Source of the DNA: a virus
Length of the DNA: 36,051 bases
IMG/VR virus record: IMGVR_UViG_3300022204_000012
Coordinates: 1 to 36,051 of that record
Strand: one strand, 5' to 3'
Every line of letters begins with the position of its first letter. Within the stretch, counting starts at the first letter, position 1. Both the position numbers and the translations under genes were made by a program. Of this stretch, positions 1-36,051 are shown piece by piece. Below the pieces are notes generated by a model, which ran no database searches, was not told the DNA's origin, and saw only the letters and a list, made by a program, of their open reading frames with translations.

Positions 1-377
1 TCGGTTCTGACCTAAGCTGGGCTAACCTGCGCGGTGCTGACCTGAGCGGTGCAAACCTGCGCGGTGCCATCCTGTTCGGGGCTGACATGCGCGGGGCTGA
101 CATGCGCGGGGCTGACCTGCGCGGTGCTGACCTGAGCGGTGCAATAGGGTGCCAGCGGCTGCCTGTGGGCGATCCCCAAGGATACGACGCTGTTGCGGTG
201 TGGTGTCACGATCAATGGATGATCTCAGCAGAATACCGGCAAATCGCTGTGGCTGAGGCGAAAGCGCGCTGGGGGTCGGATTACCAGGGAGACCGCGCCA
301 CCGGTGATCGCTATCTACGAGCGATTGAATGGCTGGAGCAGCAGCCAGTCCCGGAGGAGGCAGAGCGCAAACCATGA
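1..377 (+). CDS. Pentapeptide-repeat protein, C-terminal part (gene wraps around the window ends)
   Basis: The frame is open from position 3 without a start codon and ends at a TGA at 375-377. It opens with about nine tandem pentapeptides of the A(D/N)L(R/S)G type, which fold as a right-handed quadrilateral beta-helix in this family. A non-repeat tail of about 75 residues follows and ends EEAERKP. The N-terminal part lies at 35660-36051. Merging the last 124 and first 124 bases gives one frame of 645 nt, or 214 residues. The biochemical role is unknown. Some pentapeptide proteins, such as Qnr and MfpA, mimic DNA and bind gyrase, but nothing here shows that activity. Confidence 0.85.
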
Positions 378-523
378 CCCGTATGATGACATTGACGCTG
401 GCCCTGGGGATTGCCGGGACGGGGTGGTGCGCTGTCAATCCTGCAAGCGAAAACACAACCAACCACCGGGCCATTGAAGGCCCACAACCGCCCAACCGGG
501 CAAATCATTTGAAAGGAACAGAC
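374..523 (+). pseudogene. Relic copy of the transglycosylase leader
   Basis: An ATG at 374 overlaps the stop of the pentapeptide gene and encodes a hydrophobic leader ([15 protein letters not shown]) that nearly matches residues 6-20 of the transglycosylase-like protein at 891 (MTRILTSTLALGIAG). The DNA at 374-422 matches about 906-953 with only a few changes. After the leader the frame reads through non-conserved sequence, with a small GGGCC/GGCCC hairpin at 468-483, directly into the gene at 524. That gene has its own ribosome site and looks cytosolic. The best reading is a truncated duplicate of the leader. The alternative is a 146-residue exported protein spanning 374-814. Confidence 0.4.
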
Positions 524-814
524 ATGGAAAAGTGCCGATGCAAAGTTGTCCTCCACCGCGTTGAAAGCAGCGTCTATCAAGGGAAGCAGGCTGGTGGCTC
601 ACACCTCCACTTCCGGGCCGAATACGATGAAACCCTACCGGAGGATCAACGGTTTGCCACAGCCACACCCACCGCTGAATTTGTTTTGAATGTGGATAAC
701 CCGGATGCAATTGAATTTCTGCAAAGAGGAAAAGCCGCATTCTATGTGGATTTCATTCCGGTACCCGATCCGGGCTACGCCACCCATGGGGATGATGACG
801 GGGCCGCAGACTAG
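524..814 (+). CDS. Conserved phage protein of unknown function, 96 aa
   Basis: The start is taken at the ATG at 524 because GAAAGGAA lies just upstream and the product then begins MEKCRCKVVLH, like other small phage proteins of this type. The in-frame extension back to 374 looks like a relic leader. The product is a small acidic protein with alternating hydrophobic residues suggestive of beta strands. It contains the phrases EDQRFATATPTAEF and VDNPDAIEFLQ. It has no catalytic motif, signal peptide or membrane segment. From memory it resembles uncharacterised phage proteins of about 90 residues found near recombination genes. The function is unknown. Confidence 0.7.
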   Translation: MEKCRCKVVLHRVESSVYQGKQAGGSHLHFRAEYDETLPEDQRFATATPTAEFVLNVDNPDAIEFLQRGKAAFYVDFIPVPDPGYATHGDDDGAAD

Positions 815-832
815 CCCATCAACCACAACCCG

Positions 833-862
833 CCCCGGCTGGACACCCACCCGCCGGGGTTT
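833..862 (+). terminator. Possible intrinsic terminator or attenuator
   Basis: CCCCGGC (833-839) and GCCGGGG (853-859) are perfect inverted repeats around a 13-nt loop, followed by TTT. The T run is short, so termination would be partial. The hairpin sits between the stop at 814 and the ribosome site of the gene at 891. Confidence 0.4.
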
Positions 863-890
863 CCCTCAGTTTTTGAAAGGAGGCCCCCGG

Positions 891-1433
891 ATGAAAGGCC
901 CGCCCATGACCCGGATTCTGACATCGACGCTGGCCCTGGGGATTGCCGGGGCGTGGCTGGTGCTGTGGTGCGGCGTGGCACTGGCTCCGCTCACGCCTCT
1001 GTCCGGGCCATCCTACCAATACGCGATGGACAAGGTCTGGCCCTCCAACGCGGGCTGGGCGCGGCTGGCGATTCACGCAGAGGCCAAGGGGCATCCATGG
1101 CTGGACGCAACCCTGCTGCTGGCAATGTGCGACGTGGAGGACGAGCAACGGCGTCCCTGGAAACGAGGCACCGTGGGCGAAATAGGCGTATGTCAAATAA
1201 GACTGGGCACCTGGGACGGCGATAAATATCAGTGCATCGGCCTGCCATGGAACCCGGCTGACAACTACCGCTGCGCGGCCCGGATACTGCGCGACAGGAT
1301 CAAAGCCTGCGGGACGGTCTCACGGGCAATCGCCAGCTATAACGAGGGCACCAATGCGTGCCCAACGCCGAAACGATCCCGGCACGTGCGCAAGGTGCTG
1401 GACCTGGAAATGCTAAGGAGGTTTGAAGGATGA
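891..1433 (+). CDS. Membrane-anchored lytic transglycosylase-like (SLT) protein
   Basis: This is a 180-residue protein predicted to cut the glycan strands of peptidoglycan on the periplasmic side of the inner membrane. Residues 7-35 form one hydrophobic segment, a signal anchor or uncleaved signal. The rest resembles the SLT lysozyme-like fold: candidate catalytic Glu at 83 or 85, GEIGVCQI at 96-103 (the family G-x-x-Q-I motif), ASYNEG around 148-153, and a closing RHVRKVL. The ATG at 891 is chosen because AAAGGAGG lies upstream. The gene is remote from the lysis cassette and next to early genes, so it may serve DNA entry or late wall opening. The domain is short and divergent, so activity is inferred only. 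Confidence 0.72.
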   Translation: MKGPPMTRILTSTLALGIAGAWLVLWCGVALAPLTPLSGPSYQYAMDKVWPSNAGWARLAIHAEAKGHPWLDATLLLAMCDVEDEQRRPWKRGTVGEIGVCQIRLGTWDGDKYQCIGLPWNPADNYRCAARILRDRIKACGTVSRAIASYNEGTNACPTPKRSRHVRKVLDLEMLRRFEG

Positions 1434-1609
1434 GTTTAATAATTGTCACCGGCGAGACCATCCAGAAGGATTGTGAGGCCAAGGGGCGATTGTATGCGCG
1501 AGGATTGCTGACTGATGCAGAAAATAAGCGCGTACACAAAAGAATCCTCAAAATGGTGGAAGAAATCAAACAGGAAGAACAACGCGCCGAGGAGCAATCC
1601 GATGGTTGA
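1430..1609 (+). CDS. Small hypothetical protein, 59 aa
   Basis: The ATG at 1430 overlaps the stop of the transglycosylase gene (ATGA), with AAGGAGG about 13 nt upstream. The 59-residue product starts MSLIIVTGETI. Its C-terminal half is highly charged and helical (KRILKMVEEIKQEEQRAEE), likely a coiled coil. The next gene starts inside its last codons at 1602. The tight overlaps on both sides and the good ribosome site support translation. No function is recognised. Confidence 0.6.
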   Translation: MSLIIVTGETIQKDCEAKGRLYARGLLTDAENKRVHKRILKMVEEIKQEEQRAEEQSDG

Positions 1610-1823
1610 AGGAAATTGCCCATTCCCCGGTTGCCCAGGAGAAGCGCGATACTCTGCTGATCCGATTTGTCGTTTAGCACCCATTGGAATGGAATTAGTC
1701 AGAACATACCCAGACGGGTCAAGAAAATGGGAGTGTCCTGCTTGTGATGGACATGGCTTTATTCAAGACCCGCCTAGATGTGAATTTGAAAGCACACATC
1801 AGAGAAGTGGAGCAAACCGATGA
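1602..1823 (+). CDS. Small zinc-ribbon-like protein, 73 aa
   Basis: The start at ATG 1602 overlaps the previous gene by 8 nt. The product carries several cysteine pairs: C-P-F-P-G-C near residues 6-11, a single Cys near 23, and C-P-A-C near 49-52, then HGF. This arrangement suggests a small zinc-binding fold. A longer frame from 1515 lacks support because it runs inside the preceding gene. Small zinc-ribbon proteins are common in phage accessory regions. No specific partner or nucleic-acid target can be named. Confidence 0.6.
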   Translation: MVEGNCPFPGCPGEARYSADPICRLAPIGMELVRTYPDGSRKWECPACDGHGFIQDPPRCEFESTHQRSGANR

Positions 1824-1960
1824 CCAATGAACAAATTGATCAGATTCCGACCATTTCCGCGGCGTCACGAAAATGGTCAAAAGTACAATACGGATACTGC
1901 CCACGATGCGGACTCGTCTTTGATCGCTGTCATTGCCCCAGGAGGATGAAAGATGACTGA
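1820..1960 (+). CDS. Tiny Cys-rich zinc-ribbon protein, 46 aa
   Basis: The start ATG at 1820 overlaps the previous stop (ATGA) and the stop at 1958-1960 overlaps the next gene by 8 nt. The C-terminal half holds CPRC and CHCP with basic residues between and after, a compact knuckle that could bind one zinc. The N-terminal 25 residues are unremarkable. It is supported mainly by the overlap chain and the cysteine pattern. The function is unknown. Confidence 0.5.
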   Translation: MTNEQIDQIPTISAASRKWSKVQYGYCPRCGLVFDRCHCPRRMKDD

Positions 1961-2444
1961 GGATGAAAGGTATTTGCGGCCAGCGATGGACAGGCTTAGC
2001 GAAGCCGAAAAGGAATTTATTGAGGAAGTCAAGGAAACTACTGGTGGTTTTCCTGAATCCTTTGGAAGGGCTTATGAGAAATGCAGATTAGCCGAAAAGG
2101 ATTTCTCTGTCACTGTTGGCAACCTGTTGCGTGAAAAGAATGCCACCATCCAAGACCTCAAGGAACGCGCAGAGAAGGCGGAAGCAGACGCGGCGGCTTT
2201 GCTGCGGCTAGTGCAAAATGCCTACGGGATCATGTTTACACGCGGGTACACAAAGCTGTGGGTTGAACAAGCGGACAAAGCCCTTTCCCTCCCCAACCCT
2301 GGCGCAGATTTGCTGGCCGAACGTGACAGGCTGCGGGGATTGATGCACGACTTCATCCGCTACTGGGAATCCCCAACTGGGTATTATCAAAACGCCGGTG
2401 ATTGGGTTGCGCAAGTTAAAGAAGCCCTCAAGGAGAAGCCATGA
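1953..2444 (+). CDS. Coiled-coil early protein A (paralogue of the next gene), 163 aa
   Basis: This is a 163-residue, charged and mainly helical protein. Residues 50-80 (REKNATIQDLKERAEKAEADA) look like a coiled coil. Residues from about 73 to 131 are almost identical to a block in the next gene. The corresponding DNA repeats at 2172-2347 and 2816-2991. Both proteins end EALKEKP, and their 3' ends share the same sequence. The start ATG at 1953 overlaps the gene before it, and the ATGA at 2441 links it to the next gene. GC content here is visibly lower than in the virion genes. No enzymatic motif is seen. The function is unknown. Confidence 0.7.
   Translation: MTEDERYLRPAMDRLSEAEKEFIEEVKETTGGFPESFGRAYEKCRLAEKDFSVTVGNLLREKNATIQDLKERAEKAEADAAALLRLVQNAYGIMFTRGYTKLWVEQADKALSLPNPGADLLAERDRLRGLMHDFIRYWESPTGYYQNAGDWVAQVKEALKEKP
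2172..2347 (+). repeat. Direct repeat copy 1, 176 bp
   Basis: This block is repeated at 2816-2991, offset by 644 bp, with only three mismatches. It encodes the shared segment running from EKAEADAA to AERDRLRGLM in two adjacent genes. The near-identity indicates recent duplication or gene conversion. Confidence 0.95.
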
Positions 2445-3076
2445 ATGAGAAAAACACAGTGTTAGCCAAGCCTGAGCCTTTGACGGAGGATGAAATAAAA
2501 GAGGCTCTTTCAAATTGGAAGAATCCAAAACCCGAGCAGATGAAATGCCAGCATGTGTTTGTTGGCAATCCTGATGAACGATATGCCTGTTATGAGTGCC
2601 GCATAGATCAGGAGCATTGGATTACCTACAAAGCAGCGGACACAATTCAAAACCTCAAAGCCCGCGCAGAGAAGGCGGAGGCCAATTATTATGAAGTAAC
2701 GAGTGAGGTTGTAGAACTCCGCAAGATCAATCAAGCCCTATTGGATGATGGTAAAGAATCTGATGAATCTTGGAATATGCTGATGGAGGAACGCGACCAA
2801 GCCCTGGATCGTGCTGAGAAGGCGGAAGCAGACGCGGCAGTTTTGCTGCGGCTAGTGCAAAATGCCTACGGGATCATGTTTACACGCGGGTACACAAAGC
2901 TGTGGGTTGAACAAGCGGACAAAGCCCTTTCCCTCCCCAACCCTGGCGCAGATTTGCTGGCCGAACGGGACAGGCTGCGGGGATTGATGCAAGAGATTCT
3001 TGTTTACCCGGATTTTGAGAAAGAACATTACTCATGGTGTAAAGATGCCCGTGAAGCCCTCAAGGAGAAGCCATGA
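2441..3076 (+). CDS. Coiled-coil early protein B (paralogue of the previous gene), 211 aa
   Basis: The start overlaps the previous stop by ATGA, and its ribosome site (AAGGAG) lies in the previous gene's last codons. The N-terminal 65 residues are unique and include CQHVF and YACYECR, a possible partial zinc knuckle. Two coiled-coil stretches follow (LKARAEKAEANYYEV and MEERDQALDRAEKAEADA), then the block shared with the preceding gene (about residues 126-184) and the common ending EALKEKP. The layout looks like a mosaic assembled around repeated coiled-coil DNA. No enzymatic motif is visible and the function is unknown. Confidence 0.7.
   Translation: MNEKNTVLAKPEPLTEDEIKEALSNWKNPKPEQMKCQHVFVGNPDERYACYECRIDQEHWITYKAADTIQNLKARAEKAEANYYEVTSEVVELRKINQALLDDGKESDESWNMLMEERDQALDRAEKAEADAAVLLRLVQNAYGIMFTRGYTKLWVEQADKALSLPNPGADLLAERDRLRGLMQEILVYPDFEKEHYSWCKDAREALKEKP
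2816..2991 (+). repeat. Direct repeat copy 2, 176 bp
   Basis: This is the second copy of the block at 2172-2347, with three mismatches. It lies in the 3' half of the second paralogue. Confidence 0.95.
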
Positions 3077-3483
3077 CCAGAGAGCAAGAGATCAAGAAGC
3101 GGTTGAAAGATGCGTCGAAATGGCCATGGAAAAACACCACTACGAAAACGATATTCGGAATACAGTGCGTTGTGCGGAGTTCGGAAGAATCTCAATGGAT
3201 GACTATTTTAGTTCGTAAAGAGGAAAATGCTAACTTCATTTCCCACGCCCCGGAGGATATAGCGTATCTCCTGGCCGCACTCAAAGCCAGCAGGGAGCGG
3301 GAGAAGGAAACGCGGAGGGCGTTGCGAGAACGGGTAATTCGGAAAATTCCTAAAGGGCCGCATATGTGTGCTCTCTGTGCAAAAAATTCCACGATGGGAA
3401 AACCAGAGACTTATTTTATCTGGCAACCCGGCGAACCCGAGAAGCACCAACCCGGCTGTGATGCCGCACCGGAGGGGGAGTGA
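3073..3483 (+). CDS. Ead/Ea22-like phage early protein, 136 aa
   Basis: The start ATG overlaps the previous stop (ATGA). The N-terminus MTREQEIKKRLKDAS and the phrase FISHAPEDIAYLLAALKASREREKE match the general pattern of Ead/Ea22-like proteins carried in many tailed-phage early regions, where a predicted strand precedes FIAxAxxDIPxLLAxL. The C-terminal third has MCALC plus a late Cys, a possible zinc site. The role of these proteins in phage growth is unknown. The family link rests on that one motif. Confidence 0.6.
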   Translation: MTREQEIKKRLKDASKWPWKNTTTKTIFGIQCVVRSSEESQWMTILVRKEENANFISHAPEDIAYLLAALKASREREKETRRALRERVIRKIPKGPHMCALCAKNSTMGKPETYFIWQPGEPEKHQPGCDAAPEGE

Positions 3484-3743
3484 TGGGGCAATACGAAAAA
3501 TTCTGCCCGAGCCTTTCCGAATTTTTGCAGGAGGAAATGGCGGCCCGTGGGTGGTGTGATGATGACGTGATTTCGCGGATTTCCAACCCGTTAGACGCAC
3601 TGGCCGCGTTGATTTCAATCCACGCTGATGACAGTGACACGTATTTGGACGAGCGAACAGCCAACGCGCTATCTGAGGCGTTTGGGGTGAGCGCAGAAAT
3701 GCTCATGAACCTGGTCAGAACTCGCAGGGGAGCCGCAGAATGA
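3483..3743 (+). CDS. HigA-like helix-turn-helix protein, 86 aa
   Basis: The ATG at 3483 shares a base with the previous stop (TGATG), and GGAGGGGG lies 5' of it. A GTG at 3480 is possible but less likely. Residues 10-75 follow the HigA-type XRE layout: a leading FLQEEMAARGW, a helix around DDDVISRI, and a closing LDERTANALSEAFGVSAEMLMNLV, which matches the T-A-x-x-L-A-x-A-F-G-x-S-x-E-x-W-x-N-L consensus. HigA is the DNA-binding antitoxin of HigBA, but no HigB-like toxin is adjacent. It may instead regulate late genes, because it lies just before the packaging genes. The stretch between the two helices is divergent. Confidence 0.62.
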   Translation: MGQYEKFCPSLSEFLQEEMAARGWCDDDVISRISNPLDALAALISIHADDSDTYLDERTANALSEAFGVSAEMLMNLVRTRRGAAE

Positions 3744-4114
3744 CCCGCAAGGCGATTGATCGCAGCGCAGTGGAGGCCCGGGACGGTGGGGTGTGTGCCC
3801 AGTGCGGCCTGGATACGGCGCGGGTGGTGCGCATTGCCCTTCATGCCGCTGCCCACTATGCGGATCTGCATGGCGTGGGCACCACGGACTGGCTGGTGCG
3901 TGACCTGCTGCGGGAGCTGTCCCTGACGCGCTGGTGGATGCAGGCCCATGTGTGGGAGGCCGATCACATCATCCCCCATGCGCTGGGCGGTGCGGACGAG
4001 CTGCCCAACCTGCGCACGTTGTGTGTGGCTTGTCACGGGGAGACCTCGCGTCAATTTGCACCGGTCAATGCCAAGCTGCGGCGCATGGCCGCAAAACGGG
4101 CCAACCTAAAGTAG
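3740..4114 (+). CDS. HNH endonuclease
   Basis: The start ATG overlaps the previous stop (ATGA). This 124-residue protein has the HNH zinc-nuclease layout: C19-x2-C22, then after a helical insertion the core with D75-H76, N90 and C95-x2-C98-H99 (VCAQC, EADHIIPH, LPNLRTLCVACH). The enzyme is a metal-dependent DNA nuclease. In many tailed phages an HNH gene sits next to the terminase and assists genome packaging, which is the position here, 24 bp before the small terminase. The roughly 50-residue insertion between the first cysteine pair and the DH motif is unusual but leaves the core intact. Confidence 0.85.
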   Translation: MTRKAIDRSAVEARDGGVCAQCGLDTARVVRIALHAAAHYADLHGVGTTDWLVRDLLRELSLTRWWMQAHVWEADHIIPHALGGADELPNLRTLCVACHGETSRQFAPVNAKLRRMAAKRANLK

Positions 4115-4138
4115 ACAGAAACAGGATCAGGAGGAAAC

Positions 4139-4531
4139 ATGGCTGCGAAGAAAGGGCAGGGAAAAACACCTGGCTCAGGCCGCAAGAAAGGCACGCCCAA
4201 CAAGCGCACCCTGGATTTGCAAGCGCGCATGGAGGAACTGGGTTGTGACCCCATAGACTTCATGGTGAAGGTGATCAAAGGGGAGATTGTCGAGGATGTG
4301 GTGCTGGGAACTCACAAAGGGGAGCCGATCATCAGGAAGATGGCCCCTGGCTACGATTTGCAGGTTGCCTGCGCCAAGGAACTGGCTCAGTACCTCTACC
4401 CCAAGCGCAAGGCGCTGGAATTGACGGGCGGCGATGGGGAGGAGTTGTCCCTGGTGTTGGTGGACTCCACCACGCTGCCTGGCTGGAAGAGCGATCCGCG
4501 GAACCCGGCGAACCAGGGAAAGAAGAGATGA
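4139..4531 (+). CDS. Terminase small subunit (putative)
   Basis: The ATG at 4139 is preceded by GGAGGAAAC. The 130-residue product starts with a basic, Gly/Lys-rich tail (PGSGRKKGTPNKRT), typical of many small-terminase-like proteins. A helical middle (LDLQARMEELG, AKELAQYLYPKRKALEL) and an acidic stretch follow. The TGA overlaps the start of the large terminase. Small terminase recognises the packaging site on concatemeric DNA and loads the large subunit. The assignment depends on position and the N-terminal style, since no firm domain is visible. Confidence 0.7.
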   Translation: MAAKKGQGKTPGSGRKKGTPNKRTLDLQARMEELGCDPIDFMVKVIKGEIVEDVVLGTHKGEPIIRKMAPGYDLQVACAKELAQYLYPKRKALELTGGDGEELSLVLVDSTTLPGWKSDPRNPANQGKKR

Positions 4532-5943
4532 TCGATCCCGGGCAACAATGGCCAGACGCGCGGCGAATGAGGCCTAGACCGTATCAGGAGGGGCCGGTCG
4601 GAGCATTGGTGAGCGGGGCGTACAAGCACCTCGTTTGGGTTTTCAACCGTCGGGCGGGGAAAGACAAGACGGCGCTCTACGGCACCATCGAGTGTATGCA
4701 GAGGCGGGTCGGAAACTACGTGCATGTGTTTCCTACCATGGCGGAAGGCAGGCAGAACTTGTGGGAGAACATCGACGGCAGCGGGTTTCCGGTGATCGAC
4801 CATTTTCCACAGGAGCTGGTGGAGAACAAGCGCGAGGATACTATGCGGATCCGCCTGAAAAATGGCTCGACCTGGCGCGTAGGCGGCGCGAACAAGCCCG
4901 ACTCTTTCCGCGGCGGAAACCCCGTGGGGATCGTGTGGTCAGAGTACGCGCTGATGAAACCGAGCGTCCGATTGGTGGCAGACCCGATTCTGCGGGAAAA
5001 CGGAGGGTGGGAGGTGTTTGTATACACGCCGAAAGGGGCGAATCACGGAATGGAGTTGTACGAGCAAAACCGGGACAACCCGGATTGGTACGTCGAGTTG
5101 CTGACCAACGATGATACCCACACCTACTCGGAGATGGAAATCGAGGCCATGCGGAAATCTGGCATCCCGGAGGAGTGGATCCAGCAGGAAATTTATTGTT
5201 CCTTCGCCGCGGCGATGGTGGGCAGTTATTACGGCAACCTGATCGAGAGCGCGGAGCGGGAAGGCCGGGTGGGTCGGTTCCCGCACGACCCGTCCATGCC
5301 CGTGGAGACCGCGTGGGATTTGGGCATCGGGGCGGATGATGCAACGAGCATCTGGTTTATCCAGGTGCTGGCGGGAGGATTCCGGGCGATCGACTATTAC
5401 GAGACCAACACGGAGGGGCTGCCCGAGGTCTGCAAGATGCTGCAAGAGAAACCCTATGTGTACGGGAAGGCCTATTTCCCGCACGACGTCAAAAAACGCG
5501 AGCTGAGCAAGGCCCAGGGCCGAGGCGCGGGAACGAGGCTCGACACCATACTGGAACTCATGCCGATGTGGAAGAATGAGCGTGGTCGTCAGGGCCACCG
5601 GGTAATCCCCGCCATGAATCCAATCGACAGAATCAACGCGACCCGGTTGTTGATCCCGCGATTCGAATTCGACCGTGAGGGAACAAAAGACGGGCTGGAT
5701 GGCCTAAAGTCCTACCAGCGGGAAGAAGACGAGGGGAAATCTAAGTCAGTGGGGATGCCGTTTTTCAAATCGCACCCATTGCACAATTGGGCATCACACC
5801 CGGCGGACGCGTTTGGGCACTTCTGCGTAGGGACGCCACAGAACGCAACGCCGAAGCCGACGACGGATGAAAATCAGGGCGAGGACTATTTCACCAAACT
5901 GGAACGCCGCGGAGCAGGAAGGCGCGGCGGATGGCAGGGATGA
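4528..5943 (+). CDS. Terminase large subunit (packaging ATPase-nuclease)
   Basis: This 471-residue protein is predicted to pump DNA into the prohead and cut it when full. The N-terminal ATPase shows a Walker A-like RRAGKDKT at 41-48 and a Walker B-like VGIVWSEYA at 133-141 with the catalytic Glu at 139. The C-terminal RNase H-like nuclease shows TAWDLGIGADD (D264 and D270 or D271), FPHDVKKRE in the middle, and HPADAFGHF near the end supplying the last acidic residue. The start overlaps the small terminase stop (ATGATC). The following P22-like portal and coat suggest headful packaging. Confidence 0.93.
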   Translation: MIDPGQQWPDARRMRPRPYQEGPVGALVSGAYKHLVWVFNRRAGKDKTALYGTIECMQRRVGNYVHVFPTMAEGRQNLWENIDGSGFPVIDHFPQELVENKREDTMRIRLKNGSTWRVGGANKPDSFRGGNPVGIVWSEYALMKPSVRLVADPILRENGGWEVFVYTPKGANHGMELYEQNRDNPDWYVELLTNDDTHTYSEMEIEAMRKSGIPEEWIQQEIYCSFAAAMVGSYYGNLIESAEREGRVGRFPHDPSMPVETAWDLGIGADDATSIWFIQVLAGGFRAIDYYETNTEGLPEVCKMLQEKPYVYGKAYFPHDVKKRELSKAQGRGAGTRLDTILELMPMWKNERGRQGHRVIPAMNPIDRINATRLLIPRFEFDREGTKDGLDGLKSYQREEDEGKSKSVGMPFFKSHPLHNWASHPADAFGHFCVGTPQNATPKPTTDENQGEDYFTKLERRGAGRRGGWQG

Positions 5944-5970
5944 AAACCACCAACCAAGGAAGGTTGAACA

Positions 5971-8196
5971 ATGGAAAAACACACAAAGTCCACAGGAACA
6001 GGCCCAGCGGCCAAGGCGGAACAGAACGCCAGGGAGGCGGCTGCACGCCGGGAATACGGCCTGAACGACAACGGAGATCCGCTGGGCGAGGATGAGTGGC
6101 TGCTGAAATGCAAACGGGAGTTTGCGGCGGCGTTGGAGGCGGAATCCGAGGACCGGATTGAGGCCGAAGAAGATGACCGGTTCAAGTTGGGTGGGAAGAA
6201 CCAATGGCCCGAGTATGCCCAGAAAAGTCGGACAACAGCAGGCTATGAGCGGCCCATGTTCACCCTGAACGAGGTCGCAAAATTCGCCAACAATGTGGGA
6301 AATGACATCAAGCAGAACAAGCCGCAGATCAAACTGGTCCCCGGCGATGAGGCCGGCGCAAAGGAAACGGCTGATGTGATGACGGATCTGATCCGGCACA
6401 TTCTGTCACGGGGCCAGGGCGATTGGCCGCTGGAGTCCGCAGCACAGCAGGCGGTGGATGGTGGCTGGGGATACGCCATGGTAACGGCGAGCTACATCGA
6501 CGACACCAGCAACCAGCAGGAGCTTGAGGTCAAGTCCATTGCCAACCGGTTTACCGTCTACCCCGATCCGCATGCCCAAACCCCGTGGCTGGAGGACATG
6601 GAGTATTGTTTCCTGTCCTGGGAAGTGCACAAGGACGACCTGCCGCCAGAGGCCAGAGGCGAATGGGAAGGGGGGGATGATCACCGCAAACTGTGGGTCA
6701 GCGAGAAGGGCGATGACTACCGCCGGATTGCGGTCAAGTGGTGGCGCGGCCCGGCACAGATGATCCGAGTCCCAGCGGACACCGGGGAGAATGAGCGGGA
6801 GGCAGACCGGCGCCAGAAAGACGACGCCACCCAATATGATGACGATCGGCGCGGGAAGGAGCGCCGTGCCAAAAGCAGCAGCGCCTATATCACCAGGAAA
6901 TCCGTGAGGCGCCCGGTCTACTACCAGGAAATGACCGGCAACATGGTGCTGGGCGAACCGCAGGAATGGCCCGGAACCTGGATCCCCATTGTCAGGGTGG
7001 TAGGGGAGGCGACCATGGTGGATGGAGCGCTGCGCAAAAAGGGGATCATCCGCGATTCAAAAGATCCTCAGCGCATCGTCAACTTTGAGTACACGGAGGC
7101 GGTGGAAGACGTCGCGCTGGGTGTGAAAACAGGGGCGCTTGGCGCAGAGGGGCAGTTTGAGGGCCATCAGGAGGCCTGGGAGTTGGCCATGCGCCGCCCG
7201 GTGGCCACGCTGGAATACAAGCCGATTGCGATTCAGGAGGGCGACCAACTGGTGATGACACCACCGCCCGAACTGAACCCGCGGGCTGCCGTGCCGGATG
7301 CCAATATCACGATGATGCAGTTGTCGCACCAGATGCTCCGCGAAACCACAGGCGTGATGGACGTCCAGCTAGGACAGCAATCCAATGAGCAGAGCGGGAG
7401 GGCCATCAACGCGCGCCGGAGCCAGGGCGGACAGACAACCGCGCACTATATGGACAACATGTTGCTGGCGCTGCGGCACCTGGGAAAGATACTGGTCGAT
7501 CTGATCCCGCACTACTACGACACACCGCGGATGCAGCGCATCCAGGCGGAAAACGGCGACCAGTCCATGGTGCTGCTCGATCCAACGCTGCAGAAAGCGG
7601 GTCAGGACGTGGCATACCAGGAGTATCAGGATACCGATGAGGTGACAGCGAAACCGAAGGTGACAAAAAAATACCGGCTGGATGTGGGTCGCTACGATGT
7701 GCGCGTCACAACCGGGAAGTCCTACGCCAACCGGCAACAGGAAATGGTGGAGTCTTTGGGCGGCAGTCTGTCCGTGTTGGGCGATAACGCAATCCTGGTG
7801 CTGCCGGAGTGGTACGAGGCCATGGACTGGCCCGGAGCGGATCGGATATCCGAACTGCTGCGGATGCACAGGGACAAACTATTTCCGCACACCGTGAAGC
7901 CCAACGCTGGCGAGGAGGGAGACCCGAGGGAGGAAGCCCAGCAACTGAGGGCGGTGGTGCAGCAACTGGTGCCGCAGATGCAGGAGATGGCTCAGGAGAT
8001 GGAGCGCATGGGACAGGAACTCCAATCGAAGCAGATGGAGACCGATGCGAAGATTCTCATTGCCCGGCTGAAATTCATGTCCGAGCTGGTGGAGTCCGAA
8101 GGAATGATCAAGGCGGAGCAACTACGTGGATTTTTCAAGATGGCGGAAAGCAAGGCCAAAATTCAAAACCCGGAATATCCGAAATTTGAGAGATAA
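5971..8196 (+). CDS. P22-like portal protein
   Basis: This 741-residue protein forms the dodecameric ring through which DNA enters and leaves the head. The size and phrases such as NEVAKFANNVGNDIKQNKP, RQQEMVESLGG and a long C-terminal helix rich in Gln, Glu and Met (residues 650-735, resembling a P22-type barrel) fit the P22 portal family (725 residues in P22). The ATG at 5971 follows AAGGAAGG. It lies between large terminase and scaffold, exactly as in P22. Confidence 0.9.
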   Translation: MEKHTKSTGTGPAAKAEQNAREAAARREYGLNDNGDPLGEDEWLLKCKREFAAALEAESEDRIEAEEDDRFKLGGKNQWPEYAQKSRTTAGYERPMFTLNEVAKFANNVGNDIKQNKPQIKLVPGDEAGAKETADVMTDLIRHILSRGQGDWPLESAAQQAVDGGWGYAMVTASYIDDTSNQQELEVKSIANRFTVYPDPHAQTPWLEDMEYCFLSWEVHKDDLPPEARGEWEGGDDHRKLWVSEKGDDYRRIAVKWWRGPAQMIRVPADTGENEREADRRQKDDATQYDDDRRGKERRAKSSSAYITRKSVRRPVYYQEMTGNMVLGEPQEWPGTWIPIVRVVGEATMVDGALRKKGIIRDSKDPQRIVNFEYTEAVEDVALGVKTGALGAEGQFEGHQEAWELAMRRPVATLEYKPIAIQEGDQLVMTPPPELNPRAAVPDANITMMQLSHQMLRETTGVMDVQLGQQSNEQSGRAINARRSQGGQTTAHYMDNMLLALRHLGKILVDLIPHYYDTPRMQRIQAENGDQSMVLLDPTLQKAGQDVAYQEYQDTDEVTAKPKVTKKYRLDVGRYDVRVTTGKSYANRQQEMVESLGGSLSVLGDNAILVLPEWYEAMDWPGADRISELLRMHRDKLFPHTVKPNAGEEGDPREEAQQLRAVVQQLVPQMQEMAQEMERMGQELQSKQMETDAKILIARLKFMSELVESEGMIKAEQLRGFFKMAESKAKIQNPEYPKFER

Positions 8197-8208
8197 GAAA
8201 GGAAAACG

Positions 8209-9330
8209 ATGAGCGATCACACCACGGCCACGGATGGCATGGAAAACCCGGCGGAAGAGCAGGAAGCCGAAAATAATAATCCCAGGGTGATCAACCGCCA
8301 GGCGCCTCCGCCCCTATGGAAGCAGGTGGAAGATCAGGAAAATGCGCAGGTGGAAGAGCGGGAAGAGGGCGCCGAAAAGGACAGCCCCTCACGGGATGAC
8401 AAGGGCCGATTCGCCGCAGACGACAGCGCTGAAAATCCCGAGGAAAAACCTGCCGATGAAGACGCGGAAGATGAGGAAAGCAAGTCCGACCCCGTGAAAG
8501 AACGGCTGGGGAAGCAACGCGACAAGGCCCGCAAGGACGCCAAAATCGCAGAGCAGCGCGCCGCCTACTGGGAAAAGCGGTCAACAGGGATGCAGTTCAC
8601 CGCCGAGGAAGCCGCCGCCGCCGGGCAGGCATTCGAGGTCTGGCCGACGGTATCGGAGAGTAAGCCAGCGGCTGGGGATGGAAAGCCCAGGGAGCAGGCA
8701 CAGGCAAGCCAGGAAACAGACCCGGCCCCGAGCCGCGACGAGTTCGACGACTACGATGCCTATGTGGACGCCAGGGGCGCGTGGTCGGCGCGGAAGGAGT
8801 TCCAGCGCCTCCAGCAGGAACAACAGGAGCGGGCCAAGAAGTTGGAACGGGAGGAGAAGAATCGCACGGCAGCCGCCGCGTGGATGAAAAAAGTTGAGGA
8901 TGCCAAGGCGCGGCACCCTGATCTGGAAGACGTTCTGCGTGCGGCAGATGCTCGACCGCTGGAAGCGGCACCCGGCATGGCCCAGGCTGTGGCTGAATCT
9001 GACGTTGCAGCGGATATTCTGTACCACCTCGCGACCAACACAGAGGAACTGCACCGAATCGTCAGCCTGCCATTCAAATCGCAGATTGTCGAGGTGGACC
9101 GACTGGAGCAGCAGGTGCTTGCGGAGATCGGCGGGGGAGAAGGTGAGCCTCCACCACAACCCGCGCAGAAGGCGCCCAAGCCTACCGTCCCCGTGAGCAA
9201 AGCGCCACCCCCTCCACCATCGCCGGGGGCAACCAGCAGGGCGGGAGGCTCCAGCAAACTGGACGACCATGAACTGCGTCGGCGCCTGGCGGCAAAGGGT
9301 ATCGACCGGCCACGGACGCCGTTGCCATAG
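8209..9330 (+). CDS. Head scaffolding protein
   Basis: This 373-residue, strongly acidic and helical protein is rich in Glu, Lys, Ala and Gln, with coiled-coil stretches around residues 190-235 (FQRLQQEQQERAKKLEREE). It has a low-complexity Pro-rich segment near 325-345 and a C-terminal LRRRLAAKGIDRP. Scaffold proteins guide coat assembly and then leave the head. Its place between portal and coat matches P22 gene 8, and the sequence style matches scaffolds of related phages. The ATG at 8209 follows AAAGGAAAA. Confidence 0.8.
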   Translation: MSDHTTATDGMENPAEEQEAENNNPRVINRQAPPPLWKQVEDQENAQVEEREEGAEKDSPSRDDKGRFAADDSAENPEEKPADEDAEDEESKSDPVKERLGKQRDKARKDAKIAEQRAAYWEKRSTGMQFTAEEAAAAGQAFEVWPTVSESKPAAGDGKPREQAQASQETDPAPSRDEFDDYDAYVDARGAWSARKEFQRLQQEQQERAKKLEREEKNRTAAAAWMKKVEDAKARHPDLEDVLRAADARPLEAAPGMAQAVAESDVAADILYHLATNTEELHRIVSLPFKSQIVEVDRLEQQVLAEIGGGEGEPPPQPAQKAPKPTVPVSKAPPPPPSPGATSRAGGSSKLDDHELRRRLAAKGIDRPRTPLP

Positions 9331-9338
9331 GAGGAAAT

Positions 9339-9992
9339 ATGATGCCGTGCAAACGCAAAGAAACAATCGGCAACGCAACCCTTTACCTTGGGGATTGCAT
9401 GGATGTGATGGCGGAGATGGAGCCCGGGAGTGTGGACGCTGTGGTGACCGACCCGCCGTATGGGATGAGTTTCCAATCAAATTACCGCGCCGAGCAACAT
9501 GGAAAAATACACGGTGACGGCGACAGCGCTTGTCTCAAATGGGCATGCCTTGTTCCAGTCAAGCATTCCAGGTATGTCTTTTGCCGTTGGGATAACTTGG
9601 TTGATTTGCCGCAGCCTAAAAGTTGCGTGACATGGGTAAAAAACAACTGGTCGATGGGTGATTTGAAGCATGAGCACGCAAGGCAAACGGAATTGATTTT
9701 GTTTTATCCTGGCGAGCGCCACTTTTTTCCGAAATATAGACCGCAAGATGTGATTAGGTCGGCCAGAACGGGCAATGAAAATCATCCAAGCGAAAAGCCG
9801 ATCGGTGTGATGCAAACAGTCGTCTCTTGGACAAATGGAATCGTGGTAGATCCATTCATGGGCAGCGGAACAACAGGAGTAGCCTGTGCCGATCTGGGCC
9901 GCAAGTTTATTGGCATTGAGTTGGAGGAGAAGTATTTCGACATAGCCTGTCGCCGGATCGACTTGGCGCAGAGACAATTGAAAATATGTTGA
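9339..9992 (+). CDS. DNA methyltransferase, DPPY type (probably N6-adenine)
   Basis: This 217-residue enzyme is expected to transfer a methyl group from S-adenosylmethionine to DNA, most likely to adenine N6 because the catalytic motif is DPPY (38-41). The SAM-binding DPFMGSGTTG (171-180) comes after the catalytic motif, giving the beta-class order, followed by RKFIGIELEEKYFDIACRRI. The ATG follows GGAGGAAAT. The gene has clearly lower GC than its neighbours and separates scaffold from coat, which are adjacent in P22, so it looks like an inserted cargo gene. It could protect phage DNA from restriction. No partner nuclease is seen. Confidence 0.88.
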   Translation: MMPCKRKETIGNATLYLGDCMDVMAEMEPGSVDAVVTDPPYGMSFQSNYRAEQHGKIHGDGDSACLKWACLVPVKHSRYVFCRWDNLVDLPQPKSCVTWVKNNWSMGDLKHEHARQTELILFYPGERHFFPKYRPQDVIRSARTGNENHPSEKPIGVMQTVVSWTNGIVVDPFMGSGTTGVACADLGRKFIGIELEEKYFDIACRRIDLAQRQLKIC

Positions 9993-10275
9993 GCCGCGCC
10001 ACAATAAAATATGAAACAGACGTTGACAAGCCACAAAAATAATACGATAAGTGGGTAATGACCTGGGCACGTCAAAAAACGGCTCACCCAACGGGGCAGC
10101 ATTCGCTGACCCCGCCCGCTGCCAGGGCGCAGCGCGATAATCCGGCAGACGTACCGCCGGAGCCCTCCCGGAACGTAAACACGTATCCGCGTATCCCATA
10201 CAACCAAGAAATTGCCGATACGATGCAGTGCTGCGCGCTGACATCAGAGGCAGGGATGCAAGGAGGCAAAACGCC
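9993..10275 (+). other. Gap between methyltransferase and coat genes, no convincing gene
   Basis: This 283-bp stretch has an AT-rich left third carrying a possible promoter (10023-10051) and a GC-richer right part ending in the coat ribosome site AGGAGG at about 10261. Frames crossing it on either strand have no ribosome site or recognisable sequence. It may be the scar of the methyltransferase insertion. Confidence 0.6.
10023..10051 (+). promoter_or_regulatory. Possible sigma70 promoter before the coat gene
   Basis: A perfect -35 TTGACA (10023-10028) is followed after 17 bp by GATAAG (10046-10051), a 4/6 match to the -10 consensus, in an AT-rich patch. It would give the coat gene an extra transcript about 220 nt upstream of its start. 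Confidence 0.35.
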
Positions 10276-11463
10276 ATGGCAAACACACTGCTGAGCCCGA
10301 CCATCATCGCGGATACCGCGCGGGTCATGCTCGAAAACAACTCCATTCTGGCAAACAAGGTCTACCGGGACGACAAGGCATTTACGGGGAAAATCGGAAC
10401 CACCCACACCATTCGACTGCCCAACCGGTTTGTCTCCAACACCGGCAAGGCGCTGAGCGTCGGGGAGCAGAACGAGCCCAGCTCGGTGATCACCATCGAC
10501 ACTCAGAAACATGTCGATTTCTATTTTGACAGCGACGACCTGACCCTCACCATCGAGGAATTCGCTGCGCGCTATCTCAAACCGGCGATGTCCCAACTGG
10601 CCAACGATGTTGACGCATCACTGGCTGCCCGCTATGTCGATATCTACAACTCCGTTGGAACGCCGGGAACCACCCCCAGCACCTACGCGAATTCGATTCA
10701 GTTGATCAACACCCGGGCCGGGTTGCTTGGTTGGCCGAAAGAGGGCTTGAGTCTGGTGGTCGAGCCCGACGCCTACAACACCATGGCCAACGGAATGACG
10801 GCGCTCTCTTTTGAAAACAAGGTGTCCAAGGATGCTTTGGAGAAGGGCTACGTGCCGCAGATTGGTGGTTGGGAGATTTACGAGTCCCAGAACATCAAAA
10901 ACCACACTGTCGGCACGTATGGCGGCACTCCGCTCACCAACGGGGCGGGCGCAAGTGGCGACACCAGCACCGAGACCGACGGCTGGACCAGCGGCGCAAC
11001 CACCCTCAACGAGGGGGATGTGTTCACCATCGCCGGGGTAAATGCGGTCAACTACCAGACCCGGCAGAGCATCAATTCTCTGCAACAGTTCAACGTGGGC
11101 GCGGATATCTCTGACACCACCGGGGCCATTACTGTAACTCACGCCCCCACCATCACCACCTCTGGTGCATACCAGACCGTGGATGCCGCACCGACCGACG
11201 GGCAGACCATCACGGTGATGGGAACCTCGGCAACAGCCTACCCCCAGAATCTGGCATTCCACCGCGACTGTTTCGCGCTGGCGATGGCCGATCTGGTGCT
11301 GCCGCAGGGCGTGGATTTCGCGGCCATCAGCCGCTACAACGGAATTTCCGTGCGGATCGTGCGGGCCTACGACATCAACTCCGACAGCTTCCCCTGCCGG
11401 ATTGATGTGCTCTTTGGGACCAAAACGATCTACCCGGAACTCGGCATGCGGCTCTGGGGTTAA
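10276..11463 (+). CDS. Major coat protein, P22 gp5 family
   Basis: This 395-residue protein builds the icosahedral head. It has the P22 coat-family signs: an N-terminus MANTLLSPTIIADTARVMLENN, TIRLPNRFVSN, a central domain with EGDVFTIAGVNAVN followed by TRQSINSLQQFNV, and a C-terminal FHRDCFALAMADLVLPQG plus RIDVLFGTKTIYPELGMRL. The ATG at 10276 follows AAGGAGGCAAAACGCC. An in-frame extension to 10228 is not supported. A hairpin follows the gene. Confidence 0.93.
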   Translation: MANTLLSPTIIADTARVMLENNSILANKVYRDDKAFTGKIGTTHTIRLPNRFVSNTGKALSVGEQNEPSSVITIDTQKHVDFYFDSDDLTLTIEEFAARYLKPAMSQLANDVDASLAARYVDIYNSVGTPGTTPSTYANSIQLINTRAGLLGWPKEGLSLVVEPDAYNTMANGMTALSFENKVSKDALEKGYVPQIGGWEIYESQNIKNHTVGTYGGTPLTNGAGASGDTSTETDGWTSGATTLNEGDVFTIAGVNAVNYQTRQSINSLQQFNVGADISDTTGAITVTHAPTITTSGAYQTVDAAPTDGQTITVMGTSATAYPQNLAFHRDCFALAMADLVLPQGVDFAAISRYNGISVRIVRAYDINSDSFPCRIDVLFGTKTIYPELGMRLWG

Positions 11464-11478
11464 ACCCAGCCTGAACCA

Positions 11479-11505
11479 ATCCGGGGCGGGTAAACCACCC
11501 CGGAT
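11479..11505 (+). terminator. Hairpin after the coat gene
   Basis: ATCCGGGG (11479-11486) and CCCCGGAT (11498-11505) form a perfect 8-bp stem with an 11-nt loop. There is no T run, so it is more likely an mRNA-stabilising or attenuating element than a full terminator. It lies between coat and the next small head gene. Confidence 0.5.
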
Positions 11506-11525
11506 ATGATCGAAAGGAAAGAATA

Positions 11526-11738
11526 ATGGCTGATCCAAAATATGTGGATGACGGACGCCCAGATGGAACCATCGTCGGGCGCGCAGCTGGGAAGTTGGGG
11601 TTTTTCGCAGCGACTCCGGTCACACGCCAGGTGGTTGCGGCGACGACCACGACCACGGCGACCACCACTGCACTCCAGGCTGACGTGGACGCTATCCGCT
11701 CCGCGCTGACATCGTTGGGATTGTTCACCTCTGCGTAA
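11526..11738 (+). CDS. Small head-associated protein (putative), 70 aa
   Basis: The ATG follows GAAAGGAAAG. Residues 20-30 (GRAAGKLGFFAATPVTRQ), a Thr-rich linker (about 40-50), and a C-terminal helix with DVDAIRSALTSLGLF resemble the small proteins that follow coat genes in many tailed phages. Those have a short GFFGATPV-like capsid-proximal motif and a helical bundle or fibre end. It could be a head fibre or decoration protein. The evidence is position and style only. Confidence 0.6.
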   Translation: MADPKYVDDGRPDGTIVGRAAGKLGFFAATPVTRQVVAATTTTTATTTALQADVDAIRSALTSLGLFTSA

Positions 11739-11747
11739 GAGGCAGGC

Positions 11748-13064
11748 ATGAGTCGATTGGTATACGCGCCGTCTGCGCATGAAGGGCCATCAGAGCAGCG
11801 TGTCATGCTGGCAACGCCTGTCTATGGCGGACTTTCTGCGGGGTATGGCGCGTCACTTTTCCGCACGGCGACGGCGCTACTCAAGGCCGGAATTCATGCG
11901 GAACTGGCCATCAATGACGGGAATTGCCACGTAGACGACTCCCGGAATTTTCTGGTGCGCCGATTCCTGGAGTCGGACTGCACGGATTTTGTGTTTTTTG
12001 ATGCAGACCTCAGTTGGGACGGGGACGATGTTGTGCGGTTGTTGCGGCACGACGCGGATGTGGTGGGCTCAACCTACCGGCTTAAACAATTCGGCGACGA
12101 GGCCTATCCGCTCGTAGGCGCAGGGCAGCAACCAAGGTCGGATGGGCTGATCCCCGTGACCGCGCTGCCGACCGGCTTCCTGCGGATTCGCCGCCATGTG
12201 CTGGAAACCATGGCCAAGAAATCGGACAAGTTTCACACCAAGATTGATTGGCCCGGACAAACCGGAATCCCGGTGATCTTTGAGCGCTCGATGTACGAGG
12301 GAGTGCGCTGGGGCGGCGATACGACATTTTGCCGCAAATGGCGGGAGATGGGCGGCGAGGTGCTGCTGGATCCGGAACCGGCGTTTGAACACACCGGGGA
12401 ATACAACTGGCGCGGATCATTCGGAACCTACATGCGCCAGAGGCAGGAAGGCGCAAACGGTGTGATCCGGGACGGCCTGGAGAAAATCCGGACCGGAACG
12501 GAAAAGAGCCACACCCTGATGGACCTGGTCACGGCGTGGGGTAACCCCATGTACGCCGCAACCGAGGAACTGCTCCTGGCGGCAATTCACGTCGCACGCA
12601 ACACGACCGGCCCCATCCTGGAAGCGGGAAGTGGGTTGACGACCCTGGTGATGGCCGCAGCCGCACCAGGGCGTGAGGTGTGGGCGATGGAACACGATCC
12701 GAATTGGGGCGGCAAGGTGCAGGAACTGGCCCCGAGTAACGTCAGGCTCAGCGTCGCGCCGATGAAGGATTACGGCGAATTCACCTGGTACCAGGTGCCG
12801 GACGATCTGCCCAAATCCTTCGGGATGGTGATGTGCGATGGCCCGCCCAGGCAGACGCACGGGGGCCGCAGCGGATTGCGGATCCTGTTGAAAAACCGAA
12901 TCAGCCCTGGAGCGGGGATGGTTTGGGATGATGCGGACAAGTCGCATGCAGGCGAACTGGACGCCTGGTCAGCGGAAACCGGTGCGCAGATTCATGTGCT
13001 CGGAAACTCCCGGCGCTTTGCAATTGCGAGACTCCCCAAACGGAAAAGCGAGGACGCCACATAG
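11748..13064 (+). CDS. Glycosyltransferase-methyltransferase fusion in the head module
   Basis: This 438-residue two-domain protein starts with a GT-A type glycosyltransferase: VMLATPVYGG near 19, a DSRN segment near 64, and FVFFDADLSWDGDD at 81-94 holding the D-x-D metal/sugar-nucleotide motif D85-A-D87. RWGGDTTFCRKWREMGG follows at 188-203. The second half (about 255-430) looks like a class I SAM-dependent methyltransferase: LEAGSGLTT at 291-299, WAMEHD at 312-317, and MCDGPP near 362-367. It could add and methylate a sugar on a virion protein, or act on a cell-surface glycan. The substrate cannot be seen. The gene lies tightly within capsid and tail genes. Confidence 0.75.
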   Translation: MSRLVYAPSAHEGPSEQRVMLATPVYGGLSAGYGASLFRTATALLKAGIHAELAINDGNCHVDDSRNFLVRRFLESDCTDFVFFDADLSWDGDDVVRLLRHDADVVGSTYRLKQFGDEAYPLVGAGQQPRSDGLIPVTALPTGFLRIRRHVLETMAKKSDKFHTKIDWPGQTGIPVIFERSMYEGVRWGGDTTFCRKWREMGGEVLLDPEPAFEHTGEYNWRGSFGTYMRQRQEGANGVIRDGLEKIRTGTEKSHTLMDLVTAWGNPMYAATEELLLAAIHVARNTTGPILEAGSGLTTLVMAAAAPGREVWAMEHDPNWGGKVQELAPSNVRLSVAPMKDYGEFTWYQVPDDLPKSFGMVMCDGPPRQTHGGRSGLRILLKNRISPGAGMVWDDADKSHAGELDAWSAETGAQIHVLGNSRRFAIARLPKRKSEDAT

Positions 13065-13076
13065 AAAGGAAACGCA

Positions 13077-13517
13077 ATGGACGAGCGAGAACAGGAAATC
13101 CGGGACGCAATCCACATGATGATGGAGGACGGCGCGAACCTGACGGCGGAGAAAGTGCCGGAACTGCCCGAGCTTAGAAAGTTGAGCGGGCGCGATGACG
13201 TCACCAGTGAAGAAAGGGACGCCTGGGCTATTGAATGGCAGGAGGCGAACGCACCAAAGTCTGCGAAAAAAGGCAAAGGCGGAAAGTCTGCGAAAAAACC
13301 CCAGCCGGTTGAAGATGTCACCGGACCGCAGCATCTGCCCACCAACCTGTTTCACGAGGAGCGTCCAACCAGGACCGTGCGTGATCTGGATGAATGGCGG
13401 GATGCTCGGGACGAGGGGTACAGGGATTTATCAGAATTCCCGCCCGATGTGGCGGAGATGATCCACAAGCGGGGCCAGGACCCCGGAACCCACGCCAGCC
13501 AGAGGCAGCGCGGGTAA
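13077..13517 (+). CDS. Hypothetical virion-region protein, 146 aa
   Basis: This 146-residue charged protein lies between the glycosyltransferase fusion and the gp4-like tail factor. It has an acidic helical N-terminus, a Lys/Gly-rich middle with two SAKK blocks (about 61-78), and an acidic C-terminal region (RDLDEWRDARDEGYRDLSEF). The ATG follows AGAAAGGAAAC. It is probably an assembly cofactor or minor head protein by position. No family is recognised. Confidence 0.65.
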   Translation: MDEREQEIRDAIHMMMEDGANLTAEKVPELPELRKLSGRDDVTSEERDAWAIEWQEANAPKSAKKGKGGKSAKKPQPVEDVTGPQHLPTNLFHEERPTRTVRDLDEWRDARDEGYRDLSEFPPDVAEMIHKRGQDPGTHASQRQRG

Positions 13518-13545
13518 TTGACGGGCTATCCAGGGAGGATAGGCA

Positions 13546-14268
13546 ATGGCAGACACAGCATTGGATGTGATTAAAGACGCGTTGCGTGACCTGGGCGTGC
13601 TCGGAAAGGCCCAGACCATCGACGACGATGACGCCGCCCGCGCGCTCCAGCGCATGAACGACATGCTGGATTCCTGGTCCATCCAGCCGTACGCCATCTA
13701 TGCGTGGTCGGACGTTACCCACACCCTGGTCGCCTCGACCTCAAGCTACACCATTGGGCCATCCGGCGCGGATATCACAGCGGCGCGACCGGTGCAGATC
13801 AAAGCCGCCTATGTGCGCGATGCGAACAGCTATGATGATCCGATAGATGTGATCTCCTACCGGGATTATCAGGGCATCACGGACAAAACCACAGGGGCCG
13901 ATTATCCCAACAGGCTGGCGTACAATCCGACACACCCCAGCGGGACTATCTACCTATGGCCGGTGCCTGACACAGCGTACACGCTCCACATGATCGTGGA
14001 GGGCTTGCTGACCAATCTCGCGCTGACCTCCACCACGTTCACATTCCCACCGGGTTATCGGATGGCGGTCGTGTCGAACCTGGCCTTGAAGCTGGCGCCC
14101 ATGTTCGGCGTGCAGTTGACCCGGGAACTCCGCGAAACGGCCAAGGAGGCGTTGGCCATGATCAAGCGGGCCAACAATCGGAACCGCACCAATGTGGCGC
14201 GAATCGACCCCATGCTGCTGGCCATGGGCGCCAACCGCGGCGGATACAACTGGAACACCGATACCTAG
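13546..14268 (+). CDS. P22 gp4-like head-completion / tail adaptor protein
   Basis: This 240-residue protein resembles the P22 gp4 family, which attaches below the portal after packaging and recruits the tail. Signs are the N-terminal helical half (ALDVIKDALRDLGVLGKAQTID, ALQRMNDMLDSWSIQPYAIYA), the strand-rich middle and YRMAVVSNLALKLAPMFG followed by a basic helix. It lies shortly before the gp10-like gene as in P22. P22 gp4 also has muramidase activity, but no clear catalytic motif is visible here. Confidence 0.85.
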   Translation: MADTALDVIKDALRDLGVLGKAQTIDDDDAARALQRMNDMLDSWSIQPYAIYAWSDVTHTLVASTSSYTIGPSGADITAARPVQIKAAYVRDANSYDDPIDVISYRDYQGITDKTTGADYPNRLAYNPTHPSGTIYLWPVPDTAYTLHMIVEGLLTNLALTSTTFTFPPGYRMAVVSNLALKLAPMFGVQLTRELRETAKEALAMIKRANNRNRTNVARIDPMLLAMGANRGGYNWNTDT

Positions 14269-14277
14269 AGAGGAACC

Positions 14278-14799
14278 ATGGAACACGATTTCAGCGCACT
14301 GGGCGGGGCGTTTGCGGTGGCCGATGCCGCCAATACAGCCCTACTGAGCGTCCAGAACAAGGCCGAATCACCATACCTGATCAAGATCAATCGGGTGCTG
14401 TTGATGAGCGCCAGTTTGACAGCGATAACGGGCGTCGGCATTCAGGTTGATGTGAGCAGGTTGACGGCTGTCACGGAGACCGGAGGAACCGCCGGGCAGT
14501 TGACGCCCATGGATTCAGACGTGTTGAACGCCGATGCCCAGATTGCAACGTATGTGAGCGTCTACACCGGCGCGACCACGTTCACCGTGGGCCATGTGGT
14601 GGCGTACAGAGCGGTCAACAATGACGAGGTATCCCTGACCGGGCAAGGCGATGTTGTGCAGCGGATTCTCTGGACCCCGGCAAAAGGGCCTTTGATCATC
14701 AAGCCCGGACAGTCGGCGGCGATTATTCAACGCACGGCATCCACCGCCGGGGCGTGGATTCCGCAGATCGATTTTACGGTTCAGCGAGTGAAAGGGTAA
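14278..14799 (+). CDS. Hypothetical virion protein, beta-rich, 173 aa
   Basis: The ATG follows AGAGGAACC, 9 nt after the gp4-like stop. The product is rich in Thr, Val, Ala and Gly, with repeated strand-like stretches and a closing IKPGQSAAIIQRT plus WIPQIDFTVQRVKG, typical of a beta-sandwich virion component. It has no cysteine. P22 has no gene between 4 and 10, so this is an extra connector or decoration protein. The function is inferred from position only. Confidence 0.65.
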   Translation: MEHDFSALGGAFAVADAANTALLSVQNKAESPYLIKINRVLLMSASLTAITGVGIQVDVSRLTAVTETGGTAGQLTPMDSDVLNADAQIATYVSVYTGATTFTVGHVVAYRAVNNDEVSLTGQGDVVQRILWTPAKGPLIIKPGQSAAIIQRTASTAGAWIPQIDFTVQRVKG

Positions 14800-14803
14800 C
14801 CAT

Positions 14804-16285
14804 ATGGCAGCACAGAACCCGTCAATCTTTGGAGTCGGCGTGATGGGACGCTCTCCTGCTGTGTCGGCGCAGCAACGGGTGAACTGCTATGTGGAAATCG
14901 AAGCCCAGGGTGATCGTAGCCGGTATACGCTCTACGGGTTGCCGGGCCTGGAGGTGTTTGCCTCCATCGGGGACAGCCAAATCCGGGGGCTGTGCAGCAT
15001 GGGGGACTACATGTACGCCGTCTTCCGCGACACCCTCTACCAGGTCAGGAACGACGGGGTGGTCACCAGCAAGGGCACGCTGGCCACGACAGAAGGGCGC
15101 GTGGTGTTTGCGAACAACTCCGATTATCTGATGATCGTGGACGGGACCAGCGGATACACCTACCGGATCAGCACCGACACATTCGCCACCATCACAGACG
15201 GGGATTTCCCGTCGAATCCGATCACGTGCGCATTTTTGCAGGGCTATTTCATTGTCACGGCGCGGGATTCGGAGCAGTTCGACATATCTGACCTGGACGA
15301 CCCCACCACGTGGCTCGCGGATTACGATCTCGCCTACGCCGACCCAGATGAGTTGATCCGCGCGTTCGCCATGCAGGGATTGTTGGTGCTGCTGGGCGGA
15401 GATTCCCTGGAGTACTGGGGATATACTGGCGCGGCGGATTTTCCATACGCCAGGGTGTCCGCGTCGCAGTATGGCTGGGGCCTGGAAGCCAGGTACAGTG
15501 CGGCGATGGTCAACTCCCGGGGCTTTGCGCTGATGCGTCGGCGTGAAGGCGGCCTGGGCGTCTGTCAGTTCGGGGGAGAGCCTCAGTTGGTATCCCCGCC
15601 TGATTTGTGCGCGCTGTTTGACGCGTATGACAAATCCGGGATTGTCTCCACGGCCATCGGCAGCAGTTTCTCAATCGCGGGACATCCATTTTATCAGATT
15701 CATTTCCCGAACATCGGGGCCACATGGATGTATGACACCTCGACCGGCATCTGGTGTCAGCGCAAGTCCTATGGTCTGGAGCACTATCGGGGCGTCGAAT
15801 GCGTGCGCCATCTCGGGAATAACTACTGGACAGATTATGATTCCGGCGTGATCTGGAAGCAAAGCCAGCCCACGGTGCGCAGTGACAACACCATGGATTG
15901 GTCAAGCGTAGTCTGGATCGAAGGGCAGGACGCTGACGGCAACGACCAGCCGGTGGAATTTGTGGTGACCTCCGAGCATATTCACGCCCAGGGAAACCGG
16001 GGTATCACCATCAACTCCCTGGAAATCGGCATGGAGACCGGATTGGGCACCCAGACCGGCCAAGGGTCAAGCCCGAAGGTCATGCTCCAGATGAGCGGAG
16101 ACCGGGGTCACAGTTTCGGGCCGGAGCTGCAGGGCGACATCGGCGCGGCTGGTCATTACGACACAAGAGTGCGGTGGCACAGGTTGGGGCAATGGCGCGA
16201 TGTGGTGGCACGCATTCGCATCACAGACCCAGTGCCTCGGGTGATCACGGATGAAGCCCTGGACATCACCCAGGCGCTACATTAA
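14804..16285 (+). CDS. P22 gp10-like packaged-DNA stabilisation / tail hub protein
   Basis: This 493-residue protein matches the gp10 family by length (472 in P22) and characteristic phrases: SPAVSAQQRVNCYVE, YGLPGLEVF, repeated strand-turn blades (MGDYMYAVFRDTLYQV), FIVTARDSEQFDISDLDD, LLGGDSLEYWGYTGAADFPY and MRRREGGLGV. P22 gp10 is a six-copy hub that stabilises packaged DNA and carries the tailspikes. The ATG at 14804 is 5 nt after the previous stop. It is followed by a collar-domain gene instead of a gp26 needle gene. Confidence 0.9.
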   Translation: MAAQNPSIFGVGVMGRSPAVSAQQRVNCYVEIEAQGDRSRYTLYGLPGLEVFASIGDSQIRGLCSMGDYMYAVFRDTLYQVRNDGVVTSKGTLATTEGRVVFANNSDYLMIVDGTSGYTYRISTDTFATITDGDFPSNPITCAFLQGYFIVTARDSEQFDISDLDDPTTWLADYDLAYADPDELIRAFAMQGLLVLLGGDSLEYWGYTGAADFPYARVSASQYGWGLEARYSAAMVNSRGFALMRRREGGLGVCQFGGEPQLVSPPDLCALFDAYDKSGIVSTAIGSSFSIAGHPFYQIHFPNIGATWMYDTSTGIWCQRKSYGLEHYRGVECVRHLGNNYWTDYDSGVIWKQSQPTVRSDNTMDWSSVVWIEGQDADGNDQPVEFVVTSEHIHAQGNRGITINSLEIGMETGLGTQTGQGSSPKVMLQMSGDRGHSFGPELQGDIGAAGHYDTRVRWHRLGQWRDVVARIRITDPVPRVITDEALDITQALH

Positions 16286-16296
16286 AGGAGGATTTC

Positions 16297-17001
16297 ATGC
16301 CGTCACAACTTGAAATTCCACCCCTCACACAGCCGCTCGTGGATGGGGAAACCGGTTTGATTTCCCGCGCCTGGCTGCCGTGGTTCAGCCAGTTGGAGAA
16401 ACTGGTGCGGGGAAATAATGAAAGATGGACCACAGCCAACCGACCCACAGCAGATTTGTTCATCGGTCGGTATGGATACAACTCGGACAGATATATTGTT
16501 GAGTTTTGGGATGGGACAGGCTGGATATCTCAGCCAGCAGCGGGGGTCGTTGATTACCACGGGAAGGATTCGCCGCAGAAAGGATGGCTGGAATGCGACG
16601 GATCGGCGGTCAGCAGAACGGCTTACGCGGCGTTATTCGCGGAAATTGGTACAGTCCATGGCGCGGGGGATGGTTCAACCACCTTCAACGTTCCAGATTT
16701 ACGCGGGGAATTTATTCGAGGTTGGGATCACGGGCGGGGTGTGGATACCGGACGGGTGTTTGGGTCGACACAACTGGATGCCATGCAAGGGCATAGGCAC
16801 CCACAGTGGAGTAACGGCGCGTGGGCAACAACATTAAACCCAGTAGATGTTTCGAATATGGTGGTTACGGGCAACACCGATGGCACGACAAGTCTATCCA
16901 CTTACGGGGCTACAGTAACAGATGGCAGTTACGGGACACCACGCACAGCAGCGGAAACCAGAGGCCGCAACGTGGCATTACTGCCCATCATCAAGACATA
17001 G
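16297..17001 (+). CDS. Tail-collar domain protein in the tail-needle position
   Basis: This 234-residue protein contains a phage tail-collar domain at about 85-155: GWLECDGSAVSRTAYAALFA, DGSTTFNVPDLRGEFIRGWD. A Ser/Thr/Gly-rich stretch follows, ending TRGRNVALLPIIKT, as in short tail-fibre tips. The N-terminus (PPLTQPLVDGETGLISRAW, LPWFSQLE) may anchor it to the tail hub. The ATG follows AAAGGAGG. In P22 the next gene after 10 encodes the tail needle gp26. Here this protein takes that slot. Confidence 0.85.
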   Translation: MPSQLEIPPLTQPLVDGETGLISRAWLPWFSQLEKLVRGNNERWTTANRPTADLFIGRYGYNSDRYIVEFWDGTGWISQPAAGVVDYHGKDSPQKGWLECDGSAVSRTAYAALFAEIGTVHGAGDGSTTFNVPDLRGEFIRGWDHGRGVDTGRVFGSTQLDAMQGHRHPQWSNGAWATTLNPVDVSNMVVTGNTDGTTSLSTYGATVTDGSYGTPRTAAETRGRNVALLPIIKT

Positions 17002-17016
17002 GACAGGAGCGACACC

Positions 17017-17850
17017 ATGTCACAGATATCAGACGTAACCGATGCTGCCAAAAAAGCATGGAACAAGATCAAAGACTACGTCCAGGACGTTGGAGATTTT
17101 GTCGAGCAGGGCTGGGAAGATGTCAGCGGGAAAACCGGCTCGGAAGCGGCTGACAAGGCGTCACAGCAGCAGATGGAAGCCATCGCCAAGGCGATGGAGG
17201 AACTGGGCGCATCCTATGATGCTGGCCGGGGATACCTGGGCGGCGTCTATGATCAGAACATCGGAAATTTTGACCCGTTCATTGGCATGGGCCTCAATGC
17301 CTACGGCGGGTTTAACCAGTCCATGGGCGGCATGGGCGATGTGATGGCCCGACTACAGGCGGGGCCGGGAAACTTCCAGGAGTCCGAAGGCTACCAGTTC
17401 CGCAAGGAGCAGGGCCTGAAAGCCCTGGAGCGCCGCGCTGGGTCGACACGCAGTCCGTACGGCAGCGCCGCCGGTCGCTCCATGATGGGCTACGCCTCAG
17501 ACCTGGCGTCCCAGGAATACGATAATTTTTACAATCGGTGGCTGGGCACCCAGGGCATGCAACTGGGCGGGTATGGCAGTATGGCCGGAATGTACGGCGG
17601 CGTGATGGGTATGGGCGCACAATCCGCAGCCGGAAAGGCCGGATTCGCGTCGAACATCGGCAACGCAATGGCCGGGATGTATGGGGCAGAAGGCAACACA
17701 ATGGCAGACCTGTGGGGCGATTACGGGAATGCGCAGGCCTCCGGCACGATTGGATCATCCAACGCACAGCAGCAAGGGACGCAGAACATCCTGGAATGGA
17801 TGGCGTACGCGGATGCTGCCGAACGGTCTAACCAGCAATACAAGACATGA
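17017..17850 (+). CDS. DNA ejection protein, gp7-like
   Basis: This 277-residue protein has a helical N-terminus (VTDAAKKAWNKIKDYVQDVGDFVEQGWEDV) and the signature found in short-tailed phage internal proteins: a phrase of the SEGYQFRKEQGLKALER type, then ASQEYDNFYNRWLG. The region after residue 180 is very rich in Gly, Met and Ala (GSMAGMYGGVMGMGAQSAAG), suited to membrane insertion. Together with the next two genes it matches the P22 trio gp7, gp20 and gp16, which leave the head and form a conduit across the cell envelope. Confidence 0.8.
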   Translation: MSQISDVTDAAKKAWNKIKDYVQDVGDFVEQGWEDVSGKTGSEAADKASQQQMEAIAKAMEELGASYDAGRGYLGGVYDQNIGNFDPFIGMGLNAYGGFNQSMGGMGDVMARLQAGPGNFQESEGYQFRKEQGLKALERRAGSTRSPYGSAAGRSMMGYASDLASQEYDNFYNRWLGTQGMQLGGYGSMAGMYGGVMGMGAQSAAGKAGFASNIGNAMAGMYGAEGNTMADLWGDYGNAQASGTIGSSNAQQQGTQNILEWMAYADAAERSNQQYKT

Positions 17851-17859
17851 GGAAACCAG

Positions 17860-19077
17860 ATGGCCATCAACCCACTTATTCCACTGCAGGGCAAGGGCGT
17901 TGATCTTGGCGCAGTCATTCAGCGCAGCCTGCAAACCGCCGCCATGCTGGCGCACTTGAGATCCACCGCACAACAGCGGCAGAAGGTGGACATGCAGAAC
18001 CGCGCCCAGGCGATGAAGGGCGCGCATTCCATCACGCGAGACATCAACGCGCTGTATGACCAGACAGCTAGTGCAGAAATTGCACCAGGTGCTCCGGGGC
18101 AAGAGGGGATGGGCGCGTACTCGAACCCGCAGGCAAGGGCCACGGCTGAGGCAAACCGCGCCTACCAGGAGCGCCTGCCGCAGTTGATGGCCCTGCTCGG
18201 TGTGGATGCGGACGGGCTGGAAAAACTCGGAATCCCCACGGTCTACGATCGCGAGCGCATGAAGGGGCTGGAGCAGATGTTCGGTCAGCAGGTGATGACC
18301 GCACAGCAGGCCGGAATCGGCGGCAGCGGGCATGTGATGCAAACCCCGGAGGGCAAGCTGGAAAAGGCACCCGACTACATGGCGCCGGGGGAAGAAGCGG
18401 ACAAAAAACAGAACCAGGCCAACACGCTGCGCGATGATTACCGCAAAGATACTGAGAATTTCTCGGCGGTGTCGGAAAGCTACAATGGCATTGTGAACGC
18501 CTTGCAGCTCAATACTGGGCCCGGCGACCTCGCTGCGATTATCGGCTTTGCCAAGATGCTGGATCCGAACTCGGTGGTGAGAGAGTCGGAGATCGGAATG
18601 GTCGTGGACGCCCCAGGGATATCGGAGTCGATGAAGAACAAAATCAACTCATGGTTGGGCGGGGGGAAATTAACGGATGAATCCAGGATGCAATTCCTGG
18701 AAGCGGCAAAATCCGAATACAACTCCAGGATGAGCGGATACGAGCGCGTGCTGGGGAAATATGAGGAAAGAGCTTCCCGCGCAAACCTGAACCCGGATGA
18801 CGTGGTAATGGACTACACGGCAGCAAGCGCCGGAGTGGTTGACAAGATGCTGGCGGAGCTAAAATCCGGTTCCGGAAAAGGGATGACCGCAACACCCGGC
18901 AATGGCAAGGGGGTGATCCCCAAGAATCTACAAAGCATCCCTGACCTACGCTGGAACGCGGCGCGGCGGCAATACCGAGACCCGGCGACCGGCAAGACAT
19001 ACGATGACCAGGGCAACGAATTGCGGGCCGGAGGCCCTGGTTCCATGCCGCAAATGGGCATAATTGGAGCGAGGTAG
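17860..19077 (+). CDS. DNA ejection protein, gp20-like
   Basis: This 405-residue, mostly helical protein is rich in Gln, Ala and Met. It begins MAINPLIPLQGKGVDLGAVIQRSL and carries extended helical stretches, such as HLRSTAQQRQKVDMQNRAQAM. It holds no cysteine and no enzymatic motif. It is second in the ejection trio between the gp7-like and gp16-like genes. The ATG follows GAGGAAACC. The identity rests on order and composition. Confidence 0.75.
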   Translation: MAINPLIPLQGKGVDLGAVIQRSLQTAAMLAHLRSTAQQRQKVDMQNRAQAMKGAHSITRDINALYDQTASAEIAPGAPGQEGMGAYSNPQARATAEANRAYQERLPQLMALLGVDADGLEKLGIPTVYDRERMKGLEQMFGQQVMTAQQAGIGGSGHVMQTPEGKLEKAPDYMAPGEEADKKQNQANTLRDDYRKDTENFSAVSESYNGIVNALQLNTGPGDLAAIIGFAKMLDPNSVVRESEIGMVVDAPGISESMKNKINSWLGGGKLTDESRMQFLEAAKSEYNSRMSGYERVLGKYEERASRANLNPDDVVMDYTAASAGVVDKMLAELKSGSGKGMTATPGNGKGVIPKNLQSIPDLRWNAARRQYRDPATGKTYDDQGNELRAGGPGSMPQMGIIGAR

Positions 19078-19078
19078 C

Positions 19079-21277
19079 ATGGCAGAGTTGGATGAATGGG
19101 TGCCGGTGATGCGGCCAACAGACACGCAGGACGGCACGGAAACACGCACTGAGGAAGCTGTGGACGAGTGGGTCCCCGCGCGTCTCCCATTTTCCGATGC
19201 GCCGACCAACAAAAAAGGCGCGCCACCGGCATGGCGGGTCATGGTGTCGCTGGCCGAATCCCCGGAGGATCAGGTCACCACCTTGCGCAACCTGCAAAAA
19301 CAGGCCGGGGTGCCGGAAGATGCGGAGTGGGTTACGTTTGGCGGGCGCAAGGGAGGAGAAAGACTGGTAGGCGGAATACCCCGGCAGGAAGACCCGATTG
19401 AGGGCAAGACGATGTTAATCTACACGGACCCGGATACCGGCCAACGCCAAGCGTTTGACCCGAAGGGATTCAGTCACGAGGACATTCTGGGCGACCTGGC
19501 GGATGCCGGAGTGAGTTTTGCGCGGGTCGTTAGCGCCGGGCTGGGCGCATTGCTTGGCGGCGCGGCGGGCAGCGCGACCGGAGTTGGCACCGTGCCGGGC
19601 GCATATGGCGGCATGATTGCAGGAAGCCAGGCGGTCAAGTACGCCGCCGAACCGATCGCGGAAGCCATGATGGACGTGGATGTGCCGGATACCAGGGGCA
19701 CGGGGGAAAAGTTGCTGGAGGGCGGCATGGACGTTGGAATGGAGGCTGCATTTCCCGTGGCCGGTGGATTGATGGCCAAAACAGGCACACAGGTTGCCCG
19801 CGCGCCATTTCGGCAGGCCATGTGGAAGCCCAAGGGGATGGGGAAAAAAGAAGTGCTGCGGGATATCGAAGAAATGGCGGTGGAGCAGGGAGTGGACCCG
19901 AATCGCGCCATCCGCGGTGCCGCGCCGCTGGTCACAGAATCCACCACAGTGCGCGGGTTCTTTGAGGGGCTGAAGAAGTACCCCAAAGCCGCTGAAACCG
20001 TCCAGGCCAGAGTCAATGAAACCCTGCAAGTGGTGCGGAACGCGTTTGCGCAGACCCATATCAAGCTGGGTGGCGCGGTGGAAAAATCCACCGCCGGGGA
20101 TGCGGTCCAACACGGGCTGCAAAAATTCGCCGCGAGAAAGGAAATTGCGCAGGAAAACCTGGAGGCGCAGGTGGAGGGGATCATCGGGAAAGACACCCCT
20201 ATTCCGGCGACCAGGACCATGGAATTGATCCAGCAGAGAATGGCCAAGGTGCAGGGAATGGAATCCAGCGCCAAAATTCCGAAAGAATTTCAGGAAGTCA
20301 TGGAAGACATCCAGAAATCAAACGGCGCACCCAGGTTTGAGGCGTTCCGGGAATCACGGCGACAAAAGGCCAGCGGCGTGAGTTTCGGTGAAACGACCCC
20401 AGGCCATGCCAAGGCGGATGAACTGAAGGCGTTGTATGGGGCCATGAGCGAGGACATGGCAGCGGCAGCCGCTTCCAAAGGCAAGGCGGCGGCAGGGCTG
20501 TGGAAAGATGCCATGAAAAACTGGTCAGAGCGGCAGGACGTGCTGACCCAGCTCCGCGACGTGGTCAACGCGCCGGAGACCCATACGGCATTCACGCGGG
20601 CCATGAGCGGATCCAAGGATGGCGCGGGCAAGCTGGCCCGGCTCAAGGGGACGTTGAACAGCGACGACTGGGACACCGTGGTCAGTGTCAAACTATGGGA
20701 TATGGCCACGGCACACACCACAGCCGGGGCGCGCGGGGAAACGGCTCGGGTATTCTCTCCATCCCTATTCATCCGCAATTGGCGCCAGATGCCACCCAGC
20801 ACCAAAAATGTTCTGTTCGGTGACAAGGGGCAGGTGCGGAAGGAGTTGGATCGGCTGGTGCGCGTATCGGCTGCGGAAGAAAAATCGCAGGGCGCGGTCA
20901 ACGTCTCGGGCACGGCCTCGGCCAACGTGTTCATGGATGCCATCGCGCAAGGTGGCGTGGGCAAACTCACGGGCCACAATCTGGCGGAGAAGTCGGGTTG
21001 GATGCGCGCCACCATGGCCGGTGCCAGCGGCGCGGCGGGCATGTCGCCCCGTGCTCAGGCCCGGATGATGACCAATGCGGATTTTGTGCGCTGGCTGGCA
21101 GACGGAACCAAAAAATTATCTGCCGACCCCGCGCGAATTGGGGTGATTACAGCGGATCATCTGGGAAAGCTGTCAGGACTGGCGGTTGCAAAGCCGGAAC
21201 TCGCCCCGGACATCGAGGGGTATTTAACGCAGTGGAAGGACGCAATGAACCCGGCGGAAGAATCCGCCACCGAATAG
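19079..21277 (+). CDS. DNA ejection protein, gp16-like
   Basis: The ATG at 19079 is chosen, 1 nt after the previous stop, with GGAGCGAGG upstream. A TTG at 19064 is an unlikely alternative. This 732-residue protein has duplicated DEWVP motifs near its N-terminus (residues 4-8 and about 32-36), a beta-rich domain, and a Gly/Ala-rich membrane-active segment at about 150-190 (LGALLGGAAGSATGVGTVPG). A long helical region and a Ser/Ala-rich C-terminal domain follow. Large size, position and the amphipathic Gly/Ala segment match the third P22 ejection protein, needed to move DNA across the cytoplasmic membrane. Confidence 0.8.
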   Translation: MAELDEWVPVMRPTDTQDGTETRTEEAVDEWVPARLPFSDAPTNKKGAPPAWRVMVSLAESPEDQVTTLRNLQKQAGVPEDAEWVTFGGRKGGERLVGGIPRQEDPIEGKTMLIYTDPDTGQRQAFDPKGFSHEDILGDLADAGVSFARVVSAGLGALLGGAAGSATGVGTVPGAYGGMIAGSQAVKYAAEPIAEAMMDVDVPDTRGTGEKLLEGGMDVGMEAAFPVAGGLMAKTGTQVARAPFRQAMWKPKGMGKKEVLRDIEEMAVEQGVDPNRAIRGAAPLVTESTTVRGFFEGLKKYPKAAETVQARVNETLQVVRNAFAQTHIKLGGAVEKSTAGDAVQHGLQKFAARKEIAQENLEAQVEGIIGKDTPIPATRTMELIQQRMAKVQGMESSAKIPKEFQEVMEDIQKSNGAPRFEAFRESRRQKASGVSFGETTPGHAKADELKALYGAMSEDMAAAAASKGKAAAGLWKDAMKNWSERQDVLTQLRDVVNAPETHTAFTRAMSGSKDGAGKLARLKGTLNSDDWDTVVSVKLWDMATAHTTAGARGETARVFSPSLFIRNWRQMPPSTKNVLFGDKGQVRKELDRLVRVSAAEEKSQGAVNVSGTASANVFMDAIAQGGVGKLTGHNLAEKSGWMRATMAGASGAAGMSPRAQARMMTNADFVRWLADGTKKLSADPARIGVITADHLGKLSGLAVAKPELAPDIEGYLTQWKDAMNPAEESATE

Positions 21278-21290
21278 GAAAGGAAACACC

Positions 21291-21494
21291 ATGAAAGGAA
21301 ACAAGGGGCATCGCCCAGGGAACGACATTCAGACCCACACCCAGGAAGGCATTGCGGACAAAACCGCGACCAAGGCCAAGGCGCCAGCGAACAAGCATGT
21401 GCAGGGATCCACAGCGTCCAGTGTGGGCCGCTTTGGTGGGCTGAACTGTCACGACGGCGAAGGTGTGGCCGACAAAAGTACCCGCCGCAAGTAG
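21291..21494 (+). CDS. Small basic hypothetical protein, 67 aa
   Basis: The ATG follows AGGAAAGGAAACACC, 13 nt after the ejection gene. The product is hydrophilic, rich in Lys, Gly, Thr and His, and likely disordered. A phrase recurs loosely: EGIADKTATK near residue 20 and EGVADKSTRRK at the end. A single Cys lies near 53. It sits before the tailspike gene. No family or function is recognised. Confidence 0.6.
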   Translation: MKGNKGHRPGNDIQTHTQEGIADKTATKAKAPANKHVQGSTASSVGRFGGLNCHDGEGVADKSTRRK

Positions 21495-21514
21495 GCGCTA
21501 ACCGGGGCTGAGAA

Positions 21515-22546
21515 ATGACAACCAAATATCAAAGCCCAATCGGGCACGGCGAGCAGTTTACCGACGACAATGGTGATCCGCTGGCATCGGGGACTATCAA
21601 TACCTATGTCGCCGGGACGACCACCAACAAGGCCACCTACAAGGACAATGCCGGGGCTGCAACACACGCAAACCCGATTGTCCTTGGCGCCAATGGCCGC
21701 GTGCCCGGTGATGCCCTGTGGTTGGACAATGACCAGGACTACAAGTTTGTCCTGAAGGATTCGGGCGGGACGACGATCTACACCATCGACAACATTGCGG
21801 CGATTGTGCCTGCAGGCGCGACGGTTACAGAGTGGGTGTCGGGGCCGGCGCCCACCTACATCGGCGCTACCTCTTTCTCCGTCAGTGGGGATTACACCAG
21901 CATCCTACATCTTTGGCGGCGGCTCAAACTCACCGACATTACCACGCACTATGCCTCAATCACGGCCGCCGACTACAGTGCCGGTACGGGGCTGACAACG
22001 ATCACCGTGGTTGTCGATGGCGGCACAGCCTTGACCGCCAACTTGACGGCTATAGCCTACAGCCTGAACAGCGCGGATAACCCATCCGTCCCGGCGGGCG
22101 AGAAGGCATTGACCGTTGTCACGGCGGCGGTCAGCCAGGCAGGTACCACAGGGGTGTTGCAATCCTACACGTTACCAGCCAATACACTGAGCGCGAACGG
22201 CCAAGTGTTGCGCGTGCGGCATTACGGGACGCGGAGCGGGGCGGGGGGGAACATGACAATCCAGTCAAGGTTCGGGACGACACCAACGGCTCGGGGAAAT
22301 GCTCTAACGATTTCCTCGGGGAATGATTCATGGCTTTTTGATGTGTATCTGGTGCGCGTGAGTTCTACGGCTGTAAACATGGTCTCTATTTACCACGTAT
22401 ATCCTACCGGCATTAATTATATATTTGTGGCTGCTACAACGGACATAGATTTGACGGCAGATCAAATCATAGACACAAACGTGTCGGTCATCAACGGCGC
22501 GGATACCGGTACCCAGGAAGGTATGATCATCGAGCTTCTCAACTAG
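21515..22546 (+). CDS. Tailspike/tail-fibre receptor-binding protein
   Basis: This 343-residue protein has an N-terminal head-binding domain of the P22 tailspike style at about 1-100: DDNGDPLASGTINTYVAGTTTNKATYKDN, NPIVLGANGRVP, YKFVLKDSGGTTIYTIDNI. The rest is a Thr/Ser-rich, strand-rich region without recognisable hydrolase motif, so it is more fibre-like than the depolymerase spike of P22. The last 60 codons (from about 22320) are clearly more AT-rich, suggesting an exchanged tip. It should fix host specificity. The gene closes the virion module. Confidence 0.85.
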   Translation: MTTKYQSPIGHGEQFTDDNGDPLASGTINTYVAGTTTNKATYKDNAGAATHANPIVLGANGRVPGDALWLDNDQDYKFVLKDSGGTTIYTIDNIAAIVPAGATVTEWVSGPAPTYIGATSFSVSGDYTSILHLWRRLKLTDITTHYASITAADYSAGTGLTTITVVVDGGTALTANLTAIAYSLNSADNPSVPAGEKALTVVTAAVSQAGTTGVLQSYTLPANTLSANGQVLRVRHYGTRSGAGGNMTIQSRFGTTPTARGNALTISSGNDSWLFDVYLVRVSSTAVNMVSIYHVYPTGINYIFVAATTDIDLTADQIIDTNVSVINGADTGTQEGMIIELLN

Positions 22547-22554
22547 GCCACGCC

Positions 22555-22770
22555 ATGAGCGGACCACATAACATCGAGCGCACCCTGGGAGAAATCCTGG
22601 GGGAAGTGCGGACCATGCGGGAGGAACTCCGCCGTGCTTACGAGCGCATGAACGATCACGACCGGAGGCTGAACAGTGTGGAAACGCATCAAAAGGCTCT
22701 TTGGCTGGCTTTTGGCGGCGCTTTCATTGCCGTCATTATCACCAAGGCCAGGGCGCTCTTTGGGGGTTGA
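22555..22770 (+). CDS. XhlA-like coiled-coil membrane protein, 71 aa
   Basis: The product has an N-terminal coiled coil (EILGEVRTMREELRRAYERMNDHDRRL, about 12-38) and one C-terminal membrane helix (LWLAFGGAFIAVIITKA, about 50-66), the layout of hemolysin XhlA and similar lysis-cassette proteins. It starts the lysis region 8 nt after the tailspike. It may assist the holin or anchor lysis factors. The 3' 95 nt also carry the probable signal-anchor start of the lysozyme in another frame. Confidence 0.7.
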   Translation: MSGPHNIERTLGEILGEVRTMREELRRAYERMNDHDRRLNSVETHQKALWLAFGGAFIAVIITKARALFGG

Positions 22771-23209
22771 GATGGAAGCCTACGACATCACGTTTTTACG
22801 CCAGACCTTGATCCGGCATGAGGGCAGCGTGAGACTGCCTAACGGCAATCACAAGCTATACAAATGCTCCGAGGGCATCCAGACCCTGGGGTATGGGCGG
22901 AACGTCCAAGAGAACGGCATCACAGACGCCACAGCGCTGCAAATGCTGGATGAGGACATAGCCCACTCTGAACGCGATCTGGACCACCTGTTTCCAGTGT
23001 GGAGGGAATTAACCCCACTCCGCCAGATGGTGCTGCTCAATATGGTCTTCAACATGGGCCGTAAGAGGCTGGCAGGCTTTAAGAAAATGTGGGCCGCCGT
23101 CCAGGCTGGCAATTACAAAAAGGCGGCGGCTGAGATGTTGGACAGCAAATGGGCAGCTCAGGTGGGCCCACGTGCGGCAGAGCTGGCCGAATGGATGGAG
23201 AAAGGCTGA
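22676..23209 (+). CDS. T4/P1-type lysozyme (GH24) with E-C-T active site and probable signal-anchor N-terminus
   Basis: The enzyme cuts the glycan chain between N-acetylmuramic acid and N-acetylglucosamine. The GH24 motif is visible: HEG with catalytic E49, YKC with C64, and GIQTLGYGRN with T70. The T4 Asp20 position is Cys, as in the phage P1 lysozyme triad Glu-Cys-Thr. Six extra residues (about 54-59) lie between Glu and Cys. I take the GTG at 22676 as start. It has GGAGG 7 nt upstream and adds MWKRIKR followed by LFGWLLAALSLPSLS, a basic then hydrophobic export segment. The alternative ATG at 22772, with only GGGG upstream, would give a cytosolic 145-residue enzyme needing a holin. The first 95 nt overlap the previous gene. 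Confidence 0.8.
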   Translation: MWKRIKRLFGWLLAALSLPSLSPRPGRSLGVEMEAYDITFLRQTLIRHEGSVRLPNGNHKLYKCSEGIQTLGYGRNVQENGITDATALQMLDEDIAHSERDLDHLFPVWRELTPLRQMVLLNMVFNMGRKRLAGFKKMWAAVQAGNYKKAAAEMLDSKWAAQVGPRAAELAEWMEKG

Positions 23210-23493
23210 TGCAAGAGTTGACCGGCGGAATGGTCGGGGCGTTGGCGGGTGCGGTGGGTGTGCCATTGGCCGTATCCATCGTCGTGCTGATCATCATGGC
23301 CCGCACCGCCAACAATGAATCAGGCCGTGCCACATGGCCGCAGATCGTGGTGGTCTGCACGGGCGCGGCTGTGATCGCCATGGTGCTGACTTCGATGGTG
23401 CTTTCCATGTTTCAGGATGCGCCGGGGGCTGCACCCCAGCGGGAGGGCAAAGCCAAGAGCCGGGATCGTCCCGGCTGGCATGTGGATTATTGA
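23209..23493 (+). CDS. Small membrane protein with two helices, possible holin, 94 aa
   Basis: The ATG at 23209 shares a base with the lysozyme stop (TGATG). Two hydrophobic helices are visible at about 8-31 (MVGALAGAVGVPLAVSIVVLIIMA) and 47-69 (VVVCTGAAVIAMVLTSMVLSMF), then a charged C-terminal tail. The size, two helices and charged tail suit a class II holin or pinholin, which would fit an exported lysozyme. The other candidate is the protein at 23878. Confidence 0.65.
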   Translation: MQELTGGMVGALAGAVGVPLAVSIVVLIIMARTANNESGRATWPQIVVVCTGAAVIAMVLTSMVLSMFQDAPGAAPQREGKAKSRDRPGWHVDY

Positions 23494-23520
23494 TCCCATG
23501 ATCCCAGGGAAGGGGAAGCC

Positions 23521-23868
23521 ATGAAAAGCAAACTGTACGACATCACCATCGCGGCGGTGATCCGCGTCGCATTTCTGGCACTTGCTATTTTTTTTTCCTG
23601 CTGGCTGCCGCCTTCCGCCTTTGCGCAGGACGGGAAGGGAGGTGAGGCCAAGCCTGACAGATTTGTGCCCCTGTTCTTTTTCACCTGGGTGGATGCCGGT
23701 ACCGGTGTCACGGCTGATCAGGCGGTGACCATGTGGACGGACTACTGCCGATCGCTCAATCCCGAAGCAAAATCATATGTCCGGATGGGACAGGCCAGAA
23801 TGTCCAGCGACTGGACAGCGGACGTCATGCAGTTTATCTGCTACCTCGAACCGAAACAATCCACATAG
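23521..23868 (+). CDS. Secreted small protein of the lysis region, 115 aa
   Basis: A signal peptide is clear: basic MKSK, a hydrophobic core ending LAIFFSCWLPPS, and a cleavage-like AFA-Q near 35-36. The mature part of about 80 residues contains FFFTWVDAGTGVTADQAVTMW and two cysteines that could form a periplasmic disulfide. There is no lipobox and no coiled coil, so it does not look like a spanin. It follows AAGGGGAAGCC. The role is unknown; its location suggests the envelope during lysis. Confidence 0.65.
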   Translation: MKSKLYDITIAAVIRVAFLALAIFFSCWLPPSAFAQDGKGGEAKPDRFVPLFFFTWVDAGTGVTADQAVTMWTDYCRSLNPEAKSYVRMGQARMSSDWTADVMQFICYLEPKQST

Positions 23869-23877
23869 GAGAAGACC

Positions 23878-24183
23878 ATGAGTGCGTTCATTTCGCAGAT
23901 CCTCCAGGCCTTGCTGGGTCAGATCATCACCGCCAAAATCACTGGCGGGGACACGCCCGACGATCCTGGAAAATCAATATTTCAATCCAAGACGGCATGG
24001 GGGATGGGCATTTCCGCGCTGGCGTTCGCCTCTCAGGCATTCGGGTGGGGCCTGGATGAGCAGGACATCAATGCCACCGCAGAAATGGTCAAGGTGGCTG
24101 TGGATGCCGGGTTGCTCGCCATTGGCTCACTGCTGACCCTCTATGGCCGGGTGAAGGCCAAGACTCAGGTAGGTGCGGGATGA
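23878..24183 (+). CDS. Putative holin, two membrane helices, 101 aa
   Basis: This 101-residue protein has a central pattern found in many putative holins: SKTAWGMGISALAFASQAFG (about 37-56), an acidic linker (LDEQDINATAEM), then VAVDAGLLAIGSLLTLYGRVKAK (about 72-94). An additional amphipathic segment sits at the N-terminus (FISQILQALLGQIITAKI). The ATG follows AGGAGAAGACC. It would make the membrane lesion, or regulate another holin. Its stop overlaps the start of the Arg/Trp-rich peptide. Confidence 0.7.
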   Translation: MSAFISQILQALLGQIITAKITGGDTPDDPGKSIFQSKTAWGMGISALAFASQAFGWGLDEQDINATAEMVKVAVDAGLLAIGSLLTLYGRVKAKTQVGAG

Positions 24184-24305
24184 TGCGCCGCTTCCGTCGC
24201 TGGTGCCGCCAGACGTGGCGCTGGTACGCCCTGCGCTGGGTGAGCGAGCCTTCGCGCCCGCGGCTTCCCGTGATCGCCCGGGGCGACCCCATCGGAAGAG
24301 AGTAG
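24180..24305 (+). CDS. Arg/Trp-rich cationic peptide, candidate disruptin-like lysis factor, 41 aa
   Basis: The ATG at 24180 overlaps the stop of the preceding holin-like gene (ATGATG/TGA), so coupled translation is likely. The second ATG is in frame. The peptide has eleven Arg against three acidic residues. Residues 3-21 contain four Trp plus Phe and Tyr. On a helical wheel, F5, W8, C9, T12, W13, W15, Y16 and W20 line one face and R3, R4, R6, R7, R10 and R14 the other; R19 is the exception. This amphipathic cationic pattern resembles phage-encoded antimicrobial lysis peptides (disruptins, as in phage phiKT). No recognisable spanin pair is present. Function is inferred from composition and position. 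Confidence 0.5.
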   Translation: MMRRFRRWCRQTWRWYALRWVSEPSRPRLPVIARGDPIGRE

Positions 24306-24307
24306 CG

Positions 24308-24332
24308 AACTGTCAAGGAATCCTTGACGGTT
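24308..24332 (+). promoter_or_regulatory. Dyad symmetry after the lysis genes
   Basis: AACTGTCAAGGA (24308-24319) and TCCTTGACGGTT (24321-24332) are inverted repeats around one base with one G-T mismatch. The dyad could be an operator or an mRNA hairpin of 10 bp with a 5-nt loop. No T run follows, so it is not a simple terminator. Confidence 0.5.
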
Positions 24333-24342
24333 CAGGCCGTGC

Positions 24343-24359
24343 AGGTGTAGCCTATACCT
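24343..24359 (+). promoter_or_regulatory. Second short dyad
   Basis: AGGTGTAG and CTATACCT are 8-bp inverted halves around a single C with one mismatch. The tiny spacer favours a protein-binding site over a hairpin. It lies directly between the previous dyad and the terminator. Confidence 0.35.
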
Positions 24360-24366
24360 TTAACAA

Positions 24367-24419
24367 AACCCCCCAAGGCTATGGGCTTGCCTATCCTCAA
24401 ACTGGGGGGTTATTTCTTT
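24367..24419 (+). terminator. Terminator of the late operon
   Basis: AACCCCCCA (24367-24375) pairs with TGGGGGGTT (24403-24411). The 27-nt loop has its own small AGGC/GCCT stem. The T-rich tail ATTTCTTT follows. The strong GC stem and position after the lysis genes support an intrinsic terminator of late transcription. Confidence 0.75.
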
Positions 24420-24437
24420 GCCGGAGAGAAAAGATGT

Positions 24438-24629
24438 ATGAAAATCATCCGTGAAAAATTGGTGCTGGCGGTGGGCAGACTTCTGCGCGTGCCGGTGGAG
24501 ATTCATCCGGTTTGGTACGGCGCGGAGCCTGTATTGAAGGGGGAGGACTTCGAGCGGGCACTTCATCAATTTTTTGATGCCCAGCCACCGAAAGAGCGAC
24601 GACACCAGCATTTGAGGCTCGTGGAGTAG
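24438..24629 (+). CDS. Small hypothetical protein after the late terminator, 63 aa
   Basis: The ATG at 24438 follows GGAGAGAAAAG. Upstream codons run through the terminator, so the longer frame is not used. The product starts MKIIREKLVLAVGRLLRVPVEIHP and ends with basic and His residues. It has an amphipathic N-terminal helix. It runs toward the - strand gene at 24635, whose stop is only 5 bp away. It may be read by terminator read-through. No function is recognised. Confidence 0.5.
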   Translation: MKIIREKLVLAVGRLLRVPVEIHPVWYGAEPVLKGEDFERALHQFFDAQPPKERRHQHLRLVE

Positions 24630-24634
24630 TCTCG

Positions 24635-25213
24635 CTAAGCGCCCTTCCTCACTTGTGTCTCCAGTTCGCGCTTTGCTTTTCGCCGCGCTCGGCGGAGAGC
24701 GTTCCTCCGATCCCTATAAGCTTCATCCCAGGCCTTTCCGTTCGCGGACTGTTGCCATCTCCTGCTCATTTCGGCGATTTTCTCCTTGTTCTCCTGGGCG
24801 TATTTCCGTTTATACTCTTTGATGCGCTCACGGTTTTCCATCCTCCATGTGCGATTCAATTCCGCGAGATGCTCCTTGTTGTCCTCCCTCCATCTTTGGA
24901 TGGCGGACCGGCCTTTTTCAGAGTTTCTCCAGCGGCGGTTTTTCTCTTTTTTCTTTTCCGGATTGAGCCGCCAGTATAATTTCTCCCGTCCCCTGTCCAG
25001 TTCCCGATTGTTTTTCTTCCTGGCGAGGGCGCGTGCCCTTTGGTCGATCAGCGCATCAACCATCGCATCATACGCCGATCCTCCAATGTCCGACCCAAAA
25101 GAAAACGGGTCCATGGAATTTTTCAACCCCTTCGGCTGGGCGGTAATGGGGTTTGGCTGGGGGCCATCCGGCAGCCTTGTTGATTTCTCTCTGGTGTGGG
25201 CATCCGTGTCCAT
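24635..25213 (-). CDS. Basic 15-residue-repeat helical protein, 192 aa
   Basis: The protein is very rich in Arg, Lys, Glu and Asn. Its second half is built of about six roughly 15-residue repeats of the form RxWRxENxExIxEx (RRWRNSEKGRS, RWREDNKEHLAELN, TWRMENRERIKEYK, KYAQENKEKIAEMS). Such repeats usually precede an HNH nuclease domain in phage proteins, but here no HNH follows. It could bind nucleic acid as a basic coiled coil. I use the ATG at 25213; the track start is a TTG and an ATG at 25114 is also possible. It lies downstream of the integrase and past attP, so it would be separated from the integrase in the prophage. Confidence 0.65.
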   Translation of the reverse strand: MDTDAHTREKSTRLPDGPQPNPITAQPKGLKNSMDPFSFGSDIGGSAYDAMVDALIDQRARALARKKNNRELDRGREKLYWRLNPEKKKEKNRRWRNSEKGRSAIQRWREDNKEHLAELNRTWRMENRERIKEYKRKYAQENKEKIAEMSRRWQQSANGKAWDEAYRDRRNALRRARRKAKRELETQVRKGA

Positions 25214-25256
25214 GGCCCAAGGTATCAAATCAGGCCGTCAACGAAAACCAAAAATC

Positions 25257-25279
25257 TGTTCGCGGTTGGTCCGTGGTAT
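25257..25279 (-). repeat. Candidate integrase arm-type repeat, outer copy
   Basis: This 23-bp block is identical to 25462-25484. Partial copies of its TGTTCGCGGTT half lie at 25307-25317 and CGCGGTTG at 25301-25308. The two full copies flank the attP core at about 80 and 57 bp, like arm-type binding sites of lambda-class integrases. Confidence 0.75.
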
Positions 25280-25358
25280 CGGGACCATTTCAGCCCCGTA
25301 CGCGGTTGTTCGCGGTTTAATTTGGAGTGATAAAATTTGCTAAGTCATTGAAATCAAG

Positions 25359-25405
25359 GGCGAGCGACGGGGCATGATCCCGCAACCCCCGGAATCACAA
25401 TCCGG
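25359..25405 (-). other. Putative attP core: 3' part of tRNA-His (anticodon GTG)
   Basis: On the - strand this reads as tRNA positions 27 to 73: anticodon stem CCGGA/TCCGG, loop TTGTGAT with anticodon GTG, a 5-nt variable loop, a T stem GCGGG/CCCGT, then an acceptor strand CGCTCGCC. The 13 bases GGATTGTGATTCC equal the anticodon region of the E. coli tRNA-His. The D arm and 5' half are absent, so this is an attachment core and not a tRNA gene. The T loop ATCATGC departs from the normal TTCRANN. The stop codon of the integrase lies in the anticodon loop. Confidence 0.75.
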
Positions 25406-26699
25406 GATCAGTGGTTTTTTTCCCGCCCTTTTTCAGCAACTTAGATTTTCCGTCCCCGCTTTGTTCGCGGTTGGTCCGTGGTATTATCACCGGCGCAGCG
25501 TCCAGCAGCTTCACGGCGGCGGTCATCTTCGCTTCCTCGCCGGCAAAATACGCTTCCGTTGTCTCGATCCTGGAATGGCCGAGCAGGCCCGATATTGTCC
25601 GGCTATCCACCCCCATCACGTTCCTCAATTTGGTGGCGTACATGGCCCGAAATCCGTGGGTGGGCTTCCACTCCCCAAGGTTCAGGGTGGTTTTGTGGCG
25701 GCGGATGGCCGTGGTGATGGAATGGGGATCAGAGTAGGCCAGTTCTCCCTTGCCGTTGTCCAGGATCCACACCTCGTTTTCTCCGGCTTGTCTTTGCGCC
25801 ATCAGGTAGCCCAGCAGGTAATCCGGCAAGGGCAAATCCTTCTCCCGGCGCTCTTTGGAATCAAACCGGAGGGATTTCCGGATCATGAGCTTGCCCGCAT
25901 CGAAATCAATGGCCTCCCAAGGGGCCAGTGCCACCTCGTTGCGTCTCGCGCCAGTGCCCGAGGCGATCATCAGGAAGCGCTCTTGCAGCAGCAGGTAGCG
26001 CGCCTCACGGCGGTTTCTGGCGGACTGTCGCTTGTCGATGATTTTCTGGAGAAGCTGCACCACCTCCTCGTCGCTCGGGGCTGTGGGGATACGCCTGGTG
26101 GTCTTGATCTCCTTGAACTTGGGAAAGCCCTCCAGGTAGTCTCGCTCTCTGGCCCAGTTTAGCATGGCACGCAGTGTGCGTAAATAGATGTTGATGGTGG
26201 AGTTGTTGGGGGGCCGCGGGTGGGGGCGGTATTTGGTGGGTTTTGGGGGGGCGGACAGATAGGCGATGAATTTGTCCAGGTGGCGCAGGGAAAAATCCGA
26301 CACGGGGTGATTGCCGCAGGCCTCAATGTATCGGTTACCGGTGCGGGTCATCCAGTCCCGGGAACCGGCGGAGTGTGTGATCTCGCAGGCCAGCAACCAG
26401 GCCTGAATGACATCCTGCATCGGGGTGCGGTCTGGTTGTGCTACCGGCTCGGTCTTCAGGGCCTCCTCTACCTCAAAATACAGGCGCGTCAGGGTGTTCA
26501 ACCCCTTGCGCCTGGCGCCCTGTCTCCAGATCGGCACCAGTTTGTTTTTCTCGTCGTCTTTGCGCAGGCCGGATATGCCCACCTCGTCCCAGGAGGCCAG
26601 CCTCCGCAGCACCAGTTTCCCATCCACCCACCAGCGGCCAAAAACCGCGCGGCGATTGCGGCGGAACTCAAAATACTCACGCTGCTTACTGGGGTTCAT
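25395..26699 (-). CDS. int: Tyrosine recombinase (phage integrase)
   Basis: This 434-residue enzyme integrates and excises the genome by a covalent tyrosine-DNA intermediate. Catalytic residues are visible in the C-terminal half: Arg252 in GTGARRNE, His348 and Arg351 in HGFRAMYATKLR, His375 in LLGHSRIETTEAYF and Tyr384. A SAM-like core-binding domain (about 90-190) precedes, with an unusual N-terminus rich in Trp and Arg. The start at 26699 is chosen because its ATG overlaps the lipoprotein stop (ATGA). A longer frame to 26756 runs inside that gene. The C-terminal codons contain an arm-type repeat and the stop TGA lies in the tRNA-His attP core. Confidence 0.95.
   Translation of the reverse strand: MNPSKQREYFEFRRNRRAVFGRWWVDGKLVLRRLASWDEVGISGLRKDDEKNKLVPIWRQGARRKGLNTLTRLYFEVEEALKTEPVAQPDRTPMQDVIQAWLLACEITHSAGSRDWMTRTGNRYIEACGNHPVSDFSLRHLDKFIAYLSAPPKPTKYRPHPRPPNNSTINIYLRTLRAMLNWARERDYLEGFPKFKEIKTTRRIPTAPSDEEVVQLLQKIIDKRQSARNRREARYLLLQERFLMIASGTGARRNEVALAPWEAIDFDAGKLMIRKSLRFDSKERREKDLPLPDYLLGYLMAQRQAGENEVWILDNGKGELAYSDPHSITTAIRRHKTTLNLGEWKPTHGFRAMYATKLRNVMGVDSRTISGLLGHSRIETTEAYFAGEEAKMTAAVKLLDAAPVIIPRTNREQSGDGKSKLLKKGGKKTTDPGL
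25462..25484 (-). repeat. Candidate integrase arm-type repeat, inner copy inside int
   Basis: This 23-bp block is identical to 25257-25279 and encodes the residues IPRTNRE near the C-terminus of the integrase. It lies on the other side of the tRNA-His core from the outer copy, as expected of a P/P' arm arrangement. Confidence 0.75.
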
Positions 26700-27199
26700 C
26701 TTGCGGCAGGCAGCGCCAGCCCCATAGAGCCAGTCTCGCCCAGATATGCCACCCAATCGCCGTACATGGGATCAGACCAGAAAGCAGGATCGATCGTGGC
26801 GGAAACCATAATGAGCTTCTCGCCCGGGTCTCCCATGGTGAGTGATCCACCACTGACGGAATAAGGGACCTTGACCGGCTCATAGGGGTCAGAGCCAAAC
26901 AGCCAGTTCAGGCAAAAGGTGTTGGTCACGCGCCCGCCCTCTCCGACTAATTTAACCTTCCCGCCGCTTGTCGTGGCCTTGCCGGTTTCAAAGGCATCAC
27001 AATAAGTGTTGTCGTAATCCAGAACAAACAGATATTGCTTATACGTCTTATCATCATAAAACTGCACCAGGTACAGCACATTAGAATCTTCATACGCCCA
27101 CCCGCCAACAAGGTTTTTATCCATGGTAGGCTCGCTTTCTTCCGCACAGCCAAACAGCGCCAAAACCGCAACAATCAAGACTATCGCTGATCTTTTCAT
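26696..27199 (-). CDS. Lipoprotein co-transcribed with the integrase
   Basis: This 167-residue protein starts MKRSAIVLIVAVLALFGC. The basic n-region, hydrophobic core and lipobox LFGC (Cys18) mark it as a bacterial lipoprotein anchored in the inner or outer membrane. The mature part has strand-like segments (VGGWAYEDSNVLYLVQFYDDKTYKQYLF) and three more cysteines, resembling small lipocalin-like or copper-resistance-like folds without a clear match. The ribosome site GAAGGGG precedes the ATG. Its stop overlaps the integrase start. A lysogen-expressed lipoprotein is a candidate for superinfection exclusion, but this is inferred. Confidence 0.75.
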   Translation of the reverse strand: MKRSAIVLIVAVLALFGCAEESEPTMDKNLVGGWAYEDSNVLYLVQFYDDKTYKQYLFVLDYDNTYCDAFETGKATTSGGKVKLVGEGGRVTNTFCLNWLFGSDPYEPVKVPYSVSGGSLTMGDPGEKLIMVSATIDPAFWSDPMYGDWVAYLGETGSMGLALPAAR

Positions 27200-27355
27200 G
27201 GTTTCCCCTTCGGGTTTAAGGATTCTCTGCGTAAAAAAAACGGCTCTAATTATCAAGCCATTTCTTGCCCTAAATTTTTTCACACCAACCTCAAATTTTC
27301 CCCACGCCCCGGCCCTATGATGTTGGTGGGCGGGCCAACCAATACAGTGAGCACC

Positions 27356-27628
27356 ATGCTGGATCTTGAGACCCTGGAGGCCATCGGTCGCCAACTTTTT
27401 GACGAGGAGGACGGAGAGACGGTGGTCGTCAGTTGCCGATTGCCCGCATCACTCCACGCCTATTTATCTGCCCGAGGCCAGTCCATGTCCGGCCTGCTCC
27501 AGCGTGGTGTTTACACGACGCTCGGAGCCCAAGTCGTTGATACTCTGCTTTTTACCGATAATTCCCGGCTATCGGCTGCCGAGCTGGAACTCAAGGCCCG
27601 CCTCCGGATAATCCTGTTCGGTCAATAG
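27356..27628 (+). CDS. Putative ribbon-helix-helix-like protein, 90 aa
   Basis: This + strand gene lies between two - strand lysogeny genes. A segment VVVSCRLPASLHAYLSARGQSMSGLLQRGVY (about 24-54) follows the ribbon-helix-helix pattern of a short strand then two helices (VxxRLPxxLHxxLxxxGxSxSxLL). It may be a DNA-binding regulator, such as one controlling lysogeny. The start is uncertain: ATG 27356 has only a weak ribosome site, and ATG 27317 would add 13 residues. The last 30 residues are helical. Confidence 0.5.
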   Translation: MLDLETLEAIGRQLFDEEDGETVVVSCRLPASLHAYLSARGQSMSGLLQRGVYTTLGAQVVDTLLFTDNSRLSAAELELKARLRIILFGQ

Positions 27629-27782
27629 CTTGCGCATTTACCCTCTTTAATCAGGTGTTTACAACTTGCAATCGGCATTTATTGTCGTACATTGTCCCTT
27701 CCCAAATAAATCAGTCTTTGGTTACAGTGAATGGGTGTTCACCAACTCCCACTGCATGACGGAGGGGCCATGCTCAACGACC
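27629..27782. other. Short gap between convergent genes
   Basis: This 154-bp, relatively AT-rich stretch lies between the + strand regulator stop and the CI-like stop. It holds a small GTGAA/TTCAC dyad near 27727-27742 and a weak TTTACA/TATTGT promoter-like pair at 27658-27685. Frames crossing it have no ribosome site. No gene is seen. Confidence 0.4.
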
Positions 27783-28283
27783 TCAAGTTCGCTTTTCGGA
27801 TACTCTCCCGCTCTTCGCTTGAGCGGGAACTGCTGTGCCAGGTCTGCCGGGAGGCGTATCCGCCTGGTGATCCTCCCCCGCAATCGCTATGTGCGCCCGG
27901 TAGCGCAGCCATTCTTTCAGGTCCTGTCGGCTGTCCTCGTCTAGCGTCCTGTGATTCAAAATCAGCTCCACTTCCTCATCGGCTAAACTGATCGTTCCCC
28001 GCCAGCCCTGCGCCGGTTCCTCCGGCGCGGGCTTGCTCATTTCCCCGCCGGCAAACATTTCCCCCCGGCCAGTGAGTAGCCAGTCGGCGTTGACCTCTGT
28101 GCGTTCCACAATTGAGGCTACCAGCTCCGCTGTTGGCTTTGACCTTCTGGCTCCTGTGATGTTGGCGTAGTTCGACAGACTAAAGCCTATTGAACTGCAA
28201 AAATCCTGTTTTGTGAGCCTCATAGAGGCGCGTAATTCCTCAATTCGATCAGTCAAATGAGAAATTAGTTCCACATTCGACAT
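27783..28283 (-). CDS. CI-like repressor without peptidase domain
   Basis: This 166-residue DNA-binding protein should hold the prophage silent. An N-terminal XRE/Bacteriophage-CI helix-turn-helix is at about 15-65: MRLTKQDFCSSIGFSLSNYANITGARRSKPTAELVASIVERTEVNADWLLTG, closing with the typical GRGEMF. After residue 80 comes a Pro/Glu-rich linker and a helical tail (DEEVELILNHRTLDEDSRQDLKEWLRY). There is no S24 Ser-Lys peptidase, so RecA-driven self-cleavage as in lambda CI is unlikely. The ATG at 28283 is preferred; an in-frame ATG at 28322 lies in the operator area. It is divergent from the Cro-like gene. Confidence 0.8.
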   Translation of the reverse strand: MSNVELISHLTDRIEELRASMRLTKQDFCSSIGFSLSNYANITGARRSKPTAELVASIVERTEVNADWLLTGRGEMFAGGEMSKPAPEEPAQGWRGTISLADEEVELILNHRTLDEDSRQDLKEWLRYRAHIAIAGEDHQADTPPGRPGTAVPAQAKSGRVSEKRT

Positions 28284-28311
28284 TGACACCGCGCTGTTTG
28301 TGGAATAAATT
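28283..28311 (+). promoter_or_regulatory. Rightward early promoter (PR-like)
   Basis: A perfect -35 TTGACA (28283-28288), 17-bp spacer and -10-like TAAATT (28306-28311) would start RNA near 28318, ahead of the Cro-like gene. The -35 begins in the start codon region of the repressor. Confidence 0.65.
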
Positions 28312-28333
28312 GAACTCAGCATAAAGAACTCAA
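28304..28333 (-). promoter_or_regulatory. Leftward repressor promoter (PRM/PL-like)
   Basis: On the - strand TTGAGT (28333-28328), 18-bp spacer and TTTATT (28309-28304) form a possible promoter for the repressor. Its -10 overlaps the -10 of the rightward promoter, so the two are mutually exclusive. Confidence 0.4.
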
Positions 28334-28343
28334 CCAATTGAGT
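28328..28343 (+). promoter_or_regulatory. Putative CI/Cro operator
   Basis: ACTCAACCAATTGAGT is a perfect inverted repeat of ACTCAA around CCAA. The motif GAACTCA also occurs at 28312-28318 and 28326-28332, 14 bp apart, suggesting cooperative half-sites. It overlaps the leftward -35 and lies just after the rightward start. Confidence 0.6.
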
Positions 28344-28350
28344 AGCACAG

Positions 28351-28638
28351 ATGAGACCGATTAAACAAATTTTGGAAATCCAAAACGCCATCAAGTTGAA
28401 TGGCCTCACGCAGGCCGCAATTGCAGAGCGCGCAGACGTCACCGCGACTATGGTTTCCAAGGTTGTCAACGGGCACGCCGTGAGCGCGAAGATCGAACGC
28501 GCCATCAACGATGCGGTGGGCCGCGACGTGTTCGCCATGGGAGGCGACAGCGCCAGGGAAGGCGCGGACTCGGGAGGGGCGGGCGCGGTCTCCGACAGCC
28601 AGCAGCCTGCCTCTCCCTCTGTTCCGGGAGGAAATTGA
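28351..28638 (+). CDS. Cro-like helix-turn-helix regulator
   Basis: This 95-residue protein has a helix-turn-helix in residues 7-60: IQNAIKLNGLTQAAIAERADVTATMVSKVVNGHAVSAKIERAIND, with the phrase LTQAAIAERADVTATMVSKV forming the turn. The rest is a Gly/Ser/Pro-rich disordered tail. It opens the rightward operon and faces the repressor, so a Cro-type switch role is expected. The ribosome site is weak (AGTAGCACAG), which suggests a low level of product. The C-terminal tail length is unusual for Cro. Confidence 0.8.
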   Translation: MRPIKQILEIQNAIKLNGLTQAAIAERADVTATMVSKVVNGHAVSAKIERAINDAVGRDVFAMGGDSAREGADSGGAGAVSDSQQPASPSVPGGN

Positions 28639-28639
28639 G

Positions 28640-28813
28640 ATGAGCCATGTAGACCAGGAGATCCTGAGGTTGCTCGAACAGATCAACCGGACAAACGCAG
28701 AGATTATTGCGGATATGAAGGAGATCCGCGCGCGCATGGGCCTGATGGAAAGCACCGAGATCATCGAAAAGGCGGATCGGCGGTATCGCAAGGTGTTGGG
28801 ATCCATTAGCTGA
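28640..28813 (+). CDS. Small coiled-coil early protein, 57 aa
   Basis: The ATG at 28640 is 1 nt after the Cro-like stop and follows GGGAGGAAATTGAG. The product is a heptad-rich helix (ILRLLEQINRTNAEIIADMKEIRARMGLM), likely an oligomer, ending KADRRYRKVLGSIS. Its last 8 bases overlap the 3' end of a - strand gene. No specific function is recognised. Confidence 0.6.
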   Translation: MSHVDQEILRLLEQINRTNAEIIADMKEIRARMGLMESTEIIEKADRRYRKVLGSIS

Positions 28814-28970
28814 GCTCGATCAGTTCCATGCCGCGGCAGACATTTTCCTGCTCCTCGGGTGGCAGGGCCGCAAAGCGCCTGGCGAACGACCGCATATCCT
28901 CCCGAAGTTCCGGGGGAAGCGACCTGGTGAGGTTCAAAAGAATGCGAAACGCAATGATGGATTTACGCAT
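28806..28970 (-). CDS. Small antisense protein inside the early operon, 54 aa
   Basis: The start ATG at 28970 has a near-perfect ribosome site (AAAGGAGGTGCCT). The 54-residue product begins MRKSIIAFRILLNLTRSLPPELREDMRSFARRF, with a basic amphipathic helix, and ends EEQENVCRGMELIELS. It is convergent with the 28640 gene by 8 bp and divergent from the CII-like gene. It is the only - strand gene in the rightward operon. No family is recognised. Confidence 0.55.
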   Translation of the reverse strand: MRKSIIAFRILLNLTRSLPPELREDMRSFARRFAALPPEEQENVCRGMELIELS

Positions 28971-29060
28971 AGGCACCTCCTTTCTGGGGACAGCATAACC
29001 ACCCGAATGGCTGAATGGAATCCGAATTTCAGGAAAATAATCACACACGGCGAGAGGGCA

Positions 29061-29618
29061 ATGGACTACATCGAGCAAAAACAAGCCAAGGCGATTCTGG
29101 AGGAGGCCATCAGGCCGATTGGCGCGCAGGTGGTGTGCGCCGACATGGATCCGGAAAAAGGGTACGGCACCCTGCGGGGTGAGTTGAACAGCCTGGAGGC
29201 TTTCGACGGCAAACACAAGCTGGGCCTCGCCACAACGGCGCAGATCCTGCGCTCGGTGTGCCACCACACAGGCAACAAGCAGGCCCCGCTCCCGTTTTTG
29301 CGCCATTTCTGCGGACTGTTCGGATACGTTCCCGTTGAGCGCTATGAGACGCGGCCATCCAAGAACGATGTGAAGGACGAGGCGCTGCTGGCCGGGGAGG
29401 AGTTGGGTCGGTTGCAGCGCGATGTGGTGGCATTCCTGGCCCCAGATTCCGAGGCCGGTGAAAAGACCGGCCCCGAGGAACTGCGCCGCCTGATGGTTGA
29501 TGCCGATGCGGTGCTGGCGCAGCTAACCCGGGTGCTGGGCGGTATGCTGGCCCGGTCTGAGGAAGAACCCGCCGCAGACAACGTGGCGGAGTTGGACGAG
29601 AAACGCCGCAAGGCATGA
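29061..29618 (+). CDS. CII-like phage regulatory protein (putative)
   Basis: The product from ATG 29061 has 185 residues. Residues 1-80 match the general layout of the phage regulatory CII family: a first helix (KQAKAILEEAIRPIG), MDPEKGYGTLRGELN, then HKLGLATTAQILRSVCHHTGN and a following FLRHFCGLFGYVPV. The rest is helical and acidic. CII-type proteins activate lysogeny genes. The start 29061 follows GAGAGGGC; ATG 29007 would add 18 residues. The motif match is partial. Confidence 0.6.
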   Translation: MDYIEQKQAKAILEEAIRPIGAQVVCADMDPEKGYGTLRGELNSLEAFDGKHKLGLATTAQILRSVCHHTGNKQAPLPFLRHFCGLFGYVPVERYETRPSKNDVKDEALLAGEELGRLQRDVVAFLAPDSEAGEKTGPEELRRLMVDADAVLAQLTRVLGGMLARSEEEPAADNVAELDEKRRKA

Positions 29619-29835
29619 CGTACAGGTCTCCCACGCCTGGCCTGGGCCGCTGACAAGGCCGGAGAATCCCAAGGCGCGGCGGAGCCATGCGAGACGGACG
29701 GGAGCCGCCTCACGAGGCCAGACATGAGGGCAGGTGGTGCATACGACGCCTGGGTCGCTGGGCGGCTGAAACTCCAGAGAGCAGCGGCGGGGATCCCGGA
29801 CATCCGCCCCGCCGCCAATCTTCCAAAAGGATCAC
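29619..29835 (+). other. GC-rich gap; one weak overlapping frame
   Basis: This 217-bp stretch has no convincing gene. The best frame is ATG 29724 to TGA 29864 (46 residues, MRAGGAYDAWVAGRLKLQRA then a Pro-rich end), which looks protein-like at first but has no good ribosome site and runs into the next gene. Another frame from 29687 is 54 residues and Arg-rich. Both are left uncalled. Confidence 0.35.
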
Positions 29836-30414
29836 ATGGAAACGGTCATAAAAATCACATTTGATTTTGGTGATGAACACGGGCCAGTCCCAGCCCATCA
29901 GCACCCCAATGGTGGCGGGTGGGTGGCAGACACCGCGTATGTAGCAGATACCGCGTATGTCGGGCCTGATGCCTTGGTGTTCGGCCATGCCCGCGTGTAC
30001 GACTTTGCCCGCGTGACTGGAAATGCCCGCGTGACTGGAAATGCCCGCGTGACTGGAAATGCCCATGTGACTGGAAATGCCCGCGTGACCGACCATGCCC
30101 GCGTGACTGGAAATGCCCATGTGACCGACCATGCCCGCGTGACCGACTATACTGTGCTGTCCGGCGATGTACATGTGTCCGGTCGCACTCAGTGCACTCG
30201 TACCCCTGTCGTCACCACGGGGATGCAATGGCCGATCGTGATTACGGATGAGCACATCCAAATCGGGTGTGAGTGCCACACCACCAAGGATTGGAAAAAA
30301 TTCAAAGACAAGCGAATCAAGTTGATGGATGAATACGCGCTGGAATTTTGGCAAGCGAATCGCGATTACATCCTGGGGCTTGCTGATGCCCACCAACAGA
30401 AAATCAAGGGTTAG
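29836..30414 (+). CDS. Hexapeptide-type beta-helix repeat protein, 192 aa
   Basis: Residues 30-110 are built of about ten hexapeptides of the form [NDH]A[RH]VTG/TD (NARVTGNARVTGNAHVTG), which fold as a left-handed beta-helix in proteins such as the YdcK-like group. A C-terminal helix (KKFKDKRIKLMDEYALEFWQANRDYILGL) and two cysteines near 144-146 follow. The ATG follows AAAAGGATCAC. Similar repeat proteins occur in many phage early regions, but no role is known. The DNA carries nine tandem 18-bp units, so copy number may vary. Confidence 0.75.
   Translation: METVIKITFDFGDEHGPVPAHQHPNGGGWVADTAYVADTAYVGPDALVFGHARVYDFARVTGNARVTGNARVTGNAHVTGNARVTDHARVTGNAHVTDHARVTDYTVLSGDVHVSGRTQCTRTPVVTTGMQWPIVITDEHIQIGCECHTTKDWKKFKDKRIKLMDEYALEFWQANRDYILGLADAHQQKIKG
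29989..30150 (+). repeat. Nine tandem 18-bp repeats in the beta-helix gene
   Basis: The units are of the form GCCCGCGTGACTGGAAAT, repeated nine times in frame with base changes. Each codes for six residues. Slippage could change the repeat number without breaking the frame. Confidence 0.9.
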
Positions 30415-30422
30415 AGGATACG

Positions 30423-31343
30423 ATGGGCGGATATAACCCATTCAACGAGCGGCGAGCGGGCAAGGTGCCGTCCGACATAGCCAGTCGCCACGACGTGAGC
30501 GATCGGGCGGTGCGGGTGTACTCGGTGCTGACCCGGTTCGCCGGGCGGGATGGAGAGTGCTACCCAGGGCTGAATAAAATCGCGTCATTCTCCGGGAAAT
30601 CCATTCGCCGCATACAGGATGCGCTGGCGGAATTGGTGGAAAAAAATCTGATCCAATATGAGCGGGTGCCGGGGAAAAAAATGCGCCGAATACGGTTTAT
30701 CACACCGGACAGTTCTGTCCTGCATACGTCGGACGATATTAGCCAGTCTGAACCGGACAGTACTGTCCACCATACACCGGACAGTTCTGTCCACGACACC
30801 CACATTACACCGGACACTTTTGACAATTTGACCGGACACTTTCGGTCAGTTTCACCGGACACTTTTGGCAAGCCCCATATAAAGGAATTAAAACATATAT
30901 TAAAACACACTCTAAAACAGTCTCCGCACGCGGAGATGATACCCACGGAGATTGATCCGCCGTTGTTCGATGGCGGACCGAAACCACCGATGCCAGATGC
31001 AAAACCTCACCTCCGGCTGTCGTGGGGATTCCATGTGGCCCGCTTCAAAGCGGGGGATCTGTTCTTTGATCCCTACGACGGCAAGCACCTGAAAAACTGC
31101 AAACTGATTGTGGAAAAAAAAGCCCGTGGCGACTACGAGGAGGCGCAGCGGCGGGCGAGAAATCTCTTTGTCAAATCGCAAACCGAGGACTGGTGGGAAT
31201 GCACGCCAGGGATGCTGTTGTCCCAGTGGGAAAAACTGGCGGATCTGCCCAAAACATACCAGCCGAGCGCCAATACCATCGAGGAGCAAAATCGTGGACT
31301 ACGAGAGCACCTTTCAGGACTTAAAAGCCAAGGCAGCGGGTGA
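30423..31343 (+). CDS. Lambda O-like replication initiator
   Basis: This 306-residue protein has an N-terminal winged-helix DNA-binding domain at about 15-85: VSDRAVRVYSVLTRFAG, CYPGLNKIASFSGKSIRRIQDALAELVEKNLI. A linker (97-150) rich in Ser, Asp and Thr is encoded by the iterons (PDSSVLHT, PDSTVHHT, PDSSVHDT). A C-terminal domain follows with WGFHVARFKAGDLFFDPYDG and CTPGMLLSQWEKLADL. Winged-helix plus internal origin is the arrangement of lambda O. It would bind the iterons, bend DNA and recruit the helicase loader. The ATG follows AGAGGATACG. Confidence 0.8.
   Translation: MGGYNPFNERRAGKVPSDIASRHDVSDRAVRVYSVLTRFAGRDGECYPGLNKIASFSGKSIRRIQDALAELVEKNLIQYERVPGKKMRRIRFITPDSSVLHTSDDISQSEPDSTVHHTPDSSVHDTHITPDTFDNLTGHFRSVSPDTFGKPHIKELKHILKHTLKQSPHAEMIPTEIDPPLFDGGPKPPMPDAKPHLRLSWGFHVARFKAGDLFFDPYDGKHLKNCKLIVEKKARGDYEEAQRRARNLFVKSQTEDWWECTPGMLLSQWEKLADLPKTYQPSANTIEEQNRGLREHLSGLKSQGSG
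30707..30868 (+). repeat. Replication iterons inside the initiator gene
   Basis: Perfect palindromes GGACAGTTCTGTCC (30707-30720, 30779-30792) and GGACAGTACTGTCC (30755-30768) recur, with a degenerate GGACGATATT at 30731. These four start exactly 24 bp apart. Three half-sites GGACACTTT follow at 30812, 30834 and 30857. The 24-bp phase gives eight-residue protein repeats. Confidence 0.85.
30869..30918 (+). other. AT-rich tract next to the iterons (probable DNA-unwinding element)
   Basis: The stretch from about 30872 to 30918 is much richer in A and T than the rest of the gene (AAAGGAATTAAAACATATAT, then TTAAAACACACTCTAAAACA) and starts directly after the last iteron, as in the lambda origin. 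It is inside the coding region of the initiator. Confidence 0.65.
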
Positions 31344-31761
31344 TAATCTCCCCGCAAAAAAAGAGCCGCGGCGTGCAGTGGTAGAACTCCTGGACTCGCT
31401 GTCAGCAATGTATTTGTTCGATCCAGACCCGCGCGCAGATGGCGTATTCCGGGCGTGGGAGCAGGCGCTGGCGGAGTACTCAGACACGGAAATCGTCGGC
31501 GCAGACCGGCTCGTTTTCCGCCGCCACAAATACCGCAAAGCCCCAATGCCGGGGGAGGTAGTGAACTGGATCAATGAGGCGCAGACCCTGGGGAGCAACA
31601 GGTCGGCAGAGGACGCGCAGTGGAAGATTGCCAAACGGTGGATTAACAAAGGCACCGATGATCGCCCCGTATGGCAGGAATTTGAGTACGCCTACGGACA
31701 CAATGGAATCAGAATCGGCGACCTGCCCGGGCAAGCCGCAAAGCCGGGAACCACGCCATGA
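31294..31761 (+). CDS. Possible helicase loader (lambda P-like position), 155 aa
   Basis: The GTG at 31294 is chosen because GAGGAG lies 6 nt upstream. The frame overlaps the initiator by 50 nt, as replication gene pairs often do. Residues 25-100 are helical, with AVVELLDSLSAMYLFD, FRAWEQALAEYSDTEIVGADRLVF and MPGEVVNWI, a layout also seen in phage replication proteins that load DnaB. No Walker motif is present. A longer frame from 31108 lies inside the previous gene. The assignment is by position and pattern. Confidence 0.5.
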   Translation: MDYESTFQDLKAKAAGDNLPAKKEPRRAVVELLDSLSAMYLFDPDPRADGVFRAWEQALAEYSDTEIVGADRLVFRRHKYRKAPMPGEVVNWINEAQTLGSNRSAEDAQWKIAKRWINKGTDDRPVWQEFEYAYGHNGIRIGDLPGQAAKPGTTP

Positions 31762-31973
31762 TCCGAAAATCGAACGCGACTGCCCGACGGATTGACCGCC
31801 GGGAGATTTGCAACTGCGAGGAGTATCCATTTCCCCACAGGCCGGGGGGCGGACGCTGTACCGGCGAGGAGGCCGGAGATTGTAGCGATGCAGAGCACCA
31901 CCGGATCGAACGGCTGCTGTTCGACCGCGAAGAGGCCCGGTGGATCAACCACGACAACAGGAGAGCACAATGA
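31758..31973 (+). CDS. Small Cys-rich phage protein, 71 aa
   Basis: The ATG overlaps the previous stop (ATGA), and the stop overlaps the next start. The product is basic and contains CNC, HRPGGGRC and a later Cys with a DC pair, typical of a small zinc-binding phage protein of the pattern C-x-C...PHRPGGG-x-C. The C-terminal half is charged and helical. The function is unknown. Confidence 0.65.
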   Translation: MIRKSNATARRIDRREICNCEEYPFPHRPGGGRCTGEEAGDCSDAEHHRIERLLFDREEARWINHDNRRAQ

Positions 31974-32590
31974 GCGAAAAAGCCACATTCATTTTTGATG
32001 ATTCAACCCCTATGCCCATGATGGCAGACCAGCCCGAGGAGCGCGAGCCTGTAACCCGCGCGCCCAACCTGATCGAGCTGACCCAGGCCTACCAGATCGG
32101 GATGGACATGGTGGAGCATGATGCCGAAGACATGGCCGACGAGATGTTTGAATCGCTGGCCGGTACCGAGGAGGCGCTGCACAACAAGCTGGCCAACTAC
32201 GGCGTTGCGATCAAAATCCACAAGGCGGAGGCGGAAGCGTTCAAGGCCCAGGCGGGCATTCTGAAATCTGCCGTGGCGGAGCTGGAGCACAAGGCCAAGA
32301 TGGTGGAAAACCAGGCAGCGCGGAAGAGGGAGCGCCTCCACGCCGTGATGAAAAACTTCGGCATCAGGTCCGCCAAGAATGCGCACGCCACGGTGACCGT
32401 CAAGACCTTGTTTCCCACCCTGTATATAGCCAATGAGGAAATAGCAATCCGGGAACTACCCGCCAAGTTTTTGGTGACCACCCACCGCATCGACAAAAAA
32501 GCCCTGCTGGATGCGCTCCTGGACGGGACTATAGATGATAGCAGCGTCGCATCTTTGACCACCGACAAAACCACCATCCAGGTGAGATAG
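31970..32590 (+). CDS. Siphovirus Gp157-like protein
   Basis: This 206-residue protein fits the Gp157 family: a short N-terminus, helices with LIELTQAYQIGMDMVE, a long coiled coil (KAEAEAFKAQAGILKSAVAELEHKAKMVENQAARKRERLHAVM, about 87-129), a TVTVKTLFPTLYI strand, and the closing RELPAKFLVTTHRIDKKALLDALLDG. Gp157-type proteins have been linked to phage resistance against host systems in some cases, but the biochemical role is not settled. The ATG at 31970 follows GGAGAGCACA. Confidence 0.8.
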   Translation: MSEKATFIFDDSTPMPMMADQPEEREPVTRAPNLIELTQAYQIGMDMVEHDAEDMADEMFESLAGTEEALHNKLANYGVAIKIHKAEAEAFKAQAGILKSAVAELEHKAKMVENQAARKRERLHAVMKNFGIRSAKNAHATVTVKTLFPTLYIANEEIAIRELPAKFLVTTHRIDKKALLDALLDGTIDDSSVASLTTDKTTIQVR

Positions 32591-32598
32591 GAGGCCCC

Positions 32599-32859
32599 AT
32601 GTACATCGGAGAATATCTGGCCAAGGTGAAGGGGAGGGTGCTGGACATCCAGCTCGCTGTCGATTGCCGGGACAACAGAATCTATCTGCGTGGGGCGTGG
32701 TCTGAGCGCACGGAGGAGTGGGTGGACGTGTCCAGGAAGCTGCATATCATCCTGGACAACATCATCCTCCAGCGCATCTCCTGTAAAGCGTACCAGGATG
32801 CAGCCGCACACATGGCCGACGCCGCTGAGCATCGCGCCGAATCAATAATGGGGAGGTAG
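32599..32859 (+). CDS. Hypothetical early protein, 86 aa
   Basis: The ATG follows AGGAGGCCCC. The product starts MYIGEYLAKVKGRVLDIQLAVDCRDNRIYLRGAWSERTEEWVDVS, with alternating strand-like residues, and ends with a helix (AAAHMADAAEHRAESIMGR). It has two cysteines. It lies between Gp157-like and the Rad52-type gene, so it is likely part of the recombination set. No family is recognised. Confidence 0.65.
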   Translation: MYIGEYLAKVKGRVLDIQLAVDCRDNRIYLRGAWSERTEEWVDVSRKLHIILDNIILQRISCKAYQDAAAHMADAAEHRAESIMGR

Positions 32860-32863
32860 CGAT

Positions 32864-33673
32864 ATGACAGAGCCAGCAGAAAACGTGACACCGATCAGCC
32901 AGGGCCAGCCGGATGAAAAACAGTTTTGGCGAGACCTGCGGGCCGAATTCTCGCCGGATGAAATCCATTGGCGCGTAGGCGCCACCAGCGGCGACAAAAC
33001 CAAAGGCATGGCGCTGGCGTACATTGACGCCCGCAACGTGATGGATCGGCTGGACAGGGTGGTTGGGCCGGGGGGTTGGACGGAGGAATATGAGTGCGTT
33101 CCACCCCGTGTGATCTGCACCATTAAGATCCGCACTCCCAGCGGAGAGTGGCTGGGGAAAACCGACGCCGCGGGAGACACCCAGGTGGAGGCGGAGAAGG
33201 GCGCGTTCTCCGATGCGTTCAAGCGGGCCGCGGTCAAGTGGGGGATCGGGCGCTACCTGTACGACCTGCCCTCGCCTTGGGTGGTTATCGAGACCTACGG
33301 CAAGTCCAGCAAGATCAAAAAGGGGCAGGAGAGCATCCTCCACGCCGCGGCGAGAAACACAACCGCTCCCGCCGGTAGTGCAAGTTCCTCCAGTCCGTCA
33401 CACAATCCCACCCCATCCAGCGGGGGGAGCGAAAGGGCGAGATCCTCTGCGGAACATGGCGCTCCAACGCCGCCGCAGACCCAGGCACAAAACGCCCCCC
33501 GTTCGGCCTCCGGCGAGATCAACCGGGAGCTTCTGGCAGAGGTCAAGGCACGCCTCCAGGAGGGCGACATCCATGAGGTCTGGAAGGCCAACTTCCAGGC
33601 GTGGATGAAGGCGGCGGGCAATCAGGCAACCAGGGTCGAGCTGTCAGCCCTGTACGCAGACATGAGCAACTAG
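32864..33673 (+). CDS. Rad52/22-family single-strand annealing protein
   Basis: This 269-residue protein has an N-terminal Rad52-type core at about 15-150: FSPDEIHWRVGATSGDKTKGMALAYIDARNVMDRLDRVVGPGGW, ICTIKIRTPSGEWLGKTDAAGDTQVEAEKGAFSDAFKRAAVKWGIGRYLYDL. This fold anneals complementary strands coated with SSB and serves phage recombination and concatemer formation. A Ser/Pro-rich linker and a C-terminal helical domain follow. The AGGTAGCG upstream of the ATG is a fair ribosome site. Its neighbours are SSB and a VRR-NUC nuclease. Confidence 0.88.
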   Translation: MTEPAENVTPISQGQPDEKQFWRDLRAEFSPDEIHWRVGATSGDKTKGMALAYIDARNVMDRLDRVVGPGGWTEEYECVPPRVICTIKIRTPSGEWLGKTDAAGDTQVEAEKGAFSDAFKRAAVKWGIGRYLYDLPSPWVVIETYGKSSKIKKGQESILHAAARNTTAPAGSASSSSPSHNPTPSSGGSERARSSAEHGAPTPPQTQAQNAPRSASGEINRELLAEVKARLQEGDIHEVWKANFQAWMKAAGNQATRVELSALYADMSN

Positions 33674-33684
33674 GAGCCAAGACC

Positions 33685-34113
33685 ATGGGAAACCTAACAG
33701 ACCACGCAGAAAGAGAACTGGAATTGGCAGGGCTGGATTCAGACGCCGCTGTATACGACGGGATGATTGGCGACGCCGTTCTGGAGATCGTGGAAGTCTT
33801 TAGCAAGCAGGGACATTCAGGCGCGAGCGCGGCAATAACGCTGGATATCTTAAAGAAGGTGCTGGCCTTTGAGCCTATAACGCCCTTGACTGGTGAGGAA
33901 TCGGAATGGAATGAGGTGCGCGAGGGGGTGTACCAGAATAAGCGCTGCTCCCGCGTCTTCAAAGAAAAAGGCCGTGCCTACGACATAAACGGGAAGATTT
34001 TTGAAGAGCCGTCAGGCTCCCGGTACACATGCGTCGATAGCCGTGTCCTGGTCTTATTCCCGTATGTGCCTCACTCAGAAATTGTGAAGGTGCCAGCAGA
34101 GCGCAAACCGTGA
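33685..34113 (+). CDS. Conserved phage protein of unknown function, 142 aa
   Basis: The ATG at 33685 follows AGGAGCC; frames starting earlier run through the previous gene. Characteristic phrases are MGNLTDHAERELELAGL, GDAVLEIVEVFSKQGHSGASA, FEPITPLTGEESEWNEV, VYQNKRCSRVFKE and VPAERKP. I recall highly similar proteins in many unrelated phages, always of unknown function. It ends in AERKP like the pentapeptide protein, and its 3' end shares 20 of 21 bases with that gene end. Confidence 0.75.
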   Translation: MGNLTDHAERELELAGLDSDAAVYDGMIGDAVLEIVEVFSKQGHSGASAAITLDILKKVLAFEPITPLTGEESEWNEVREGVYQNKRCSRVFKEKGRAYDINGKIFEEPSGSRYTCVDSRVLVLFPYVPHSEIVKVPAERKP

Positions 34114-34178
34114 CCCAACACAACCAAAGGGGAACGCCGCACGTTTGGCGGTCACCTGAGCAACTAGGAGGCAGCGCT

Positions 34179-34466
34179 ATGAACACACCCCTGGTCCTGA
34201 CCAGCCTGGAGAGGCGCGAAAGCGCCCTGATGCGCCAGCGCCGAGTTGTGGACGACGCCCGGCTGACCATCGCGGAGACGCTCCGCAATACCGGGATATC
34301 GGCAGAGTACGTCAAAAACATGGCCGCAGCCGCGCAGATGGATCACGCCCTGGCCCGGCTGCTGGAGCCATTGCTGGAGGCGGCGGGAACCCTACTGATC
34401 GTCCAGGACGCGCTGAATAAAATCGACCAGGGCAAAGGCCCCGAACCTAAGGAGTGCGACGCATGA
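34179..34466 (+). CDS. Small helical early protein, 95 aa
   Basis: The start at 34179 is chosen because AGGAGGC lies 6 nt upstream. The GTG at 34110 that overlaps the previous stop would add 23 unlikely residues. The product is helical: SLERRESALMRQRRVVDDARLTIAETLRNT and AAAAQMDHALARLLEPLLEAAGTLLIVQDALNKI. The stop overlaps the SSB start. It may assist recombination. No family is recognised. Confidence 0.65.
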   Translation: MNTPLVLTSLERRESALMRQRRVVDDARLTIAETLRNTGISAEYVKNMAAAAQMDHALARLLEPLLEAAGTLLIVQDALNKIDQGKGPEPKECDA

Positions 34467-34888
34467 ACCTCAACAAAGCCATGATCATTGGAAGATTGGG
34501 CCGCGACCCGGAGATCCGATACACCGCCGGAGGCTCAGCCGTGGCCAATTTCTCCATCGCCACAACCGACAACTGGAAAGACAAATCCGGGCAGAAGCAG
34601 GAACGCACTGAGTGGAGCAACATCGTGGCATGGGGCAGGCTGGCCGACTTCGCGCAGAACCACCTGAAAAAGGGGAAGCTGATCTATGTGGAAGGCCGCT
34701 TGCAAACCAGGGACTGGACCGACAACCAGAACGTGAAGCATTACCGCACAGAGGTTGTCGCCAACACGATCAACTTCATGGAGAAGTTGATCGATGGGGA
34801 GGGCTACAATCCGCCCGGCCAGCCGCAACAGGAACCGGCTCCCGATGATCGGGGGCCGACGTATGATGATTCGGATATTCCGTTTTAG
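34463..34888 (+). CDS. ssb: Single-stranded DNA-binding protein
   Basis: This 141-residue protein has the bacterial SSB OB fold at about 1-105: NLNKAMIIGRLGRDPEIRYTAGGSAVANFSIATTDNWKDK, ERTEWSNIVAWGRLADFAQNHLKKGKLIYVEGRLQTRDW. It ends with the acidic tail DDSDIPF that recruits repair proteins. It coats single-stranded DNA during replication and recombination. The ATG at 34463 overlaps the previous stop and follows AAGGAG. The GTG at 34454 adds only three residues. Confidence 0.95.
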   Translation: MNLNKAMIIGRLGRDPEIRYTAGGSAVANFSIATTDNWKDKSGQKQERTEWSNIVAWGRLADFAQNHLKKGKLIYVEGRLQTRDWTDNQNVKHYRTEVVANTINFMEKLIDGEGYNPPGQPQQEPAPDDRGPTYDDSDIPF

Positions 34889-34896
34889 GAGGGCCG

Positions 34897-35250
34897 ATGA
34901 TGAAAGCCGCAACCCAAATCCCAGGCAGCCAGCGCCTGCACGGCCAATTGGTGCGGGCCGCGCTGGAACACCTCCGAGTACGCTTTCCGAGAGGGGTGTG
35001 GTGGAGCAATGAAAACCGACCGACCAAAGACAGCAGGGGGAGTTGGATTGGGGCCAATGTCACGCCAGGACCAGCGGACATCTTGGGTTGCTACCAGGGG
35101 CGCCATATTGAGATCGAGTGCAAGACCGGCGCGGCGAGGCTGAACAAGGCCCAGCGCGACCATTGCGTGGAAATTCAGGCCGCAGGCGGGGTGTTCATCC
35201 TGATCCGCGACCCGGGTGAGATCGAGAAAATCAAAGAGGTGATGCCATGA
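34897..35250 (+). CDS. VRR-NUC domain nuclease
   Basis: This 117-residue protein has the VRR-NUC restriction-endonuclease-like core: GPADILGCYQGRHIEIECKTGAARLNKAQRD at about 58-88, with the catalytic D-x-n-E-x-K (Asp61, Glu73, Lys75) and a following VEIQAAGGVFILIRD. Stand-alone phage VRR-NUC proteins can resolve branched DNA or cut junctions. The ATG follows AGGAGGGCCG; the second ATG at 34900 is in frame. It sits between SSB and the pentapeptide gene, completing the recombination set. Confidence 0.85.
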   Translation: MMKAATQIPGSQRLHGQLVRAALEHLRVRFPRGVWWSNENRPTKDSRGSWIGANVTPGPADILGCYQGRHIEIECKTGAARLNKAQRDHCVEIQAAGGVFILIRDPGEIEKIKEVMP

Positions 35251-35663
35251 AACTGATTCGATGGGCCAAAAAGGACAGCTGGACCACCCGGGCATGGTCG
35301 CTGTGGCACCACGAGGGCGACGGGTCAACGCGCTGCGGGATACCCCTTCCCACCATCCTTGCGGTGCAGCATGCCACAGAAACAAGCGGGTCCGTGTGCA
35401 GGAAGTGCGAGCGCCAGTCCGGCACGGCCACCAAACGCTTCGGCGGAACGCAACGCGGCGCGGACATCATCCTGCCCGGTAAGGCACGGCGGCGGGGCGT
35501 CAGCGAGGAGGAAGTCCGCGCCGCCGTGCAGCGCTATCTGGGCGAGGGCGGCACCATCCAGCGCATCGAACTCCAACCCCGCCCGTGGATGGCTGGCGCG
35601 CCCGTCACGGTCAACCCCGTGGCCGCACACCACGGCGGCAGGCGAACAGGAGGCCAGCGATGA
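35247..35663 (+). CDS. Putative zinc-binding phage protein, 138 aa
   Basis: The ATG overlaps the previous stop (ATGA). Cys and His residues are spaced as in small zinc-binding phage proteins: WSLWHHEGDGSTRCG, then VCRKCERQ at about 50-57. A basic middle (KARRRGVSEEEVRAAVQRYL) and a low-complexity C-terminus (HHGGRRTGGQR) follow. The stop overlaps the start of the pentapeptide gene. The function is unknown. Confidence 0.65.
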   Translation: MKLIRWAKKDSWTTRAWSLWHHEGDGSTRCGIPLPTILAVQHATETSGSVCRKCERQSGTATKRFGGTQRGADIILPGKARRRGVSEEEVRAAVQRYLGEGGTIQRIELQPRPWMAGAPVTVNPVAAHHGGRRTGGQR

Positions 35664-36051
35664 GCACCATGAAAAGAACCTTGGAGAAAATACGCCTCCA
35701 CGGGCTGTGGCTGGTAGGCAACCCCGATGGTGTCCGGGCCGACCTGAGCGGTGCCATCCTGCGCGGTGCTGACCTGAGCGGTGCAAACCTGCGCGGTGCC
35801 ATCCTGTTCGGGGCTGACCTGAGCGGGGCTGACATGCGCGGGGCTGACCTGAGCGGTGCTGACCTGAGCGGTTCTGACCTACGCTGGGCTAACCTGCGCG
35901 GTGCTGACCTGAGCGGGGCTTACATGATCGGTTCTGACCTACGCTGGGCTAACCTGCGCGGTGCTGACCTGAGCGGTGCAAACCTGCGCGGTGCCATCCT
36001 GTTCGGGGCTGACATGCGCGGGGCTGACCTGAGCGGGGCTGACCTGAGCGG
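35660..36051 (+). CDS. Pentapeptide-repeat protein, N-terminal part (continues at position 1)
   Basis: The ATG at 35660 overlaps the previous stop (ATGA) and follows AGGAGGCC. After a 26-residue lead (TLEKIRLHGLWLVGNPDGVR) come 21 pentapeptides of the A(D/N)L(S/R)G type up to the window end. The variants AILFG, AYMIG and SDLRW mark repeated blocks. The C-terminal half is at 1-377. The repeat DNA is highly similar inside the gene, so the number of repeats and the exact join are uncertain. The function is unknown; gyrase mimicry is one possibility. Confidence 0.85.
   Translation, partial: MSTMKRTLEKIRLHGLWLVGNPDGVRADLSGAILRGADLSGANLRGAILFGADLSGADMRGADLSGADLSGSDLRWANLRGADLSGAYMIGSDLRWANLRGADLSGANLRGAILFGADMRGADLSGADLS
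35928..36051 (+). repeat. Terminal overlap with positions 1-124
   Basis: The last 124 bases match the first 124 with four mismatches and in the same reading phase. This indicates a circular or circularly permuted molecule joined inside the repeat gene. An alternative is two neighbouring tandem repeat blocks. Confidence 0.75.

Follow-up and report, generated by a model that had tools for sequence, protein, structure and literature searches.

A predicted attachment site derived from tRNA-His contains the stop codon of the integrase gene in a virus with a P22-like head module

The DNA analysed here is the IMG/VR virus record IMGVR_UViG_3300022204_000012, and the window means this whole stretch of 36,051 bases, which has a GC content of 58%. 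An integrase gene, int, lies on the - strand at 25395-26756, and its 3' end overlaps a tRNA-His 3' half on the same strand (25359-25405). The int ORF starts from TTG and encodes 453 aa, with a later ATG at 26699 as a possible alternative start. Its product matched PF00589 (E 4.2e-14), PF13102 (E 2e-6) and the phrog_1 integrase family (E 2.3e-38). The motifs HGFR, LLGH and Y403 were read in the sequence, and alignment placed the catalytic residue at Tyr403, with a tail of 50 residues beyond it. With a Phage_integrase domain and a catalytic Tyr near the C-terminus, the predicted product (Int) is a tyrosine integrase. Elsewhere in the window, the portal and coat proteins are P22-like, and a repressor-like gene lies at 27783-28538. 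Neither the relatives of the head proteins nor four related phage records were close enough to throw light on the integration module. ARAGORN found no whole tRNA anywhere in the 36-kb record, which is therefore not classed with tRNA-dependent lysogeny.

Repeats were also observed at other places of the record. Pentapeptide-repeat DNA of the same kind forms both of its ends (window 1-215 and 35611-36051), which suggests that a circular genome was broken in the repeat during assembly; the record ends inside a repeat, and a small amount of sequence may be missing. Because this break lies elsewhere, the site at 25359-25405 is internal, so that it would represent attP and not attL or attR. An ORF at 29836-30414 (+ strand) contains a run of near-identical, hexapeptide-like ARVTGN/HVTDH repeats. 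Downstream of the lysis region, 24369-24410 (+ strand) matched the abiF sRNA family with a score of 25.8 bits, below the gathering threshold of 37; its sequence is CCCCCC...GGGGGG followed by a T-rich stretch, and it is perhaps merely a terminator.

The fragment at 25359-25405 corresponds to positions 27-73 of tRNA-His, as revealed by alignment with 15 host loci and by BLASTN against phage genomes, and C26 at 25406 also agrees with tRNA-His. It comprises the anticodon arm CCGGA-TTGTGAT-TCCGG (25405-25389), the variable loop GGGTT (25384-25388; TGGTC, TTGTC or CCGTC in host genes), the T stem GCGGG/CCCGT, the T loop ATCATGC (25378-25372) and the acceptor strand CGCTCGC plus C73, all on the - strand. 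The ACTGAT upstream of the fragment is not a D arm, so there is no 5' half. When window 25240-25500 was compared with 50,697 phage records, 49 records matched (best E 4e-5). The matches listed cover positions 119-167 of the query, which is window 25358-25406, or nearly so, and tRNA-His is annotated at six of the ten matches listed, including the top ones. Furthermore, a pattern in which 29 bases of the core, T stem and acceptor strand were fixed, searched in 84,980 genomes, gave 15 loci, all gammaproteobacterial by title, including Steroidobacteraceae, Granulosicoccaceae, Thiomicrorhabdus and Hydrogenovibrio. ARAGORN called tRNA-His in 13 of them, the other two being cut by the end of the contig or locus. 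Thus, the letters, ARAGORN and BLASTN agree with the initial annotation that these bases form a tRNA-His from the anticodon arm to the acceptor strand, and, since the 15 loci share the core and the stems, the host match extends beyond the anticodon stem. Judged from these comparisons, the tRNA-His likeness is not due to chance.

The predicted core (25388-25406, - strand) consists of the inverted 6-mers CCCGGA and TCCGGG round a 7-bp overlap, TTGTGAT (25394-25400), with putative cleavage positions. The closest host tRNAs share 18-19 bp exactly with the attP core, and the substitution T44G lengthens its inverted repeat to 6 bp. The initial annotation suggested a crossover in the anticodon arm. 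We also regard this as its most likely predicted position because of the exact identity of 18-19 bp, the inverted stems round a 7-bp loop and the T loop, whose divergence is too great for an overlap region. Candidate arm-type sites flank the core, as expected of a lambda-like attP, in which the N-terminal domain of Int would bind repeats on both sides. On the int side, a predicted pair at 25462-25484 (+ strand) lies within int codons 425-432 (IPRTNREQ) and is an exact 23-bp repeat of a predicted distal pair, TGTTCGCGGTTGGTCCGTGGTAT, beyond the core at 25257-25279 (+ strand). This sequence occurs exactly twice. A related third pair, GTACGCGGTT GTTCGCGGTT, is predicted from the repeats at 25298-25317 (+ strand), on the opposite side of the core from int. 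In the whole window, the exact 10-mer GTTCGCGGTT is found solely at the three predicted arm sites. Neither the exact attP nor the arm repeat was present in the viral contigs searched.

The 3' end of int reads ...ACT GAT CCC GGA TTG TGA. The gene reads through the int-side repeat and half of the core, and stops at the TGA of 25395-25397 (- strand), which is tRNA-His positions 35-37 in the anticodon loop; TGA is present in every GTG-A anticodon loop. The sequence and the ORF list thus confirm that the stop lies inside the loop, and this position, together with the tRNA match, supports the proposal that a predicted attP core derived from tRNA-His is fused to the end of int. The Int tail has a weak codon character (GC3 of 0.58 vs 0.77), in keeping with DNA constrained as an attachment site. 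Its open frame is no evidence of selection, since by our estimate 33 codons stay open by chance about 1 time in 5. No close relative of Int was found among IMG/VR viral contigs, phages, genome contigs and 369 class-level genomes. The best match in a plasmid search with Int was only 28%, and 398 phylum-level genomes yielded only distant integrases (25-35%), without an informative att site.

Compared with the host genes, the phage 3' half carries four to eight substitutions. The closest gene, in a Hydrogenovibrio MAG, shows four differences in positions 26-73 (T44G, C48T, T54A and A58T), and positions 44, 48, 54 and 58 are altered relative to each of the 15 host genes. The contig of this closest gene has a GC content of 33.5% vs 58% in the phage; the closest tRNA thus comes from a low-GC contig and may not be that of the host. 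The stems are unaltered relative to the closest genes in each of their 27 letters (10 in the anticodon stem, 10 in the T stem and 7 in the acceptor), and so is the anticodon loop. The phage T loop ATCATGC differs from the closest host loop, TTCAAGC, by T54A and A58T alone. It had been described as off consensus, and indeed T54 and A58 are invariant in the 15 host genes. Positions 54 and 58 are the partners of a T-loop tertiary pair, which is swapped here from T-A to A-T, and T55, C56, purine 57 and pyrimidine 60 are kept. Among tRNA-His fragments in viral contigs, 101 stretches have a canonical T loop, and the search for a non-T at position 54 gave one match, which has no tRNA-like acceptor strand. 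An origin of the T loop by template switching at the dyad TGATCCCG/CGGGATCA was considered and rejected; the dyad accounts for only four of the seven letters, and the closest host loop needs just two changes. Searches of IMG/VR, the genome collection and phages found no lysogen, attL or attR. These negative results, together with the lack of a close integrase relative in the searches, count against the proposed site, whose use is therefore a prediction. It might be argued that the fragment is a relic of past integration at tRNA-His, whose 3' half has drifted while the integrase now uses another site or none. The missing lysogen and the number of substitutions against any known host gene, which include the invariant T54 and A58, are consistent with such a relic. 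However, the changes are confined to the variable and T loops, the stems and anticodon loop are intact relative to the closest genes, and the repeats on both sides of the core are intact. We therefore consider a relic quite unlikely.

We compared where integrases stop in other phages with a tRNA-His fragment. In viral contigs, 53 such fragments lack a 5' half, and a profile built for this comparison found an integrase within 3 kb at 34 of these loci. Five integrases are on the tRNA strand and end short of the loop by 114 to 604 bp, 18 are on the opposite strand and stop past the tRNA 3' end, eight on the opposite strand read through the whole fragment, and three point away from it. None of the 34 stops in the anticodon loop. 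In the four comparable integrases on the tRNA strand, 12-13 residues follow the Tyr and the stop is 114-128 bp short of the loop, whereas the catalytic Tyr of Int is followed by 50 residues, encoded across the P arm up to the TGA in the loop. The distance from the Tyr to the core is 150 bp here and 151, 153, 164 and 167 bp in these four integrases. This near equality suggests an ordinary attP geometry, in which it is the stop codon that has shifted. An ancestral stop of int, some 12 residues beyond the catalytic Tyr, may have been lost, so that the gene would run on to the next in-frame stop, which lies in the core.

Among the integrases that read through the fragment, those at six loci (the near-identical L018, L047, L069, L075 and L082, and also L097) end in a block of the GWxMGLEPTTTGITIL type, which is the tRNA-His fragment read antisense; the six or seven residues after this block are encoded beyond the core. 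The integrases at L083 and L104 likewise run antisense through the tRNA-His fragment and have a longer end. At these eight loci, integration should replace the Int C-terminus, and the idea of the initial annotation, that integration swaps the last int codons for host sequence and ties the structure of Int to the integration state, could hold there. No lysogen of these antisense-type phages was found in our searches. Attachment sites in tRNA-His are used, as shown by genome G117, in which an element of about 29 kb (G117:C1:1825588-1854857; L148 and L149) is integrated at tRNA-His, with a whole tRNA-His at one end and a 3' fragment at the other. The int gene of this element starts beside the 3' fragment and points away from it.

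For the int gene of this record, we simulated integration in silico by joining int to the 15 host tRNA-His 3' halves at every point where the shared block (13-19 bp) allows a crossover. With 14 to 20 such points per host, Int was identical throughout at the 15 loci, because each of its codons lies either on the phage side or within this block, and the overlap that contains the TGA is also shared. Thus, the swap of the last codons was not borne out here, and neither was the link between Int structure and integration state, as the TGA lies within the block common to attP and attB. The frame was unchanged at all simulated attR junctions, so int is not predicted to be a suicidal or state-dependent integrase. 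The end of int and the core do overlap, and a C-terminal exchange is expected at the eight antisense loci, where int ends beyond the fragment; nevertheless, with its stop in the shared block and the same protein from all simulated junctions, it is very improbable that this phage senses its state through a differing C-terminus. Int would be the same protein in the free and in the integrated phage, since the stop is common to attP and attB.

Integration would also affect the host tRNA. The attR site would hold int and the host tRNA 3' half, and attL would complete a tRNA-His whose 5' half comes from the host and whose 3' half comes from the phage. The tRNA-His of a lysogen would then carry the variable loop and the T loop from the phage; it would keep all stems, T55, C56, R57 and Y60, with the 54-58 pair swapped. 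In simulated attL, ARAGORN called tRNA-His in all 13 loci that hold a whole tRNA. ARAGORN thus accepts the hybrid, but random T loops placed on these stems also passed in 51% of cases, against 1.2% for shuffled 3' halves. The swap in the T loop could impair or abolish the function of the rebuilt tRNA. Two tRNA-His matches were found in only four of 172 matching genomes, and in one of these four the second match is due to the integrated element of about 29 kb described above. Since tRNA-His is mostly single copy, either the hybrid must work or the host needs a second copy. One could imagine that the phage 3' half was selected as a working but marked tRNA-His, with stems kept, a compensatory 54-58 swap and a hybrid distinguishable in lysogens, and that the Int extension encoded by the P arm is functional; we regard this combination as rather unlikely.

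That the hairpins act at the int end as a terminator or a regulatory RNA element, and not as an attachment site, is scarcely credible: CCCGGATTGTGATTCCGGG does form a hairpin, and the region is also spanned by the dyad TGATCCCG...CGGGATCA, but no T run follows the hairpin, a terminator scan had no entry and no RNA family matched beyond chance at 25359-25405, and an exact tRNA-His match that includes the acceptor strand serves no terminator role.

Very probably, the record represents a temperate podovirus whose head module is P22-like, whose attP targets a gammaproteobacterial tRNA-His and in which Int would mediate exchange in the 7-bp anticodon loop; int would have lost its ancestral stop, and Int would remain unchanged on integration. 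As far as the sequence tells, the attP site is real and unusually placed, and what is unusual is the int stop in the tRNA loop. In this record, an integrase gene clearly takes its stop codon from the targeted host gene, where recombination cannot alter the stop, and this arrangement shows the extent to which int can run into its own attachment site. The antisense-type phages offer the idea of the initial annotation in a testable form, as their Int C-terminus should truly change on integration, and the swapped 54-58 pair offers a direct test of how far a phage may alter the host tRNA that is being rebuilt.

Overlaps of attP in the literature, most of it openly accessible, were of other kinds only (PMC7911831, PMC8371274, PMC2951348, PMC10865867), which leaves novelty unproven. 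In KplE1/intS, an att site also physically overlaps int; there, attL overlaps the int promoter and 5' end, with autoregulation, whereas the overlap here is at the 3' end (PMC2951348). Suicidal archaeal integrases of the SSV type likewise have attachment DNA translated as part of the integrase, and self-disrupting integrases were called exclusively archaeal in a review; unlike the SSV-type gene, which is split on integration, only the last codons overlap here and the protein is predicted to be unchanged (PMC8371274). The CDS that bridges attP in a Pleolipovirus is a separate small gene present in the circular form only, whereas here it is int itself, predicted to be intact in both states (PMC7911831). 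In Fionnbharth and Gaia, which show tRNA-dependent lysogeny, the attP 3' half also departs from the host tRNA and puts the function of the rebuilt tRNA in question; they share only 8-10 bp with the host and bring their own tRNA, in contrast to the 18-19 bp of exact identity, conserved stems and lack of a tRNA gene here (PMC10865867). Boilgate is nearer to this attP, with a 43-bp core, five mismatches and a functional rebuilt tRNA (PMC10865867). Mycobacteriophage Omega, which uses tRNA-Leu, also has a tRNA 3' half as core and int upstream on the same strand; its crossover is in the anticodon loop, as predicted here, and pairs of 10-bp arm repeats flank its core on both sides, as do the predicted arm-type repeats here (PMC3706429). 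Omega-type mycobacteriophages, which have 10-bp arm repeats in pairs and cross over in the anticodon loop, place the core about 100 bp past the end of int, whereas int here crosses the arm repeat on its own side of the core and ends within the loop (PMC3706429).
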